Assembly (NCBI RefSeq): GCF_963675975.1
Contig: NZ_OY780939.1
Coordinates: 3,100,001 to 3,164,000 of the forward strand
DNA from: Halarcobacter sp.
Lineage (GTDB): Bacteria > Campylobacterota > Campylobacteria > Campylobacterales > Arcobacteraceae
Reading direction: 5' to 3'
Length of the DNA: 64,000 nt
Positions within the stretch are counted from its first letter, which is position 1. The number at the start of each line of letters is the position of its first letter. The translations under genes and the position numbers were made by a program. This document shows positions 1-64,000 of the stretch, piece after piece. The notes under the pieces were generated by a model. That model saw only the letters and a program-made list of their open reading frames with translations, searched no databases and was not told the origin of the DNA.

Positions 1-418
1 CTTTTTGTTTTAACTGAGAGTTTATATATAACTCAATTGATAGTTTTGTAATATCTTTATTAAAAGGTATAAATTTTGAAAAAACTGCTGAGTTATCAAA
101 AGCTTTTGCTCTTTCCCAAGGTAAACCTTTCTTTTTAAGTTTTGATTGTATATCTCTTAAAGTCAAATCTAAACCAAATCCCACAGCACTTATTTTGTTT
201 TCTTCAATCATAAAAGATATCTCTGCTTCATAATGACAGCTTTCATGACCTTTTGGAAATATAAGATTATTAGAAACTGAAGAATTAGGCTTTATAAAAA
301 AAACCATTTCATCTGGAGTTTCATTGTTTAATTCTTTTATGTGTTCAGTGTAGTTTCTCCCTATACAAACTACTTTTGAAGGATATATGTGTTTATTGTC
401 TATTGTTATGTATTGCAT
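1..418 (-). CDS. Fumarylacetoacetate hydrolase (FAH) family protein, 3' end cut by window
   Basis: The minus strand reads from ATG at 418 as MQYITIDNKHIYPSKVVCIG, then RNYTEHIKE, and stays open to the window edge (139 codons, C-terminus missing). The VCIGRNYxxH start, the FIKPxSS segment and the acidic CHYEAEI segment (metal ligands) are typical of FAH-fold enzymes of the YcgM/acylpyruvate hydrolase type, which cleave carbon-carbon bonds of 2,4-diketo acids with Mg or Mn. The upstream spacer contains no other gene. The family call is clear; the substrate cannot be told from this fragment. Confidence 0.8.
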   Translation of the reverse strand, partial: MQYITIDNKHIYPSKVVCIGRNYTEHIKELNNETPDEMVFFIKPNSSVSNNLIFPKGHESCHYEAEISFMIEENKISAVGFGLDLTLRDIQSKLKKKGLPWERAKAFDNSAVFSKFIPFNKDITKLSIELYINSQLKQK

Positions 419-480
419 AAAAACCCTTTGTTCCTAAATTTTTAAAGTATTATAACCAAAGGATTTTAAAAGATATATAG

Positions 481-1134
481 TTAGATTTTTTTTAATAAAT
501 CATTTATTATAACAGCTGTTAATCCCCAAATTATATCACCTTCATAATCATATACCCATACTTTATGCTTTCTATGTCCCCAAGGTTTATGATAAGCTTC
601 AGGAAGACCTAACTCTTCAACTGGAAAATGGATAACTTTTTCTCCATTTTCATCAAAAGTATAGGGATGAACCTCATATTTTAGAGTGTATTCAACTGCT
701 GGATTTTCTTTAAAAAATTTAATTGGTATCAGAAGTGTTTTTTCAACTTCATTTTTATCAATTTTCATTTTCTTTAAAGCTTTTTTCTTAACTCTTGCAA
801 CAAAAGGTTCAACAACAGCTCCTATTGGTGCAACATATGTATCTAATTGACCAAATATTTTTATATCTTTTTTTTCAATACCTAATTCCTCTTTGATCTC
901 TCTAAGAGCTGTATGTTTAAATGATTTGTCAATCTCTTCATATCCACCACCAGGAAAACATATATCTCCCCCTTGTCTTATATGTTTTGCTCTTTTTTGA
1001 AATAAAATATAATACTCTTTATCTATTTTAATAATAGGTATTATAACTGCTGAATTAAAATATTTATCCCTTGCCATAACACTAGGATTTTTAGGTAAAT
1101 TATTAATTAATTTTTTAAACTCTTTTTTCTTCAT
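481..1134 (-). CDS. Nudix hydrolase, CoA-pyrophosphatase (NudL-like)
   Basis: This 217-residue protein has a Nudix core: a glycine-rich CFPGGGYEE segment at about residues 59-67 and the REIKEELGI catalytic helix at 78-86, whose glutamates bind Mg. The FQKRAKHIRQGGD lead-in just before the box resembles the family of CoA/ADP-ribose pyrophosphatases (YeaB/NudL). Such enzymes hydrolyse nucleoside diphosphates linked to another group and act in the cytosol. It ends 8 bp from the start of transcription-parallel neighbour DNA and lies downstream of the sensor kinase gene on the same strand, with 8 bp between them, so they may be co-transcribed. Exact substrate is inferred only. Confidence 0.85.
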   Translation of the reverse strand: MKKKEFKKLINNLPKNPSVMARDKYFNSAVIIPIIKIDKEYYILFQKRAKHIRQGGDICFPGGGYEEIDKSFKHTALREIKEELGIEKKDIKIFGQLDTYVAPIGAVVEPFVARVKKKALKKMKIDKNEVEKTLLIPIKFFKENPAVEYTLKYEVHPYTFDENGEKVIHFPVEELGLPEAYHKPWGHRKHKVWVYDYEGDIIWGLTAVIINDLLKKI

Positions 1135-1142
1135 TTCTAACT

Positions 1143-3734
1143 CTATTTTTTTAACTTAATTAAAAAAGATGCACCTTTATGTAATTTATCTTTATATGTA
1201 TATTCTTTATTATGAACTTCTATTGAACCATGCATATGCTTATCAATAATTTGTTTACACATATATAAACCGATACCTGTTCCTTGATATTGATGTTTTG
1301 TAGTAAAATATGGTTCAAAAATTTTATCAATAATCTCTTCATCTATACCACCAGCACTATCTTTTATCTCAATAACAACCTCATCTTTTTTACTTTTAAC
1401 ATCTATAAAAATATACATTTCTGAACAATTTTCTTCTTTGAATGCATCTTTTGAATTATTTACTATATTAATAATTATTTGAATAAATTCACCTTGGAAA
1501 CTATTCAAACTAACATCATCAATATTCTTTATAACTTCAATTTTTTTATTGTTTATATTGTAATTAAAGATATTAAGTGTTTTATCTATTGCGTCTTCTA
1601 TTTTAAATATTTGTTTTTGTTTATTTGGTTTGAAAAAATGCATAAAATCATCTATCGTTGTTGACAAATGATTTGTAGTATCAATAATTTTAACTAAAGT
1701 TTCATCTAATAATTTCTCATCAATTTTTCCTTCAATCTCTTTTTTAACTTTTAGTCCACTAGCTCCAGTTGAGATTACAGATAATGGTTGTCTCCATTGA
1801 TGGGCAATATTTTGTATCATCTCACCCATTGCTGCAAACTTTGATTGTTTTGTTAAAAGAGTATCTTTTTTAAGGTTTTCATTTACCTCTTTTTTTACTC
1901 TTTCTTCTAGTTCAAGATTTATTTGCTGTAACTCTTTTGTTTTTTCATCAACTTTATCTTGTAATGTGTTATTCATCTTTCTTAGAAGTATTTGTTTATA
2001 AATAAAAAATGCCAGAATAAATATAAATCCTACAAATACTTTCCAAAGTAAATCATAATCAAACTCTTTTTTATACTCAATTGTTAGCCATTTTTGAAGT
2101 ATCTTATCTTTTTCCTCTTCAGATATTGATTCAACTGCTTTATTTAAAATTTTATACATAATTAAATCATCTTTTCTAACGGCAATTGATAAAGGAACTG
2201 ATTGATTTAGTTTTGCTGATATTTTTAGCTTATTAAACTCATTTTCTTGAATTTTATCCCATGAAGTTAAGATTAAATCAATATGTCCATAAAGCTCACC
2301 TTTTTTAATCTTTTTTATGCTCTCTTCAATACTATTAACATCAACAAAATTATGCTCAGGATATTTTTCTTTTAATGTTTTATTAAAAGAATAATATTTA
2401 TATATTCCTATTTTTTTATCTTTTAGAACAGATATGTCATCAATAAAATTTCTATTATCTTTTGTAACTAAAACCAGTGATACGTCAATAATAGGTTTAG
2501 TAAAATTTGCAAAACCTCTTCTTTCAGGTATATTTTCAGCAGAAGCCAATATATTACATCTTCCACTTTTAAAATAATCTAGTGATTCTTTAAAATTTTT
2601 AGTTTCAACAAGATTAAATTTTAATGTAGTTTTTTCCTCAATTATCTTCATATAATCAGCAACAAATCCTGAAAATTCATGGTTTTGCACAAAACTATAA
2701 GGTTTAACATTTGGAATAATACACATATTTATTGATCTATTTTTATCAACATAGCTATTCTCTTCTTTATTTAAAAATATTTCTGAACCAGGTTTTAAAA
2801 CTAACTTTTTAATATCTATTTGATTATTAATCAATCCCATTACATTGTAAAGGTCGTATATTCTTTGGATTTTTTCTAATCTTATTTCTCCTAATTTATT
2901 TGCATCAGAAAATGCCATACTTTTTAAAACATCACCTTCATATTCAATTGCATCTAGTGATAAATTTTGCTCATTGTATTTATTATAAATTAATTGAGAG
3001 GCTTCTTTTATATTTGAAAAAGCATAATTCCAACCTTTTAATGCTGCTTCTTTAAAAGCCATTACTGTTTTCAAATCATTATTTATCAAATCTTCATTTG
3101 TAATTAAAAAATCACTATACATATTAAAGCCATAATCACTTGGGGCAAAAACGTTATATGATATATTCATATTATTTAAATCAAATGGTGTTTTAGATAA
3201 ATATGCTGAAATCACATCTGTATTACCATTAACTAAATCCATAATATCGTGAGTATGTTCTAAAAAGTTTAGTTTTTTAAAATCTAGATTTTTTGATAGA
3301 AGCATTGCTTTAATTGAAACTTCACTTGCATCATCTATTGTTGTCATTATTTTTTTATTTGAAAAATCCTCAATATTATTAATTGCAGAATTTTTTAAAG
3401 ATAATAATACTAATGGAGATTCTTGAAATAATGCATATAAAGCTACAATTTTTTTGTCTGCAACTCTGTCTAATATTAAAGTTTCCCTTGCAACGGCAAA
3501 ATCTGCTTTTTTTGAATCTACCTCATCTACTGCATTTATTCCAAAATTAAAAGGTTTTATTGTTACATCTAAACCGTTATCTTCAAAGAAACCTTTTTCT
3601 TTTGCTACATAATAACCTGCAAATTGAAATTGATTAAACCACGAAAGTTGTAATGTAACCTTTTTTAGTTGGTTTGCATTTAAACTTGTTATTAACAATG
3701 AAATAAAAACTATAATATATTTAATTTTATACAT
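1143..3734 (-). CDS. Dual-sensor membrane histidine kinase (NMT1/SsuA-like + SBP_bac_3 periplasmic domains)
   Basis: This 863-residue protein starts with a signal peptide (residues 1-20). A THI5/NMT1-like periplasmic binding domain follows at about 22-310 (LQLSWFNQFQFAGYYVAKEK), then a second, amino-acid-type binding domain (SBP_bac_3) at about 330-555. One membrane helix lies at about 565-582, followed by a coiled coil. The cytoplasmic kinase has the H-box NIAHQWRQPL with His645, N-box IIINIVNNSKDAF, G1 DSAGGI and G2 GTGIGLYMCK. It should sense small molecules in the periplasm and autophosphorylate. No response regulator is encoded next to it, so it is an orphan kinase here. Ligands are unknown; THI5-like domains often bind pyrimidine-like or sulfonate compounds. 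Confidence 0.9.
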   Translation of the reverse strand: MYKIKYIIVFISLLITSLNANQLKKVTLQLSWFNQFQFAGYYVAKEKGFFEDNGLDVTIKPFNFGINAVDEVDSKKADFAVARETLILDRVADKKIVALYALFQESPLVLLSLKNSAINNIEDFSNKKIMTTIDDASEVSIKAMLLSKNLDFKKLNFLEHTHDIMDLVNGNTDVISAYLSKTPFDLNNMNISYNVFAPSDYGFNMYSDFLITNEDLINNDLKTVMAFKEAALKGWNYAFSNIKEASQLIYNKYNEQNLSLDAIEYEGDVLKSMAFSDANKLGEIRLEKIQRIYDLYNVMGLINNQIDIKKLVLKPGSEIFLNKEENSYVDKNRSINMCIIPNVKPYSFVQNHEFSGFVADYMKIIEEKTTLKFNLVETKNFKESLDYFKSGRCNILASAENIPERRGFANFTKPIIDVSLVLVTKDNRNFIDDISVLKDKKIGIYKYYSFNKTLKEKYPEHNFVDVNSIEESIKKIKKGELYGHIDLILTSWDKIQENEFNKLKISAKLNQSVPLSIAVRKDDLIMYKILNKAVESISEEEKDKILQKWLTIEYKKEFDYDLLWKVFVGFIFILAFFIYKQILLRKMNNTLQDKVDEKTKELQQINLELEERVKKEVNENLKKDTLLTKQSKFAAMGEMIQNIAHQWRQPLSVISTGASGLKVKKEIEGKIDEKLLDETLVKIIDTTNHLSTTIDDFMHFFKPNKQKQIFKIEDAIDKTLNIFNYNINNKKIEVIKNIDDVSLNSFQGEFIQIIINIVNNSKDAFKEENCSEMYIFIDVKSKKDEVVIEIKDSAGGIDEEIIDKIFEPYFTTKHQYQGTGIGLYMCKQIIDKHMHGSIEVHNKEYTYKDKLHKGASFLIKLKK

Positions 3735-3791
3735 ATTTATCTTTAATATTAAAATCTTAGTTATATTAGCTAAAGGTTTATAAAATAAAAT

Positions 3792-5057
3792 TTAGCTTTT
3801 TATACTACTAATTGCCTCAATCATTGTCTTTACTACTTTTCTAAGCTCATCTTCACTTATGATATATGCAACAATTGAATAAATAAGTTTTCCAAAAGGT
3901 CTAATCCAAACACCATTTTGAACACAATAATCTTGAATATACTGAGCATGGGAATTATCTTTTAACTCTATTACTCCAATTACTCCTATATTTCGTACAC
4001 TTTTTACAAGCTCTAAATCTTTTGCTTTGTCTAACTCTTCACTAAAGATTTTTTCTATATTATCTACTTTTAATTTCCAATTCATCTGTGTAAGTAGATT
4101 TATACTCTCTATTGCAACACTGCAAGCAAGTGGATTTCCCATAAATGTAGGTCCATGCATCAAAGCACCAAGTTTTGAATTTGAAATAGTTTCACTAATA
4201 TTTTTTGAGGTAATCATAGCTGCCATTGTCATATAACCACCAGTTAAACCTTTTCCAACAGTCATAATATCTGGTTTAACATCAGCCCACTCACAAGCAA
4301 ACATTTTACCTGTATGACCAAAGCCTGTTGCTATCTCATCTGCTATCATTAGAAGTCCATACTTATCACATAGCTCTCTAACTTTTTTTACATATAAAGG
4401 ATTATATATCCTCATGCCACCTGCACCTTGCACAACTGGCTCAATTATAATCCCTGCACACTCTTCATGATGTTTTGAAACACACTCTTCCAAAGCTTTA
4501 ATAGATTCACTACAATCACTATCAAAGCCCAACTCAGGAGCTTTAGTAAATATATGTTGTGGTAAATAAGAGCCATATATTGAGTGCATAGAATTTTCTG
4601 GGTCACAAACACTCATTGCAGCTAAAGTATCACCATGATAGGCATGTTCTAAAGCTATAAATTTATATCTTTTTTTTCCTAAGGCTTCTTGATATTGTAT
4701 TGCTGTTTTAAGAGCAACCTCAACAGATACTGAACCTGAATCACATAAAAAAACACTATTTAATCCAGTAAGTTCACACAATTGTTTTGAAACCATTGCT
4801 GCTTTTTCATGACTTAAACCACCAAACATAATATGTGGCATAATATCTGCTTGTTTTTTTAAAGCATCATTTAGTTTTTTATTATTATATCCATGAATTG
4901 CACTCCACCACGAACTCATACCATCAATTAATTCACTTCCATCATCTAAAAATATTTTTGTTTTATCAGTTTTTACTACAGGTAAGATAGAAGTTTTAGA
5001 AGGTAGTGAGTTATATGGATGCCATACATGCTCTTTATCAATCTCTTGCCAATTCAT
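3792..5057 (-). CDS. bioA: Adenosylmethionine-8-amino-7-oxononanoate aminotransferase
   Basis: A 421-residue class III PLP aminotransferase that makes 7,8-diaminononanoate from KAPA using S-adenosylmethionine, the antepenultimate step of biotin synthesis. The N-terminal HVWHPYNSL motif and DGMSSWWSAIHGY are specific to BioA. DEIATGFGHTGKMFACEW carries the PLP-contacting Asp, and the Schiff-base lysine is in MTVGKGLTGGYM. Length matches the family (about 425-430). It stands alone; no other bio gene is adjacent. The start at 5057 (MNWQEIDKEHVW) is preceded on the minus strand by a GAAGGA ribosome-binding site. Confidence 0.97.
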   Translation of the reverse strand: MNWQEIDKEHVWHPYNSLPSKTSILPVVKTDKTKIFLDDGSELIDGMSSWWSAIHGYNNKKLNDALKKQADIMPHIMFGGLSHEKAAMVSKQLCELTGLNSVFLCDSGSVSVEVALKTAIQYQEALGKKRYKFIALEHAYHGDTLAAMSVCDPENSMHSIYGSYLPQHIFTKAPELGFDSDCSESIKALEECVSKHHEECAGIIIEPVVQGAGGMRIYNPLYVKKVRELCDKYGLLMIADEIATGFGHTGKMFACEWADVKPDIMTVGKGLTGGYMTMAAMITSKNISETISNSKLGALMHGPTFMGNPLACSVAIESINLLTQMNWKLKVDNIEKIFSEELDKAKDLELVKSVRNIGVIGVIELKDNSHAQYIQDYCVQNGVWIRPFGKLIYSIVAYIISEDELRKVVKTMIEAISSIKS

Positions 5058-5112
5058 ATAAATCCTTCATATATATTACTAATATTTTAACTAAAAAGTG
5101 ATGTCTTAACAC

Positions 5113-5589
5113 TTATATAGCATTTTTATGAATTATGTTTATATTATCAACTTTTAGATGATGTACAAACTCTCTTAAAATCAATAGTTTTGAATAAAAT
5201 TTAGCAGATATATCTTTTTGAGATAAAGATGGAACTCTTCCTTGTGAAACTTCTGCATATTGACCAAATAGATACTCAAGCTCATCTGTTTTCAAAACAA
5301 TCTTTGACTTTTTGTCTTTTCCAGATAAAACAGCTATATCTACAACAAAATCATTTTTACAACTTATTTCAAAATCTTTAGGTAAAAGTGGCACAAGTTT
5401 TTCTATTTCATCTTCAGTATAATTTATTGCATATTCAATTTCACTTGGAGTTGGAGGAGTATTTTTTAAATACTTATCTTCTAATAAACTATAACCAACT
5501 GGAATTTTAATACTCTTATCATCAAAATTAAATATAGAATCATATTTGTCTATATTCATTAATATATTATTTGTTTTCTCTTTATACAT
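5113..5589 (-). CDS. Conserved hypothetical cytosolic protein
   Basis: A 158-residue protein with no recognised domain. No signal peptide or membrane helix is visible. The middle is acidic (SEIEYAINYTEDEIEKLVPL) and the C-terminal third is predicted helical. It lies between bioA and a divergent small gene with no overlap. Coding character (charged, no low complexity) and length support it as a real gene, but no function can be assigned. Two ATGs near the start (residues 1 and 11) make the exact start uncertain. Confidence 0.7.
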   Translation of the reverse strand: MYKEKTNNILMNIDKYDSIFNFDDKSIKIPVGYSLLEDKYLKNTPPTPSEIEYAINYTEDEIEKLVPLLPKDFEISCKNDFVVDIAVLSGKDKKSKIVLKTDELEYLFGQYAEVSQGRVPSLSQKDISAKFYSKLLILREFVHHLKVDNINIIHKNAI

Positions 5590-5717
5590 AAATATATTTT
5601 ACCCTAAAAACACTGTTTGTTTCATATTGTTATGGTTACAAATTGGCTACATACAAATCAAGTTATATAAAGAGATTCTTTGCCATTATTCCTTAAATTT
5701 ATTTTTGGAGAATACAA

Positions 5718-5936
5718 ATGTCATTTATTCCTGTATCTATACAACTTTTAAACGCAATAAAATCAAATAATGCAATTGAAGTTGAAGAGTTGATTTTAAA
5801 TTCAGATTCAAGAAGAGAGTTAATAACTGAACATATCTCATATCATGGTAAAGATTTTTTAATAAACCTTTTACCTCAATTTAGAAGTAAAGGTTTAGTT
5901 ACAAATATCAAATTATTGTTAAATATAGAAGATTAG
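5718..5936 (+). CDS. Small hypothetical protein (72 aa)
   Basis: A 72-residue protein starting MSFIPVSIQLLNAIKSN. A good Shine-Dalgarno sequence (TTGGAG) lies about 7 bp before the ATG, which supports expression. The sequence is helical and mildly acidic with no membrane segment. It converges on mgsA, ending 2 bp from the mgsA stop codon. I do not recognise the family. An overlapping longer reading frame in another phase upstream has no such support. Confidence 0.7.
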   Translation: MSFIPVSIQLLNAIKSNNAIEVEELILNSDSRRELITEHISYHGKDFLINLLPQFRSKGLVTNIKLLLNIED

Positions 5937-5938
5937 GA

Positions 5939-6355
5939 TTATACTTTTCTATTTTGATATTTTGACCAATCAGGCATCTCATGAACATAGCCTTCAAATA
6001 AAGGTGAAGAGATAATAAAATCAGCTGTTTGTCTATTTGTAGCAATTGGTATTCTATAAGTATCACATATACGTCTAAGTGCTGTAATATCTGGTTCATG
6101 GGGTTGTTGAGCCATTGGATCAACAAAAAAGAACAAAATATCTAATCTTGCTTCAGCAATCATTGCTCCAATTTGTTGGTCTCCACCTAAAGGTCCTGAT
6201 TTTAAGCAGTGAACTCCAAACCCTTTTTCTTGTAATAGTTTTCCAGTAGTTCCTGTGGCATATATCACATGTTTATGTAAGGTACCTTTGTTAAATAAAG
6301 CCCATTCTATTATGTCTTGTTTTAAATTATCATGTGCAACTAATGCAATATTCAT
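5939..6355 (-). CDS. mgsA: Methylglyoxal synthase
   Basis: A 138-residue cytosolic enzyme that converts dihydroxyacetone phosphate into methylglyoxal and phosphate, a bypass that relieves phosphosugar build-up. Diagnostic segments are MNIALVAHDNLK, YATGTTGKLL (phosphate-binding), KSGPLGGDQQIGAMI with the catalytic Asp, and FFFVDPMAQQPHEPDI with the active-site His. Length matches the E. coli enzyme (about 150). It sits 30 bp after a 2-hydroxyacid dehydrogenase and shares its strand with poxB, suggesting a C3-acid (methylglyoxal, lactate, pyruvate) metabolic cluster. Confidence 0.95.
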   Translation of the reverse strand: MNIALVAHDNLKQDIIEWALFNKGTLHKHVIYATGTTGKLLQEKGFGVHCLKSGPLGGDQQIGAMIAEARLDILFFFVDPMAQQPHEPDITALRRICDTYRIPIATNRQTADFIISSPLFEGYVHEMPDWSKYQNRKV

Positions 6356-6385
6356 TTTTTAACCTTATTTTTTATTTGGTATATT

Positions 6386-7306
6386 TTAATACCCTTTATC
6401 TCTATCTATTATATTATAAGGTATTAAATTTTCCCTTACTCTTTTATAGTTTTCAACAATTTGTTTTGAAACTGAATTTGAATCAGTTAGAGATGCACTA
6501 TGTGGAGTAACAATAATATTAGGGTGAAACCAAAGCTTGTTCTCTTTTGGTAAAGGTTCTTTTTCAAATACATCTAAAATAGCTCCACTTAAGTGTTTTG
6601 AATCTAAAACCTCTAATAAATCCTCTTCTACTAAGTGAGAACCTCTACCTACATTTATAACATAAGCATTTTTATTTAACTTATAAAACAAGTCTTTATT
6701 TAAAACCCCTTTTGTATCTTCTGTCAGAGGTAATAGATTTATTAAAATATCAACTCCATTTAAAAACCCATCAAGATTTGTAAAAGTTTCTATGGATTCT
6801 ATTTGTTTTTTAGAGTTTGAAAACCCTTTTACAGTAAATCCAAAACTGTTAAATCTTTTTGAGATTTCTCCTCCTAATTGCCCTAATCCCATAAAACCAA
6901 TTGTATAGTCTTCAATTGAGTTTAATTCTAATTGTTCCCATTTAGATTCTTTTTGTTGTGCTATATATTTATAATGATTTGTAAGTATATTTAATACACT
7001 ACACAATAAATACTCCCACATAGAAGACACAAGTTTATCATCTACAACTTTTGTAATATATACATTTTTAGAGATAGTATTGTTACTTAATATATGGTCA
7101 ACCCCTGCTCCCATAGATGCAATACATTTTAAGTTTTTAAATTCTGTAAAATCTATATCAAGCTTTGACCAAACCAAAGCAAAGGTAATCTTATCTTTAT
7201 CTTTTACTTCAGGATATACTTCAATTTCAATATCTGTATTGAGTTTTTTTAGATTATCAATCCAAGTCTCAATCCCTTTTTCTTTGGTAACTATCATCAT
7301 TCCCAT
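6386..7306 (-). CDS. D-isomer-specific 2-hydroxyacid dehydrogenase (GhrA-like)
   Basis: A 306-residue NAD(P)-dependent enzyme of the glyoxylate/hydroxypyruvate reductase group. The Rossmann nucleotide motif is GFMGLGQLGGEISKRF in the middle. The catalytic Arg is in INVGRGSHLVEEDL, the Glu in DVFEKEPLP, and the His in VTPHSASLT. It reduces 2-keto acids such as glyoxylate or hydroxypyruvate. It lies between poxB and mgsA on the same strand with short gaps, consistent with one operon for small keto-acid metabolism. The protein begins MGMMIVTKEKG, and either of the first Met codons could be used. Substrate is inferred. Confidence 0.9.
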   Translation of the reverse strand: MGMMIVTKEKGIETWIDNLKKLNTDIEIEVYPEVKDKDKITFALVWSKLDIDFTEFKNLKCIASMGAGVDHILSNNTISKNVYITKVVDDKLVSSMWEYLLCSVLNILTNHYKYIAQQKESKWEQLELNSIEDYTIGFMGLGQLGGEISKRFNSFGFTVKGFSNSKKQIESIETFTNLDGFLNGVDILINLLPLTEDTKGVLNKDLFYKLNKNAYVINVGRGSHLVEEDLLEVLDSKHLSGAILDVFEKEPLPKENKLWFHPNIIVTPHSASLTDSNSVSKQIVENYKRVRENLIPYNIIDRDKGY

Positions 7307-7339
7307 ATTTTAAACCTTTTAAATAATTCAATAAATAAA

Positions 7340-9064
7340 CTATCTTATTAAATTTTCTTTTGCAACCTCGACTAACTCATCACCTTTACCATTTATTATA
7401 GCTCTTAACATATAAATACCAAACCCTTTTGCAGCATCAAAAGTGATTTTTGGAGGCATTGTTAATTCTTGTTTTGCAGTTGTAACATCAAGTAGTGCTG
7501 CACCATCATACTCTAAAAACTCTTTAACTGTGTCTTCTAAATCTTCAGGTTCTTCAACTCTAAAACCTTTTATACCAACTGCTTTTGCTATTGATGAGAA
7601 ATCAGGATTTGTTAATTCTGTATTCTCATATAAAAAACCACCAGCTTTCATCTCGATTGCTACAAAACCTAATGAGTTGTTATCATATATTACAATTTTT
7701 GCTTTTACTTTATGTTGTATCAATGTTAACAAATCTCCCATTAACATTGAGAATCCACCATCACCACACAAGGCAATAACCTCTTTTTGAGGTGAGTTTA
7801 CTTTTGCACCAATAGCTTGTGGAAGTGCATTTGCCATAGAACCATGGTTAAAAGAACCAATAAGTTTTCTTTTTCCATTCATATTTAAATATCTTGCAGC
7901 CCACACAGTTGGAGTACCTACATCACAAGTAAATATAGCATCATCACTTGCATATTTATCTATAACTTTTGTTAAATATTGAGGATGGATTAATCCAGTT
8001 TTACTATTTCCACTTGCTAGTTTATCAAACTTCTCTACAGTATTTTTATAATGACTTAATGCACTATCTAAAAACTTTCTATTCTCTTTTTGTTTTATCT
8101 TTGGTAATAAAGCTTTAATACTAGATTTAATATCACCAATAAGTCCTCGGTCAACTTGCATATGTCTTCCTAGAGATTCTGGTTTTAAATCTATTTGTAT
8201 GATTTGTGCATCTTTAGGATAAAAAGCTTTATAAGGGAAAGATGAACCTAAAACCAATAATAAATCAGAGTTTTCCATTGCATAATATCCTGATTCGTAA
8301 CCAATAAGTCCAGTCATCCCTACACTATTTGGGTTTTCCCACTCAATATACTCTTTTCCACCCAAGGCATGAACAACTGGTGCATTTAATAGTTTGGCTA
8401 ACTCTACAACTTCATCGTGTGAATCTTTGCACCCTGCTCCACATAAGAAAGTAATTTTTTCATTTTCATTTAATAGTTTAGCCACCTCTTTTATATCTTC
8501 ATTGTTTGGAATAACGTTTGGGAAGCTAGGTTTATTCCATAAAAGTTTTGAACCTTCAGGCATAGGTTTTAGCATAATATCACCAGGAATAACAATAACA
8601 CTAACACCATTTTTTAATATAGCTTGTCTTATTGCCGTTTCTAAAATATATGGCATCTGTTCAGGGTTTGAAACTAACTCACAAAAGACACTACACTCTT
8701 TAAATAAATCTTGGGGATGTGTTTCTTGAAAATATCCACTTCCTATCTCACTAGAGGGGATATGTGAAGCTATTGCTAATACAGGTACACCTTTTCTTTG
8801 GCAATCATATAAACCATTTATCAAGTGCATATTTCCAGGACCACAAGAACCAGCACAAACAGATATCTCACCGCTAACTTTTGCATCTGCACCAGCTGCA
8901 AAGGCAGCAGTTTCTTCGTGTCTTGTACCAATCCACTTTATCTCATCTAGTTTTTCTAAACTATCACTAAATCCATTTAAAGAATCTCCAGTGATTCCCC
9001 AGATTCTTTTTATACCCATTTTCGCTAAAAGTTTTGCAAAATAAGTTGCTATATTGTCATTCAT
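7340..9064 (-). CDS. poxB: Pyruvate oxidase / pyruvate:quinone oxidoreductase (ThDP and FAD dependent)
   Basis: This thiamin-diphosphate enzyme converts pyruvate into acetate and CO2 and passes electrons to quinone. I place the start at 9064 (MNDNIATYFAKLLAKMG), with GAAGGA about 7 bp upstream; an upstream ATG at 9103 adds 13 residues without a ribosome-binding site. The 574 residues match E. coli PoxB (572). The catalytic Glu is in GTRHEETAAFAAG, and the ThDP/Mg motif runs from CGDGGFSMLMGD to YDNNSLGF. The C-terminal segment could be the membrane-binding tail. It heads a run with ghrA-like and mgsA. Acetolactate synthase-like alternatives are less likely given the PoxB-like GITGDSLNG. Confidence 0.92.
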   Translation of the reverse strand: MNDNIATYFAKLLAKMGIKRIWGITGDSLNGFSDSLEKLDEIKWIGTRHEETAAFAAGADAKVSGEISVCAGSCGPGNMHLINGLYDCQRKGVPVLAIASHIPSSEIGSGYFQETHPQDLFKECSVFCELVSNPEQMPYILETAIRQAILKNGVSVIVIPGDIMLKPMPEGSKLLWNKPSFPNVIPNNEDIKEVAKLLNENEKITFLCGAGCKDSHDEVVELAKLLNAPVVHALGGKEYIEWENPNSVGMTGLIGYESGYYAMENSDLLLVLGSSFPYKAFYPKDAQIIQIDLKPESLGRHMQVDRGLIGDIKSSIKALLPKIKQKENRKFLDSALSHYKNTVEKFDKLASGNSKTGLIHPQYLTKVIDKYASDDAIFTCDVGTPTVWAARYLNMNGKRKLIGSFNHGSMANALPQAIGAKVNSPQKEVIALCGDGGFSMLMGDLLTLIQHKVKAKIVIYDNNSLGFVAIEMKAGGFLYENTELTNPDFSSIAKAVGIKGFRVEEPEDLEDTVKEFLEYDGAALLDVTTAKQELTMPPKITFDAAKGFGIYMLRAIINGKGDELVEVAKENLIR

Positions 9065-9227
9065 AATAAATCCTTCAAATAATAATTGTTGACATATGAC
9101 CATTATAATATTTTTTATTTTAGTGAAAGTAAATAATTATTTATAATAATGTAATTAAATTAAATAACTTTGTTTTTTACCATAAGGCTGTGATGATGGA
9201 ATTTAAAGGGTTTAAGAAAAGTAAGAG

Positions 9228-9261
9228 AAAAAGGCACTAATAAAAATATTAGTACCTTTTT
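9228..9261. terminator. Bidirectional hairpin terminator after gntP-family gene
   Basis: A 14-nt near-perfect inverted repeat (arms 9228-9241 and 9248-9261, a single A/C mismatch) with A-rich and T-rich flanks on both sides. On the minus strand it follows the permease gene stop by about 12 bp and ends in a run of T, so it should terminate that transcript. The space from here to poxB has no gene. Confidence 0.75.
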
Positions 9262-9272
9262 ATTAAATAATA

Positions 9273-10613
9273 TTAAAGTAATATTCCTGCTAATACATAA
9301 ACAATAGCAATAGTTACAACACCTTGTAATAAAGTTGCTGTTGTGTAAGCTTTATATGCTGTAGCAACATCCATTTGACTAAATCTAGAAACAACCCAGA
9401 AGAAACTGTCATTTGCATGACTTACAGTCATAGCACCAGCTCCAATAGCCATAACTGTTAAGATTTTACCAATCTCACTATCTAATCCTAAACTTGCAAG
9501 AAGTGGATAGATAATAGTTGAAGTAACAACAAGTGCAGTTGTAGATGAACCTTGAGCTGATTTTAAAGCAGCTGCAATAATAAATGGAACCAAAATACCT
9601 AAACTTAGTGTTTGTAAAGTCTCACCAAGATATGTACCAATTCCACTTGCTTTTAATACAGCACCTAAAGCACCACCTGCACCTGTAATAATTAAAATTT
9701 CACCAGCATTTTTGATACCTTCTCCAATCCAACCTGATAATCTTTCTTCATCAAATTTTGGTAAAAGCATTGAAGCAAATAGTAAACCTATAAATAATGC
9801 ATTTGTAGGGTTTCCTAAGAAGATAAATAGTTTATAAAGGAAACTCTCATTTGCATCTGCAAATACAAGTTTTACAATACTTGCTAAAGCCATTAATAAA
9901 ATAGGAATAAAAATAGGAGCAAAAGATTTGAATGCACTTGGAAGCTCACCATACTTCTCAATAACTTCACTATCTTTTTCTAAGTCTACTAAAGAGTCTT
10001 CACCACTTTTATAAATTTTACCAGATCTTAATGCCCAAAAATAACCTGCCAACATTGTAATGATTGAAATAAAGAAACCGAAAATGATAACAAGCCCTAA
10101 GTTATCAACCATCAAGTTTCCAGCAGCTGCAATCGGTCCTGGTGTTGGTGGAACTAAAGTATGTGTTGCAAAAAGTCCTGTTGCCAAAGCAACACTCATT
10201 GCTACACCTGAAACTTTTAGTTGTTTTACCATTGATCTTTTTAATGCATTTAAGATAACAAAACCACTATCACAAAATACAGGAATAGATACAATATATC
10301 CAATAACTGACATTGCTAAAACTGGTCTTTTCTTACCTACAATTTTAAGAATAACATTTGCCATTTTTATTGCTGCACCACTTTTTTCAAGTATTACACC
10401 AATGATAGTACCAAGTACAATTACTATACCAATATAAGCTAGGATTCCACCAAAGCCTTTTGTTAATGTAGTTGCTATTTCAGTATAGCCCATACCAACA
10501 CTAATAGCTATCCCATATGCTGCAATAAGTAATGCAATAAAAGGGTGTAACTTCAACTTGCTAGTTGCAAGTACGATAAATACTATTGCCACTAAAAGAA
10601 TAAGTACCAACAT
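9273..10613 (-). CDS. GntP family permease (gluconate/hydroxy-acid:H+ symporter)
   Basis: A 446-residue inner-membrane protein with about 12 hydrophobic helices. GntP markers include KGFGGILAYIGIVIVLGTIIG near residues 50-70, HTLVPPTPGPIAAAGNL around 150 and SHANDSFFWVVSRFS near the C-terminus. These transporters take up gluconate, glycerate or related hydroxy acids with protons. The neighbouring hydroxyacid dehydrogenase and pyruvate oxidase suggest a C3 hydroxy-acid substrate, but this is inference from context. It is followed by a strong terminator and is probably a single-gene transcript. Confidence 0.92.
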   Translation of the reverse strand: MLVLILLVAIVFIVLATSKLKLHPFIALLIAAYGIAISVGMGYTEIATTLTKGFGGILAYIGIVIVLGTIIGVILEKSGAAIKMANVILKIVGKKRPVLAMSVIGYIVSIPVFCDSGFVILNALKRSMVKQLKVSGVAMSVALATGLFATHTLVPPTPGPIAAAGNLMVDNLGLVIIFGFFISIITMLAGYFWALRSGKIYKSGEDSLVDLEKDSEVIEKYGELPSAFKSFAPIFIPILLMALASIVKLVFADANESFLYKLFIFLGNPTNALFIGLLFASMLLPKFDEERLSGWIGEGIKNAGEILIITGAGGALGAVLKASGIGTYLGETLQTLSLGILVPFIIAAALKSAQGSSTTALVVTSTIIYPLLASLGLDSEIGKILTVMAIGAGAMTVSHANDSFFWVVSRFSQMDVATAYKAYTTATLLQGVVTIAIVYVLAGILL

Positions 10614-10739
10614 GAAAACTCCTTTTGTAATTTAGAAAGTCTTAATAAAAACTTAAAACTTTAAACTAATTAGAAAAAAGTATATCATAAAGCTTACAAA
10701 AATGTAAATGGATTTTTTGTATTTTTTTAAAAAATAATT

Positions 10740-11252
10740 TTAGATGATATTTGCTAGTAATTCATCTCGGGCAATTGTTACTTTAATAAACTCTTCATGG
10801 CTTCCCCCAACATCAGGATGAGTATATTTTGCAACCTTTCTAAAAGCCTCTTTAATTTGGCTTTCATCAAGTTTATCTTCTAAGGGTAAAGATAAAAGAG
10901 TACGATACTCTATATCAATATTTATATGTAAAGATTGTCTTTTTTTATTATAGTTTTTTATCTCTTCATAAAATCTATTTTGGCTTTGTTGTTGTTTTAT
11001 GAAAGATTCTTTTTGTAGCTTAATCCTCTCTTTATGCCAAAAATTTTGTGTCATAACCATACAAGCTTCGAAATATATCTTTCCTTTATTATAAAGTTCG
11101 TTTAGACAAAAGGGTCCTACCATCTCATATGGTGTATCTAAATATGCTATTTTATTTTCTTTGTCTACTTCTCCAATAGTTACGAAATCTTTTAGATTTA
11201 ATTTGCTGTTATATATAATAAAAGTTTCGTATAAATAACTTTCTTTTTCCAT
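10740..11252 (-). CDS. J-domain (DnaJ-like) protein
   Basis: A 170-residue protein whose last about 55 residues form a J-domain: LDESQIKEAFRKVAKYTHPDVGGSHEEF contains the invariant HPD tripeptide that stimulates the DnaK ATPase. The first about 115 residues are an unrecognised charged region, without the Gly/Phe or zinc-finger regions of DnaJ itself. It is therefore a specialised (type III) J-protein that would direct DnaK to a particular client. The ATG at 11252 is the first in frame. The client is unknown. Confidence 0.85.
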   Translation of the reverse strand: MEKESYLYETFIIYNSKLNLKDFVTIGEVDKENKIAYLDTPYEMVGPFCLNELYNKGKIYFEACMVMTQNFWHKERIKLQKESFIKQQQSQNRFYEEIKNYNKKRQSLHINIDIEYRTLLSLPLEDKLDESQIKEAFRKVAKYTHPDVGGSHEEFIKVTIARDELLANII

Positions 11253-11329
11253 GGATTAGGATACTTTCTTTTTTGTTTTTATTTTTGTGTTAATTTTTTT
11301 ATATGCAAGAAGTGTACTTATAAATTTTA

Positions 11330-11547
11330 GGAGTTGGACACTCCTTGGTATTTTGTACTCACGAGGTGAGTACGCTTTCATACTTTTTTGTTGAAAAAAG
11401 TATGGCAAAAAGCAACCAGACCGGTTGTTGAAGGCAGAAGCTTATATAATATATTATCTATATTCTCTAAAATCTATTATATAAGCTTCTGCCTTCAAAA
11501 CTTCGTAGGGTGATTTCTTTGCTACTTTCTTTTTCACAAAAGAAAGT
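11330..11547. repeat. Cluster of six consecutive hairpins in a non-coding region
   Basis: Between the J-domain gene and the HNH remnant there is no credible gene. It holds a row of perfect inverted repeats: 11330-11344 (GGAGT/ACTCC), 11355-11373 (8-bp arms), 11380-11403 (10-bp arms), 11413-11427 (5-bp arms), 11428-11498 (23-bp arms 11428-11450 and 11476-11498 around a 25-nt AT-rich loop) and 11524-11547 (10-bp arms). The largest arms contain HindIII-like AAGCTT and are separated by AT-rich DNA. It could be a composite extragenic repeat or a non-autonomous mobile element. No transposase or target duplication was found. Confidence 0.7.
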
Positions 11548-11615
11548 TGTTAAAATATATAAATTACATAAATAGTTTTTGTGTATTTAACAGTTTTAAA
11601 ATACAATCATAAATT

Positions 11616-11926
11616 TCAATTATTTTGCAATACTTTTTTTATTATTGGAGCTACAGTTTCAAAAGTTATATTATGCTCTTTACAATACTTAGAGTCCAAC
11701 CAACTACTAAGTTCTTTTTGTCCTTTACTTGCATTACAACTACAACAACATAAAGCAATATTTTCTCTTGTAATTATCTTTGCATCATTTATAATATGTT
11801 CCCAACTTGCAATAGTTTTCTTCTAAACTTTTGAAGATGTAAATTCAACACCACAATAAACACACTTTTATCTCTTTGTCGTACTTCATATTCCAAGCAC
11901 TTTGGGATATTCCAATTATTTGCCAC
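11616..11926 (-). pseudogene. Decayed HNH endonuclease
   Basis: The minus strand from a GTG at 11926 reads ANNWNIPKCLEYEVRQRDK. A 1-nt shift near 11863-11870 leads to CVYCGVEFTSSKV, then an in-frame TAG (11823-11825), then KKTIASWEHIINDAKIITR and ENIALCCCSCNASKGQKELS to a TGA at 11616-11618. The pieces form an HNH nuclease: a CxxC near the start, WEHI(I)ND with the HNH histidine, and a CxxCNxxKG second zinc knuckle. With one frameshift and one stop it is inactive unless there are sequencing errors. Its start overlaps the stop of the upstream membrane-protein gene, so both may once have been one transcript. Confidence 0.72.
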
Positions 11927-12510
11927 TATTGTAACTCTTTTAATCTATAAAATTTTAATAAATAATTATATAACCATTCTCTTTCTATTTCTGTTGCATC
12001 ATATGCTAATTCTATTCGCTCTTTACCCTTATCTAAAGTTAATCTATTTCCATTACTTGTTTCTCTTAATAAAATGGACTTTATATCTAACTCATTAAAT
12101 TCTATTTGTTTTCTTTTAAAAAATAAAGTTCTATAATTTTCTTTTTGATTTAGTATATTAAATGAAAATTTTAAAGGAGGGATACCACTATCAAATGTTA
12201 ATGATGGGTAATTTAAAAATATTTGTTCTGGTACAGTTTTTCTAAAAATTCTAAATATCATATATCCTGCAAATATTCCACCTATAGTCCATCCACCAAG
12301 CCAAAAAAATAAAAAAGTTTCTGCTTTTCCAAGCATTATTTGATTTATAGCACTTAAAAATCCCATAAACCAGCCACCCAACCAAAATAAAATAAAAATA
12401 CCAATTAAATATTTTAAAATACTATTATTTTCATAAGGTATTACAATTACGTTATTACCATATAATTTTTCTATTTTTATTTTACTATCAACAGGTATAT
12501 TTATATTCAT
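11926..12510 (-). CDS. Two-helix membrane protein of unknown function
   Basis: A 194-residue protein with two hydrophobic helices at about residues 30-60 and 68-90 (repeated FWLGGW motif in each) and charged flanks. The C-terminal half (FKRKQIEFNELDIKSILLRE...) looks like a small soluble beta-rich domain, reminiscent of PH-like bacterial domains, though this is only an impression. The stop codon overlaps the GTG start of the HNH remnant. No family is recognised. Confidence 0.65.
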   Translation of the reverse strand: MNINIPVDSKIKIEKLYGNNVIVIPYENNSILKYLIGIFILFWLGGWFMGFLSAINQIMLGKAETFLFFWLGGWTIGGIFAGYMIFRIFRKTVPEQIFLNYPSLTFDSGIPPLKFSFNILNQKENYRTLFFKRKQIEFNELDIKSILLRETSNGNRLTLDKGKERIELAYDATEIEREWLYNYLLKFYRLKELQ

Positions 12511-12625
12511 ATCAATCCAATTTTTTAATTAAAAAAATTATAATACAAAAACATTAAAAAATAAATAATATTATCAATAATTAAAAATTAATTTTATGAG
12601 TAAGATTTCAAAATGAATCAATGCG

Positions 12626-12682
12626 GAGAAAACTTTTTTCGTAGGAGCTTACTGTTGTAAGTGACTAGAAAAAAGTTTTCTC
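12626..12682. repeat. Long hairpin with 14-bp arms downstream of purH
   Basis: Perfect 14-nt inverted repeat (12626-12639 and 12669-12682, GAGAAAACTTTTTT type) around a 29-nt loop, about 45 bp beyond the purH stop on the minus strand. Runs of A and T in the arms could let it act as a terminator for purH, but the long loop is unusual, and it may be an extragenic repeat. The rest of the 12511-12724 spacer has nothing recognisable. Confidence 0.5.
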
Positions 12683-12724
12683 TAACACAGAGTTATGAAG
12701 GAAGATTGCTTAGAAAATCAATCT

Positions 12725-14257
12725 TTAGTGTAAAAAGTGTCTTTTCCCAGAGAAATATAAAGCCATACCAAATTCATTTGCAGCCTCAATAATCTCATCA
12801 TCTCTAATAGAACCACCTGGTTCAATAACACACTTAACACCTGCGGCTTCCGCTGCATCAATAGAATCTCTAAATGGGAAGAATGCTTCTGAAGCTAAAA
12901 CTGAACCAGTTACATCTAGTCCTAAATCATCTGCTTTTCTAAGTGCTGCTTTAGCTGCGTCAACTCTTGAAGTCATACCCATACCAACAGCTACCATTGC
13001 TGAGTTTTTAACATAAACAACACAGTTTGATTTTGTCAAACTTGCTACTTTATATGCGATTTCCATATCTTTTACTTCTTGTTCTGTTGCTGCTCTTTTT
13101 GATTTAAGTTCTGAGTTTTTTACCTCATCATCTTCAACTTTGTCAGCATCTTGATAAACAAATCCACCATCAACTATTTTGAAATTAAATGCATCGTTTG
13201 CCATTTCAAGTTTTGCAGTACCTTGTTTGAATAGTTTGATTCTTTTCTTTTTATTTAACTCTTCTTCAGCTTCTGCTGTAAAGTCAGCTGCAAATACAAC
13301 TTCTAAGAAGATTTCGTTCATTTTTACTGCTAAGTCTAAATCAACTACACCATTAACTGCTACAACTCCACCAAATGCAGAGATTGGGTCACATTTAAGT
13401 GCTTCTGTATAAGATTCTAAAAGTGTATCTTTGATAGCAAAACCACAAGGGTTTCCGTGTTTTACGATACAAACTGCATTGTCATCACCAAATGCTGATG
13501 CAATTTTTGCAGCTCCAGAGATATCACCCATATTGTTAAATGATGCTTCACCTTTTAAAGTGATGAATTTATTTGATAAGTGTTTATCAAACTCATATAA
13601 TGCACCTTTTTGGTGTGGGTTTTCTCCATATCTTGTATCAAATACTTTCTCACCAACGATAAATTGTTTAGCTCCCATACCGTTGTTGAATCTTTTGTTC
13701 ATATAGTTTGCAATCATAGAGTCATAAGCTGCTGTATGCTCATAAGCTTTGATCATCATATCTCTTCTGAACTCTTGAGTATTTGTTCCATTTTTTAGGT
13801 TGTTTAATACTACATCATAATCAGCAACATCAGTTACAATGATAACTGAATCATGGTTTTTAGCTGCAGATCTAACCATAGCTGGACCACCAATATCAAT
13901 GTTCTCGATAATCTCTTCAAAGTCATCTGTTTTTTCAATAGTTGCTTTGAATGGGTATAGATTAACACATACTAAATCAATACCTTCTACACCTAACTCT
14001 TTTGCTTGGTCTAAGTGTGATTGTTTATCACGTCTGTGTAAAATACCACCATGAATATATGGGTTAAGAGTTTTTACTCTACCTTCAAAACATTCTGGAA
14101 ATTTTGTTACCTCATTTGCTTCAATTACAGCTATACCTGCATCTTTTAACTTGTTGTAAGTTCCACCAGTTGAAATTATTTCATAACCTAAGGCAACAAG
14201 CTCTTTAGCAAAATTCTCTACACCGCTTTTATCACTAACACTAATTAATGCTCTCAA
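12725..14257 (-). CDS. purH: Bifunctional AICAR transformylase / IMP cyclohydrolase
   Basis: A 510-residue cytosolic enzyme that performs the last two steps of IMP synthesis: formylation of AICAR from 10-formyl-THF, then ring closure. The N-terminal IMP cyclohydrolase domain (about 1-190) begins [20 protein letters not shown] and contains [16 protein letters not shown]. The transformylase domain contains VKHGNPCG (catalytic Lys-His) and SDAFGG-like [13 protein letters not shown], and ends in FRDSIDAA...GKRHFLH. Length fits the family. It stands alone between a hairpin repeat and the divergent amt-GGDEF gene. Confidence 0.97.
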
Positions 14258-14411
14258 AGTAAATCCTCTACAATCTAATTTTTTTGGGATTATACTAAAA
14301 TATTGATTAGTATTCTCTTGTTCAAAAAATTGTCTATTTTATATATAAGAAATCTATTATTTCTGTACAGTTTGTATGTTACTATATAAAAATTATTTTT
14401 GGAATTTAAGA

Positions 14412-16226
14412 ATGAGTGACATTAATTTATTATGGATTTTAATCAGTTCATTTTTAGTTTTTCTTATGCAATTTGGTTTCTCTTTAATTGAAACAGGAAC
14501 TGTAAGAACTAAAAATACCATCAATGTTGCCATGAAAAACTTAATAGATACTATTTTTAGTATTGTAGTTTTTTGGCTAATCGGATTCGGTCTTATGTTT
14601 GGTACAGATTCTTTTGGTCTAATTGGAACTGACAAATTCTTAATAGATGGAAGTAACTTAGAATTAAATGCAATTTTCTTTTTCCAAGCTATGTTTGCAG
14701 CAACTGCTATAACTATTATTTCAGGGGCAGTAGCAGAAAGAATCAAGTTTAACGGTTATATTGTTGTAGCTATTTTAGTTACTGCTTTTATTTATCCTAT
14801 TGTTGGTCACTGGGCATGGAATGAAAATGGTTGGCTAGCTCAATTAGGTTTTGTAGATTTTGCTGGTTCTACTGTTGTTCACTCACTTGGAGCTTGGGTT
14901 GGTCTTGCGGGAACTATTGTTTTAGGTCCAAGACTTGGTAAATTTAAAAATGGAAAAGTAAAATATTTTGCACCTTCAAATCATAACTTTATAGTGTTTG
15001 GTGTATTTATGTTATTTTTTGCTTGGTTTGGTTTCAACGCAGGAAGTCTTTTAGCTTTTGAGTTTCAAGTTACTTCTATATTAATGAATACTCTAATCTC
15101 AGCTGTAATGGGTGGTATTGGAGCTTGGTTTATATCTTTGGTATTTAAAGAAAAACTTGAAGTTGAGATTTTAAGTTTTGGTATTATAGCTGGGCTAGTT
15201 GGTATTACAGCTGGATGTAACTCATTAAACCTTTACGAATCAGCTTTTGTAGGTTTTATATCAACTTTTGTAATGCACTTTTCAGACCAATTTTTAACAA
15301 AAAAATTAAAAATTGATGATCCTTTAAGTGCTGTTAGTATCCATGGATTTGCAGGAGCATGGGGAACAATTGCAGTTGGTATTTTTGCAATACCAGCTGA
15401 TGGTATGTCAAGACTTGATTTTATTACAATTCAAACTATTGGTGTACTTAGCGCTTTTATTTTCTCTTTTGTTTTAGGGTTAGCACTTTTTTTACTTCTT
15501 TATAAATTAAATCTTTTAAGAGTTAGAAAGAAACATGAAGTTTTAGGTTTAAATACAAGTGAACATAATGCAAGACTTCCTTGGGTTGAAACTATTGAGA
15601 GTATTATAGGTATTATGAAAACTGGAAATGTTCAAAAGAAAGTTTATGAAGAGAGAGATACAGAAGTTGGTATTGTAGCAAGATTTTTTAATATCTTGTT
15701 AGAAAACTTAAGAGAACAAAACAGCAAACTAAGTAGTAGCAATAAAAACCTTCATAAAAAAGCTTTTTTTGATACCTTAACCAAAGTATTAAATAGAGCT
15801 GGTTTATTTGAAAGAATAAATAAAAACTTTTCATCTAAAGAGTATTGTGTAGCAATAATAGATATTGATAAATTTAAATCAATAAACGACACCTATGGGC
15901 ATGATATTGGAGATTCTGTATTAAAAGAGTTAGCAGCTTTAATCTCAAGTAAAGTTAGAACAGACGATTTATTTGCTAGATGGGGAGGTGAAGAGTTTGT
16001 ATTAATTTTAGATACAAACAATATAGCAATAGCTCAATCTATTTCTGAGAAGATTAGAAAAGAGGTGGAAAACTTCAATTTTACAAAAGTAAAAAAAATT
16101 ACTATTTCTATGGGAGTTAGCAGCTTTAGAAACAAAGAACAAGAGTTTGATGATGTATTAAAAAATGCTGATAAAGCTTTATATGAAGCCAAAGAATCTG
16201 GAAGAAACAGAGTTCATGTATTTTAA
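14412..16226 (+). CDS. Ammonium transporter fused to diguanylate cyclase (Amt-GGDEF)
   Basis: A 604-residue fusion. The first about 390 residues are an Amt/Rh channel with some 11 helices; both pore histidines are present (DFAGSTVVHS and AVSIHGFAGAWG). A linker of about 40 residues and a coiled coil lead to a GGDEF domain whose active site is GGEEF at about 525-529, so it should make cyclic di-GMP. RTDD five residues upstream is a product-inhibition I-site. It is probably a membrane sensor coupling ammonium to c-di-GMP. I prefer the ATG at 14412 (MSDINLLWIL), since the ATG at 14376 adds 12 non-Amt residues. It is not linked to glnK. Confidence 0.92.
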   Translation: MSDINLLWILISSFLVFLMQFGFSLIETGTVRTKNTINVAMKNLIDTIFSIVVFWLIGFGLMFGTDSFGLIGTDKFLIDGSNLELNAIFFFQAMFAATAITIISGAVAERIKFNGYIVVAILVTAFIYPIVGHWAWNENGWLAQLGFVDFAGSTVVHSLGAWVGLAGTIVLGPRLGKFKNGKVKYFAPSNHNFIVFGVFMLFFAWFGFNAGSLLAFEFQVTSILMNTLISAVMGGIGAWFISLVFKEKLEVEILSFGIIAGLVGITAGCNSLNLYESAFVGFISTFVMHFSDQFLTKKLKIDDPLSAVSIHGFAGAWGTIAVGIFAIPADGMSRLDFITIQTIGVLSAFIFSFVLGLALFLLLYKLNLLRVRKKHEVLGLNTSEHNARLPWVETIESIIGIMKTGNVQKKVYEERDTEVGIVARFFNILLENLREQNSKLSSSNKNLHKKAFFDTLTKVLNRAGLFERINKNFSSKEYCVAIIDIDKFKSINDTYGHDIGDSVLKELAALISSKVRTDDLFARWGGEEFVLILDTNNIAIAQSISEKIRKEVENFNFTKVKKITISMGVSSFRNKEQEFDDVLKNADKALYEAKESGRNRVHVF

Positions 16227-16247
16227 AAGAGGTTAAAAACCTCTTTT
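16225..16247. terminator. Bidirectional terminator between convergent genes
   Basis: Ten-bp perfect inverted repeat AAAAGAGGTT / AACCTCTTTT with a 3-nt loop lies exactly between the stops of the amt-GGDEF gene and the convergent nosL-like gene. A and T tracts in the arms make it an intrinsic terminator in both directions. Confidence 0.8.
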
Positions 16248-16938
16248 ATCTTCTAGATAGATATATACCTACAGCTTGTAGCTTTTTACCTTTTAAATTT
16301 CCACATAATTGATTTTTTTCAACATAAGCTTTAGCTTTTGCAGTTGAATCAAAAGTCATATCTGTTTTTTTACACATTTTAGCATAAATTTTTTCACCCA
16401 TTTTTTCCATTTTTACTTGTTTTGCTGCAATCATAGCTTTCTCTTTTTCTAAACCCTTTGCAACTATTGCATAGATTTCATCAAATGATTTAAGCTCTCC
16501 ACCATTTTCTTTTTGAAAAGCTTGGGCATCAGCTTTATTTTCAAAAGCATATTTACTAGTCATTGTCATAGTTCCAGGCTTAGAACTTCCTAAAACATAA
16601 AAAGCATCTTTTACACTAATAAATTTTAATGATTTATTATCTACAACACTCATATCTGTTAGTTTTGCACCATTTAATTCAATATCTTCAACCATACAAT
16701 GGATTGAACAATATTGTTTGTGAGTATCCCCTGCTTTTGCTGCATGGTTTGTTTTATAAAACATTGGTAAAGTCATACCACATATTGGACAGTAACTTTT
16801 TTCGTCACCCTTTTGTACTAATGTAGCTTTTTGAGCAGGTACAGCTTGGTATGCCATTTTTGGTTTTTTTATATCACTTGCATTTAATGTTATGCAAATA
16901 GCAAGTATAGAAAATAAAAACATAGCTATTTTTTTCAT
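16246..16938 (-). CDS. NosL-like periplasmic metal-binding protein
   Basis: A 230-residue exported protein with signal peptide at 1-20 and a NosL domain: YCPICGMTLP, then HKQYCSIHCMVEDI and a YVLGSSKPGTMT core. NosL binds Cu(I) and helps load the CuZ centre of nitrous oxide reductase; similar domains occur in other copper-handling systems. The C-terminal about 70 residues (GEKIYAKMC...LKGKKLQAVGIYL) look like a c-type-cytochrome-related tail without a CxxCH haem motif. It is divergent from a related double-NosL gene, with a 129-bp shared promoter region. Copper ligand role is inferred from the family. Confidence 0.85.
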   Translation of the reverse strand: MKKIAMFLFSILAICITLNASDIKKPKMAYQAVPAQKATLVQKGDEKSYCPICGMTLPMFYKTNHAAKAGDTHKQYCSIHCMVEDIELNGAKLTDMSVVDNKSLKFISVKDAFYVLGSSKPGTMTMTSKYAFENKADAQAFQKENGGELKSFDEIYAIVAKGLEKEKAMIAAKQVKMEKMGEKIYAKMCKKTDMTFDSTAKAKAYVEKNQLCGNLKGKKLQAVGIYLSRR

Positions 16939-17010
16939 ATTCTTCCCTTATTTTAATTTAGAAGAATATTATAATTAAAGAGTTAAATTAATGTTAATTT
17001 TTTATTTTAG

Positions 17011-17040
17011 ATTAACTAAAAATTAACACTTACTTGTTAA
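17011..17040. promoter_or_regulatory. Possible regulator site: 11-bp-spaced ATTAAC repeats between divergent nosL-like genes
   Basis: ATTAAC at 17011-17016 and again at 17022-17027 (11-bp period), followed by the inverted form GTTAA at 17036-17040. Direct repeats one helical turn apart are typical of OmpR/PhoB-family response regulators. Position in the shared upstream region suggests joint control of both nosL-like transcripts. The A/T-rich background makes chance possible. Confidence 0.35.
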
Positions 17041-17067
17041 TATTTAAACTTAAAATAAAGGACATTA

Positions 17068-18198
17068 ATGAAAAAAATACTCTTACTTTTATTATTTATA
17101 TCTTTCTACTTATATGCAAATCCACTTATAGTTAAAGAAACAAATGATGTAAAATATTTCCAAAGTGGTGATGAAAAATATTGGTGCCCTATTTCAGGTT
17201 TTAGTTTAAAAGAAAACTATAAAACCTCTTTTATATCAACTTTAAATAATGGAAGAAAAAGACAATATGCTTCTTTAACTTTTCTTGTAAAAGACAATGA
17301 AGAGTATGGAATTGATTTGAACAATGTACAAGTTATAGATTGGGCTTCTGAAAAATATATTGATGCAACAAAAGCTTATTTCGTAATTGGAAGTGAGGTT
17401 AAACCTTTATTGGCAAGTAAGAGTAAAATAGCTTTTAAATCTAAAGAAAATGCAAAAGATTTTATAAAACAATATGGTGGAAAAATTATTAGTTTTAATG
17501 AAGCCGTAAAATTAAGTCAAAAAGCACTGAAAGATGATTATAAAAAACAAAAAACAATAAATATAAAAAAGATATACCCAAAGGGTAAAAAAATATTTGA
17601 AAAAAGATGCTCACAAGATATAGACCCTACTGATTACTTGGAAATAAATGAATTAAAAGCAGATATAACAAACAATAATCTATGTAAAAAATTAAAAGAA
17701 TCACAACTTCAAACTGTGGCAATGTACTTATGGGATGTGAAAAGATTTGGAGATTTAGATTCTATAAAAAATAGAGTTGTAGTAGAAGAGGATGAGAAGT
17801 GTCCAGTATGTGGAATGTTTGTAGCCAAATATCCAAGATGGGCAGCACAAATAATCTATTCACATGGAAATCATGAACATAAATTTTCTTTTGATGGGGT
17901 GAAAGATTTGATGAAGTTTTATTTTGACCCAAAAAGATGGATTAGCTCAAATAATCATATGGTAAATAAAGATAATATTAAACAAATTCTTGTAACAGAT
18001 TATTATACACAAGAAGCAATTGATGGTGCAAAAGCTTATTATGTAATTGGTTCAGATGTTTATGGTCCAATGGGACACGAACTAATACCTTTTGAGAAAC
18101 TTGAAGATGCCAAAACCTTTAAAACTGACCATAGTGGTAAAATGATAATTGAATTTGATAAACTAAAAGAAGAGGAAATATATAAACTAGATGAATAA
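17068..18198 (+). CDS. Exported protein with two NosL-like domains
   Basis: A 376-residue protein with a signal peptide (MKKILLLLLFISFYLYA). The first NosL-like domain has a modified site, YWCPISGFSL (only one Cys of the usual CxxC). The second has the full ECPVCGM-type site (EKCPVCGMFVAKYPRW). Between them is a stretch (KGKKIFEKRC...LCKKLKESQLQTVAMYLW) resembling a haem-less cytochrome tail, like that of the divergent neighbour. It is the first gene of an operon with an ABC exporter-type permease and ATPase, overlapping the next gene by 8 bp. Probably receives or delivers copper in the periplasm. The loss of a Cys suggests domain 1 has a different role. Confidence 0.85.
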   Translation: MKKILLLLLFISFYLYANPLIVKETNDVKYFQSGDEKYWCPISGFSLKENYKTSFISTLNNGRKRQYASLTFLVKDNEEYGIDLNNVQVIDWASEKYIDATKAYFVIGSEVKPLLASKSKIAFKSKENAKDFIKQYGGKIISFNEAVKLSQKALKDDYKKQKTINIKKIYPKGKKIFEKRCSQDIDPTDYLEINELKADITNNNLCKKLKESQLQTVAMYLWDVKRFGDLDSIKNRVVVEEDEKCPVCGMFVAKYPRWAAQIIYSHGNHEHKFSFDGVKDLMKFYFDPKRWISSNNHMVNKDNIKQILVTDYYTQEAIDGAKAYYVIGSDVYGPMGHELIPFEKLEDAKTFKTDHSGKMIIEFDKLKEEEIYKLDE

Positions 18199-18511
18199 AA
18201 AAACTCTTTATCTATTTTCTACACTTTGTTTACTGCTTCTTTTTACTTTTGTGGAAGTTGCATATTTATCTGTAAATAAAACTTTAAATAACAAAGATAT
18301 TAAAGATAAAAATAGCTTAGTTTCTATTTTAGAACTTCCTGATTTAGCAATTTCAACAGAAGCTATGTATATACGGCATAGGACATTAAGTGATACTTTT
18401 AATATATTAAAAGAGGATCCACAGTTAAAAGAGTATTTCCCTACTACATTTGTTTATTCATACTCACATATTTTAAAAAATACACCTTCAAAGATTTTAA
18501 ATGAAAAATAA
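18191..18511 (+). CDS. Small membrane-anchored protein of the NosL/ABC operon
   Basis: A 106-residue protein with one N-terminal membrane helix or signal anchor (residues 5-27) and a periplasmic part that contains AMYIRHRTLSDTFNIL. It overlaps both neighbours (8 bp upstream, 11 bp downstream), so translation is coupled and it belongs functionally to the operon. I do not recognise the family. It lacks cysteines. Confidence 0.75.
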   Translation: MNKKTLYLFSTLCLLLLFTFVEVAYLSVNKTLNNKDIKDKNSLVSILELPDLAISTEAMYIRHRTLSDTFNILKEDPQLKEYFPTTFVYSYSHILKNTPSKILNEK

Positions 18512-19688
18512 AATAAATATCTATCTTATAGAATATGCTATCAACTCTATTCTTAGACAAAAATTTAAAAACATATTCATACTTTTTGTTTTTACCTTTT
18601 TAACTGCTTTATTATGTTCAGTTTTTTTTATTTCAAATTCAATTAAATATGAACTAAACACAACACTAAAATCTCTACCTCAAATAACTGTACAAAAGAT
18701 AAAAGCAGGAAGACATTACGATATAGATGCTGATGCAATAGATGAGATTTTAAATATAGCAGGGGTTTCAGATGCAGTTGCTAGAGTTTGGGGATACTAC
18801 TATTTTGAAAATGCTGGCGTAAATTTTTCAGTAATTGGAATAGATGAATTTGAAAACCAATATAAAAACTCTTTAAACAAACTTGTTAAAGATGTCGATT
18901 TTTCACAGCTTCAAGAAAACTCTTCTATGATTATAGGAAAGGGCGTAGAAAAAATACTAAGTGATAACTACTATGAAGAGTATTTTAATTTTATAAAACC
19001 TGATGGGAAATTTAAAAAAGTTAATATTGCAGGAGTTTTTCAAGACAATCTAGAGTTAGAATCAAATGACACAATAGTTTTACCAAAAGAGTTGGCTTTA
19101 GAAATATTTGGAATGCCTGAAAATAAAGCTACAGATATAGTTGTAAAAGTTGCCAACCCTGAAGAGATATTTACTATTGCATCTAAAATAAAACTACTTT
19201 TTCCAGATACTAGAGTAATAACCAATAAAGAGTTAGAGATAAGTTATCAAAACATCTTTGACTACAAAGGTGGATTGTTTTTAGCGCTATTTATTGTCTC
19301 AATTTTTACTTTTTTTATAATTATTTATGACAAAGCTAGTGGTCTTACCTCTGAAGAGAAAAAAGAGATTGGGGTATTAAAAGCAATTGGCTGGAAAGTG
19401 GAAGATGTTTTAAAAGAGAAGTTTTATGAAAGCTTTATTATCTCTTTTATGGCATATGTATTGGGTATATTTATTGCTTTTGGATTTGTATATATACTAA
19501 ATGCTCCTTTACTAAAAGAGATTTTTACAGGTTATTCTCAACTTAAAACCTCTTTTGAGTTACCTTTTGTATTAGATTTCAATACTTTATTTTTAGTATT
19601 TTTCCTAAGTGTTCCAATATATATTGCAGCTACAATTGTTCCTTCTTGGAGAAGTGCAACTATAGAAACAGATAAAGTGATAAGATAA
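18501..19688 (+). CDS. ABC transporter permease, FtsX/MacB family
   Basis: A 395-residue inner-membrane protein. One helix is at about 20-45, a large periplasmic MacB-type domain at about 50-250, then three helices toward the C-terminus (FLALFIVSIFTFFIIIY, FIISFMAYVLGIFIAFGFV, FLVFFLSVPIYIAATIVP). The EEKKEIGVLKAIGWK segment is the FtsX-family coupling region that contacts the ATPase. It pairs with the ATPase encoded 1 bp later (ATG overlaps stop). Such four-helix permeases work by mechanotransmission rather than classic transport. With NosL proteins upstream, release or handling of a metal protein is the likely job. Confidence 0.88.
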   Translation: MKNKINIYLIEYAINSILRQKFKNIFILFVFTFLTALLCSVFFISNSIKYELNTTLKSLPQITVQKIKAGRHYDIDADAIDEILNIAGVSDAVARVWGYYYFENAGVNFSVIGIDEFENQYKNSLNKLVKDVDFSQLQENSSMIIGKGVEKILSDNYYEEYFNFIKPDGKFKKVNIAGVFQDNLELESNDTIVLPKELALEIFGMPENKATDIVVKVANPEEIFTIASKIKLLFPDTRVITNKELEISYQNIFDYKGGLFLALFIVSIFTFFIIIYDKASGLTSEEKKEIGVLKAIGWKVEDVLKEKFYESFIISFMAYVLGIFIAFGFVYILNAPLLKEIFTGYSQLKTSFELPFVLDFNTLFLVFFLSVPIYIAATIVPSWRSATIETDKVIR

Positions 19689-20359
19689 TGATTGAATTAA
19701 AAAATATTACAAAAGATTTTGAGATAAACAAAAACAATATAGTTCGAGCAGTAAAAAATATAAATCTCTCAATAAAACAAGGTGAATTAGTTGTTTTAAA
19801 AGGTGCAAGTGGAAGTGGTAAAAGTACTATTCTTTCACTGATTGCTTCTTTGTCAAAACCAACCTCAGGTGAAGTAATTGTTGATGAGAAGAGAGTTTCT
19901 AAGCTACCTGATAGTTTTGCATCAATGTATAGAAGAGAAGATATAGGTTTTATTTTTCAAAAATATAATCTAATCCCAACTTTAAGTGTAAAAGAGAATA
20001 TCTTACTTCCTTTAATTCCACAAAATCCAAGCGAAGAAGAGGCCTCAGAACTTTTAGAAAAAGTTATGAAAAGATTTAAAATCGAGCATAAAAAAGATGC
20101 AATAGTTAAAAACCTATCAGGTGGAGAGCAACAAAGAGTTGCAATAGCTAGAAGTCAAATAAATAATCCAAAAATCATAATAGCTGATGAACCAACAGCT
20201 AACTTAGATAAAGAGTTATCTGAACACTTTATCTCAATTTTAAAAGAGTTAAAAAGTGATGATAAAACAATAATAGTAGCTACTCATGACCCACTTTTTT
20301 TTGAATTAGATTTTGTAAATAGAGTTATAGAGCTTGCAAATGGAGAGATTATAAAGTGA
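19688..20359 (+). CDS. ABC transporter ATP-binding protein (LolD/MacB type)
   Basis: A 223-residue ATPase with Walker A GASGSGKST near residue 38, Q-loop FQKYNLIPTLSV, signature LSGGEQQRVAIARSQ, Walker B IIIADEPTANLD and H-loop ATHDP. Length and sequence match the LolD/MacB class that partners with FtsX-type permeases, here the gene just upstream. The last codons overlap the GTG start of the next membrane protein, which again suggests a coupled operon. Confidence 0.92.
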   Translation: MIELKNITKDFEINKNNIVRAVKNINLSIKQGELVVLKGASGSGKSTILSLIASLSKPTSGEVIVDEKRVSKLPDSFASMYRREDIGFIFQKYNLIPTLSVKENILLPLIPQNPSEEEASELLEKVMKRFKIEHKKDAIVKNLSGGEQQRVAIARSQINNPKIIIADEPTANLDKELSEHFISILKELKSDDKTIIVATHDPLFFELDFVNRVIELANGEIIK

Positions 20360-21324
20360 TATTATCCCCTGAAGTTTTAACTATAATTATTCTAAATTCT
20401 ATATTTTTACTATTTGGAACAGTAAGTTTTCTTTTAAGTATAAAGATATTTTTTAATTGGGATATAGATTCAAGCTCAAAAAAACAATATCAACTAGAAA
20501 CACAAAGCTTTTTAACAGCGACAATTATCAAATATATACTATTTGTTAAAATATTGCTTTTTATATTTTTTATTTTTACCCTTGATAAAATTTCTAACGT
20601 ACTTACAGGAGCTATGTGCGCAGCAGGAGTTGTAGATGCTACTAGTTATGGTATATATCTTCTTTTATTTAAACTAATCAATATCTATTTCTTTGGATTT
20701 TGGTTAGTTATCCATAATTTTGATTTAAAAACTACAAATCTTAAATATACTAAATTAAAATTTGGTTTTTATCTTTTTATCTATTTTTTACTCTTATTTG
20801 AAATAGTTTTAGAAATCACAATGTTTAGTTCGATTGATGTAGATAAATTAGTTAGCTGTTGTGGTACTTTATATTCAAATAGTGAAGGTTCATATTTATC
20901 TTCTGTATTCTTTGAATATGGAAACCTTATACTTATAGGCTTTTATCTATGCTTTGTATTTTTATTAATCTTTTATTTATTAAAAAATGATTACTTCTAT
21001 ATCATTTTCAATTTAATTTTTCTAATTTTGGCAATAATTAGTTTGATACTGTTTTTTGGAACCTATATATATGAACTTCCAACACACCATTGCCCTTTTT
21101 GTATGTTACAAAAAGAGTATCATTATGTTGGGTATTTACTTTATGCTTTATTGTTTTTAGGAACTTTTTTTGGTTTTATTATTGGGATTATCAATCTTGT
21201 TTTAAAAACACAAATTGATACAAAAAAATATTACAAATACTCAATAATTTTCCTTTCTTTATATTTAATAGTTGTAAGTGCATATCCTGCAATTTATTAT
21301 CTCAAAAATGGCGTTTTTTTATAA
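20356..21324 (+). CDS. Polytopic membrane protein with cysteine pairs (DsbB-like CPFC motif)
   Basis: A 322-residue protein with about eight helices, started by a GTG that overlaps the previous stop (GTGA). Cysteine sites are GAMCAAGV near residue 90, SCCGTLY near 168 and HHCPFCMLQ near 248. The last resembles the CPxC redox site of DsbB (CPLCIxQ). This suggests a membrane thiol-redox or metal-passing protein that may keep NosL cysteines reduced or hand over copper. The link to DsbB is only at motif level. It ends the operon; the following 296 bp contain no gene other than the RNA leader described separately. Confidence 0.75.
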   Translation: MILSPEVLTIIILNSIFLLFGTVSFLLSIKIFFNWDIDSSSKKQYQLETQSFLTATIIKYILFVKILLFIFFIFTLDKISNVLTGAMCAAGVVDATSYGIYLLLFKLINIYFFGFWLVIHNFDLKTTNLKYTKLKFGFYLFIYFLLLFEIVLEITMFSSIDVDKLVSCCGTLYSNSEGSYLSSVFFEYGNLILIGFYLCFVFLLIFYLLKNDYFYIIFNLIFLILAIISLILFFGTYIYELPTHHCPFCMLQKEYHYVGYLLYALLFLGTFFGFIIGIINLVLKTQIDTKKYYKYSIIFLSLYLIVVSAYPAIYYLKNGVFL

Positions 21325-21478
21325 TTTTTCAATTTTTTTATAAAAAACAGCCCTTTTTGAAAAAATAAAATGCAAAAAAGTTAATTTTTTTTCTTAAAAT
21401 TTAGTCCTAAAAAAGCCACTTTTTGATGGAGTAAAAGCAGCTTAAGTTTATTTTCAGTTTATTTCTTTTTTTTTGATT

Positions 21479-21484
21479 TATAAT
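21479..21484 (+). promoter_or_regulatory. Candidate -10 box for the leader-A transcript
   Basis: TATAAT 40 bp before the first stem of RNA leader A, preceded by the T-rich, TTTTGATT-type sequence common in Campylobacterota promoters. A matching TATAAT precedes leader B. Confidence 0.5.
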
Positions 21485-21524
21485 TCCGAAGTAGAATAAG
21501 GAACATACCTTAAAATGTTTCAGA

Positions 21525-21588
21525 GAAAACCTATATAAGCATTTGGCCGTGCATTAAAATGTTTTCAATTATGTTGTACATAAGTACA
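21525..21588 (+). ncRNA. Structured RNA leader, copy A (unrecognised motif)
   Basis: Stem 1 is GAAAAC (21525-21530) with GTTTTC (21561-21566). It encloses the core TAAGCATTTGGCCGTGCAT (21536-21554), identical in copy B. Stem 2 is TGTAC (21575-21579), loop ATAA, GTACA (21584-21588). It is in the 5' leader of the small Cys-rich gene, whose Shine-Dalgarno AGGAG lies 22 bp later. Copy B keeps both stems with longer, covarying pairs, which supports an RNA structure. I match it to no riboswitch class I know; it could be a ligand- or protein-binding leader. Confidence 0.7.
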
Positions 21589-21620
21589 TTAAATCATACT
21601 TTTTTTAGGAGAGTATTTAA

Positions 21621-21854
21621 ATGTTAAAAAAATTAATTCTTCCATTATTTATTGTTTGTTCTTTAATGCAAGCAGAAGAGACACAAACTATTGAAGATAA
21701 ATATGCTGCGTGCGAAAAAGCATACGATGAATGTCTAGTTATTTGTGAAGAAACTACTTCAAATGTTGAAGAGTGTGTTGCAACTTGTGATGAAAAACTT
21801 TATAACTGCAACTCAAAAGTTGAAGAAGAAGAAAGTAAACAACCAGTAGAATAA
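21621..21854 (+). CDS. Small exported acidic protein with twin CX3C motif
   Basis: A 77-residue protein: signal peptide (MLKKLILPLFIVCSLMQA, residues 1-18), then an acidic mature part of about 59 residues with six cysteines in a symmetric order C-x6-C-x3-C-x9-C-x3-C-x6-C. Twin CX3C spacing suggests two antiparallel helices joined by disulfides, or a metal-binding hairpin. The tail is rich in Glu. It starts at ATG 21621 after AGGAG, and RNA leader A lies in front. Nearby NosL/ABC genes hint at a metal or redox role, but the transcripts are separate. No family recognised. Confidence 0.78.
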   Translation: MLKKLILPLFIVCSLMQAEETQTIEDKYAACEKAYDECLVICEETTSNVEECVATCDEKLYNCNSKVEEEESKQPVE

Positions 21855-21894
21855 GTTAATACCTTATTCTACATATTAATTTTCGAGGAAAGAG

Positions 21895-23019
21895 ATGAAA
21901 TTTAAAAAATTGTCTGTTAAAAAATCTTCTGAATTGATTGAAAATATTGATGGATTTACAGACTTTTTAGACACATTAAAACAACTTATAAGAGTTCCAT
22001 CTGTAATAGGATATGAACACTCTTTTTTTCTATATTTAAAAAGAGAATTAGATGAATTAGGTATTGATACATATTATTATGATGGACTTTTAGTTGCACA
22101 AGGTAAACAACCAACAAATGGAATATTAAGTGCACACATAGATAGACATGGTTTAGTTTGTACAGGTCCTAGTGAGTTTCAGTTTGCAGCATTTCAAACA
22201 AAAAATAGAATTGACTTAAAAGGGAACTCTGTATCTGAACAAACATATCAACAAATCTCATCAAGATTTCTAAATCAGCCTGTTCAAGCCTATGAGCCTT
22301 GGTCAGGAAGTTATTTAGGGATAGGTAAGATTAGTAAAGTTTATATGAATGAGAAAATCAATAACTTAATGTTTAAAATTGATAATCTTGAACACCTTTT
22401 ACCAGGTACACCAATTGCATTTGTTGATAAATTAGAGATTAGTGATGAACTTATTTCAGCACAATTAGATAACGTTTTATCAGCAGCAATTATCATATAT
22501 CTTTATCAACATGGATTTCAAGGTACAGCTTTTTTTACTGCGCAAGAAGAAGCAGGAAGAAGTTGGAGATTCGTATTAGATTGGTTTAGAAAAAATGATG
22601 TTAGCACATCTGAACTATTAGTATTGGATACAAGTCCATATAATACTAGAGAAGAAGCTTCTTTACAGGAGATTGTATTAAGAAATAGAGATGCAAATGC
22701 AAGGTTTAGGTCACCTTTATTGAAAATTCTTAAGAATTTTTGCCATAAAAACAATATTAATTTTTCTTGTAAAGATACTTATATACAAGAAAAGAATAAA
22801 ATATTGTATGAAAATGAAAAGCCTTTATTATCATTAGGTAGTACAGAGCTTGGAAGAATCATAAAGGAATCTAAAGGTAAGATTCAAGGTACAACATTAC
22901 AAATACCAACTACAGGTTATCATACTGTGGAGGAAACAGCTTCAATAAAGTCTGTTAAATCAATGTTGTATATGTTAAAAAGTTTATATATAGAAGAAAG
23001 AAGTGATGAAAAAAATTAG
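21895..23019 (+). CDS. M42/M20-type zinc peptidase
   Basis: A 374-residue cytosolic metallopeptidase of the M42 (FrvX/glutamyl aminopeptidase) kind. The metal ligands are visible: His81 in SAHIDRHG, Asp192 in AQLDNVLSA, the Glu pair 218/219 in TAQEEAG, Asp245 in VLDTSPYN, and the last His in TGYHTVEE. M42 enzymes trim N-terminal residues from peptides with two metal ions. It follows the twin-CX3C gene by 40 bp on the same strand with a GAGGAAAG ribosome-binding site, so it is likely in the leader-A transcript. It overlaps the next gene. Confidence 0.88.
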   Translation: MKFKKLSVKKSSELIENIDGFTDFLDTLKQLIRVPSVIGYEHSFFLYLKRELDELGIDTYYYDGLLVAQGKQPTNGILSAHIDRHGLVCTGPSEFQFAAFQTKNRIDLKGNSVSEQTYQQISSRFLNQPVQAYEPWSGSYLGIGKISKVYMNEKINNLMFKIDNLEHLLPGTPIAFVDKLEISDELISAQLDNVLSAAIIIYLYQHGFQGTAFFTAQEEAGRSWRFVLDWFRKNDVSTSELLVLDTSPYNTREEASLQEIVLRNRDANARFRSPLLKILKNFCHKNNINFSCKDTYIQEKNKILYENEKPLLSLGSTELGRIIKESKGKIQGTTLQIPTTGYHTVEETASIKSVKSMLYMLKSLYIEERSDEKN

Positions 23020-23419
23020 TAATAAAGATTTAGTTAAAAAATATTATGAAGAGTTGTGGAATAAACAAAATAAAGAATTGATTGATGTACTTTTTGATGA
23101 TGAGATAACATTTAGAGGTTCACTAAACATTGAAACAAAAGGTAAAAAAGAGTTTGAAAATTATATGACTAATATCTTAACTGGTATTCCAAATTTATAC
23201 CATGGTATTGAAACTATAATTGAAGAGAATGGAATAGTTGCAGTAAGAGCAGTATATAATGGTACCCACAGAGGTAAAATATTTGATTTCGAACCAACAA
23301 ATAAAAGAATAAAATATAATGGTGCATCATTCTTTAGATTTAATGAAGATAAAATAACTGATGTATGGGTTTTAGGAGACTTGGCTACACTAAAAGACCA
23401 GCTAAGTCCAAAAATTTAA
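23003..23419 (+). CDS. SnoaL-like / ester-cyclase-fold protein
   Basis: A 138-residue NTF2-fold protein. Sequence features match the SnoaL-like 'ester cyclase' family: LVKKYYEELWNKQNKELIDVLF, then FENYMTNILTGIPNLYHGIETII, HRGKIF and the closing WVLGDLATLKDQL. The real substrate is unknown; many such proteins are small-molecule-binding enzymes. It starts inside the end of the peptidase gene (17-bp overlap), so both are translated together. Met1 and Met2 are adjacent; the second (23006) is equally possible. Confidence 0.8.
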   Translation: MMKKISNKDLVKKYYEELWNKQNKELIDVLFDDEITFRGSLNIETKGKKEFENYMTNILTGIPNLYHGIETIIEENGIVAVRAVYNGTHRGKIFDFEPTNKRIKYNGASFFRFNEDKITDVWVLGDLATLKDQLSPKI

Positions 23420-23565
23420 ATTTTTTTAGCTTTTTTTCAAAAATTTTATTTTAAAAAATTGAAAAATATATTTTTATTTTTAGCTGTAAGTACCTAAATT
23501 AAGGGCTTTAAAGCGTATAAATAAATTTTAAGATTTATTTTAGGAAAAATATTTTTATTTTGTTT

Positions 23566-23571
23566 TATAAT
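23566..23571 (+). promoter_or_regulatory. Candidate -10 box for the leader-B transcript
   Basis: TATAAT 22 bp before stem 1 of RNA leader B, in a T-rich setting like the one before leader A. Confidence 0.5.
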
Positions 23572-23593
23572 TTTAATACAAAATAAGAGGTTT

Positions 23594-23669
23594 CCTGAAA
23601 ACTTGTAAGCATTTGGCCGTGCATAATATATAGTTTTCAGGAGTATGTTGTACTCATTTGAAGAGTACA
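23594..23669 (+). ncRNA. Structured RNA leader, copy B (unrecognised motif)
   Basis: Stem 1 is CCTGAAAAC (23594-23602) with GTTTTCAGG (23633-23641), three pairs longer than in copy A. The core TAAGCATTTGGCCGTGCAT (23606-23624) is identical to copy A. Stem 2 is TGTACTC (23649-23655), loop ATTTGAA, GAGTACA (23663-23669), again two pairs longer than in A. The sequence between the stems also shares TATGTTGTAC. It sits about 120 bp before the first small paralog gene. The 371-bp spacer around it (23420-23790) has no longer gene. Confidence 0.7.
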
Positions 23670-23736
23670 TTTATACTAACAGATTAAACTTAGTACAGAG
23701 TTAAAAGAAGTATAAATGTTAAAACTTTTTTAACAT
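23667..23736 (+). promoter_or_regulatory. Mutually exclusive hairpins and five-codon ORF after leader B
   Basis: ACATTTATACT (23667-23677) is complementary to AGTATAAATGT (23709-23719), and ATGTTAAAA (23716-23724) to TTTTAACAT (23728-23736). The first pairing uses the ACA that also closes stem 2 of leader B, and the second shares ATGT with the first, so only some can form at once. ATG at 23716 opens a five-codon ORF (MLKLF) after an AGAAG sequence. The same place in copy A is the real start of the Cys-rich gene (AGGAG, then ATGTTAAAA). So it is either a leader peptide or a decayed copy of that gene. Confidence 0.5.
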
Positions 23737-23790
23737 CAAAACTTTCCCAAAAACTACTAATGTTTATTGTCTTATTTATAGGAGTAAGAT

Positions 23791-24018
23791 ATGGCATCTT
23801 ATTATGATGAGATGTTAAATAAATATAAAGTTGAAGACCCTATTAACAAACTTGTTTATGAAATTACAACTTTTATAAAAAATCGACGTGATTTCAATGG
23901 GGCTATAAATTTGATTTTAAGTAATAACTTAAAATTACAAGATGTTGTTTCTAGGACAGCTAGACTTACATTAGACGATGTTGTTAAATTAGCAGATTTG
24001 TTAATTTTAAAAAAATAG
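23791..24018 (+). CDS. Small cytosolic protein, paralog 1
   Basis: A 75-residue helical protein with no export signal, after a TAGGAG ribosome-binding site. The segment from NKLVYEITTFIKNRRDFNGAI to VSRTARLTLDDVVKLADLL aligns over about 50 residues with the protein at 24278-24487 (IxxxIKNRxDxxxA, SRTxxxT, KLADxxI), so the two are paralogs. Family and function are unknown. It opens a three-gene run of tiny overlapping or close genes that follow RNA leader B. Confidence 0.75.
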   Translation: MASYYDEMLNKYKVEDPINKLVYEITTFIKNRRDFNGAINLILSNNLKLQDVVSRTARLTLDDVVKLADLLILKK

Positions 24019-24042
24019 ATTTTGTAAATTAGGAAAAGGGAA

Positions 24043-24288
24043 ATGGAATCTATTATATATGAATTAAGAGCAAATGATATAAAAGAAGAAGATATCGACT
24101 ATATCATGAAAAGAGTTAAAAATAGAATTTCTGAAGAAAATATTGATTCAGAACTTCAAAAGTTAGGTTATCCAAAAGTTTTCACTGTGGATTATGATGA
24201 TTATGATTATAGTGAATATGATGATGTTTATGACGATGATTATGACAATTCTCATGGATATAAACAAGGTTATGACGATGAGTTATAA
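24043..24288 (+). CDS. Small Asp/Tyr-rich protein
   Basis: An 81-residue protein: residues 1-45 are a charged helical part (MESIIYELRANDIKEEDIDY), residues 50-81 are dominated by Asp and Tyr. The ribosome-binding site GGAAAAGGGAA precedes the ATG. The tail is low complexity, likely disordered and highly acidic. It overlaps the next gene by 11 bp in another phase. No family recognised; its conservation between two paralogs in the same operon supports it as real. Confidence 0.65.
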   Translation: MESIIYELRANDIKEEDIDYIMKRVKNRISEENIDSELQKLGYPKVFTVDYDDYDYSEYDDVYDDDYDNSHGYKQGYDDEL

Positions 24289-24487
24289 TAGTGCTGAAGA
24301 GCTAAATTTAAATGAACAGATTCATCAAATAATTTATCTAATAAAAAATAGAAACGATTATACTAATGCTGCTAGAATTATGATAGAAAATAGTTTATCA
24401 ATAGAGACTCTAAAAAGTAGAACTTTAAAGATTACACAAATGGAGTTTGCAAAACTTGCAGATTCGATTATAGAGAGTCGAGGTTAA
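24278..24487 (+). CDS. Small cytosolic protein, paralog 2
   Basis: A 69-residue protein starting MSYNSAEELNLNEQIHQI. I chose the ATG at 24278, 8 bp after an AAGG; a longer frame upstream (from 24194) is only the Met-rich shadow of the Asp/Tyr repeat. The IIYLIKNRNDYTNAARIM and KSRTLKITQMEFAKLADSI parts are clearly related to the protein at 23791. Function unknown. It is the last gene of the run and converges on purL. Confidence 0.75.
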   Translation: MSYNSAEELNLNEQIHQIIYLIKNRNDYTNAARIMIENSLSIETLKSRTLKITQMEFAKLADSIIESRG

Positions 24488-24500
24488 ACCTCAACTCTTC

Positions 24501-26714
24501 TTATAAATCTTGTTCAATAACTTGTTTAAATTTGTTAAAATAGATATCTTTTGCTTTATCTAACTCAACATATACTTCATTAACAGAGATTTTTCCTCCA
24601 CCAACTAAACCAAGTTTAGTAAAGGCAATTTTTCTATTATCACAAAGTCTTTCAAAAGCATCACAGTTTTCAGGAGTTACTTCAACAATTGCTCTACTTA
24701 ATGTTTCAGAGAAAATATCTTTTTCATTTTCTAAAGATATATTAGCTTCAACACCTTTGTTTCCAACAACAGCCATTTTTGCTAATGCAATAGCTAAACC
24801 ACCAACATTAACATCCTTAGCAGCTTTTAGTAGCCCTTGTTTATTTGCTTCAATTACACTATTCCAAAGATTTAATTCTTTTTCAAAACTAACTTCAGGG
24901 TGTACTCCTGCAACTTTTCCATAAAGTTTTTTAAGATATAAAGATCCACCAAACTCTGATTTAGTATCACCTAAAATATAAACTACATTACCCTCTTCTT
25001 GGAATGATGAAGGTAATACTTTATTTGCATCATCATTTACACCAACCATAGCAATAGCAGGAGTTGGGAAAACACCAACACCATTTGTTTCATTGTATAA
25101 AGATACATTTCCACCAATAACAGGTGTATTTAACTCTTTACAAGCTGATTTAATACCTTCACAAGCTTGGGCAAATTGCCACATCACTTCTGGATTTTGA
25201 GGGTTACCAAAGTTAAGACAATCTGTAATAGCTTTAGGAACAGCACCTGTCATAGCTACATTTCTTCCTGATTCCATAACAGCTGCAGCAGCTCCTAACT
25301 CAGGGTTAATATAACATTGTCTTGTATTACAATCAGCACTCATAGCTAAAGCTTTCCCTGTTTCTTTGATTCTAATTACTGAACCATCAAGTTTTCCAGG
25401 ACCTTTTACTGTATTTGTTTGTACCATTGAATCGTATTGGTCATAAACCCATGATTTATCAACAACTTCCATATCAGAGAAAAGTGCATCAAATGCTTCT
25501 TGATTTGAAACCTCTTTACTCATATCAACTGTTTCAATATCTTCTAAATAAGCTGGTTTTGCAACTGGTCTATCTAATATAGGTGCTTCCTCAGAAACAG
25601 GTTGAACAGGAATATCAGCAACTTTATCTCCGTGCCAGAACAGTTCCATATTTCCTGTATTTGTTACTTCACCAACAACTGCAACATCTAATTCCCATTT
25701 TTCAAAGATATCAATAATTTTTTGCTCACTACCTTTTTTAGCACAAATAAGCATTCTCTCTTGAGATTCAGATAACATGAAATCATAAGGAGTCATACCC
25801 TCTTCTCTTGCTGGGATTTTATCTAAGTGCATAATCATACCAGAATCACTTCTTCCTGCCATCTCAAAAGATGATGAAGTAAGTCCAGCAGCACCCATAT
25901 CTTGAATACCAATAATTAAATCTTCTTTAAATAGTTCTAAACAAGCTTCTAAAAGTAGTTTTTCAGTAAATGGATCTCCAACTTGTACAGTTGGTCTTTT
26001 TGATTCAGAATCCTCATCAAATGAAGCAGAACTCATAACGGCTCCACCTAATCCATCTCTACCAGTTTTTGAACCAACATACATAACTGGATTTCCAACA
26101 CCTTCAGCTTTTCCATAGAAAATTTCATCAGCTTTTGCAATTCCTAAGTTAAATGCATTTACAAGGTTATTTCCTGCATAACACTCTTCAAAGTTAGTTT
26201 GACCACCAATAGTTGGAACACCCATGCAGTTTCCATAACCACCGATACCTGCTACAACACCTCTTAAAAGAAATCTATGTTTTTGAGCAGTTTCACTATC
26301 ACCTTCAATTCCTGCAAATTGAATTAAGTTCATTGAAGCAACAGGTCTAGCACCCATTGTAAATACATCTCTCATAATTCCACCAACACCTGTTGCTGCA
26401 CCTTGGTAAGGTTCAATAAAAGATGGGTGATTGTGTGATTCCATTTTAAATACAGCTGCATAACCATCGCCAATGTCGATAACTCCTGCATTTTCACCTG
26501 GACCTTGGATTACCCAAGGAGCTTTTGTTGGGAAACCGTTTAAATACTTTTTACTTGATTTGTAAGAACAATGTTCTGACCACATTGCAGAAAAGATCCC
26601 AATCTCTACATAATTTGGATCTCTTCCTAAAATTTCTTTGATATTTTCTAATTCTTCAAGTGTTAAAGAGTGAGCAAGTGCTATCTCTTCAAGATTCATC
26701 TCTTCTTTTTGCAT
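24501..26714 (-). CDS. purL: Phosphoribosylformylglycinamidine synthase, PurL subunit
   Basis: A 737-residue ATP-dependent subunit (small PurL type, which needs PurS and PurQ) that converts FGAR and glutamine-derived ammonia into FGAM in purine synthesis. Markers include the [22 protein letters not shown] start, [43 protein letters not shown] and [12 protein letters not shown]. No PurS or PurQ gene is next to it in this window. It is preceded on the minus strand by a clear ATG but a weak ribosome-binding site. Confidence 0.97.
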
Positions 26715-26778
26715 TTTTCGCCTTAAATATGGTTGTTAAAGTTTTGCGATTATATCCAAAAAGCTCTTAAGCTTAATT

Positions 26779-27756
26779 TTAACCCTCAGCTAAGATTTTT
26801 ATTTGATTATCTTTTACTTCAATATAAAGCTCTTTTTTCCCTACAAAAGTGTAGTATTTTGTTTTATAATCTTCATCCATAATTACTTTAAACATACTCT
26901 TATTTAAAGCATTTGGATAAGGTACAATATTTATATTTGTAAATAAAATAGTTTTTTTCTCATTTTTTGAAAAAATTCTTTCTTTATACTTTCTAAATTT
27001 TTCTATATCCATTCCATCATGTCTTTTAAATGAGTCAGAATAAAATCTTAGGTACTCATCTAAGTCTGATTTTTTCCAAGCATCTCTCCATTTATATATT
27101 GAAGATAAAATAATACTTATTTCATTTCTAGAAGCTTTTCGTGGAGCTAAATCACTAATTAATAAAATAGATTTATCATAATCAATACTTTTATCAAGCT
27201 CTTCTAATCTTGTATTATCTAAAGCAATACATCCTTTTGTAAAACTTTCCCTCTCTTCATTTAAAGGCATACCATGAATCCAAATTCCTGAACCTTTTTT
27301 ATCTCTTACTTTATCAAAAGTGTTTGGATAAGAAGTAACTAAAGCTAAAGGACCATAAAATTGGTCAAGTTTTGTTAACTTATCTGTTAAATCATATACA
27401 CCTATAGGAGTTTTTAAATCCCCTTCATCTTCTTTATCTCCATCTTTTTCACCAACAATAACATCTTCTTTAAAAAGTACATTATAGCTATTTCTATTAA
27501 CTTCAAATAGAGTAATCTCTTTTCTTCTTTTTTGAGTTAAAATTAAATATTTCCTAGATTCATAATAGCCATAGTCAACTCTTTTATCTGCTAAGTATTT
27601 TTGCCAATACTCTTTTTTCATAAGCTCTTTTTCAAGCTCTTCCTTAACGGCATCAAGGCCCTCGGTTCTGTATACATCAACTAAGTCAGCGGTAAGTGTA
27701 TTTATAATTAATATTAGAAACAGTAATGTTTTTTTCACGAAAAAACCCTTAAACAT
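26779..27756 (-). CDS. L,D-transpeptidase-fold carboxypeptidase (Pgp2/Csd6-like)
   Basis: A 325-residue exported YkuD-fold enzyme with the active site HGMP (His161) and KGCIAL (Cys176). In Campylobacter (Pgp2) and Helicobacter (Csd6) such proteins cut tetrapeptides to tripeptides in peptidoglycan and set helical cell shape. The C-terminal part (about 215-325) is an NTF2-like domain (IYKWRDAWKKSDLDEYLRFY) typical of Csd6. The GTG at 27738, 8 bp after AAGG, may be the true start, giving a cleaner signal peptide (KKTLLFLILIINTLTA). It is divergent from an M23 peptidase gene. Confidence 0.88.
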   Translation of the reverse strand: MFKGFFVKKTLLFLILIINTLTADLVDVYRTEGLDAVKEELEKELMKKEYWQKYLADKRVDYGYYESRKYLILTQKRRKEITLFEVNRNSYNVLFKEDVIVGEKDGDKEDEGDLKTPIGVYDLTDKLTKLDQFYGPLALVTSYPNTFDKVRDKKGSGIWIHGMPLNEERESFTKGCIALDNTRLEELDKSIDYDKSILLISDLAPRKASRNEISIILSSIYKWRDAWKKSDLDEYLRFYSDSFKRHDGMDIEKFRKYKERIFSKNEKKTILFTNINIVPYPNALNKSMFKVIMDEDYKTKYYTFVGKKELYIEVKDNQIKILAEG

Positions 27757-27819
27757 TTATATTTTATTTAGTTGAGCAATTGTATAATAAAGCTACTAAT
27801 TTTTTAATAAAGAAGGTCT

Positions 27820-29013
27820 ATGTTTAAAATAATTTTTGCGTTTTTTTTTATAATTACATCACTGTTTTCTACTGAAGTTAAAGAGGCTAAATGGCCAATG
27901 GGTGAAACATTTTTAACTTTTTTAGATAAATATTCAATTCCTCAAAGTTTATATTTTGATTTAGAAAAAGAGGATAAAGAGTTATGTTCAGAGATAACAG
28001 CTGATAGGTATTTTTACTTGATGGAAAATGATGATGGTACCCTTAATCAGGTGTTAATTCCTATATCTGAAGAGATACAACTTCATGTATACAAAGATAT
28101 AGACAATACATATAAGTTTCAAACTTTACCAATCAGTTATAGAGAATATACAGAAACAATAGCTATACCAATTATGACATCTGTATCAAATGAACTACAA
28201 CAAGCTACAGGAAATGCTGCATTAGCAGCTCATTTAAAATCAATATTTAAAGCCTCAGTTAATTTTAGAAGAATGCAAAAAGGTGATTTTGTTGCTATTG
28301 AGTATACTCAAAAAGAGTTATTAGGTAAACCTTTTGGTCAACCTGAAATAAAATCTGCAATGATAGAGGTTTCAGGGAAAAAGTATTATAGATTTAAAAA
28401 TGATGATAATGACAAATATTACGATCAGACAGGAAAAGCTTTTACAAAAATTTACTTTTTTAAAATACCAGTTTCATATTCAAGAATTTCAAGTAAATTT
28501 ACAAAAAAAAGATGGCATCCAGTTTTAAAAAGATATAGAGCTCACCTAGGTACTGATTTTGCTGCACCAAGGGGTAGAAAGATTTATGCTGCAGGTGAAG
28601 GAAGAGTTGAGTTTGTAGGAAGAAGAGGTGGATATGGAAATACCATCATTATAAGACACCCAAATGGATACAAAACATTATATGCACACCAAAGTAGATT
28701 TAGAAGTGGTATAAAAAGAGGAAGATGGGTAAAAAGAGGTGAATTAATTGGTTATGTTGGAAGCACAGGATTAAGTTCTGGTCCCCACTTACACCTTGGT
28801 GTTTATAGAAATGGTAGAGCTTTAGATCCATTAAGAATTATAAAAAAACCTGAAAAAATTGTATTAAAAGGTAAGGCAAAACGTACATTTGTTGCAAATG
28901 CAAAAATCACTATGGAAAAACTTAACGCAGTTGTTGCTGATGAAAATAGAAAAGAAGCTACAAAACTTGATAGAATGGCTTCCACAAGTACTTTAACTCC
29001 TAAAGAGATTTAA
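27820..29013 (+). CDS. M23 peptidoglycan endopeptidase (Pgp3/Csd3-like)
   Basis: A 397-residue exported LytM/M23 zinc peptidase that cuts DD-crosslinks in peptidoglycan. Signal peptide at 1-18; zinc ligands His242 and Asp246 (HLGTDFAA) and His325 (GPHLHLG), with His290 and His323 nearby. The about 200-residue part before the catalytic domain matches the Csd3/HdpA organisation. With the Csd6-like gene it forms a divergent pair for cell-shape control. The stop (TAA) overlaps the mgtE start codon. Confidence 0.9.
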   Translation: MFKIIFAFFFIITSLFSTEVKEAKWPMGETFLTFLDKYSIPQSLYFDLEKEDKELCSEITADRYFYLMENDDGTLNQVLIPISEEIQLHVYKDIDNTYKFQTLPISYREYTETIAIPIMTSVSNELQQATGNAALAAHLKSIFKASVNFRRMQKGDFVAIEYTQKELLGKPFGQPEIKSAMIEVSGKKYYRFKNDDNDKYYDQTGKAFTKIYFFKIPVSYSRISSKFTKKRWHPVLKRYRAHLGTDFAAPRGRKIYAAGEGRVEFVGRRGGYGNTIIIRHPNGYKTLYAHQSRFRSGIKRGRWVKRGELIGYVGSTGLSSGPHLHLGVYRNGRALDPLRIIKKPEKIVLKGKAKRTFVANAKITMEKLNAVVADENRKEATKLDRMASTSTLTPKEI

Positions 29014-30365
29014 TGCCTATAGAGAATGCTATAAAAAATCCCCATGAGCTTTTAGAAAATCTAAATGAGCTACACCCAAGTGATATAGCATACTCTTTAA
29101 AAAAAATAGAAAATGAATCAGAAGATGATTTCTTTTATGTATTAAAAGAGATACCAGATGAAATTCTAGGGGAAGTTATTCTTGAACTTCCTGACAATCT
29201 AAGGGATGATGTATATGAACATCTAAGCTCACAAAGATTATCAGATGTAGTTGATGAACTTGATTCAGATGATGCTACAGATATCATTCAAGAAATCGAA
29301 GAGTTTAATGAAGAAAAAGCTAATGAGATTATAGAAAGTCTTGAAGAAGAAGATAAACATGAGATTAACTGGCTAAAGAGATATCATGAAGATGAAGCTG
29401 GTTCATATATGCAAACTGAACTTTTTTCTGCAAAATTAAATGAAACTATTCAAGATTCAATTAATAGATTAAGACAAGGAAAAGAGTCAGATGAACTTGA
29501 AAATATCCATCAAGTTTATGTAATAAACGAAGATAAAAAACTTATAGCTTCTATTCTTTTAGAAGATTTAATTATCTTCGATTTTAATAAAACTTACGAA
29601 GAGTTATTAGAAGAACATGATGAGATAAAATTTAAACCTTTTGTTGTTCATGATAAAGATCATATTGATGAAGTTGCAAAACTTGTTGAAAAGTATGACT
29701 TAAACGTTATACCTGTTGTGGGATACCATGAGGTACTAGTAGGTCGAATTACAAGTGATGATATTTTAGACGTAATTGAAGAGAATGCAACAGAACAAAT
29801 GTATCAATTAGCTGGTGTTGATGATGATTTTGAGCATGAAGACAATCTTCTAACTACAGCTAAAAAAAGAGCCTTTTGGCTTTTCTTAAATCTTGCAACT
29901 GCAATTTTGGCTTCACTTGTAATTGGACTTTTTGATAAAACAATTGAAGCTTATGTTGCTTTAGCTATTTTAATGCCAATTGTTGCATCTATGGGTGGAA
30001 ATGCAGGGACACAAACACTTGCGGTTATGGTTAGACAATTGGCCCTTGGTGAAATTGACTTTGATAATAGTAAAGATGCCATAAAAAAAGAAGTTTTCAT
30101 ATCCCTTGCAAATGGTTTTATTTTTGCAATTGTTATTGGTATTATAGCCTGGCTTTGGTTTAGCACAGCCTTATTAGGCTTAGTAATTGCATTATCAATG
30201 ATTATAAACCTGTTTAGTGCAGGTTTTTTTGGAGCTTCAATTCCCTTACTTCTTAAAAAAATGGATGTAGACCCAGCTATAGGAAGTACAGTTCTACTTA
30301 CAACTGTAACAGATATAGTAGGATTCTTTAGCTTCCTAATGCTTGCTAAAGTAATCCTTTTATAA
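29013..30365 (+). CDS. mgtE: Magnesium channel/transporter MgtE
   Basis: A 450-residue protein. The N-terminal domain (about 1-125) is acidic and helical, followed by two CBS domains (about 135-265) that gate by Mg. Five transmembrane helices (about 285-450) form the pore, with MPIVASMGGNAGTQTLAVMVRQLALGE, the Mg-selectivity region. Length matches the family. It is translationally coupled to the M23 gene by a 1-bp overlap. Confidence 0.95.
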   Translation: MPIENAIKNPHELLENLNELHPSDIAYSLKKIENESEDDFFYVLKEIPDEILGEVILELPDNLRDDVYEHLSSQRLSDVVDELDSDDATDIIQEIEEFNEEKANEIIESLEEEDKHEINWLKRYHEDEAGSYMQTELFSAKLNETIQDSINRLRQGKESDELENIHQVYVINEDKKLIASILLEDLIIFDFNKTYEELLEEHDEIKFKPFVVHDKDHIDEVAKLVEKYDLNVIPVVGYHEVLVGRITSDDILDVIEENATEQMYQLAGVDDDFEHEDNLLTTAKKRAFWLFLNLATAILASLVIGLFDKTIEAYVALAILMPIVASMGGNAGTQTLAVMVRQLALGEIDFDNSKDAIKKEVFISLANGFIFAIVIGIIAWLWFSTALLGLVIALSMIINLFSAGFFGASIPLLLKKMDVDPAIGSTVLLTTVTDIVGFFSFLMLAKVILL

Positions 30366-30367
30366 AA

Positions 30368-30859
30368 TTAAAATCTGTTTTTTAATTTATTGAACATCTC
30401 AACTTGAGAAGAGATTAACTCCCTATTTTCATCTCTTGATACAAATACTTTAAAAATATGTTCACCTTTTGAGTCATAAAAAACAACACTTAAAGATAAC
30501 ATTCCCCTGTGTTTTTTTGATACAAAAATGATTTTATCTATATCATCAACTTTTAAATGGCCAGATATAGAGGAATCTTTAGAATCAAAATTATAATAAC
30601 CATGTCCATAAGTTCCCGTTGGCATATTATCTTTTATCTCTATTACAAAAGATGGTGTAATCTTTATCATTAAAATCTTACCCCACTTTGAAATATCCTC
30701 AATTACATCATCAAAATATTTTCCATCAATAGCTTTTGCTAAACTCTCATCAATATTTTGAAGAACAATATATTCATTTACCCCTAACTCTTTTGCTATC
30801 TCAACTGTAGTAAGCTCAGGATTTAAACCTAAAAGCTCATCTATTTTCTCTTTTATCAT
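30368..30859 (-). CDS. hutX: Haem utilisation carrier, HutX/HuvX family
   Basis: A 163-residue cytosolic protein. Diagnostic are PTGTYGHGYYNFDSKDSSISGHLK, IDKIIFVSKKHRGMLSLSVVFYDSKGEHIFKVFVSRDENREL and a winged-helix-like N-terminus (PELTTVEIAKELGVNEYIVLQNI). HutX/HuvX proteins bind haem and pass it to the HutZ/HugZ enzyme. This fits the haem island a few kb away. It lies 21 bp downstream of the ABC exporter gene on the same strand. Confidence 0.85.
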   Translation of the reverse strand: MIKEKIDELLGLNPELTTVEIAKELGVNEYIVLQNIDESLAKAIDGKYFDDVIEDISKWGKILMIKITPSFVIEIKDNMPTGTYGHGYYNFDSKDSSISGHLKVDDIDKIIFVSKKHRGMLSLSVVFYDSKGEHIFKVFVSRDENRELISSQVEMFNKLKNRF

Positions 30860-30880
30860 AATACATCCTTTCTTTTAAAT

Positions 30881-32650
30881 TTAAACCAATTGGTTCTTTA
30901 TAAACTCCAAATAATGCCCCTGCTCTTCTTCAAGCTCTTTTGGAGTCCCCTTTTGTACAATTTCGCCCTCATTTAATACATATATCATATCTGCATTTTT
31001 AACGGTACTTAATCTATGGGCAATAGTAATTACTGTTTTTTCTTTTAAAAAATCTTGTAATTCATTAAAAAGTTTAGCTTCAGTATGAACATCTAAAGCA
31101 GAAGTTGACTCATCAAAAATCACTATTGATGGATTTGCTATAATCATCCTAGCAATAGACAATCTCTGCCTTTGTCCTCCACTTAACCTAATACCATTTT
31201 TACCAACAATAGTATCAAGTTTTTCACTCATACTTAAAACATTGTTTTTCAATTGTGCAATCTCTAAAGCTTTGTAAATAGTCTCATCACTTATAGTTTC
31301 ATCTCCCATTGTGATATTAAATCTTAGGGTGTTATTAAATAGTATTGGCATCTGTAACACTAAAAAAAGTCTCTCTCTTAGACTCTTTTTATTTAATGTG
31401 TCAATACTTATTGAATTGTATGTTATCTCACCACTATTTTTAGTATAAAAACCTGAAATCACTTGTGCAAGTGTTGTTTTACCACTTCCACTAGCTCCAA
31501 TAAGTGCAACCTTTTGCCCAGACTTTATACTTAAAGAGATATTTTTTAATAACTCTTTATTTTTATTATAAGAAAAATATAGTTCTTTTACTTCGATATC
31601 TACACCTTTCTCTTTTTTTTCAAGTTGCTGAAAACCATTTGGCTCTTTTGTAAGTTGTAGTACTTTATTTATTCTCTTTATTGCAGCCATTGAAGTTGTA
31701 TAAGAGTATTGAAATGAGAGTATTTCTTGGACTGGGCTCATTATAAACCAAATATATCCAAACATTGCAAGCATCATACCAATAGACAGATCACTATAGG
31801 CAACCATTACCAAGCCTGAAGCCCTTAATATTTCAAAAATTATTAAAAAAAGTGTAAAAGAGAACTTCTCATAAGCAACACTTTTATAACCAAAATTATT
31901 TGAGCATATTTGAATATTTTTTGCCTTTTTTATAGAACTATTAAAAAAAGAGTCCTCCTTATTGCTTGCTTTTATCTGCCCAAAAAGTTCCAAAGACTCA
32001 GATATATTATCTTGGAACTTTTCTATTGCTTCATTCTCCTCTTTTTTTAATCTCCCCACTCTTCTTGCAATTTTCCTTGATAAAAACATTATTAAAGGTT
32101 GAATTATAATTATTAATAAACCTAAGATGGGATGAATACTTATAATTACAAAAGCAACAGCAATAAGGGTCAAAACAGAGGTTACAAGCTTACTAACCCC
32201 TGTCATAATAAAATTATCTAAAGTGTTAACATCAGTTATCAGATTTGCTGCAACTGCTCCACTTCCAATACTTTCATACTCATTCATAGAGACATCTTTT
32301 AGATGTAATATTAACTCTTCTCTTATTTTAAAGGTTACAAACTTTGAGATACTAGTAAATATTTTAGTGATTAAAATTGAGAAAAGGTAATAAAAAAATC
32401 TTAAGCAAATCACCATCAATGCAACAATAACAATATAGTAAAAGGTATTTCCACTACCAAAAAACCTATCAATAGTTGAGACAAAAAAAGCAGGCTTATC
32501 TAAAAGAACTTCATCAACTAATGCTGGAAGCATCAAAGGTATTGGTACACTAATAAGTATAGTTATCACTGTTATAACTTGTCCCCAAATAAGAGGTTTT
32601 CTCTTTTGTAAGAGCAGTTTCCATATATATTTTAAATCGATTTTTTCCAT
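30881..32650 (-). CDS. ABC exporter, fused membrane and ATPase domains
   Basis: A type IV (MsbA-like) half-transporter of 589 residues from the ATG at 32650 (MEKIDLKYIW). A longer frame from 32716 has 22 additional N-terminal residues without a ribosome-binding site. Six membrane helices lie in the first about 320 residues; the ATPase has Walker A GASGSGKTT, signature LSGGQRQRLSIARMI, Walker B IVIFDESTSALD. Placed next to hutX and divergent from the AraC regulator, so it may export a siderophore or handle haem or iron, but the substrate is unknown. Confidence 0.88.
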   Translation of the reverse strand: MEKIDLKYIWKLLLQKRKPLIWGQVITVITILISVPIPLMLPALVDEVLLDKPAFFVSTIDRFFGSGNTFYYIVIVALMVICLRFFYYLFSILITKIFTSISKFVTFKIREELILHLKDVSMNEYESIGSGAVAANLITDVNTLDNFIMTGVSKLVTSVLTLIAVAFVIISIHPILGLLIIIIQPLIMFLSRKIARRVGRLKKEENEAIEKFQDNISESLELFGQIKASNKEDSFFNSSIKKAKNIQICSNNFGYKSVAYEKFSFTLFLIIFEILRASGLVMVAYSDLSIGMMLAMFGYIWFIMSPVQEILSFQYSYTTSMAAIKRINKVLQLTKEPNGFQQLEKKEKGVDIEVKELYFSYNKNKELLKNISLSIKSGQKVALIGASGSGKTTLAQVISGFYTKNSGEITYNSISIDTLNKKSLRERLFLVLQMPILFNNTLRFNITMGDETISDETIYKALEIAQLKNNVLSMSEKLDTIVGKNGIRLSGGQRQRLSIARMIIANPSIVIFDESTSALDVHTEAKLFNELQDFLKEKTVITIAHRLSTVKNADMIYVLNEGEIVQKGTPKELEEEQGHYLEFIKNQLV

Positions 32651-32849
32651 TGCATCTCTTAAATTTTTAAAAAATTCTAATATAAAAATTTTATATTCAA
32701 AATAAAGAGTTAACAAACAATTTTTAAAAAGTTAAATTTTAAGCTATTTAAAAGCTAATTTCATAGTTAAATATCAAAAAAAGTTATATTTAAAATGAAA
32801 TTTATATATATTAAAAATATATAAAGGTAAATTTCTATAGAATCAATTT

Positions 32850-32864
32850 TAATAATTATTATCA
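32850..32864. promoter_or_regulatory. Fur-like 7-1-7 box before the AraC-type regulator gene
   Basis: TAATAATTATTATCA differs by one base from the TGATAATNATTATCA Fur 7-1-7 pattern. It lies 11 bp before the regulator ATG and in the shared upstream region of the hutX/ABC genes, so Fur could repress both directions when iron is high. The background is A/T-rich, so the match needs an experimental check. Confidence 0.55.
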
Positions 32865-32874
32865 AAGAGTTAAC

Positions 32875-33819
32875 ATGACTAAACTAAAAAGATCGGAAGT
32901 ATTTAATACGGGAAAAATCATAGCAAATAAGGAGGAAAGCAAATCCTTTATAAAACAAGTAGGTACTATAAACAACCAATTTATTGACCTTAAAATTGTA
33001 AATGCAATGGTTGAAGAGGATATTTATTTAAATATTGTTGACAATAAAATAAAACAATCCCATATTCAAAAGCTAAAATCTAAAAGTAAACATCTTCAGA
33101 TAAGGATAATTATTCAAGGAAAGTTAGAAAAACTCAATCACCTTACAAATGAAAAAAGAGTATATGAAAGAAATGAAATTAGCATTGAGTATGAAAAAAA
33201 TGTCGAAGAATCTTTGCTAAACAAGCAAGGAGAGCACCTAAAATACATCTGCATAACTCTACATGATAAGTACCTAAATGAAAATGGATTTTTCTCAGAT
33301 ATATTCAAAAATACCTTTAATAAAAAGATATATGAACCTAATCTAGAAGATAAATTTAGTGAGCTATTTAACAGGGAGTATAAAAGTGGTCTTGATAAAA
33401 TATACTTAAAGAATAAGGCAATGCAAATAATACTTTATGTTCTTGAAGAAGTACAAAAAAGGGATAAACTAAAATTAGTTGGCTTAAATGAAGAGGATAT
33501 AAAAAGAGTTAAAAAGGTTGAGAATATAATACAAAACTCATTTGATGAAAAGATTACAATAGATATATTATCAAAAAGAGTTGCTCTTAATCAGACAAAG
33601 CTAAAAAAAGGTTTCAAAGAGCTTTTTAATAAAACAATTCACGAATATCTAAAAGATATCAGGCTTAAAAAAGCTATTGAATATTTAAAAGAGGATAGCT
33701 ACTCAATAAAAGAGGTTTCTTCAATGGTTGGTTATACAAATCAAGGAAGTTTTTCATATGCATTTTCACAGAAATTCAACTGCTCTCCCAAAGATATTCA
33801 AAAAAATTCCATTTTGTGA
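32875..33819 (+). CDS. AraC-family transcriptional regulator (PchR-like)
   Basis: A 314-residue regulator. The first about 200 residues form a ligand-sensing part without a recognised fold. The last about 100 hold two helix-turn-helix motifs (TIDILSKRVALNQTKLKKGF and YSIKEVSSMVGYTNQGSFSY). Regulators of this PchR/AlcR kind bind siderophore or haem signals and activate iron-uptake genes. Its position at the head of the haem island, the Fur-like box in front and the shared promoter pattern downstream fit that role. Ligand unknown. Confidence 0.88.
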   Translation: MTKLKRSEVFNTGKIIANKEESKSFIKQVGTINNQFIDLKIVNAMVEEDIYLNIVDNKIKQSHIQKLKSKSKHLQIRIIIQGKLEKLNHLTNEKRVYERNEISIEYEKNVEESLLNKQGEHLKYICITLHDKYLNENGFFSDIFKNTFNKKIYEPNLEDKFSELFNREYKSGLDKIYLKNKAMQIILYVLEEVQKRDKLKLVGLNEEDIKRVKKVENIIQNSFDEKITIDILSKRVALNQTKLKKGFKELFNKTIHEYLKDIRLKKAIEYLKEDSYSIKEVSSMVGYTNQGSFSYAFSQKFNCSPKDIQKNSIL

Positions 33820-33878
33820 AAAAAAAATTCTATTTTATATTAATTAATATTGATATTCACTCTTAATTAAATTATAAT
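33806..33878 (+). promoter_or_regulatory. Regulated promoter of the hugZ-hut operon
   Basis: Two ATTCC/ATTCT-type direct repeats at 33806 and 33827 (21 bp apart), then TTGATA (33850-33855), 17 bp, TATAAT (33873-33878), 29 bp before the hugZ ATG. The identical layout precedes the TonB receptor gene. Repeat spacing of two helical turns upstream of the -35 box fits an AraC-family activator. Confidence 0.6.
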
Positions 33879-33907
33879 TTTCAAAATTTGCCACTAAAAG
33901 GATAAAA

Positions 33908-34468
33908 ATGAAAAATGAAAAAGCGATGGTAATAAATAAAGAAAAAGCTCAAAAAGAGCTTGATATATTTTTAAATAATATTAAAAGTGTAATCTTATCA
34001 ACTGTTGATAAAGATGGAGAACCTTTTGCAAGTTATTCACCATTTGTAGAAGATGAAGAGGGGAACTTTTATGTATTTATAAGTACAGCAGTAAAACACT
34101 CACACAATATGTACAATACAGGAAAGGCGCATATACTTTTTATTGAAGATGAGAGTAATACAGCGCATATATATGGAAGAAGAAGACTCTATTTTAATGC
34201 AAAAGCTGAAAAGTTTGAACCTGAAGATGATAGGTTTGAGAAAATCGCAACTCTTTTTGAGAAAAGACTTGGAGACCAAGGAGCTCTTGTAAGAAAGATG
34301 ACAGATTCAAGAATCTACAAACTAACACCATATGATGGAAATATTGTACTTGGATTTGGAGCTGCTTATAAACTAGATAAAACAAATAAAAAAATTGAAA
34401 AACAAAGAACAATGAAAGGTAAAGCCCACTCTCTAACCCATGAAGAAGGCTTAAAAGAACATGCATAA
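33908..34468 (+). CDS. hugZ: HugZ-family haem oxygenase
   Basis: A 186-residue enzyme of the split-barrel (pyridoxamine-oxidase-like) fold that breaks haem to release iron. Features are VILSTVDKDGEPFASYSPFV, HSHNMYNTGKAHILFIEDE, RRRLYFNAKAEKF and the C-terminal GKAHSLTHEE His region typical of HutZ/HugZ. It is the first gene of a haem import operon; its stop overlaps the start of the binding protein gene by 8 bp. Start has AAAAGGA ribosome-binding site. Confidence 0.9.
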   Translation: MKNEKAMVINKEKAQKELDIFLNNIKSVILSTVDKDGEPFASYSPFVEDEEGNFYVFISTAVKHSHNMYNTGKAHILFIEDESNTAHIYGRRRLYFNAKAEKFEPEDDRFEKIATLFEKRLGDQGALVRKMTDSRIYKLTPYDGNIVLGFGAAYKLDKTNKKIEKQRTMKGKAHSLTHEEGLKEHA

Positions 34469-35288
34469 ACTAACTAAACTATCACTAGCTTTACTATTAA
34501 GTATAAGCACCTCTTACGCTTCAAAGATTGTTAGCGTAGGAGGAAGTATAACAGAAACTGTAGTAGCTCTTGGCCATGCAGATGATTTAATTGGTGTTGA
34601 TTTATCAAGTGTTTATCCTAAAGATGCTGTATCTAAACTTCCAAATGTTGGATATTGGCTAAGTCTTCCTCAAGAAGGAATTTTGTCTCTTAAACCTGAA
34701 GTTGCAATTATAAGTAGCCAAGCAAAGCCTAAAAAAATTGTTGTGGAACTTCCAAAATATGGTATAAAAACTTATATTATTGATGATAATCCATCTATAG
34801 AGTCTGCAAAAAATAAAATTAAACAGATTGGTGAGATTTTAAAAGAGAATAAAAAAGCAGATAAAATTATCTCAAGAATAGAGACAAATATCTCTAAAAT
34901 AAAAGAGGAGATAAAAGCTAAAAAAGAACCAAAAGTACTCTTTGTATTCTCTAGGGGAGAGGGTACACTAATGGCAGCAGGTCCTAAAACAAAACCAGGA
35001 GTTATGATAGAACTAGCTGGAGGGAAAAATGTAGTTGAGTTTGAACAGTATAGTAAAATCTCAGCAGAATCAATTTTAAAAATGAACCCTGATGTTATCA
35101 TTAAAACTAATCATGCGGGAGATAGTGGGATAGATGAGAGTATTGTATCTTCTACAAATGCTGGTAAAAACAAACAAATCTACTCTATGGATATGCTATT
35201 AATCTCTGGCTTTACCGTAAGAGTAGATAAAGCACTACAAGACTTATCTTGTATGTTCAATAAAAATCAATTATCATATTGTAAATAA
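34461..35288 (+). CDS. hmuT: Haem ABC transporter, periplasmic binding protein
   Basis: A 275-residue exported protein (signal peptide MHKLTKLSLALLLSISTSYA). The SKIVSVGGSITETVVALGHADDLIGVD segment and VLFVFSRGEGTLMAAGPKTKPGVMIELAGG are characteristic of the HmuT/HutB family that captures haem in the periplasm. It overlaps hugZ and is followed by the permease and ATPase, so it is the binding subunit. Confidence 0.92.
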   Translation: MHKLTKLSLALLLSISTSYASKIVSVGGSITETVVALGHADDLIGVDLSSVYPKDAVSKLPNVGYWLSLPQEGILSLKPEVAIISSQAKPKKIVVELPKYGIKTYIIDDNPSIESAKNKIKQIGEILKENKKADKIISRIETNISKIKEEIKAKKEPKVLFVFSRGEGTLMAAGPKTKPGVMIELAGGKNVVEFEQYSKISAESILKMNPDVIIKTNHAGDSGIDESIVSSTNAGKNKQIYSMDMLLISGFTVRVDKALQDLSCMFNKNQLSYCK

Positions 35289-35296
35289 GTTGTTAG

Positions 35297-36325
35297 ATGA
35301 CTGGACTAAAAAAATCAGCTATAAAAATATGCTTTGTATTACTCTTGATTTCCACAGTTTTAAATATAACTATTGGAGCTTTTAGTATCTCTTTTTCTGA
35401 GATACTAACTACTCTTTTAGAGCCTGAAAACAATAAAATCTATTATCAAGTTCTAATGGATATTAGGGTTCCAAGGGTTGCTTTAGGAGTACTTGTAGGG
35501 GTAGCATTTGGTATCTCTGGGGCTATGATGCAAACACTATTTAAAAACCCCTTAGCAGATCCTTCTATTATAGGTGTATCTGCTGGAGCTTCTGCTGGAG
35601 TTGTTATCTTTATGCTTCTAGGAAGCTTTTTGCCAACACTTCTGTATAGTGGTTTTTTATCATACCTTTCCCTTCCTTTAAGTGCTTTTCTAGGTAGTGT
35701 TATAACTATTTTTGCTATTTATAAACTAGCAACTATTTACAATAAAGTTGCCGTTACAGTTATGCTTTTAGCAGGGATTGCTATAAATGCTATGCTTGGA
35801 GCTTTAGTGGGACTGTTTACTTATGTAAGTACAGAAGAGGAGCTTAAAAGTTTTACTTTTTGGACTATGGGGAGCTTAGCAAATGGAGATATGAAAGTTA
35901 TTTTAACAATGCTTCCAATAGTTGTAGCTACATATATATTTGCTATTAGAAAAAAGGTTGAACTAAACCTAATGCTTTTAGGTGAAGATGAAGCAAAAAA
36001 CTCAGGAGTAAATGCAGAAAAATTAAAAAAACAACTTATACTATTTGTATCTTTAGCAATTGGTACAAGTGTTGCTTTTTGTGGAATTATTGGCTTTGTT
36101 GGACTTGTAGTTCCCCATATTGCAAGGCTAATTGTAGGTTCAAACCATAAATTTTATCTACCACTTAGTGCAATATTGGGAGCCTTTATTCTTTTATGGG
36201 CTGACTCTTTAGCAAGGATTATTATCTCTCCTGCTGAACTTCCAATAGGAATAATAACTTCACTTTTAGGTGCTCCTTTCTTCTTGTGGCTACTAATTAA
36301 AAATAGACAAAGTGCTATAAGCTAA
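35297..36325 (+). CDS. hmuU: Haem ABC transporter, FecCD-type permease
   Basis: A 342-residue inner-membrane protein with about 10 helices of the BtuC/FecCD family. Markers include RVPRVALGVLVGVAFGISGAMMQTLFKNPLADPSIIGVSAGAS and GFVGLVVPHIARLIVGSNH. It forms the channel with the following ATPase. No clear ribosome-binding site is seen before the ATG, 8 bp after hmuT, so coupling to hmuT translation is likely. Confidence 0.93.
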   Translation: MTGLKKSAIKICFVLLLISTVLNITIGAFSISFSEILTTLLEPENNKIYYQVLMDIRVPRVALGVLVGVAFGISGAMMQTLFKNPLADPSIIGVSAGASAGVVIFMLLGSFLPTLLYSGFLSYLSLPLSAFLGSVITIFAIYKLATIYNKVAVTVMLLAGIAINAMLGALVGLFTYVSTEEELKSFTFWTMGSLANGDMKVILTMLPIVVATYIFAIRKKVELNLMLLGEDEAKNSGVNAEKLKKQLILFVSLAIGTSVAFCGIIGFVGLVVPHIARLIVGSNHKFYLPLSAILGAFILLWADSLARIIISPAELPIGIITSLLGAPFFLWLLIKNRQSAIS

Positions 36326-36335
36326 GGGGTAAAGA

Positions 36336-37112
36336 GTGTATAAAATAGAAAATTTAAGTTTTTCAATTCAAAAAAGAGATATATTAAAAGATATAAATCT
36401 TGTTATAAAACCAAATAGTTTTTTATCAATAGTAGGTCCCAATGGATGTGGGAAATCAACACTAATCAAAAGCATAAATAGAAATCTTGATATTCAAAAA
36501 GGAGGAGTCTATTTAAATGATATCTCAATAAATAAATATAGTGATAAAGAGCTTGCACTAAAAAGGTCAGTTTTAAATCAATCTTTCTTTTTCCCATATA
36601 GCTTCAAGGCTATAGAGATTGTAGAGATGGGCTTATATGCCTACATGCTAAGTTCAAAAGAGAAAAAAGAGATAATAAGCTATATAGTAGATAAGTTAAA
36701 TCTTGAACCTCTTAAAGATAAAGATTATCAAGGACTCTCAGGTGGAGAGAGACAGAAAATACAGTTTGCAAGGGTTGTTGTACAACTCTATGCAAGTAAT
36801 GAGAAAGAGAAATTTCTCTTCTTGGATGAGCCAACTTTAAACTTGGATATATATTACCAATATAAGATTTTAGATTTAACAAAAGAGTTACAAAAGGATT
36901 TGAAAATAGGAGTATGTTCAATACTTCATGATATTAACCAAGCCTATCTTTACTCCGATGAAATTGTAATGATGAAAAACGGAGAGATAAAATATTTTGG
37001 TGAAACAAAAGAGACTTTAAACCATGATAATATATTTGATATCTTTGCAGTTGAAAGTGAGTTTGTATACTCAAAAAAATTACAAAAAGATATACTAATA
37101 ACCACTTCATAA
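36336..37112 (+). CDS. hmuV: Haem ABC transporter, ATP-binding protein
   Basis: A 258-residue ATPase starting with GTG at 36336 after AAGGGG. Walker A GPNGCGKST, Q-loop LNQSFFFPYSFKA, signature LSGGERQKIQFARVV, Walker B FLFLDEPTLNLD and SILHDINQAYLYSDEI are typical of HmuV/BtuD proteins. It powers the permease just upstream and ends the operon at the hairpin that follows. Confidence 0.93.
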   Translation: MYKIENLSFSIQKRDILKDINLVIKPNSFLSIVGPNGCGKSTLIKSINRNLDIQKGGVYLNDISINKYSDKELALKRSVLNQSFFFPYSFKAIEIVEMGLYAYMLSSKEKKEIISYIVDKLNLEPLKDKDYQGLSGGERQKIQFARVVVQLYASNEKEKFLFLDEPTLNLDIYYQYKILDLTKELQKDLKIGVCSILHDINQAYLYSDEIVMMKNGEIKYFGETKETLNHDNIFDIFAVESEFVYSKKLQKDILITTS

Positions 37113-37115
37113 ATA

Positions 37116-37137
37116 TACAAACCTCTTTAGGTTTGTA
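37116..37137 (+). terminator. Probable terminator after the haem import operon
   Basis: Eight-bp inverted repeat TACAAACC/GGTTTGTA with a 6-nt loop, 3 bp after the hmuV stop. A short T-rich stretch follows. A weak intrinsic terminator is likely. Confidence 0.55.
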
Positions 37138-37151
37138 GTATTTACTTTAAT

Positions 37152-37224
37152 ATTCCAATTTATGAAAAAAATATTCCAATTTATAAAATCTAATATTGAT
37201 ATTCATTATTATTTAATATATAAT
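37152..37224 (+). promoter_or_regulatory. Regulated promoter of the TonB receptor gene
   Basis: Direct repeats beginning ATTCCAATTTAT at 37152 and 37173 (21 bp apart), then TTGATA (37196-37201), 17 bp, TATAAT (37219-37224), 35 bp before the receptor ATG. Distances between elements are the same as in the hugZ promoter (second repeat to -35: 23 bp), so the same regulator should act on both. Confidence 0.6.
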
Positions 37225-37259
37225 ATATTTTAAATACGCACATAATTAAAGGAATACAC

Positions 37260-39137
37260 ATGCATAAAATAAGTATGTTTACAATATCTACATTAGTTAT
37301 AATCAACTCTAATTTATTAGCTTTAGAAGAATTAAATAATGTAACAGTAACCGCAAAATCAGAAAAGTCAGTTAAAGATTTATCTGAAATTATTACCATA
37401 ATAACAGAAGAAGATATCAAAAAAACAAATGCCACAAACATCAAAGATGTGTTGATTAAAACTCCTGGCGTAATAAAATCTGCAGCTGGCGCTATGATGG
37501 GAGGAAGAGAAAGCATTTCAATAAGAGGATTAGATACAACTTACTCTCTTATTTTAGTCGATGGCAAAAAAATAGCTCCGACTGATGATTATATTGGTCA
37601 TAGTGATTTTCAATATTCTTGGGTACCTATTGATATGATAGAAAGAATTGAAGTAATGAAAGGTCCTAAAAGTTCTATTTATGGCTCTCAAGCTATTGGT
37701 GGTGTAATTAATATTATTACAAAAAAAAATAATAAAAAATTATATGGAGAAATTAATCTTCAAAAAGGTTTTTCATCTGCTGAGAATGGAGGTGATGAAC
37801 AAAAAACAAATATAAGTATTGGGGCAAATATTTCAGATAAGCTTAATATATTTATAGGGGCTAGTAAAAATGAAAGAGATGCAACAGGAGGTGTTGGTAC
37901 AACTGCTTTTGGTACTCCAACAAACAAGGCAACCTTTATTGAAGGCATAGAAACTAAAGATGGAATTGCAAAATTAAAATATGAGATCGATAATACTCAA
38001 GCTGTATATGCAACTTATATAAAAGGTGAAGAACAAAGAAAAGATTTTGATGACACAATAACATATGACTTAGATAGAGACATATATAGTTTTGGTTATG
38101 AAAAGTTTTTTAAGGATATCTCTTTCAATATAGATTACTCAAAATCAAATCAAGATGCAAAAGCTGATAGTATGTTTGCAAAATATACACACAAACTAGA
38201 AAGTGACTCATTGAAAGGTGAGGCAAAAATTTCTATGATTGAAAATAATTATATAATACTTGGTGCAGAAACTTCAAAAAATTCTTATGATAGAATCCGC
38301 CAAACAGGATTAACACAATATGCATTTGACGCAAGAGCAAATGCATATTATATTCAAGATGAAATAGAGTTAGGAGATTTTACACTTTCTTTTGGAGGGA
38401 GATATGATGATAATAAAAAATATGGAAGTGAATTTTCTCCCACTTTTGGTTTTGTATATAAAATAGATGAATATCAAAGATTAAAAGCTAGTTATGGAGA
38501 AGGCTTTAAAGCTCCGTCAGTAACAAAAGGTTCAGATGGTTTTGGTACAGGTTCACACATGGCTCCATATGGTAATGATGACTTAAAAGCAGAAACTTCT
38601 AAAAGTTATGAATTGGCATATGAGTTTTATGGAGAAAACTTAACTTTTAAATCAGCAATTTTTAAAACAGATGTTGAAGATATGATTAATACTGAGGGAT
38701 CAAATGGTAATGTTAGATATGTAAATGTAGATAAAGTTGGAACAAAAGGTTTTGAATTAGGTGTTGATTATGATATCAACAGTAACCATACTTTAAATGT
38801 AAATTATACATATATAAAAACAGAAAACAAACAAATATCTAAAGATTTAACATATAAACCTGAACATACCTTCAATATAGGTCTTAGTTCTGAATTTGGA
38901 TGGGGAGTATCATCTTATATAAGTGCAAATTACACCGGGGAACAATACAGTGATGCAGAAAATACAAATAAAGCATCTGGGTATACAATCTATAATGCTC
39001 AAATTAGTAAAGAGATAACAAAAAATTTATCTCTTAAACTAGGTGTAGATAATATTACAGATGAAGAATTTGATAATAATGACCCATATTATCTAAAAAG
39101 AAGAGTTGCTTATATAGGATTACGTTATAAGTTTTAA
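37260..39137 (+). CDS. TonB-dependent outer-membrane receptor (probably haem or siderophore)
   Basis: A 625-residue protein with signal peptide (1-22), a TonB-box-like VTVTAKSE, a plug domain (about 40-150; GGRESISIRGLDTTYSLILVDGKK, IERIEVMKGPKSSIYGSQAIGGVIN) and a beta-barrel ending in RVAYIGLRYKF. GEGFKAPS and the NDDLKAETSKSYELAYEF segment in the barrel resemble the FRAP-NPNL region of haem receptors. The promoter pattern shared with the haem operon supports haem as substrate, but a ferric siderophore cannot be excluded. Confidence 0.9.
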   Translation: MHKISMFTISTLVIINSNLLALEELNNVTVTAKSEKSVKDLSEIITIITEEDIKKTNATNIKDVLIKTPGVIKSAAGAMMGGRESISIRGLDTTYSLILVDGKKIAPTDDYIGHSDFQYSWVPIDMIERIEVMKGPKSSIYGSQAIGGVINIITKKNNKKLYGEINLQKGFSSAENGGDEQKTNISIGANISDKLNIFIGASKNERDATGGVGTTAFGTPTNKATFIEGIETKDGIAKLKYEIDNTQAVYATYIKGEEQRKDFDDTITYDLDRDIYSFGYEKFFKDISFNIDYSKSNQDAKADSMFAKYTHKLESDSLKGEAKISMIENNYIILGAETSKNSYDRIRQTGLTQYAFDARANAYYIQDEIELGDFTLSFGGRYDDNKKYGSEFSPTFGFVYKIDEYQRLKASYGEGFKAPSVTKGSDGFGTGSHMAPYGNDDLKAETSKSYELAYEFYGENLTFKSAIFKTDVEDMINTEGSNGNVRYVNVDKVGTKGFELGVDYDINSNHTLNVNYTYIKTENKQISKDLTYKPEHTFNIGLSSEFGWGVSSYISANYTGEQYSDAENTNKASGYTIYNAQISKEITKNLSLKLGVDNITDEEFDNNDPYYLKRRVAYIGLRYKF

Positions 39138-39142
39138 GCAAA

Positions 39143-39171
39143 AACTATTGTAAGATAACCTTACAATAGTT
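39143..39171 (+). terminator. Intercistronic hairpin after the receptor gene
   Basis: Twelve-bp perfect stem (39143-39154 and 39160-39171) with a 5-nt loop between the receptor stop and the ChaN gene. There is no T-run, so it is probably an RNA-stabilising or partial-termination hairpin that lowers ChaN expression relative to the receptor. Confidence 0.55.
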
Positions 39172-39192
39172 ACACAAAAGAAAGGAAATATA

Positions 39193-40092
39193 ATGTTAAG
39201 AGTTTTACTATTTTTTATTTTTATAATCTTCTCATTTGTAGGTTGTACAAATCAAAATCTAAGCCCTACCCTAACATATGATTTAGAAAAAAAAGAAGCA
39301 ATATATTCATTAAAACAAGCTAAATATGTTGATATAAAAGAGTTAGTAAATGAAATTAAGAATTATCCAATTATTTTTGTTGGAGATCACCATAACAATA
39401 AAAAGACTCATAATTTTTTTGAAAAACTTCTAAAAGAACTTGATCAAGAAGGTTATAATCTAAATCTTGCAAATGAATGGTTTACTCCTCAGCACAATAA
39501 GATACTTAAGGATTATACAGATGGGAAATTAGATGGAATAAGGTTAAAAGAGAGACGACATTGGGATAAGTTTACAAGATACAAATGGGAATATGTTGAA
39601 CCACTATATGAAACAGTTAAAGCAAATGGTGGAAGATTGTATGGAATTAATCTTACTAAAGAAAGCAGAAAAAAAATCTCTTTAAAAGAGTTTGATAAAA
39701 TGAGTAAAGAAGAAAAAAGTTTTTATAACTCTCTAGATTTAAATGTAAGTGCACATAGACAACTTATTATGCCATACATGAAACACTGTAAAAAATTAAA
39801 ACAAAAAAGTGATGAGCCATGTGAAGATAGAATGTATAGAGTTCAAGTAGCTTGGGATACATATATGGCACAAAATGTTGCAAAACTCTCAAAAGATGTT
39901 ATTAAAACTTCTAAAGATAAACTTTTAGTTTTTGTAGGAGCAATGCATTTAGAAAAAAGAGTAGGAATTCCACTTAGGTTTTCAAGATTAAGTAATCTTC
40001 CTTTTTTTATCATTTCAAATGAAAAAATAAAAGAAGAGAGTGATTTAAAAATAGATACAAATAAAGCAGATACAATCTATATTTATAAATAA
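39193..40092 (+). CDS. ChaN-family haem-binding lipoprotein
   Basis: A 299-residue lipoprotein: signal ending in FSFVGC with the lipid-attachment Cys at about 18. The ChaN-type domain has FVGDHHNNKKTHNFFEKLLKEL, LANEWFTPQHNKIL and FVGAMHLEKRVGIP. Campylobacter ChaN (PhuW) is iron-regulated and binds haem at the outer membrane. It lies after the TonB receptor and is likely co-expressed with it. It has an AAAGGAAA ribosome-binding site. Confidence 0.9.
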   Translation: MLRVLLFFIFIIFSFVGCTNQNLSPTLTYDLEKKEAIYSLKQAKYVDIKELVNEIKNYPIIFVGDHHNNKKTHNFFEKLLKELDQEGYNLNLANEWFTPQHNKILKDYTDGKLDGIRLKERRHWDKFTRYKWEYVEPLYETVKANGGRLYGINLTKESRKKISLKEFDKMSKEEKSFYNSLDLNVSAHRQLIMPYMKHCKKLKQKSDEPCEDRMYRVQVAWDTYMAQNVAKLSKDVIKTSKDKLLVFVGAMHLEKRVGIPLRFSRLSNLPFFIISNEKIKEESDLKIDTNKADTIYIYK

Positions 40093-40171
40093 ATTTATAA
40101 ATATAGATTAATATATAAAAGACTATATTAATGGATTTATTATTATGTTAACTTAATAAATGATATAATTA

Positions 40172-40190
40172 TTCTAACTAAAGGTTAGAA
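40172..40190 (+). promoter_or_regulatory. Small hairpin around the kinase ribosome-binding site
   Basis: Seven-bp perfect repeat TTCTAAC (40172-40178) and GTTAGAA (40184-40190) around TAAAG, with the AAGG next to the loop and the TTG start 1 bp later. If formed in the RNA it would partly hide the ribosome-binding site. Confidence 0.35.
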
Positions 40191-40191
40191 T

Positions 40192-41496
40192 TTGAAAGAC
40201 AAAAAATTTGCATTTTTTTTATCATTAATATATTTTATATTTACATTTATTTTTTTTATCGCTTTTGACACAATTATAGAATTTTTATTTACAAATAATG
40301 AATTTCAAAATAATTTATTAGAAAATAAAGAATGGATATATTTAACTTTAACCACTCCTATAATATTTATTTTTACTATATTCATATTAAAAAATTATAG
40401 AGAAAATCTTGAAAATTTAGAGGAGTTACTTGATAAAACTCCTATTGCAATTATAGTGTCTAATGAGGATGGTAGAGTATTACTTATAAATAAAAGTTTT
40501 AAACAACTAACTGAATATACACTTGAAGATATAAATAGCATCGAAAAAATTACAACTAAAATATTTGGGAGTAATACTAAATTAATAAAGAAATCTATTA
40601 AATTACTTTATTTAAGAAATAAAACACAAGATAATGGTGAGTTTGAGATTCTTAAAAAAAATGGAGATAAAATAACTTTAAATTTTAAAACATCTCCTTT
40701 TAGAACTATAAATAACAAAAAAACACTTATTACAACAGCTATAGATGTAACTGGAGAAAAAGAACAGCATAAACTCTTAATGCAAGAATTAAAAATGTCA
40801 GCAATGGATGAAATACTACAAAATATTTCCCACCAATGGAGACAACCTTTATCTTCAATATCAACTGTTTCAACTGCATTAAGACTACAAAATGATTTAG
40901 GGCAAACTTCATATAAAGATATTGATAATACAATGGAAATTATTAATAATTCGGCCCAGTATTTATCTAAAACAATTGAAGACTTTAGAGGTTTTTTTAA
41001 ACCTGATCAAAAAAAGACTCACTTCTCTATAAATGAGATTTTTGATAAAAGTTTACAAATTATAGGAAATAGTTTTGAAAAAGATTCTATTAAATTTGAT
41101 ACAGATATAAAAGAATTTAAAATATATAACTATAGTAATGCTCTTTTACAAGTTATGCTTAATATTTTTAATAATTCAAAAGATAGTTTTAATAAAAACA
41201 AAGTTACAAATAGAGTTATATTTATAGAAGCATATACTAATGAATATAATCTAATTATTCAAATAAAAGACACAGCTGGTGGAATTCCTACTAAAATTTT
41301 GAACAAAGTATTTGAACCTTACTTTACTACAAAACATCAAAGTGTAGGTACAGGTATGGGGCTATATATGTCACAAGAGATGATTACAAAACATATGGGT
41401 GGTAAAATCTGGGTAGATAATAAAATGTTTACTTATAATAGTAAAAGCTATACAGGAGCTGTTTTTACTATAAGCTTACCTATTTCTACTATTTAG
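40192..41496 (+). CDS. PAS-domain membrane histidine kinase
   Basis: A 434-residue kinase starting at TTG (40192) after AAGG. Two helices lie at about 4-26 and 51-68, then a PAS sensor at about 75-190 (TPIAIIVSNEDGRVLLINKSFKQL). Catalytic parts are NISHQWRQPL with His214, N-box MLNIFNNSKDSF, DTAGGI and GTGMGLYMS. It is related to the dual-sensor kinase at the window start. No response regulator is adjacent. The inverted repeat TTCTAAC/GTTAGAA just upstream carries the ribosome-binding site in its loop, which may limit translation. Confidence 0.88.
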   Translation: MKDKKFAFFLSLIYFIFTFIFFIAFDTIIEFLFTNNEFQNNLLENKEWIYLTLTTPIIFIFTIFILKNYRENLENLEELLDKTPIAIIVSNEDGRVLLINKSFKQLTEYTLEDINSIEKITTKIFGSNTKLIKKSIKLLYLRNKTQDNGEFEILKKNGDKITLNFKTSPFRTINNKKTLITTAIDVTGEKEQHKLLMQELKMSAMDEILQNISHQWRQPLSSISTVSTALRLQNDLGQTSYKDIDNTMEIINNSAQYLSKTIEDFRGFFKPDQKKTHFSINEIFDKSLQIIGNSFEKDSIKFDTDIKEFKIYNYSNALLQVMLNIFNNSKDSFNKNKVTNRVIFIEAYTNEYNLIIQIKDTAGGIPTKILNKVFEPYFTTKHQSVGTGMGLYMSQEMITKHMGGKIWVDNKMFTYNSKSYTGAVFTISLPISTI

Positions 41497-41511
41497 TAAA
41501 CATTTTTTATT

Positions 41512-42084
41512 TTATTTATGTAGTGATTGAGCTACTATAGAAAGAAACTCATCTTTAGTTTTTTTCTCTTTTTTAAATAATCCTCTAAGAGCAGAAGTTA
41601 CAGTTGTCGAACAAATTTTTTCAACACCTCTCATCTCCATACACATATGTCTTGCATCAATCATTACAGCAACACCTTTTGGATTTAAAGCTTCATGAAG
41701 TGCATCACAAATTTGCTCAGTCATTTGCTCTTGAATTTGTAATCTTCTAGCAAATACATCCACAACTCTAGGAATTTTAGATAAACCTACAACTTTTCCA
41801 TCAGGAATATAAGCAATATGTGCTTTTCCTATTATTGGTAACATATGATGTTCACACATTGAATAAAATTCAATATCTTTTATAACTACCATTTCATCAT
41901 TTGAACTAGTAAATAAAGCAGAATTAATAATCTCTTTTGGATCTTGCTTATAACCACCACACATAAACTCAAAAGCTTTTCTAACTCTGCTTGGAGTTTT
42001 TACAAGACCTTCTCTATTAACATCTTCACCAACATACTCTAATATATTTTTTACAGAGTTTTCAAAATCTTTTTCTGTACTCAT
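41512..42084 (-). CDS. folE: GTP cyclohydrolase I
   Basis: A 190-residue enzyme that makes dihydroneopterin triphosphate from GTP, the first step of folate (and, here possibly, queuosine) synthesis. The zinc ligands are in [36 protein letters not shown] and the MEMRGVEK site with His of [10 protein letters not shown]. Length matches the family. It is 12 bp from the gspF gene on the same strand. Confidence 0.96.
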
Positions 42085-42096
42085 TAATTATCCTCA

Positions 42097-43266
42097 TTAA
42101 ACCTTAATCATATCGTTCATATCCCATAATGGAACAAATATAGCAAAAACTAGCCATAAAATAAGTGCCATTATGATTATAAAAAAAAGTGGTTCTATTA
42201 AAAGTGAAAAAACTTTTAAATTATCATCAAATCTTTTTTTGTAAATATTTTTTATTTCACCAATTACTTTAGGTAAAGTATTTGTAACTTCACCAGTTTC
42301 AATTAAACTTAATATAACATCATCAAACAACTTTGATGACTCAAAAGAAAACCTAACACTTTTCCCTTTTTTTAATAGATATTCTATTTGAGTAATTCTA
42401 TCTAAAAGAATTTGATTCTTTATTAAAATTTTTGCTTTATTTATGGAATAAATTAAGTCAAAATTGTTTTTTAATAAAATTTCAAAAACCACAAAAAATA
42501 GATGTAATTGTTTCACTTCATATAAACTATTAAAAAGTAAAATCTTATCAACTGTTTTTCTTAATATTCTGTTTTCTGAATAAATTTTATAAAATATATA
42601 TACAAGCAAAATAGAGATAAGAAAAAACTCTAAAATATTTTTAGCAAAAATATCCCTTAATAGAAAAAGAGCTTTAGTAGCAAAAGATAATTCTATATTT
42701 GAATTTAGCAATATAGATTCAAAATTCGGTACTACAAAATTGAATATACCTATAAGAGCTAATATAAACGTAATTAGTAATATTATAGGATAAAGCATTG
42801 TTTTGAAAAACTCTTTTTTTATCTCATAGTTTTCTTTTATTGTATAACTTAAAAAATCTATATTAGATACACTATTCCCACTCTCTTGGATTATTTTAAA
42901 TAAAGATTTTACCAATGGATTAATTTTATATTTTTTTAAATATATATTTATATCGCCAAAACTACAAAAAACCTCTTTTAGGTCTATTAAAAAACTTTTC
43001 ATAAGCTCTTTTTTTTCATTTTTAATTAAAATATTCAAAGCTTCATCTAAAAGTATATTTGAGGATAACATTAGATTTAATTCATATAATCTGTTTTTTA
43101 TATCTTTTTCACTTATGCTAGAAGTTAAACTAAAACTAAAACTTGATTTTTTTATTGAGATTATATTTTTTGGTAAAGTATCACTATGTAATACATTTTC
43201 TAAAACATTTTTTACTTTTATTTCGCCCTCTTCTTGATAAGTAATCTTATATTTTTGATTAAACAT
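42097..43266 (-). CDS. gspF: Type II secretion/type IV pilus inner-membrane protein GspF
   Basis: A 389-residue protein with two GspF domains (about 60-185 and 260-385). Three hydrophobic helices are visible: around 165-185 (MLYPIILLITFILALIGIFNFVV), 215-235 and 360-385. It forms the platform on which the GspE ATPase drives pseudopilus assembly, and in Campylobacter (CtsF) serves DNA uptake. It overlaps the gspE fragment by 8 bp, so the two were translated together. Confidence 0.9.
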   Translation of the reverse strand: MFNQKYKITYQEEGEIKVKNVLENVLHSDTLPKNIISIKKSSFSFSLTSSISEKDIKNRLYELNLMLSSNILLDEALNILIKNEKKELMKSFLIDLKEVFCSFGDINIYLKKYKINPLVKSLFKIIQESGNSVSNIDFLSYTIKENYEIKKEFFKTMLYPIILLITFILALIGIFNFVVPNFESILLNSNIELSFATKALFLLRDIFAKNILEFFLISILLVYIFYKIYSENRILRKTVDKILLFNSLYEVKQLHLFFVVFEILLKNNFDLIYSINKAKILIKNQILLDRITQIEYLLKKGKSVRFSFESSKLFDDVILSLIETGEVTNTLPKVIGEIKNIYKKRFDDNLKVFSLLIEPLFFIIIMALILWLVFAIFVPLWDMNDMIKV

Positions 43267-43918
43267 TTATTGCCTTATAGACTTCATCTAAAGTTATGAT
43301 ATTCTCTTTTACTTTTTCTTTTCCATCATCAAGCATTGATTTAAAATCTATTTTTTTTAAATAAGTTTCAATATCTTTATTATCTAAAATATAAGAAAAT
43401 ATATCTTTTTCAACTTTTAATATTTCAGCAATAGTACATCTTCCATAAAAGCCTGTAAAGTTACACTTTTTACAACCTTTGTTATTACACTCTTTACAAA
43501 TTTTCAACACTAATCTTTGTGAATATATATATTTTAAAGATGAACAGAGTAAATATTCATTTGCTTCTAAATCTTTTAATCTTGTAATAGTCTCCAAAGT
43601 ATCATTTGCATGAATTGAAGCAAAAACTAAATGTCCTGTTAAAGAGGCTTGTAAAGCTAAATCTAATGAGGTTTTATCTCTAATCTCTCCTATAAGAATA
43701 ATATCAGGGTCTTGTCTTAGTATATTTCTAAGTATAGTTTTAAAATCTATTCCTAAAGATTCATTAATCTCGACTTGCTGTATATGTTTTATTTTGTATT
43801 CAACGGGGTCTTCTACAGTGATAATTTTTTTATTTTCTTGATTTAATTCATTTAATATAGAATAGAGTGTTGTACTTTTACCACTTCCTGTTGGTCCTGC
43901 AACCAATATTAATCCACT
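43259..43918 (-). pseudogene. gspE: GspE/PilB-type secretion ATPase, N-terminus cut off by the prophage
   Basis: Only the C-terminal 220 residues remain beyond the prophage end (about 43919), starting SGLILVAGPTGSGKSTTLYS (Walker A). Walker B is DPDIILIGEIRD and a zinc-type CKECNNKGCKKCNFTGF follows. A normal GspE has about 500-570 residues, so roughly 300 N-terminal residues, including the N-terminal N1/N2 domains, are missing here. The reading frame does continue into prophage DNA for about 28 codons but this is not GspE-like. A TTG at 43906 could start a truncated product. The missing part is predicted on the other side of the prophage. Confidence 0.85.
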
Positions 43919-43990
43919 TGTAAAACGGCTTTTGAAATGTGTGTAATTTGCTAATGAAATGTTAGTACGCTGTAAAATAGGTTTTTCATG
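43919..43990. repeat. Candidate prophage terminus with repeated transposase-like sites
   Basis: TGTAAAA-C-GGC-TTTT starts at 43919 and TGTAAAA-TA-GGT-TTTT at 43971. The two similar elements, 52 bp apart, lie at the exact place where gspE homology ends. Mu-type phages have several transposase-binding sites with such spacing near each end, starting 5'-TG. A 5-bp host duplicate (CCACT, 43914-43918) would be predicted at the other end. Confidence 0.5.
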
Positions 43991-44020
43991 GTCTCCACAC
44001 GCTTACATTTTAAAAGCAAA

Positions 44021-44635
44021 TTATTTAAAATATTCTATACTTGCAATATCACTAATTGAACCTATATCAAAAGTAAAATCTTTTTTATCACTTTCTTCAT
44101 CTAAATAAGCTAATCTAAATTCTTGTTGATGCTTATATTTCTCATATTTAGTAAAATAATCCATTTTCCCTAGATATTCATTTTCATTAATATATCTAAT
44201 TTTATGATAAGTTAATTTAGGACACCTATTTAAAATCCTATTCATAAACTCCTGAGGATTATCGATAATTACAATACTATCACCAAACTTGATATTTTTA
44301 TCATCTATCTCTAAAACATTCTTAAATTGTTTTTTTTCTTTTACAAAGTTTCCATACATACAATATAAAAAAGGATTTTGATTCAAATTTAACACCTTAG
44401 ATGATCCATCTACTAAATCATTTCTAAAATATTTTTCATTAATAAAAGTTTTTGTTTTTGATATAGGACAATTATAAATAGCCCCTTCGAACCTATCCCC
44501 TATTTCTTCATTTGAATTTTCTCTATAATATGAAAGTCTATTCATATATATTGTTCCTTTTTCAAGCAACTGTTCCATATATTTTTTTTTACCAAATTTT
44601 ATTAAATGAGTTATTTGATATTTTTCATTCATCAA
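44021..44635 (-). CDS. Prophage accessory protein of unknown function
   Basis: A 204-residue cytosolic protein without recognised domain. The start (YQITHLIKFGKKKYMEQLLEKGTIYMNRLSYYREN) and the GDRFEGAIY segment resemble proteins of the DUF2971-like type found in phage and defence loci, but that is a loose impression. It sits between the prophage end and the repressor, a common place for moron or exclusion genes. It ends 2 bp from the repressor gene. Confidence 0.7.
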   Translation of the reverse strand: MMNEKYQITHLIKFGKKKYMEQLLEKGTIYMNRLSYYRENSNEEIGDRFEGAIYNCPISKTKTFINEKYFRNDLVDGSSKVLNLNQNPFLYCMYGNFVKEKKQFKNVLEIDDKNIKFGDSIVIIDNPQEFMNRILNRCPKLTYHKIRYINENEYLGKMDYFTKYEKYKHQQEFRLAYLDEESDKKDFTFDIGSISDIASIEYFK

Positions 44636-44637
44636 TA

Positions 44638-45285
44638 TTAAATCCTTTTAAACACTCCACAAACTCTTCCAACTATAGTTATATCTTCAATATTTAATAC
44701 AATAGTCTCATAAGCTTGGTTATTTGATTTTAAATATACTTTATCATTATCTATATTAACCTTTTTAATAAAGGTACCATCTGGAGTATTTACTACATAA
44801 ATATTTCCATTTTTCACACTTGATAACATTTTATCAACAAATATTAAACTTTTATCTTTGATATCTGGTTCCATACTGTCACCAAGAACTTTTAACACAT
44901 CAGTATATTTATAGTTTGTATTTATATAGTCTAAGAGCTTCTTGTCTATTATTAATTGTTCAAAGTCTTCTTGATAGTTAATAGCTCCACCACCTGCTGA
45001 AGTTATGACACTTCTTTGATACTTAAGTATTATATAGTTTGATGTTTGTTCTACAAGGCTCTCAGGTAGTTGATTAAAGAAAAACCAATTTATTGAGATA
45101 TTTCTTTTAGCTAAGAAGCTCATGATTTCATAGTATGGTATTGAGCCTCTAGCTTTTGCTTTTCTAAAACTATCATAGTTTATATCTAAAGCTTTTGCTA
45201 CATCTTTATCAAATATTTTTTTGTTGCCTAATTCGTTTGATAAGATATCTTTTAATTTATTTATTATTTCGTTATAATTAATCAT
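44638..45285 (-). CDS. S24/LexA-type phage repressor
   Basis: A 215-residue repressor. The N-terminal helix-turn-helix (about 25-70; DVAKALDINYDSFRKAKARG) recognises operators. The C-terminal peptidase domain has Ser137 in LGDSMEP and Lys174 in FIKKV. The cleavage site is probably Ala97-Gly98 (SAGGG). It should be self-cleaved with RecA after DNA damage, inducing the prophage. The upstream -10 (CATAAT on minus, 45291-45296) is only 5 bp from the ATG, hinting at a leaderless mRNA as for lambda cI. Confidence 0.9.
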   Translation of the reverse strand: MINYNEIINKLKDILSNELGNKKIFDKDVAKALDINYDSFRKAKARGSIPYYEIMSFLAKRNISINWFFFNQLPESLVEQTSNYIILKYQRSVITSAGGGAINYQEDFEQLIIDKKLLDYINTNYKYTDVLKVLGDSMEPDIKDKSLIFVDKMLSSVKNGNIYVVNTPDGTFIKKVNIDNDKVYLKSNNQAYETIVLNIEDITIVGRVCGVFKRI

Positions 45286-45314
45286 TTTTTATTATGGCAA
45301 AATAAGGATAAAAC
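45286..45314. promoter_or_regulatory. Overlapping divergent promoters between repressor and next gene
   Basis: In only 29 bp, TATTAT (45290-45295, plus) and CATAAT (45291-45296, minus) overlap at the same place. The plus gene has AAGGA before its ATG; the repressor ATG is 5 bp after its -10. RNA polymerase could occupy only one direction at a time, which is a plausible lysogeny switch or operator. Confidence 0.45.
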
Positions 45315-45923
45315 ATGGAAGAGATTATAAAAAATACTACCAAAACATTGATGGATATTGAACCTATAACTACATTAATTCAAAATTCAATTAACAATGG
45401 AATTAAACTCTTTGAAAAAAAAAGAAATGAAAATATAAAAAACTTTTATAATGAACTTTTAAAGGGTAATGTATCCGAAGAACAAATTAAATATGAGATT
45501 GAATTAATCAAAGCTAATGAAAACGATTTTTATAATATATTGTCTGCTTCAATTTATGATGAAGAACAAGAAAAAATCTCTATTTATGTACATATATATA
45601 AATATATAAGAGAAAATCAGCAATTATCAAAAAAAGAAAAAACATTTTATTTAAAAGCAGGTAAAGAAATTTCATATACAGGCTTTTTTCTTATCGCAAA
45701 ATTCTATACAAATTTTATGCTTGGTAAATATAAAGATCCTTATTCATTTTCAAAAGTTTTAGGTGAGTCAACTTCAAATGAATATAATTATGATTTGAGT
45801 ATATTGAGTAAATTTGGTTATTGTGTATTTAGTAGCATTTATTATGCTAATATTGTAAGTATAAATAAAGATATTCATGTTTTTTTTGATAATAATTATC
45901 TAATTCCTGAAAACTTTGAATAA
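45315..45923 (+). CDS. Prophage protein of unknown function, divergent from repressor
   Basis: A 202-residue, helical, basic/acidic-balanced protein without export signals or recognised domains (start MEEIIKNTTKTLMDIEPITT). A good AAGGA ribosome-binding site precedes the ATG, and a terminator follows, so it is a single-gene transcript under the repressor-side promoter. A role in superinfection immunity or early lytic control is possible but not shown. Confidence 0.75.
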   Translation: MEEIIKNTTKTLMDIEPITTLIQNSINNGIKLFEKKRNENIKNFYNELLKGNVSEEQIKYEIELIKANENDFYNILSASIYDEEQEKISIYVHIYKYIRENQQLSKKEKTFYLKAGKEISYTGFFLIAKFYTNFMLGKYKDPYSFSKVLGESTSNEYNYDLSILSKFGYCVFSSIYYANIVSINKDIHVFFDNNYLIPENFE

Positions 45924-45927
45924 TGTA

Positions 45928-45950
45928 GATAAGCCTTACTCAGGCTTATC
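45928..45950. terminator. Bidirectional terminator
   Basis: Nine-bp perfect inverted repeat GATAAGCCT/AGGCTTATC with 5-nt loop between the convergent 45315 gene and dam gene stops. Confidence 0.65.
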
Positions 45951-46733
45951 CTAATAATTACTAATAAACACCTCCTTAACCTTTTTCTCAACTTTGTGCC
46001 TATTAGCCCCAAGAGTATAATTAATCTCTTTAGTAGTTCTTATGTTAAACCCTTTATACAATTCTCTTACTACAACATTATCATTATAAGAGAGTAAAAA
46101 TCTACCTTTTATGTTAGATAATAGTTCTGCAAGCTCTTCATGCTCTTTTATTCCAAATCCACCTGTATTTTTATAACAATGTTCACTTGAAACATAAGGA
46201 GGATCTAGATAAAAGAATGCATCTTCTTTATCATATAGAGGTATCAACTTTTGAAAAGATCTATTTTCAATAGTAACACCTTTTAACCGTGTAGACCATT
46301 TATTATATGATTTATATAAATCTTTTGGTTTTCTTCCAGATTTTGCATTCATTGCAAAACTCTCAGCTTTGGAACCAAAACTATGAGTCAATTGATAGAT
46401 ATAAAAAGCAGCTGCTTCTATTTTATTTCTAGGCTTCCATCTTCTTTTTCTGATATCTTCAAAAATCTCTCGTGCCACTAACATTTGGTTTAAATAAAAA
46501 GATAAAGTTTCTGGATTATTTCTTATTGCTCTATGCAAATTTATTAATTCTGAATTAATATCATTTAAGACCTCAAGCTTACTTTTTTCTTTTCCAAATA
46601 GTACACTTGCAGCTCCACCAAATACTTCAATATAAATCTTATGATCATCTGGAATAAGATCTATAATATCTTTTGAAAGTTTAGACTTTCCACCAATCCA
46701 GCCAAAAGGGGATTTTAATGTTGTTCTTCGCAT
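45951..46733 (-). CDS. dam: Prophage DNA adenine methylase (Dam, D12 class)
   Basis: A 260-residue m6A methyltransferase that probably methylates GATC. It has the SAM motif PFGWIGGKSKL (9-19), FGGAASVLFGK, and the catalytic DPPY at 177-180. Phage-encoded Dam protects phage DNA from restriction or, in Mu-like phages, affects transcription of mom-type genes. The Mu-like prophages of Campylobacter jejuni also carry a Dam gene. Specificity GATC is inferred from the family. Confidence 0.93.
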   Translation of the reverse strand: MRRTTLKSPFGWIGGKSKLSKDIIDLIPDDHKIYIEVFGGAASVLFGKEKSKLEVLNDINSELINLHRAIRNNPETLSFYLNQMLVAREIFEDIRKRRWKPRNKIEAAAFYIYQLTHSFGSKAESFAMNAKSGRKPKDLYKSYNKWSTRLKGVTIENRSFQKLIPLYDKEDAFFYLDPPYVSSEHCYKNTGGFGIKEHEELAELLSNIKGRFLLSYNDNVVVRELYKGFNIRTTKEINYTLGANRHKVEKKVKEVFISNY

Positions 46734-46831
46734 AATTATCCTTTGTGAAAAAACGTCACTTTTTTTAGAAAAAATGCATTTTTTAGTTAAAATTCTTATG
46801 CAGTCAACTTGGGGAAGGTGGCTGTAGCTTA

Positions 46832-47221
46832 TTAAATTTCTATTGCTTTAACTGCTGCGATTGCTTCATCTTCACTTTTATAATTTTCTATAAAAATTTG
46901 ATTTATACTCTTCTCTTTAATCCATTTTTCATTTAGTACAGCCTCTCCATTGATTACTATGGCAGCCCAAATATCTTTCATCTGTGTTTTTGTTATATTT
47001 GGATGAAAGTCGTTCTCTGCATCTTTTACTGTTGTGGTCTCATTTTCTTGCATCAGTTCCCACTTTGACTTAAAATCGTCTTTATTCTCCCTCCCTCCAT
47101 CTACATAGATGTTTAGTGACTTAACAAAGACTTTTGGTTTTGAATTAAGAATATCTTTATACTTTTTACTTACTTCTTGAAGTTTTACTAATTTTGCTAT
47201 TTCTAATTGTGTTCTTTTCAT
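46832..47221 (-). CDS. Phage tail fibre-associated protein (DUF4376-like)
   Basis: A 129-residue protein whose C-terminal part resembles DUF4376-type domains often attached to tail fibres (FHPNITKTQMKDIWAAIVING). It directly follows the tail fibre gene on the same strand with a 1-bp gap. It probably helps fibre assembly. Weak assignment. Confidence 0.6.
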   Translation of the reverse strand: MKRTQLEIAKLVKLQEVSKKYKDILNSKPKVFVKSLNIYVDGGRENKDDFKSKWELMQENETTTVKDAENDFHPNITKTQMKDIWAAIVINGEAVLNEKWIKEKSINQIFIENYKSEDEAIAAVKAIEI

Positions 47222-49675
47222 CTACATAATCCTTATCTTTAAATTATTAGCTGTTAAAGCTTTAAATCTTAAGTTTTCTAAATCTAGCATTGAATAAGTA
47301 TATTCTGCATCTGGAACTTTTTCCCACCTTGAATTAGCGTCATAGTTAATACTTACAAGACCATCTGAAATAGGTGTCTCATCTACATTATTTGTATATA
47401 AAGCCATTCCAAAGTTAAATTTTACTTTAGGCTCTGGGTATTCTGTTAGAGCTTCTATCTCAGAACCACTCATATGATTAGCTACTATACTCATAGCCTC
47501 TTCTAAAGCTACAAACATTTTATTTTCACTTGCACTAGTCCAAGTTTCGTTTTCGTAGGTAATGTCTGAATTGTATTCCCAAACTCCATTATTGTCTCTT
47601 GCTATATTTCTTATCACTCCCCCAATAAAAATGCACCAAGTATTCTTTTCATCAAAAGAGAAAAAGTAATTAGTTACTTGCCCATTTAATGTTTCAGATA
47701 TAGTCATAGAATTGAAATTTGTAAAAAAATTAGTATTTACTGTAGAGTCTGCGATTGCCACTAAATGTTTATTTGTTGGAGTAAAAGATGTAGTTCCAGT
47801 GTCAAATCTTACAATTTTATGATTAGGTATTCCAGAATCATAAATACTTGCAAATATATCTCCATTCGGAAATGCACCTGCTTCAATAAAAACACTAGCT
47901 GTAGTAACTCCTGTAAATAATGTTTCATCTACTATTATTGAGGATGTTAGATAATCCCAAACTATATAACCGTTTTGGAAGATTAAATAAACATATCCTG
48001 TATGTGAGTCTAATATCGCATATTTAAATGTTGAATATGAAAGAGTTGCATATACTTTAACAATAGTCCTTGGTGTTGTTAGTACTAAATCTGTACTAAT
48101 TTCATAATAATTCAATGAATCTGGCCCATCATTAGTTGCACTAAATAACAACAAAGAATTACCATAAGGTATCATGCATTGACTATTTGAGTTATACACT
48201 GTTTGTGCAGATAGTAACGTACTTGCAGTTTTCGTTCCTGTGCTTGTAACTTTTGATATTGTTAAACTATAAGACGTACCAGCTGAATTAGGTTGCCACA
48301 GAGCAACATATGCAATATTATTCAATGATGTTATAGTAATTCCTTTATTTCCTTTATTTGTTGTTGCCGGAATTGCTACAGCAGTGTATAGTTCTTCATA
48401 ACCTGATGCTCCGCTAAAACAATGTAATCTATCTGCAAATACATAAGATGAGTTATATGACTCTATATAAAAATAAAATTTATTATATTCTTTATCATAG
48501 TGAAAATCCTTAAATGATGAACGTGTAGTATATACAGCAGTAGCAATCGAAGTTCTAGCAGTTACTAATTCAGCTTCTTTTGTAAATACTGTTCTAGTAA
48601 CTGTAATTTGTGATGCCGCGGTGCTTTCAAGCAATATTATATTACCTACTTCGTTTTCAAAAACTGCACATGGGATATACCCTGTACCTAAGCTAGTTGA
48701 AAATTTCATTTCTTCTGATATAGCATCAATAATTTGCAGAAAATAAGTACCTCCGGACACATATGATGTAACTATATCGCCATTGCTAAGAGCATAGGTA
48801 ATAAATCTATTAGCAGAATACTCCATATTTATTATATTTTTTTGCGATCCATTTCCAAAAATATCAGTTCGATTTATTTCAACTCCAATTAAACTACTTT
48901 TTAAAGCTTTTAAACTCCAATCTCCACTTGCTATAGCAGTAGTGTCTGTAAAATTTACAATAACAGATGCACTTCCATCTGTAGCAGTTATTACAGCACT
49001 TCCGCCATTGCCCGAGACAATCATTCCGATATGCTCTGTTGCAAAATTACCACTTTCTAAAGTTAAAGTTATATTTCCAGTTGCTCCACTTGGTGTTAAT
49101 GTAGTATCTAAGCTATAGTCTTTAAAGCTATAATTATTACCATCGACATTCATTGTTGTGTTTATAAGTCCTTTGTCAATAACTTCTTTTTTTACTACTA
49201 CTTCAGGATTGTCTCGAGGGATAGAAAAGTTAATAATAAACTCTTCATTCTCTTCAAAGCTTCTTGTTGTTTCAGCGATTGTATTATCTATTGTAATTCT
49301 TTGCCAATTTGCACTTGGTGGCATATCTATATTATTATCTACTTTAGAGATATAATTTACACCGTTATGAGTAACAGACTGAGCAATGCTATAAACCTTT
49401 GCATTACCTTGCTCATCTAAAGATGTCCAATCTCCTTTATAGTTTGCTAATCCGTTTAGTATTAGAGATATTTCATTTATGCTAGATGTATTTTTATTTA
49501 TTTGTTCAATTGCATTATTTAGTTCTGGAATAAAAATTGCTAATTTTTCTGACAATTCTTTATTTTCTTTAAGCCATATTGCAACGGCTTTTGAGTATTT
49601 TCTTGCACTTTCATAATTCGGTCTATCAGGAAAAGTTGATAAAGCTGTTATTACTGTTTGTATTTGATTAATCAT
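47222..49675 (-). CDS. Phage tail fibre/receptor-binding protein
   Basis: An 817-residue protein. The first about 100 residues contain a small Trp/Tyr module (DWTSLDEQGNAKVYSIAQSV, VNYISKVDNNIDMPPSANW) resembling carbohydrate-binding modules of CBM5/12 type. The middle (about 150-700) is Ser/Thr- and Gly-rich beta structure like the shafts of fibre proteins. It likely binds host surface sugars. It overlaps the upstream tail gene by 8 bp. A different host receptor fold cannot be excluded. Confidence 0.75.
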   Translation of the reverse strand: MINQIQTVITALSTFPDRPNYESARKYSKAVAIWLKENKELSEKLAIFIPELNNAIEQINKNTSSINEISLILNGLANYKGDWTSLDEQGNAKVYSIAQSVTHNGVNYISKVDNNIDMPPSANWQRITIDNTIAETTRSFEENEEFIINFSIPRDNPEVVVKKEVIDKGLINTTMNVDGNNYSFKDYSLDTTLTPSGATGNITLTLESGNFATEHIGMIVSGNGGSAVITATDGSASVIVNFTDTTAIASGDWSLKALKSSLIGVEINRTDIFGNGSQKNIINMEYSANRFITYALSNGDIVTSYVSGGTYFLQIIDAISEEMKFSTSLGTGYIPCAVFENEVGNIILLESTAASQITVTRTVFTKEAELVTARTSIATAVYTTRSSFKDFHYDKEYNKFYFYIESYNSSYVFADRLHCFSGASGYEELYTAVAIPATTNKGNKGITITSLNNIAYVALWQPNSAGTSYSLTISKVTSTGTKTASTLLSAQTVYNSNSQCMIPYGNSLLLFSATNDGPDSLNYYEISTDLVLTTPRTIVKVYATLSYSTFKYAILDSHTGYVYLIFQNGYIVWDYLTSSIIVDETLFTGVTTASVFIEAGAFPNGDIFASIYDSGIPNHKIVRFDTGTTSFTPTNKHLVAIADSTVNTNFFTNFNSMTISETLNGQVTNYFFSFDEKNTWCIFIGGVIRNIARDNNGVWEYNSDITYENETWTSASENKMFVALEEAMSIVANHMSGSEIEALTEYPEPKVKFNFGMALYTNNVDETPISDGLVSINYDANSRWEKVPDAEYTYSMLDLENLRFKALTANNLKIRIM

Positions 49676-50633
49676 TTTGATAATCCCTTATTAACGATTT
49701 AATTTCTAATGTATAAGAAGTATCTTCTGGATCTACAGGTGTGTCTAATTCTGTATATATCCCTAAAATATTTGTAGCATAGATACCTCGTGCAGGAATA
49801 AACACGAAAGGTTTTCCTTGTATTTTAGATAGTTTTTTATCTAGAATATTGAAATCCATATCTGTGTAAACCTCTGCTGTTATGGTGTTAAAGGCAAGTG
49901 CATTTTTAAAGTTTATATTCCCGAAACGATCTCTATCATCTATATTTATAGAGGACTTATTTTGAGATAGAGAATTTCTTACTGTAAAGCCTAAATCTCT
50001 TTGCATACCTACAGTGCAAAAAGCACACTCAGCTATAGATCCTGGGTTTTTTATTTTTATAGTAACTGTAGTGTCGTAATAAATTGGAGGAGTAGCAGTA
50101 AATCTATCTACTATTTGCTCTTGAGTCATTGCTGCAATAACATTATCCAAAGTTTCACTTGGGATTATTGAAGACAATTTTTCTTGTAGTTCTTGCTCTG
50201 AAAACAAATAGTCTGCAAAATCTTCTAACTCATCTTCTACTAGATCAAAAGTTTTTGTATATATTTGTGCATTTGTATCATTATCTATCATAGAAATTTC
50301 TACTTCTTTTGCAACAAGACCAAAAAAACTTATTGCATCTATATTTATAGCTTTAAAAGTAACTTCTATACTTTCAGGATTTGTAGTTTTGCCTGAATTT
50401 GTATAGTCAAACATTCGAAGATAGTTCATAGGTTCACTATCCCAGATTTCTAAATTAGCTTTAGGAGTAAGCCCTTGTATGTCATTTAGTGTGCAATAGT
50501 AATTTTTTCCATCCTCTTCTACTGTACATATTTCAGCTTTTGCATATACTTTTTCTGGATTATATGCTTCATAATCTGTTTTAGGTACATTTGTAGTAAG
50601 AGGAGTTATTTGTTGTAGAGTATGTCCTATCAT
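49668..50633 (-). CDS. Phage distal tail protein
   Basis: A 321-residue protein just after the tape-measure gene (2-bp gap). Its N-terminal part has a module (NPEKVYAKAEICTVEEDGKN, then CTLNDIQGLTP and WDSEP) like that in the fibre and decoration proteins. The rest has beta-strand composition and could be distal tail or tail-tip protein that joins the tail to the fibre. No firm family. Confidence 0.6.
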   Translation of the reverse strand: MIGHTLQQITPLTTNVPKTDYEAYNPEKVYAKAEICTVEEDGKNYYCTLNDIQGLTPKANLEIWDSEPMNYLRMFDYTNSGKTTNPESIEVTFKAINIDAISFFGLVAKEVEISMIDNDTNAQIYTKTFDLVEDELEDFADYLFSEQELQEKLSSIIPSETLDNVIAAMTQEQIVDRFTATPPIYYDTTVTIKIKNPGSIAECAFCTVGMQRDLGFTVRNSLSQNKSSINIDDRDRFGNINFKNALAFNTITAEVYTDMDFNILDKKLSKIQGKPFVFIPARGIYATNILGIYTELDTPVDPEDTSYTLEIKSLIRDYQND

Positions 50634-50635
50634 AT

Positions 50636-53600
50636 TTATGCTCCTTCTTGTAAATCTTTTAATAAATTTTGTTTTTGTGTTTTAAGAACTTTTTTAGTAG
50701 CTTCCGCATGTTTAGAAGAGATAATATTTAGTCTTCTAAGCTCTGCAACAATTTTCTCTAGAACATCATTTTCTTTTTGTGCTTTTTCTTCTTTTATATA
50801 AGAAGTTGTATTTATAATTGTTGTTCTTGAGATATTGTCTTGTATTACCTCATTTTGACCTCTTATTAAATCTTTTAGTTCTTCTAAACCAAAAAAGTCA
50901 CGCCCATCTAAAGGAATAATAAGTTCGCTGTAATCTTTTTCTCCTATATGACCGATTACACCACCACGACCACCTTGAACCACTCCCCCATCTGCGAAAG
51001 GAACTATATTACTTGCTGTTAGTCTTTTGAAAGTTGGATAATCTAAATCCCAAAGTGCATCAAAATCATAATCAGGAATACCATAATTATCTAATAACTG
51101 ATTTGCTTCACGATTATTTATTGAACCATCGGCATATCTATTATCAATTAAATTTTTCCCATATTCCACATTGTTAGCAGCTAACCAGCTCAAAGATTTT
51201 GAGATATCTTTAAAGTTATTAGCTCCTCTTGCAATAGATACAGCTAAATTATCTTCAGTAATATTTGGATCATTTAATAGAGCATTCTTCCAATAGCTGT
51301 ACCCTGATGAATTCACATCTGGTGTACGTCCTAAAACTTCTTTAAAAGCTTCACTTACAGAACTTGGTTTACTACTAGTATTATTCTTAAAGCTATTTTC
51401 TAAGGCACTTTTTAACAGTTGCATTTGTTGTATATATGTACTATTTACGCTATTTATACTACTCTGAAGATTTTCATCTAAAGCAGCTATTTGACTATCT
51501 ATACTGTTTAAAACTAAAGTAGAAGACTCCAAACTTTTATTTAGATCATTTAATGTTGCAGATTCACTTTTACCAGCTAAGTCTTTTACTTCATTTGCAA
51601 GTGTTTTAAGTCTTCTTTCATACTCTTCTGCAGTTTTACTGTCTGTTTTTATGTATTCTGCATAAGAAGTTGCATATTTACTAAAATCGCTAGTTAAAGA
51701 AGATACATCTGCTTTATTCTCAATACCATCTTTTATCTCTTTGTAAAGTCTATTATATTCTGCAACTGTAAAGCTATCTGCATTTTCAGTTAAGCCCATT
51801 ATATCTCTATAAGTACTGTTTAAAGACTTAGTTGTATTTTCAAAAGCTTTTACAAGATTTTGTGCAGTTTTTTGCTCTTCTTGTAGTTGTTTTTGTCTTT
51901 CTTGTAACTCTGTCTTTCTATTATTGTTTTCTTCTGTTATTCTATCTATCTCAGCTTGTTTTGCTTCTTTTAATTGTTCTAAGATATCTTCTGCTGTATC
52001 TAAAGAAGCATCTTTTACAGTAATAGAGTCTAAAGTTAGAGTCTTAGGATTTGTAATATTATCTATCTCTTTTATTATGTCTGTATAATCTTCTATTAGA
52101 GATTTATTAGCTTGTAAAAGTTCTAATCCTGCATCTGTTAAACCATAAGTCGAGTTTTTAAGAGCAATAAATAAAGAGTTTAATTCTTCCATATCTTTTG
52201 CAAGATAAGTTATATCTATAGCAGAAGCTAAATCACGTGCTAGTTGGATATCTGTTTTAAGGTCATCTTGATATGTTTTTGTATTTTTTCTACTATTTGC
52301 CATAGCATCAGATACTAGTTCAATTTGTTCAATATAATCAATCACGTCTGCAACGCCATTTGAGAAAGTTTGATTAGTTAGTCGTCCTAACTCTTTTGTA
52401 ACTTCTATTTGTGCTGCCATGTCTTCTACATTGTTGCTCAACAATAGAGAAAACACATCAGTAGCATTATATGCTTCGTCAATTAATAAATCTAAATCTC
52501 CAGCTCTAAAAAGATCATTTACATTCATTGTCAACATTGGTCGAAGTTTTTCAATCTCTTCAATATTTTGAGTAATATATGAAGATAGAGATGAACTACC
52601 TCTTAATCTATCAACTTCTTTATAGGCTTCAGCCAGTCTTTGAGTTTCATAATACATATTTCCTGTTATTGAATCATACATATCTTGTAAATCCTCAGAC
52701 TGATCTGATAGTTCTTGTATAGAAGAAACAATTGTTACAGCATATTCATTAACTACGTTTTGTAAATCATTTCGGAACTGATCTATAAAATTTTGTAGTT
52801 GATTACCAAAATAAGGGAATCGAGTAGCCACATTATTTACTGTCTCCTGATAGTCATCTAAGTATCTAACGATATTCAACCCATCATAAGGCTCAAAATC
52901 TTCATCTCGATTATAGAAAGGTTGTACCATTTGAAATAATTCAGCCATCAATCCACCAAGCTCACTAGAATCTGCGAATATGTCGTTTATTGCAAACTTG
53001 AAATCTCTCTCGAAAGACACATAAGAAGATATAATTTTTAATTGAGCTGCGCTACCATTTTTTTCAATTGCTTCTAGTAGAGATATTTGTCTATCTAGTC
53101 TATCGGTAACGATTTTATAATCTGCTTCCATCTGCTTTCTTTGTGTTTGTGCAATATCAGAAACAGATATGCTACCTCCACCACTAGCACCACCAGCTGT
53201 ACTACTACCATTAAACATAGTCATTACACTAGCCATTAATGCAATCATTGCTCCTACTCTAGCAATAGCTGTATAAGGATCTCCACCTCCAGCGTTTGTA
53301 ACAGCTACGGTAGCATTTGCACCAGCTTCTGTCATTTTTGCACTTGTATTTGCTGTAGAAGCTGCAACTCCAGCTGTAGCAGCAACTGTTGAAGCTTCTG
53401 CTTTAAACATTTCACTTAATGCTACTGCTTGATTTGCTATTTGTAGTCCAACTTGTAAAGCAGTAAGTACTTTGTATCCAGTTGATTGTTCTTCAAACAT
53501 TCCAGCAGCAGCTCCTGCCATAGCAGAATATCCATCAATTTGATTACTAAAATACTTAGTTTGGTCTTTTGCATACTTTTTACTATTTTTTTGAGCAGCA

Positions 53601-55456
53601 GTTAAACCATCATTATATGTTTCCCAAGTTTTATTGTTTTTGCCTAATTGGGAAAATGCATCTGATATACTCATAATTGACTTTGCAGTTCCGTCAAGTC
53701 CGGCAACATCAAAATTTATTTCAAAATTAAAACCATTTTCAAAACTTTTAAGATTATCTAATTCTTTTGTTAAGGCTTTTATATTGTTTATCTTTGATTC
53801 ATTCTCAGTATATTGCTTTGCAGTTATTTGCCCACTCATCAATAACTCTTGATTTTTAAGATGCAGTAGAGCTTGTTGTACTGGAATTTTATTTTCCATA
53901 GCTATTTTTTGAGCTTCAATCTGTTGTTTAATATCTGTTTCAATATCAGCTAAATTTAATCCATTAAAATCGTTTTTCATAAAGTCAAATGCAGTTTGTA
54001 GTTGCTGTGCAGTTAGAGTTCCACTTTGAGCTAAAGATACCATTTTTTGATTGGTTGAATTTAACCACTTTTCGTATGCAGTTCCTGTTGTTTGAATAAA
54101 GCTATTATATGCGATTTCTTGTTGTTTTATCTTTTTTGCAATTTCTGCAGAAGTATCTACTTCATTTACATTTTTTTTAGCAACTAATATTCTTTTTTTA
54201 TTAGTTTCTTCTTTTGTTATTGTGTTTTCATATTGTTTATTTAAAGCTATTAACTCAAGATTTAGAGCTCTTATTTCAGCTTTTATTTTTCCATCCCCAC
54301 CTTTTCCAAACATTTTTTCAAAAAGGCTAGTTTCTTCTAATGATTTTGTTTTTTCTTCAATTTGACTATAAACATCAATTACTCTTTTGTTTAACTGATT
54401 AATAGTTGTTAACTCATCTATATCTTTAAAATTGTCGTAAAACTCATTTACTTGTACAGTTAATTTTGCTAGTAAACTACTTGTACTATTTATACCTTTT
54501 TTTACATCATCAAAAAAAGGTTCCACAGAAGCTCCAGCAAGAATATTAAAATTATTTGATAAGTTAGAAACAGCAGTATCATATGTTTCTAATGGTTGTA
54601 CATCCTTTAATTTGCTATTTATAGTTTCATATATATTTGAAGATTTTTTTAGTGTTTCATTTGTTAGCCCTAAAGAGCCCAATAATCTTCCTAGTTCACT
54701 GTTTGACATTACAGTACCAGTTGCAAGTCCATCCACACCTGCTAATAACTGATTAAACTCAACTCCAGCACTTCCTGCTGTAACTGATAATTTTTGAGTT
54801 AAATCAATCATTTCTTTATTTGATACACCTACATTTTTCATTGATGCATACATAGCTTTATAAATTTCTACTGTTTGATCTAAAGTATGAGGAGTAGAAG
54901 CATTAATTTTAGTAAGTTCTTCAATACTTTTAGTAGCTTCTCTATTTGCTAGTGCATACTTTTCTTGTATAGATAAATACTTTCCTGTGCTGTCAATGTT
55001 TTCAGAAGTAACAACAGCTAAAGTTGAAAGTCCACTTGAAAGATTTTCGGCTGTTTTATTATAATTTATTCCTTGTATATAAAGTTCTTTACTTGCTTTT
55101 GCAACTGCTAAAATAGGTACTGCAACTGCTGCAAATTTTACTAATTTAGACTGTACACTTGAAATTGTATTTGAAAAGCCAGCCATTGAAGATGAGCTTG
55201 TTTTGGTTTTGTTATCTAAGTTATCAAAGTCTTTTGCAGTTTTTCTAACACTGTTACCTATATTATCAAACTCTTTTGCAGTATTTTTTAGGGAGTTGTT
55301 TCTCTTTACAAAAGAGCCTACAGAGTTATCCAGCCCTCTTACAGAGTTTGCAGTAGTTCTAGAATTATTACCTAAAGTTTTAACTCTATCAGCAACAGTA
55401 TTTATAGCTTTACTGTCTGCTTTAGTAGTTATCTTTATGTTTATATTCTTATCCAC
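50636..55456 (-). CDS. Tail tape measure protein
   Basis: A 1606-residue protein, the largest in the phage, with coiled-coil N-terminus (KITTKADSKAINTVADRVKTLG), hydrophobic segments around 100-125 and 640-780 (LIALMASVMTMFNG), long helical regions and a C-terminal part with AFKEVLGRTPDVNSSGYSYW. It sets the tail length; by about 1.5 angstrom per residue the tail is expected near 240 nm, a long siphophage tail. It comes after the tail chaperone genes in the usual order. Confidence 0.92.
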   Translation of the reverse strand: MDKNINIKITTKADSKAINTVADRVKTLGNNSRTTANSVRGLDNSVGSFVKRNNSLKNTAKEFDNIGNSVRKTAKDFDNLDNKTKTSSSSMAGFSNTISSVQSKLVKFAAVAVPILAVAKASKELYIQGINYNKTAENLSSGLSTLAVVTSENIDSTGKYLSIQEKYALANREATKSIEELTKINASTPHTLDQTVEIYKAMYASMKNVGVSNKEMIDLTQKLSVTAGSAGVEFNQLLAGVDGLATGTVMSNSELGRLLGSLGLTNETLKKSSNIYETINSKLKDVQPLETYDTAVSNLSNNFNILAGASVEPFFDDVKKGINSTSSLLAKLTVQVNEFYDNFKDIDELTTINQLNKRVIDVYSQIEEKTKSLEETSLFEKMFGKGGDGKIKAEIRALNLELIALNKQYENTITKEETNKKRILVAKKNVNEVDTSAEIAKKIKQQEIAYNSFIQTTGTAYEKWLNSTNQKMVSLAQSGTLTAQQLQTAFDFMKNDFNGLNLADIETDIKQQIEAQKIAMENKIPVQQALLHLKNQELLMSGQITAKQYTENESKINNIKALTKELDNLKSFENGFNFEINFDVAGLDGTAKSIMSISDAFSQLGKNNKTWETYNDGLTAAQKNSKKYAKDQTKYFSNQIDGYSAMAGAAAGMFEEQSTGYKVLTALQVGLQIANQAVALSEMFKAEASTVAATAGVAASTANTSAKMTEAGANATVAVTNAGGGDPYTAIARVGAMIALMASVMTMFNGSSTAGGASGGGSISVSDIAQTQRKQMEADYKIVTDRLDRQISLLEAIEKNGSAAQLKIISSYVSFERDFKFAINDIFADSSELGGLMAELFQMVQPFYNRDEDFEPYDGLNIVRYLDDYQETVNNVATRFPYFGNQLQNFIDQFRNDLQNVVNEYAVTIVSSIQELSDQSEDLQDMYDSITGNMYYETQRLAEAYKEVDRLRGSSSLSSYITQNIEEIEKLRPMLTMNVNDLFRAGDLDLLIDEAYNATDVFSLLLSNNVEDMAAQIEVTKELGRLTNQTFSNGVADVIDYIEQIELVSDAMANSRKNTKTYQDDLKTDIQLARDLASAIDITYLAKDMEELNSLFIALKNSTYGLTDAGLELLQANKSLIEDYTDIIKEIDNITNPKTLTLDSITVKDASLDTAEDILEQLKEAKQAEIDRITEENNNRKTELQERQKQLQEEQKTAQNLVKAFENTTKSLNSTYRDIMGLTENADSFTVAEYNRLYKEIKDGIENKADVSSLTSDFSKYATSYAEYIKTDSKTAEEYERRLKTLANEVKDLAGKSESATLNDLNKSLESSTLVLNSIDSQIAALDENLQSSINSVNSTYIQQMQLLKSALENSFKNNTSSKPSSVSEAFKEVLGRTPDVNSSGYSYWKNALLNDPNITEDNLAVSIARGANNFKDISKSLSWLAANNVEYGKNLIDNRYADGSINNREANQLLDNYGIPDYDFDALWDLDYPTFKRLTASNIVPFADGGVVQGGRGGVIGHIGEKDYSELIIPLDGRDFFGLEELKDLIRGQNEVIQDNISRTTIINTTSYIKEEKAQKENDVLEKIVAELRRLNIISSKHAEATKKVLKTQKQNLLKDLQEGA

Positions 55457-55465
55457 AACAAACCC

Positions 55466-55681
55466 TTACTTATCATTTAACTTTTTATTTTCTATTAATA
55501 ACAGCCTTTTACAAGCTTTTAGTGTAAACATATAGTCCACGTCCAGCTCTTTACAAGTTTTTTCTACTACTGTTGTATCTACCTCATAGATCATTCCTGT
55601 AAATGTAGGTACTACTTTCATAGATGTATAGAAGATATCTACAACTATTTGTTCATCTTCACTTAGCTTAAAATCTTGCAT
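55466..55681 (-). CDS. Tail assembly chaperone T segment
   Basis: A 71-residue frame from ATG 55681. Its reading frame is open upstream to 55726, where the slippery site of the preceding gene feeds into it. It most probably is the C-terminal extension (gpGT type) rather than an independent protein. See the fusion entry. Confidence 0.6.
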   Translation of the reverse strand: MQDFKLSEDEQIVVDIFYTSMKVVPTFTGMIYEVDTTVVEKTCKELDVDYMFTLKACKRLLLIENKKLNDK

Positions 55682-56184
55682 TGTAGAAAATTCTGCATTC
55701 TCTACATATGCAACCAGCTTCGCTACTTTTTTTCTTTAGACTCTGCAAGTGCTTTTAAAATATCTGTCATAACAACTTGCATAGGGAAGTTGTTTTTCTT
55801 TGCATCAGCTTGTAATTTATCTTTATCTTTTCCACTAATTAGATATTCAAATCTTTTTTCATCTGCTTTATTATTTAGTTCAACAGCTGCTGCTTTTTGT
55901 ACCTTAGGAGTTAATTTTTCTATTTCAGATAAAAGAATTCTTTGCTCTTTTAAAACTTCTAACTTTTCTGGACCTTCTAAAAGAGGAATCAACTCTGCGT
56001 TTGTAGACTTTCTATCTTCAAGCATCTCTAACTTATCATTCAATTTCTTGTAATTTTCAACTGCTTCAGCGTCTGCTTTATCTAAAGCTTCCAGTTCTTT
56101 TTTTTGCTCAGGTGTCGCAAAAGAATAAATTACTTCATAAGCTTTCTCATCAATATGTACAGTTACAGTAAATTTTGTTTTCAT
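55466..56184 (-). CDS. Predicted G-GT tail chaperone fusion by -1 frameshift
   Basis: Frame 0 (56184-55723) ends ALAESKEKK then TAG. A slip back by one base at A_AAA_AAG (55732-55726) continues as VAKLVAYVENAEFST and then MQDFKLSEDEQIVV to 55466, giving about 239 residues. Lambda and many siphophages make gpG and gpGT this way just before the tape measure gene, as here. The extension links the tape measure to tail tube subunits. The slip rate is not known. Confidence 0.75.
55723..56184 (-). CDS. Tail assembly chaperone (gpG-like)
   Basis: A 153-residue protein, acidic/basic helical (KTKFTVTVHIDEKAYEVIYSF, KKELEALDKADAEAVENY). Its location between tail tube and tape measure, small size and slippery 3' end are typical of gpG. 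It would coat the tape measure during tail assembly. It is made in larger amount than the fused form. Confidence 0.78.
   Translation of the reverse strand: MKTKFTVTVHIDEKAYEVIYSFATPEQKKELEALDKADAEAVENYKKLNDKLEMLEDRKSTNAELIPLLEGPEKLEVLKEQRILLSEIEKLTPKVQKAAAVELNNKADEKRFEYLISGKDKDKLQADAKKNNFPMQVVMTDILKALAESKEKK
55726..55732 (-). other. -1 ribosomal frameshift slippery site A_AAA_AAG
   Basis: On the minus strand the codons GAA AAA AAG TAG place A_AAA_AAG exactly in phase and just before the stop. This heptamer is the strong E. coli dnaX type. The -1 frame is open for 86 codons. Confidence 0.8.
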
Positions 56185-56203
56185 TTTTTCCCTTTTTTAT
56201 TTT

Positions 56204-56875
56204 TTATGCATCATATAGTTCAAATAGATTTTCACCGTCTTTTTTAAGACATTTACCTTTTAAAGAGATTTTTGCAAAATCACTTCCAGAAATTGCGAAG
56301 TCTCCATCAAAACTTAAGTTAATAGAAGGAATCACTAAAATCTGTGCTTTATCTGTTGCTAAGTTCACACCATCTACGATAATTTTCCCAAAGTTGTTTT
56401 TCTTAGCTTCAGGCTTTAGCTTTTTAACTGTTGCAGGATATGTTCTATTTGCACATTTTGCTACATCAAAAGCACCTGCTGTAATATCTTCAGTCGCAAT
56501 GTGGATCTTAGTTCCTGTATCATCCAAAATTAGCTCACCAATAGCAGCTGCTTCATCTTTTGCTCTAATAGTTTTTCCTGTAGGAAAAATATCTCCAGCT
56601 TCGTAAGTAATTTCTTCTACTAGACCTTTAAAAGCAAGTGCAAGATTTGTTAAATTTAAATCTCCAATCTCAGTTGTAAACTCATATGTAGCTTTAGTAT
56701 CAATTTCAACTACAGATTCCTCTACATTTTCATCGTTGCTTAGTAGCTCTTTTTTTTCAGAACTTCTAGCTAGATTTACACTTTGTTGATATCCTAAGAT
56801 GATTGCCTCTGTTTCACCAAGTGGTAAAAAACTAATTGTTGCAGAACTAAGTCTTGCTATCTTTTCATTTGCCAT
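56204..56875 (-). CDS. Major tail tube protein
   Basis: A 223-residue protein (start MANEKIARLSSATISFLPLG). Beta-rich sequence with SVNLARSSEKKELLS and YEFTTEIGDLNLTNLALAFKG fits tail tube proteins (gpV type). It lies just before the tail chaperones; no contractile sheath gene accompanies it, so the tail is non-contractile. Confidence 0.75.
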   Translation of the reverse strand: MANEKIARLSSATISFLPLGETEAIILGYQQSVNLARSSEKKELLSNDENVEESVVEIDTKATYEFTTEIGDLNLTNLALAFKGLVEEITYEAGDIFPTGKTIRAKDEAAAIGELILDDTGTKIHIATEDITAGAFDVAKCANRTYPATVKKLKPEAKKNNFGKIIVDGVNLATDKAQILVIPSINLSFDGDFAISGSDFAKISLKGKCLKKDGENLFELYDA

Positions 56876-56887
56876 TTTTTTGTCTCC

Positions 56888-57217
56888 TTATTTTTCAATT
56901 TTAAAATATTTATTCGCCACTTTTGGAATAAAAGCTTCTATAAAAACTATCGCTTTAGTACCCATATGGGAAGTTATTCCAATTACCCCTGCAGTCACAA
57001 GTTCATTCAAACCAACACCTTTACAAATAAGATAAGTTACAACTCCCACAAAAGCAGCTATAAACATATCTCCTATAAATTCGCTCAAAGAAAACCTATC
57101 TATAAGTCCTGCTTTGCTTTTTCTTATGTATGAAGTAATTCCACCTGCAAAAGATAAAATACTCACATAAAGAATCACCCACATATACTTTGTAAAAAAT
57201 GCTGTTATAACTTCCAT
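56888..57217 (-). CDS. Probable phage holin
   Basis: A 109-residue protein with three hydrophobic helices (about 8-28, 48-68, 74-95; YLICKGVGLNELVTAGVIGITS). The small size, helices and place beside a lipoprotein and phage lysis-type gene fit a class I/III holin that opens the inner membrane at lysis. The family match is at topology level. Confidence 0.65.
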   Translation of the reverse strand: MEVITAFFTKYMWVILYVSILSFAGGITSYIRKSKAGLIDRFSLSEFIGDMFIAAFVGVVTYLICKGVGLNELVTAGVIGITSHMGTKAIVFIEAFIPKVANKYFKIEK

Positions 57218-57254
57218 GCCTAAAACCTACATATCAAAAAAATCTTGTTTTTAG

Positions 57255-57512
57255 CTATTCTGTAATAGCACCATTTATTACCTTACCCGTTGATTGCTCC
57301 ACACTGTAAGCATATTCAATAAGCTCAGCTATCTTATCCAACCTTTTTTCTTCAATCTCTTTTTTTGTGTAATAACTATCAACACCTTTTACAACAACCT
57401 TATAAACAGGAACTCTATTGTCCCAAAGAAATTGCCCTGCAGAAGTGGCACATCCTGTAAATATTAATACAGAAATAAAACCAGCAATGAGCATTAAAAC
57501 TATTTTCTTCAT
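57255..57512 (-). CDS. Small phage lipoprotein (possible outer spanin)
   Basis: An 85-residue lipoprotein: signal MKKIVLMLIAGFISVLIFTGC with the lipobox Cys at 21. The remaining about 64 residues are charged and partly helical. Position in the lysis region and size suggest an o-spanin-like protein that links to the outer membrane at lysis. A matching inner spanin is not obvious. It overlaps the next gene by 4 bp. Confidence 0.65.
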   Translation of the reverse strand: MKKIVLMLIAGFISVLIFTGCATSAGQFLWDNRVPVYKVVVKGVDSYYTKKEIEEKRLDKIAELIEYAYSVEQSTGKVINGAITE

Positions 57513-57934
57513 CTAAACTCTCCTTTAAAAGTTATTATTTTTTCATTAGATACTGTCTCTTTACCATCTTTAAATGATCTGTCACCAGCTTCAACTACTG
57601 CAATAAAATATTTAGTAGCTCTTAAAAGTCTAGGAATAACCAAGAGTTTATCTTTTGAGTACCATTTGCTATTCATCCCAGCATTTAAAACAACTGCTGT
57701 CATGTTGTATAAAAACATCACATCAGTAAAGATTTTATCAAGCCAAGTTACACCATGAATATATCCATGGTCGTGGGGACAGCAACACTTTTTAGAGATA
57801 TCCAAACCATAAAGTGTATTTGGTACAAGTTTCCCTGATAAATCCAAATCCGAACCACAACCGTTGCATTCTTCTTTTATAGCTTTGTCTCTATTTTCCC
57901 ACCACTCTTTAGTTGCGTATAAAGGTAATTGCAT
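57509..57934 (-). CDS. Prophage protein with CC-x-HD (phospholipase A2-like) motif
   Basis: A 141-residue protein after AGGAG. It has CNGC at 23-26 and SKKCCCPHDHGYIHG with Cys50-52, His54, Asp55 (the CCxxHDxxY pattern of secreted phospholipase A2, where His is catalytic and Asp binds calcium). No signal peptide is visible. It is the first gene of the leftward tail/lysis block, where an endolysin might be expected. Zinc binding by CNGC and CC/H is an alternative. No firm family. Confidence 0.6.
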   Translation of the reverse strand: MQLPLYATKEWWENRDKAIKEECNGCGSDLDLSGKLVPNTLYGLDISKKCCCPHDHGYIHGVTWLDKIFTDVMFLYNMTAVVLNAGMNSKWYSKDKLLVIPRLLRATKYFIAVVEAGDRSFKDGKETVSNEKIITFKGEFR

Positions 57935-58125
57935 ATTAAACTCCTATTTTGACTAATACAGTAACTGCATAATCTTTTTTTTAAAACACAGAATTTTAAA
58001 ATAATAGATACGAAGTAAGAAAGAGAAGTCTTTCATTGCAATTTTTCCTAGAAAAACTTCGCTAGATTAACTACTTACTAAAGTCCTAAAATACCTATCA
58101 TTAAATTTATAAGGTTAAAGAAAAG
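57935..58125. promoter_or_regulatory. Divergent late-gene promoter region
   Basis: The 191-bp spacer separates the leftward tail/lysis block from the rightward head block and has no gene. It is A/T rich and includes GACTAAT (57952-57958), which recurs in CGACTAAT at 60850 before another head gene, so it may be an activator site, but evidence is thin. It must hold promoters for both late blocks. Confidence 0.4.
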
Positions 58126-58533
58126 ATGCAAAATTTTGAAAAGGGTGTTATTCAAGCTTTAAAAGATGCAAATATAAATACTCAAAAATACTTTGGAGAA
58201 TTTGCAAATCCTCAACAAGTAAATATAGACTTAAATAAAGTTCCTATAGTTTTTGTGGATTATACAGGTTCAACTCCTGAAGGAAGACTCAAAGAAAATC
58301 ATGAGTTTTATTTATATATAGCTCATCTTTCATATTCAAATAATGAAACAAATAGATCAAACAAACACTATGAACTATATGACTTATTTAAAAATATAAA
58401 AACAGCTTTAAACCTAAAAAGCTTTGATGATAGTGAACCAATAACTTGGGGTAAAAAACAAAAGATATTTGATGCAGTTACACAAAAAGGTTATCTAACA
58501 GTATTTACTCAAGTATTTACAGCTGAAATTTAA
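58126..58533 (+). CDS. Mu-like gp37 (DUF1834) family protein
   Basis: A 135-residue protein. The sequence (FEKGVIQALKDANI, VPIVFVDYTGSTPEGR, ELYDLFKNIKTALN, FTQVFTAEI) fits the Gp37/DUF1834 head-tail connector group of Mu-like phages. In Mu it lies after gp36; here it is the first gene of the head block, pointing to a rearranged order. AAGGTT precedes the ATG. Confidence 0.7.
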   Translation: MQNFEKGVIQALKDANINTQKYFGEFANPQQVNIDLNKVPIVFVDYTGSTPEGRLKENHEFYLYIAHLSYSNNETNRSNKHYELYDLFKNIKTALNLKSFDDSEPITWGKKQKIFDAVTQKGYLTVFTQVFTAEI

Positions 58534-58546
58534 AAAGGAGAAGAAA

Positions 58547-59350
58547 TTGAAAAAGTTACTTATATGTAGTGCTGCTGGTGCCGTACTAGCATTTAATAAA
58601 GATGAATCTACAAATACAATCACTATTGCTGTTGTAGGTCATTGGAAAGGTCATATTCATGGTGAGTTTGATTTAACTGTTGAAGATTTAAAACAAATCA
58701 AAACTAACTTTGATAACTCAAGTTTAGATGTTGTTATTGATTTAGATCATGCAACACTTTATCAAGGAACAGGAGAAGCCTATGGTTGGATAAAAGAACT
58801 AGAAGTTGTAGATGAAAAGCTACAAGCAAAAGTTGAGTGGTTAGAAAGTGGTAAAGAGTTAATTGAATCAAAAAAGTACAAATATATTAGTCCTGTATTA
58901 AGTCCAAATACTATTGATGAAGAAACAGGAAACAATATTGGTTGGACTTTACATAGTGCTGCTTTAACAAACAGACCATTTTTTGAAGACCTTGGCGAAA
59001 TCAAAGCAAACAACAAATCAAATACAAAGGAGATTGAAGAGATGAAAAAAACTCAAGAAGAGTTAGAACAAGAGAACGAAACTCTAAAAGATGAAAATCA
59101 AAAACTAAAAGATGAAAAAGTGGAAGCTGAAGTTGATGCAGCAATTACAGCTAACAAAGTAAGTAAAGAACAAAAAGATTCTTTAATTGCTTTAGGTAAA
59201 GCAAATCCTGAAGAACTTACAAAACTTTTAGCAGCTGCTAAACCAAGTAATCCATTTGGAAATGATGGTGAGCATTTTGCAGGTTCAAACAATGGTGGTG
59301 GTCAAGATGACAAATATGATGTATTAGCATTAGGAGGATTTAACTCATGA
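58547..59350 (+). CDS. Capsid protease/scaffold (Mu gpI-like)
   Basis: A 267-residue protein started by TTG at 58547 after AAGGAG. The N-terminal protease part (about 1-155) contains the Mu I type features ITIAVVGHWKGHIHGEFDLT, VVIDLDHAT and SPVLSPN. The C-terminal part (about 165-267) is a coiled coil (MKKTQEELEQENETLKDENQ) that would act as scaffold, as gpI/gpZ do in Mu. It overlaps the next gene by 4 bp. Confidence 0.85.
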   Translation: MKKLLICSAAGAVLAFNKDESTNTITIAVVGHWKGHIHGEFDLTVEDLKQIKTNFDNSSLDVVIDLDHATLYQGTGEAYGWIKELEVVDEKLQAKVEWLESGKELIESKKYKYISPVLSPNTIDEETGNNIGWTLHSAALTNRPFFEDLGEIKANNKSNTKEIEEMKKTQEELEQENETLKDENQKLKDEKVEAEVDAAITANKVSKEQKDSLIALGKANPEELTKLLAAAKPSNPFGNDGEHFAGSNNGGGQDDKYDVLALGGFNS

Positions 59351-59808
59351 AACAATACACAGGTGCAAATGTAGCAAATATTACAAAGATTAGACAAAGT
59401 GATGTATTTATTGGAAATACTATAACTGTAGTAGGAACTGTAACTGTTCCAACATTAGCAGATGGTGAAGCTTTAAAGCTTGGAACTTTACTTAGAAGTT
59501 TAGATGGTGGATTAACATGGGATGTTAAACCTGCTACCTTTGATACAAGTGCTGATACGGATGATATCGTTTACTATGAAGGTAAAACATATAAATCAAC
59601 AGCAGATGGGAACGCAAACCTTCCAAGTACTTTAGCAGATTGGGAAAACTTAGGTGATTGGGATGCAAATGGTATTTTATACAATGATATTACAACAACA
59701 TCTAAAACCACTGTTGTAGTGACTGCATCAGCAAAAGGTAAATATTTACAAGGTTTTGATGAATTTTTAAGACCTATAATGTTTAAAAACAAACTATTTG
59801 TTAAATAA
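59347..59808 (+). CDS. Head decoration protein with small carbohydrate-binding-like module
   Basis: A 153-residue protein. The first 70 residues are beta-rich (ITVVGTVTVPTLADGEALK) like lambda D-type decoration proteins; the middle has IVYYEGKTYKSTADGN and LADWENLG, similar to CBM5/12 modules. It lies between the protease and capsid genes, the usual place for a decoration protein. The end GKYLQGFDEFLRPI resembles known phage decoration proteins. Confidence 0.7.
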   Translation: MKQYTGANVANITKIRQSDVFIGNTITVVGTVTVPTLADGEALKLGTLLRSLDGGLTWDVKPATFDTSADTDDIVYYEGKTYKSTADGNANLPSTLADWENLGDWDANGILYNDITTTSKTTVVVTASAKGKYLQGFDEFLRPIMFKNKLFVK

Positions 59809-59823
59809 AAAAAGGAGAAATAA

Positions 59824-60804
59824 ATGACTTTCGTAAATATTATGAAATTATGGACGCTTACAACTATGTTAAAAGCGATTATGCAAATTAAGGTGTCAGG
59901 AACTTATGTTTTTGATAAATATTTCAAAAAAAATGCAAAAGGTATTCTTGGAAATACTGCCAAACTTAAAATTAAAAGAGGTGGTTCTATTGTTCTTAAA
60001 TCATTAGCAAAAAATGCAGACAGATTAAGAAGAGATACAAAAGATGTATATGAGCTTACTATTGAACTTCCAAGATTTGGTTTAACAGCTGAGATTTTAG
60101 CCCATGAGATGAATGAGTTTGAATCATTAGAAGGTGAAGCAAAAGTTGAAGCAGTTTCAAAAAGAATCAAAGAACTTATGAAAGAGCATTTAGATGATTA
60201 CGCAACAACAATTGAGTATATGTCTATTGGTGCATTATTTGGAAAAGTGATTGATGGAGATGGAGTTGTATTGTTTGAGTTTACTACAACAGATGATCCA
60301 ATTGAGTATAAAAGTGTGGATCATGTTGAAACACTAGACAAAATTGATGATGCTTTAGTTGAAGAATTAGGTATGGAAGTACCTTATGAGATTCTTGCTT
60401 CACCTGTATTTATTACAAGATTAGCAGCAGTTGCAAAAGCTAACAATGAATTTAAAGATAGTGGAGAAGCTAAATGGCTAGATGAAGATGGAAAAAGAAT
60501 TTTGGTTTACAACTCTAAAAGATATATTCCATTTAGAGCATCTTGGACAGATGAAGATGGAAATACACATCCATTTGTATCTGAAGGTGAAGCAGTAGTT
60601 ATCCCATTATCTACAAAAGTATTTGAAGCTGTTTATGGAAGAGCAGATCATACTGATGCATTTAAAGCAGCTCCACAATTATATTTTGCATCAGCTCCAG
60701 AGAAGATGCAAGGTGGAAAAGGTTGGAGTTTTGACACTGAGGTTAAGATGATTCCTTATTGTGCAAGACCAGGGGCATTAATTAAACTGAAATTCTCAGA
60801 ATAA
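59824..60804 (+). CDS. Major capsid protein, lambda gpE family
   Basis: A 326-residue protein. RGGSIVLKSLAKNADRLRRD, PRFGLTAEILAHEMNEFESL, FKDSGEAKWLDEDGKRIL and the EDGNTHPFVSEGEAVVIPLS stretch fit the HK97-fold gpE family (DUF of lambda E). This differs from the Mu gpT type, so the head is a mosaic of lambda-type coat with Mu-type packaging genes. A strong terminator follows. Confidence 0.85.
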   Translation: MTFVNIMKLWTLTTMLKAIMQIKVSGTYVFDKYFKKNAKGILGNTAKLKIKRGGSIVLKSLAKNADRLRRDTKDVYELTIELPRFGLTAEILAHEMNEFESLEGEAKVEAVSKRIKELMKEHLDDYATTIEYMSIGALFGKVIDGDGVVLFEFTTTDDPIEYKSVDHVETLDKIDDALVEELGMEVPYEILASPVFITRLAAVAKANNEFKDSGEAKWLDEDGKRILVYNSKRYIPFRASWTDEDGNTHPFVSEGEAVVIPLSTKVFEAVYGRADHTDAFKAAPQLYFASAPEKMQGGKGWSFDTEVKMIPYCARPGALIKLKFSE

Positions 60805-60816
60805 TTAAAAATCAAA

Positions 60817-60842
60817 ATAAAAGCCTCTAGGGGCTTTTATTT
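60817..60842 (+). terminator. Intrinsic terminator after the capsid gene
   Basis: Nine-bp stem ATAAAAGCC/GGCTTTTAT with a T-rich tail after the capsid stop. It should reduce read-through from the highly expressed capsid part to the next genes. Confidence 0.75.
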
Positions 60843-60922
60843 ATAAATTCGACTAATCTATCGAATAAAAAGAGAAAAGAGTTTTTAAACAGGTTTTAAA
60901 CACCATAGCTAAAGGATTTAAA

Positions 60923-61324
60923 TTGATTACAAATGTAGATTTACTAAAAGATATAAGCCAACAACAATTATTAGAATTATCTGACCTAAATGCAACTGGA
61001 GAAATAGATCAAGATGTTATTGATGATTCTATTAACGATGCCATATCTTTTATTGAGTCTTACATAATCTTACCATTAAATCCAACTAAGCTTTTAAAAA
61101 AGATTATAGTTCAAGAAACTATATATGAACTAAGAGCAAAAAATAGACTACTAAGTGATGAGGATAAAGAGCTAAGAAAAGAAAACGAATCTAAGCTTTA
61201 CAAGATGAGCGTAGGAAAACTTATCACAGAAGAAAGAACTGATACCTCTACACCTGTTGTATCTTCAAACTATGCTTTTAGACATAGACCTAGAAAAAAA
61301 GTAAGAACTAGAGGGTTTAGATAA
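60923..61324 (+). CDS. Mu-like gp36 (DUF1320) family protein
   Basis: A 133-residue protein started with TTG (60923) after AAAGGA. ITNVDLLKDISQQQLLELSD, INDAISFIESYI and LKKIIVQETIYELRAKNR fit DUF1320, a head completion protein. Its last codon overlaps the start of the next gene (ATAATG). In Mu gp36 is a head gene; here it leads the packaging genes. Confidence 0.75.
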   Translation: MITNVDLLKDISQQQLLELSDLNATGEIDQDVIDDSINDAISFIESYIILPLNPTKLLKKIIVQETIYELRAKNRLLSDEDKELRKENESKLYKMSVGKLITEERTDTSTPVVSSNYAFRHRPRKKVRTRGFR

Positions 61325-61836
61325 TGAGTGAAAAAAAACTAAGCAAAGCAGATATTAATAGAATTGCAGCACGTGGTCTTTTTGTAGATGCAAATTACTC
61401 AAGAGAGAGAATAGCTGAGACTTTAGAAGTTGGAGTTAAAACTGTAGATAACTATAAAACAAAAGATAAATCTCTTGGATTTGATTGGCTTACCCTAAGA
61501 GCTGCTAAACATATCAAAGATACAGAAGAAAACAAAGAGAATATGTACTCTCTTTTTATGCAGTATATGATGGACTCTTTAAAAGATATCAGAGAAAATG
61601 AGCAATTACCAGCTGAGAAAAAGACTCAAGCTATAGCCTCACTTGGAGATAGTTTTTCAAAGATGGGGAAAGTAGCAAGGCAAGAAGACCCTGAAGCTTA
61701 CAAGTTAGGACTTATAAAACATGTAGTGCAACATATCCTTTTATCTTTAAAAGAGGTACTTGATAAAGAGACTATGGAAAAAGTTATAGATGTAGTTTAC
61801 TCTATCCAAGAGGATTTGATAGATGTCTCTATTTGA
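61324..61836 (+). CDS. Phage terminase small subunit-like (DUF1804/gp27-like)
   Basis: A 170-residue protein with an N-terminal helix-turn-helix (DINRIAARGLFVDANYSRERIAETLEVGVKTVDNYKT) that binds DNA and a helical C-terminal half. It lies just upstream of and overlapping (14 bp) the large terminase gene. It should recognise the packaging start or regulate the motor. Confidence 0.8.
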   Translation: MSEKKLSKADINRIAARGLFVDANYSRERIAETLEVGVKTVDNYKTKDKSLGFDWLTLRAAKHIKDTEENKENMYSLFMQYMMDSLKDIRENEQLPAEKKTQAIASLGDSFSKMGKVARQEDPEAYKLGLIKHVVQHILLSLKEVLDKETMEKVIDVVYSIQEDLIDVSI

Positions 61837-63553
61837 AAAAAGTGAGCTTGTAGGTTTACTAAATAGTACCTATGAAGAGGCAATAGATGAAGGCAAATCT
61901 CAATATAGTGCCTTAAAACTTTCAAGATTAGAATATAGATCATGGGTAAATGACTTTGCAGCTGGATTAAAACAGCAAATCAAAGTTACTAACATTTTAG
62001 ATCCAAAAAAAAAGAAGCAAAGAAAAGATAAGCAATCAAAAGACTTTCACTATTTTAGAGAGACTTATTTCCCTCACTACTATAGCTTAGAGGGTAAATC
62101 AAAGCTTCAAGAGCACCTAGAAGAGTGTTACAAAAGAATTATAGACAAATACAAACCTTACGGGATGAAGTTTGCAATAGCAGCTCCAAGGGGATTTGGT
62201 AAATCTACAGATGTATCTATTGTTTTTCCTATCTGGTGTGTGGTAAATGGTTATAAAAACTTCATAACTATTTTTTCAGATGCAATAGAACTAGCAGAGA
62301 CTTTAGTAGAGTCTATCAAAGCAGAACTAGAAGAAAATGAAAGATTAAAAGCAGATTTTCCAGAAGCAACAGGTGTTGGACTTGTTTGGAAAATAGGAAA
62401 CATAGTCACAAAGAACAATATCAAAATAAGAGCTTATGGATCAGGAAAAAGAGTAAGGGGTGTTAAGCATGGAGTGTTTAGACCTGATTTAGCCATAATA
62501 GATGATTTAGAAAATGATACAAATGTAAGAAGTAGAAAACAAAGAGACAAACTAGAAGAGTGGCTAGATGAAGCTATTGATAACTTAGGGTCAGTTGATG
62601 ATAGCATGGATATATTATATATAGGAACTATTCTACATAGAGACTCTGTATTGGCTAGAAAACTAAAACTAGAGTTTTGGCATCCTGTAAAATTTAGAGC
62701 CTTAGAGTCATATCCTGAGAATATGGATATGTGGGAAGAGTTTTCAAGAATACACAAATATGAAGGTATAGAAGCCTCACATAACTATTATTTAGAACAC
62801 AAATCAAAGATGGATGAAGGTGCTGTATTACTTTGGGCAGCTGTAACCTTAGAATCACTTATGAGAAAAAGAGCTCAAAACAATAGAGCCTTTCAAAAAG
62901 AGCAACAAAACAACCCAAATAGTGAGAACCAAAAGTTTGACTCAAGCAAATTTAAAAAGATATCACATACCCAAATGCCTAAACTAGATAGAGTCTATGG
63001 CTTTGTAGATGTTAAAGGGGATAGTAGTGATGGAGATTACTTTGCAGTTGTGATTGGTGGAGTTAGTGATGAAACCCAAAAACTTTATATATTTTACTCT
63101 ATGCATAAAAGATTAAAAGGTCGTGCAGCAGTTTTAAAAATGCTTGAGATAGTAAAAAGTATAAAAATAAACCTTTTAGGTGGGGATAAAAATGGAGGCT
63201 TTCACTTCTATAGAGACTGGTTTAAAAGTGAAGCATGGCTAAAAGGTATAAAAATACCTCAATTAAAATTTACCCATCATACTGATAATAAAGAAGATCG
63301 TATGGGTGAAATGGAGTTTCCTATAAATGATGAAGATGTAATCTTTGTAGGAGAGCATCAAGAACTTTGGAATGAAATGGATGACTTCCCAGAATCAGAC
63401 TTTGATGACCTACACGATGCTTTTACAGGTGTATATGATCTAAGTAAAATCAAAAAACTAAAAAAAGGTTCAAACAAAAGAACAAACGTAAGAGGCAATA
63501 ATAGAAGGCACCAAAGACCTAAAAGAAACACTACAAGAAGAGGTAGAAGATGA
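61823..63553 (+). CDS. Phage terminase large subunit (Mu gp28-like)
   Basis: A 576-residue packaging motor. ATPase Walker A APRGFGKST (121-129) and Walker B DLAIIDD (222-228), then coupling ILYIGTILHRDS, then a nuclease domain with GFVDVKGDSSDGDYFAVV and FPESDFDDLHDAF Asp clusters. The basic C-terminal tail (KRTNVRGNNRRHQRPKRNTT) could bind the portal or DNA. It overlaps the portal gene by 4 bp. Confidence 0.92.
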   Translation: MSLFEKSELVGLLNSTYEEAIDEGKSQYSALKLSRLEYRSWVNDFAAGLKQQIKVTNILDPKKKKQRKDKQSKDFHYFRETYFPHYYSLEGKSKLQEHLEECYKRIIDKYKPYGMKFAIAAPRGFGKSTDVSIVFPIWCVVNGYKNFITIFSDAIELAETLVESIKAELEENERLKADFPEATGVGLVWKIGNIVTKNNIKIRAYGSGKRVRGVKHGVFRPDLAIIDDLENDTNVRSRKQRDKLEEWLDEAIDNLGSVDDSMDILYIGTILHRDSVLARKLKLEFWHPVKFRALESYPENMDMWEEFSRIHKYEGIEASHNYYLEHKSKMDEGAVLLWAAVTLESLMRKRAQNNRAFQKEQQNNPNSENQKFDSSKFKKISHTQMPKLDRVYGFVDVKGDSSDGDYFAVVIGGVSDETQKLYIFYSMHKRLKGRAAVLKMLEIVKSIKINLLGGDKNGGFHFYRDWFKSEAWLKGIKIPQLKFTHHTDNKEDRMGEMEFPINDEDVIFVGEHQELWNEMDDFPESDFDDLHDAFTGVYDLSKIKKLKKGSNKRTNVRGNNRRHQRPKRNTTRRGRR

Positions 63554-64000
63554 TAGTTGATAAAAATGGCAAACCAATATCTGCAAGTAAAAACGAAGTA
63601 AAAAATGACAAAAGAACAAACTTCAAATTTAGCTCAAAAGTTAAATCTCTAGTAGATTCACTAATAGAGCTTCCAGTTCAAAGTTCATGGCTAAATCAAT
63701 ATGAAATAGATAAGATAAATAGAGACTCAACAGTTATTGCTGCAAAAGCAAGAAGAAAATCTGCAACCCTAAAAAAAGAGATTTTGATAACTTGTGATGA
63801 TGATATAATAAAAGAGAATCTAGAAGAGACCTTCAACTACGATGTTATAAACTCAATACTGGATATCCCTTTTCAAGGCTTTGGAGTATTTGAGTTAGTT
63901 TGGAAAGAGAAAGATGGTATCTATTATCCAGAACTAATTGAGAGATACTATAGAGAGTTCTTACTAAAAGATAGAGTTTTAAAATATGCACCATATGGAA
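63550..64000 (+). CDS. Phage portal protein (Mu gp29-like, DUF935), 3' part outside window
   Basis: From ATG 63550 (ATGA overlap with terminase stop) the frame runs to the window edge, about 150 codons (MIVDKNGKPISASKNEVKND; LKKEILITCDDDIIKENLEE; FNYDVINSILDIPFQGFGVF, ELVWKEKDG). The bulk resembles the DUF935/gp29 portal family: helix then FQGFGVFELVW. Position after terminase large is typical. Confidence 0.8.
   Translation, partial: MIVDKNGKPISASKNEVKNDKRTNFKFSSKVKSLVDSLIELPVQSSWLNQYEIDKINRDSTVIAAKARRKSATLKKEILITCDDDIIKENLEETFNYDVINSILDIPFQGFGVFELVWKEKDGIYYPELIERYYREFLLKDRVLKYAPYG

Follow-up and report, generated by a model that had tools for sequence, protein, structure and literature searches.

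A structured leader in two copies

What is the leader that occurs twice ahead of small genes in this window (the whole stretch of 64,000 nucleotides of Halarcobacter DNA analysed here), and at what level does it act? An earlier note had reported two occurrences of the 19-mer TAAGCATTTGGCCGTGCAT, and these are exact copies at 21536-21554 and 23606-23624; when up to three mismatches were allowed, neither the rest of the window nor any of 100 shuffles contained a further match, and the single extra match to the 16-nt core in the whole genome, with two mismatches, lies within a coding gene. Both copies lie on the forward strand, as do the genes that follow them: the operon of a six-cysteine gene after copy 1 and three small-protein genes after copy 2, in agreement with the small downstream genes that had been described. 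The TATAAT boxes proposed upstream were found at 21479 and 23566, and a 5' element, GTAGAATAAGG (21491-21501, forward strand), coincides with or adjoins the expected start of transcription and is kept in leaders with or without the first hairpin.

The leader comprises H1, whose variable stem carries GCA-UUUGGCCG-UGC at its tip; H2, of the form GKUGUAC...GUAC; and, less certainly, H3. In copy 1, the P1 strands of H1 (21525-21566), GAAAAC (21525-21530) and GTTTTC (21561-21566), enclose GCATTTGGCCGTGCA (21539-21553), H2 (21575-21588) pairs TGTAC with GTACA, and H3 (21596-21616) is a hairpin over the Shine-Dalgarno sequence AGGAG. In copy 2, the P1 strands of H1 (23594-23641) are CCTGAAAAC (23594-23602) and GTTTTCAGG (23633-23641) around GCATTTGGCCGTGCA (23609-23623), H2 (23650-23668) pairs GTACTC with GAGTAC, and H3 (23669-23717) pairs ATTTATACT with AGTATAAAT over the start codon of a relic reading frame. 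The stems around the 19-mer and the second stems, which the earlier note had picked out from the letters, are present in the minimum-energy folds of both copies; the third hairpin over the translation start, also in both copies, and the GCA/UGC pairing within the supposed core had escaped it. Relative to shuffled sequences the fold of copy 2 is far more stable (z -3.5 to -4.5), and that of copy 1 slightly more stable only (z -0.8 to -1.7).

A family centred on the Arcobacteraceae

Using a pattern search of 104 Arcobacteraceae genomes and a covariance model for which six leaders served as the seed, we found 28 confident members in the Arcobacteraceae. Genomes of the window's genus usually carry two leaders and up to three, and the leader is also present in other Arcobacteraceae genera. 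Wider sampling, of the class (397 genomes) and of the order (399 genomes), added a confident member in a single genome of another family (G261). There too the leader is followed by six-cysteine, SnoaL-like and small-protein genes; we infer that it was gained by horizontal transfer. Matches in unrelated bacteria lay within coding genes and were judged to be chance, as were pattern matches inside open reading frames (L049-L053, L166, L177, L180, L183 and L184) and weak model matches (L092, L162, L163 and L191). The members themselves are intergenic, upstream of genes and on the coding strand, and not inside coding genes, where homologues would have spoken against an RNA leader.

No Rfam 15 family reached its gathering threshold in the window or in four relatives, no member matches Rfam, and a permissive Rfam search gave only chance-level matches off the motif; as judged by Rfam, therefore, this is a new RNA family, yet a known kind of device. 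Going by the part of the source available, a 2019 screen that covered Arcobacter sp. L left most Arcobacter-only motifs unnamed (PMC6429828), and the leader may have been sighted among them.

Stems that change on both sides

In the 28 leaders aligned to the model, 15 of 20 stem pairs are altered on both sides, standard pairs fill 94.5% of pair cells, and 51 cells have changed on both sides versus 10.6 in shuffles; shuffles and slid partners score far below the real pairing. The contention that stems differing by whole pairs reflect selection for structure is borne out, with P1 varying in length and sequence while its pairs co-vary. P2 also changes as a pair, from GC to AU, in two leaders (L085 and L161). 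Because the 28-leader alignment was fitted to the structure, we also ran an alignment-free partner-swap test, in which the two flanks of a core paired much better with each other (-11.6 kcal/mol) than with the flanks of other leaders (-7.8 kcal/mol; p about 5e-5). P1 of copy 1 was weak in this test (p 0.36), which counts against the explanation that we favour below. RNAalifold, given a structure-blind alignment, recovered P2 and H2 and missed P1, because that alignment does not bring the two strands of P1 into register.

Judged from the pattern of substitutions, these comparisons show H1, a variable stem with an apical hairpin and a conserved octaloop, and H2 to be structures kept by selection: across the Arcobacter family the shape of the hairpins has persisted through changes of sequence. 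The idea of an RNA leader thus survives, with homologues that covary, lie between genes and match no Rfam family.

The first hairpin is an optional module

The core had been called invariant, and it is so in some genera; elsewhere it has drifted, is absent or is inverted. The octaloop reads UUUGGCCG in the window's genus, in G035 and in three genomes of genus g19, and UUUGGCGG in L085 and L086, and it has drifted further in L084, L087 and L161. Of the closely related G056 and G064, one has H1 in its second leader and the other lacks it cleanly while retaining H2; H1 is also missing in L127 and L128, is replaced by unrelated hairpins in L091, L093 and L095, and retains its stem with a new loop in L089. 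In L088 (G084, about 4607-4725) the core is inverted (GCACCGCCAAATGC) between the P1 arms, as if flipped between inverted repeats. Since H1 has been lost, replaced, re-looped or inverted among relatives, it is, on comparative grounds, an optional module, strongly constrained in sequence where present. Its absence from some relatives that retain the operon counts against our preferred explanation.

The leader of genus g2 is much shorter, its 5' AUAGAAUAAGA pairing with UCUUAUUCUAU upstream of AGGAGAAUAA. We considered a pseudoknot in which CCATCAAA, 5' of the core, would pair with TTTGGTG, 3' of P1; in the window's genus it suited several leaders by eye, but it failed in genus g19 and was rejected.

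A third hairpin at the translation start

The pairings of H3 differ by lineage: UUUAUACU with AGUAUAAA, CUUUUAUA with UAUAGGAG, AUACU with AGUAU and, read partly by eye, GUCU with AGAC. In 30 leaders the H3 region is more stable than shuffles (mean z -1.33, p 1.6e-7), and access to the start region is marginally reduced (p 0.048), p-values that are optimistic because the leaders are related to each other. Occlusion of the Shine-Dalgarno sequence by itself was not significant in the related leaders (p 0.20) and was set aside as a sole explanation; this result and the marginal accessibility count against the explanation favoured below. The folding models show in part that either the Shine-Dalgarno sequence or the start codon lies under H3, and control of translation would be the best-supported output of the leader.

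A family-wide switch in which the 5' TAGAATAAGG pairs with the anti-start strand UUUAUACUA was not supported, the two showing no co-evolution across the family (p 0.16); complementarity between the 5' element and the anti-start strand is clear only in genus g2, L127 and L128.

Operon genes and a relic

The genes after copy 1 encode a small exported protein whose six cysteines have the mirror-like spacing C-x6-C-x3-C ... C-x3-C-x6-C (21621-21854), an M42-type peptidase (21895-23019) and a SnoaL-like protein (23006-23419). None of the six cysteines varies among six relatives, and structure prediction gives a two-helix hairpin; family and fold searches with the six-cysteine protein gave no significant match (best fold E 1.9). 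After copy 2 all that stands in the position of this gene is a relic of it, five codons long, which the earlier note had missed: an open reading frame encoding MLKLF (ATG TTA AAA CTT TTT TAA, 23716-23733). The three small-protein genes beyond it (23791-24487) had no confident family match. Second leaders elsewhere are still followed by the whole six-cysteine gene (L038 and L043) or by other short relics (L034, L035, L042 and L044), so that leader and six-cysteine gene were presumably duplicated together and the leader outlived the gene. A search of plasmids found no match.

Several other features lie in and around these operons. At 21845-21872, where the six-cysteine gene ends and just 5' of the M42 gene, is a perfect hairpin, GTAGAATAAG...CTTATTCTAC, which repeats the 5' element of the leader, 21862-21872 being the reverse complement of GTAGAATAAGG; genus g2 has the M42 gene in first position, behind a leader made up of the two strands of this hairpin. 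The relic at copy 2 coincides with a near-perfect inverted repeat, ATGTTAAAA-CTTT-TTTAACAT (23716-23736). By eye, a RimK-type-like ligase gene occurs later in the operon in L047, L144, L145, L149 and L085 (genus g19, G036), and genus g19 has a RimB-like protease gene there too. Just 5' of the leaders, at 17068-20359, is an operon with an FtsX-type permease and, assigned by eye, a NosL-like repeat protein and an ABC ATPase.

Promoters and copies within operons

The promoter of copy 1 reads TTAAG-N6-TTCAG-N21-TATAAT (21442-21484, forward strand) and that of copy 2 TTAAG-N6-TTTAG-N22-TATAAT (23528-23571, forward strand); the general form, TTAAG-N6-TTHAG-N21/22-TATAAT, precedes 31 of 38 leaders, and by analogy its 11-bp direct-repeat period may resemble that of OmpR/PhoB-type operators. 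The genome has four matches to this pattern, no excess over a reversed control. Three of these precede the two leaders and, outside the window, a 2OG-Fe(II) oxygenase gene (L203, in G000 at about 1715335), relatives of which follow the genes of copy 1-type operons in other genera. It is this link to the oxygenase gene, rather than the pattern count, that suggests that the common promoter repeat marks one regulon. The sequence TAGAATAA after TATAAT was discarded as a genome-wide mark of the regulon, as it matched no more often than a control pattern.

Some leaders lie within operons. In L037 the SnoaL-like gene ends a few nucleotides before the second copy starts, and there is no promoter motif; L045 is placed similarly, likewise without the motif, and L042 is probably intra-operonic and without a promoter. 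Such copies indicate that the element acts at the RNA level.

Preferred explanation and its rivals

Two-sided pair changes and a position upstream of genes, outside coding sequence, place this element, as far as its sequence goes, among structured cis-regulatory leaders. Conserved loops that top stems of varying sequence and length are typical of protein-binding hairpins. On balance we lean towards a family of cis-acting mRNA elements that gate translation of the adjoining gene, with the H1 loop recognised by a putative trans-acting protein. Under this explanation H3 would form the default 'off' state; the loop UUUGGCCG and the GKUG junction before H2 would be recognised by a putative trans-acting factor, most likely an RNA-binding protein; and its binding would alter the opening of H3 or the stability of the mRNA. 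The RNA would then be a second layer above the transcriptional regulon suggested by the common promoter repeat, and the leader probably controls the protein output of small, little-known operons. Protein-binding translational operators of autoregulated operons are alike in having a short conserved loop and a variable stem near the translation start, whereas the present leader is found on two or three unlinked operons per genome and its binding protein is putative.

The chief rival, possible though clearly less probable, is a riboswitch for a metabolite or ion, in which H1, the GKUG junction and H2 would form a pocket and the ligand would free or hide the ribosome-binding site through H3. Two separate near-invariant segments (the octaloop and GKUGUAC), covarying stems, a hairpin over the translation start and the occurrence of two or three copies per genome before different small operons are all as a riboswitch would have them; however, the clean loss of H1 with H2 and H3 kept, and its replacement or inversion elsewhere, would be odd for a ligand pocket, the operon genes point to no ligand, and the switch between 5' element and anti-start strand lacks family-wide support. 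Known translational riboswitches and orphan leader motifs, such as the candidates of the GC-IGR screen as far as the available part of that source describes them (PMC6429828), share covarying hairpins, a conserved loop and junction, few target gene types and, less certainly, a ribosome-binding-site hairpin; the present leader differs in having no Rfam match or known ligand, in a main hairpin that is optional and in one genome inverted, and in its intra-operonic copies. An RNA thermometer would likewise hide the start codon or the Shine-Dalgarno sequence in an AU-rich hairpin, as H3 may do here, but has no need of the upstream near-invariant hairpins of this leader.

Next, and doubtful, is a processing or stability element, with H1 and H2 shielding the 5' end or marking an intergenic cleavage site and no switching. 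The occurrence of the leader both in 5' leaders and between genes, and its retention after decay of the six-cysteine gene, would suit such a role, yet a pure shield needs no 15-nt sequence conserved across genera. We think it very improbable that a DNA element, either a protein-binding site or a small invertible or mobile hairpin, is transcribed by chance: the clean presence and absence in G056 and G064 and the inverted core of L088 would fit, but not the compensatory changes in P1 and P2, the same strand and the same position before H2 in nearly all members, or the want of copies elsewhere in the genome. Least credible is pairing between RNAs by the loop, as a GGCC self-dimer or with a trans-acting antisense sRNA, since the GGCC that the earlier note had seen as a pairing palindrome in the window copies is GGCG, GACC, GGUC or GGUG in other genera, so that self-complementarity is not conserved, and the exact 9-nt CGGCCAAAT, the complement of AUUUGGCCG, occurs in the genome only opposite the two leaders, which makes kissing or full-loop antisense pairing unlikely.

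Implications

A bolder reading, which we offer tentatively and think would quite probably prove wrong, is that these leaders form a class of sensing RNA of their own, all but confined to the Arcobacteraceae. H1 would be a plug-in that evolution adds, removes or inverts, the 5' end and the translation-gating part on either side of it staying fixed, and the RNA would have survived the loss of its former target gene. G056 and G064, close relatives that differ in the presence of H1, would provide a natural pair for testing what the putative sensing hairpin contributes. If confirmed, the leader would be an RNA family outside Rfam in the Arcobacter group, from which, to our knowledge, few structured leaders are known, and it would tie an RNA to an uncharacterised regulon of an exported six-cysteine helical-hairpin protein, a SnoaL-like protein, a peptidase, a 2OG-Fe(II) oxygenase and small proteins.
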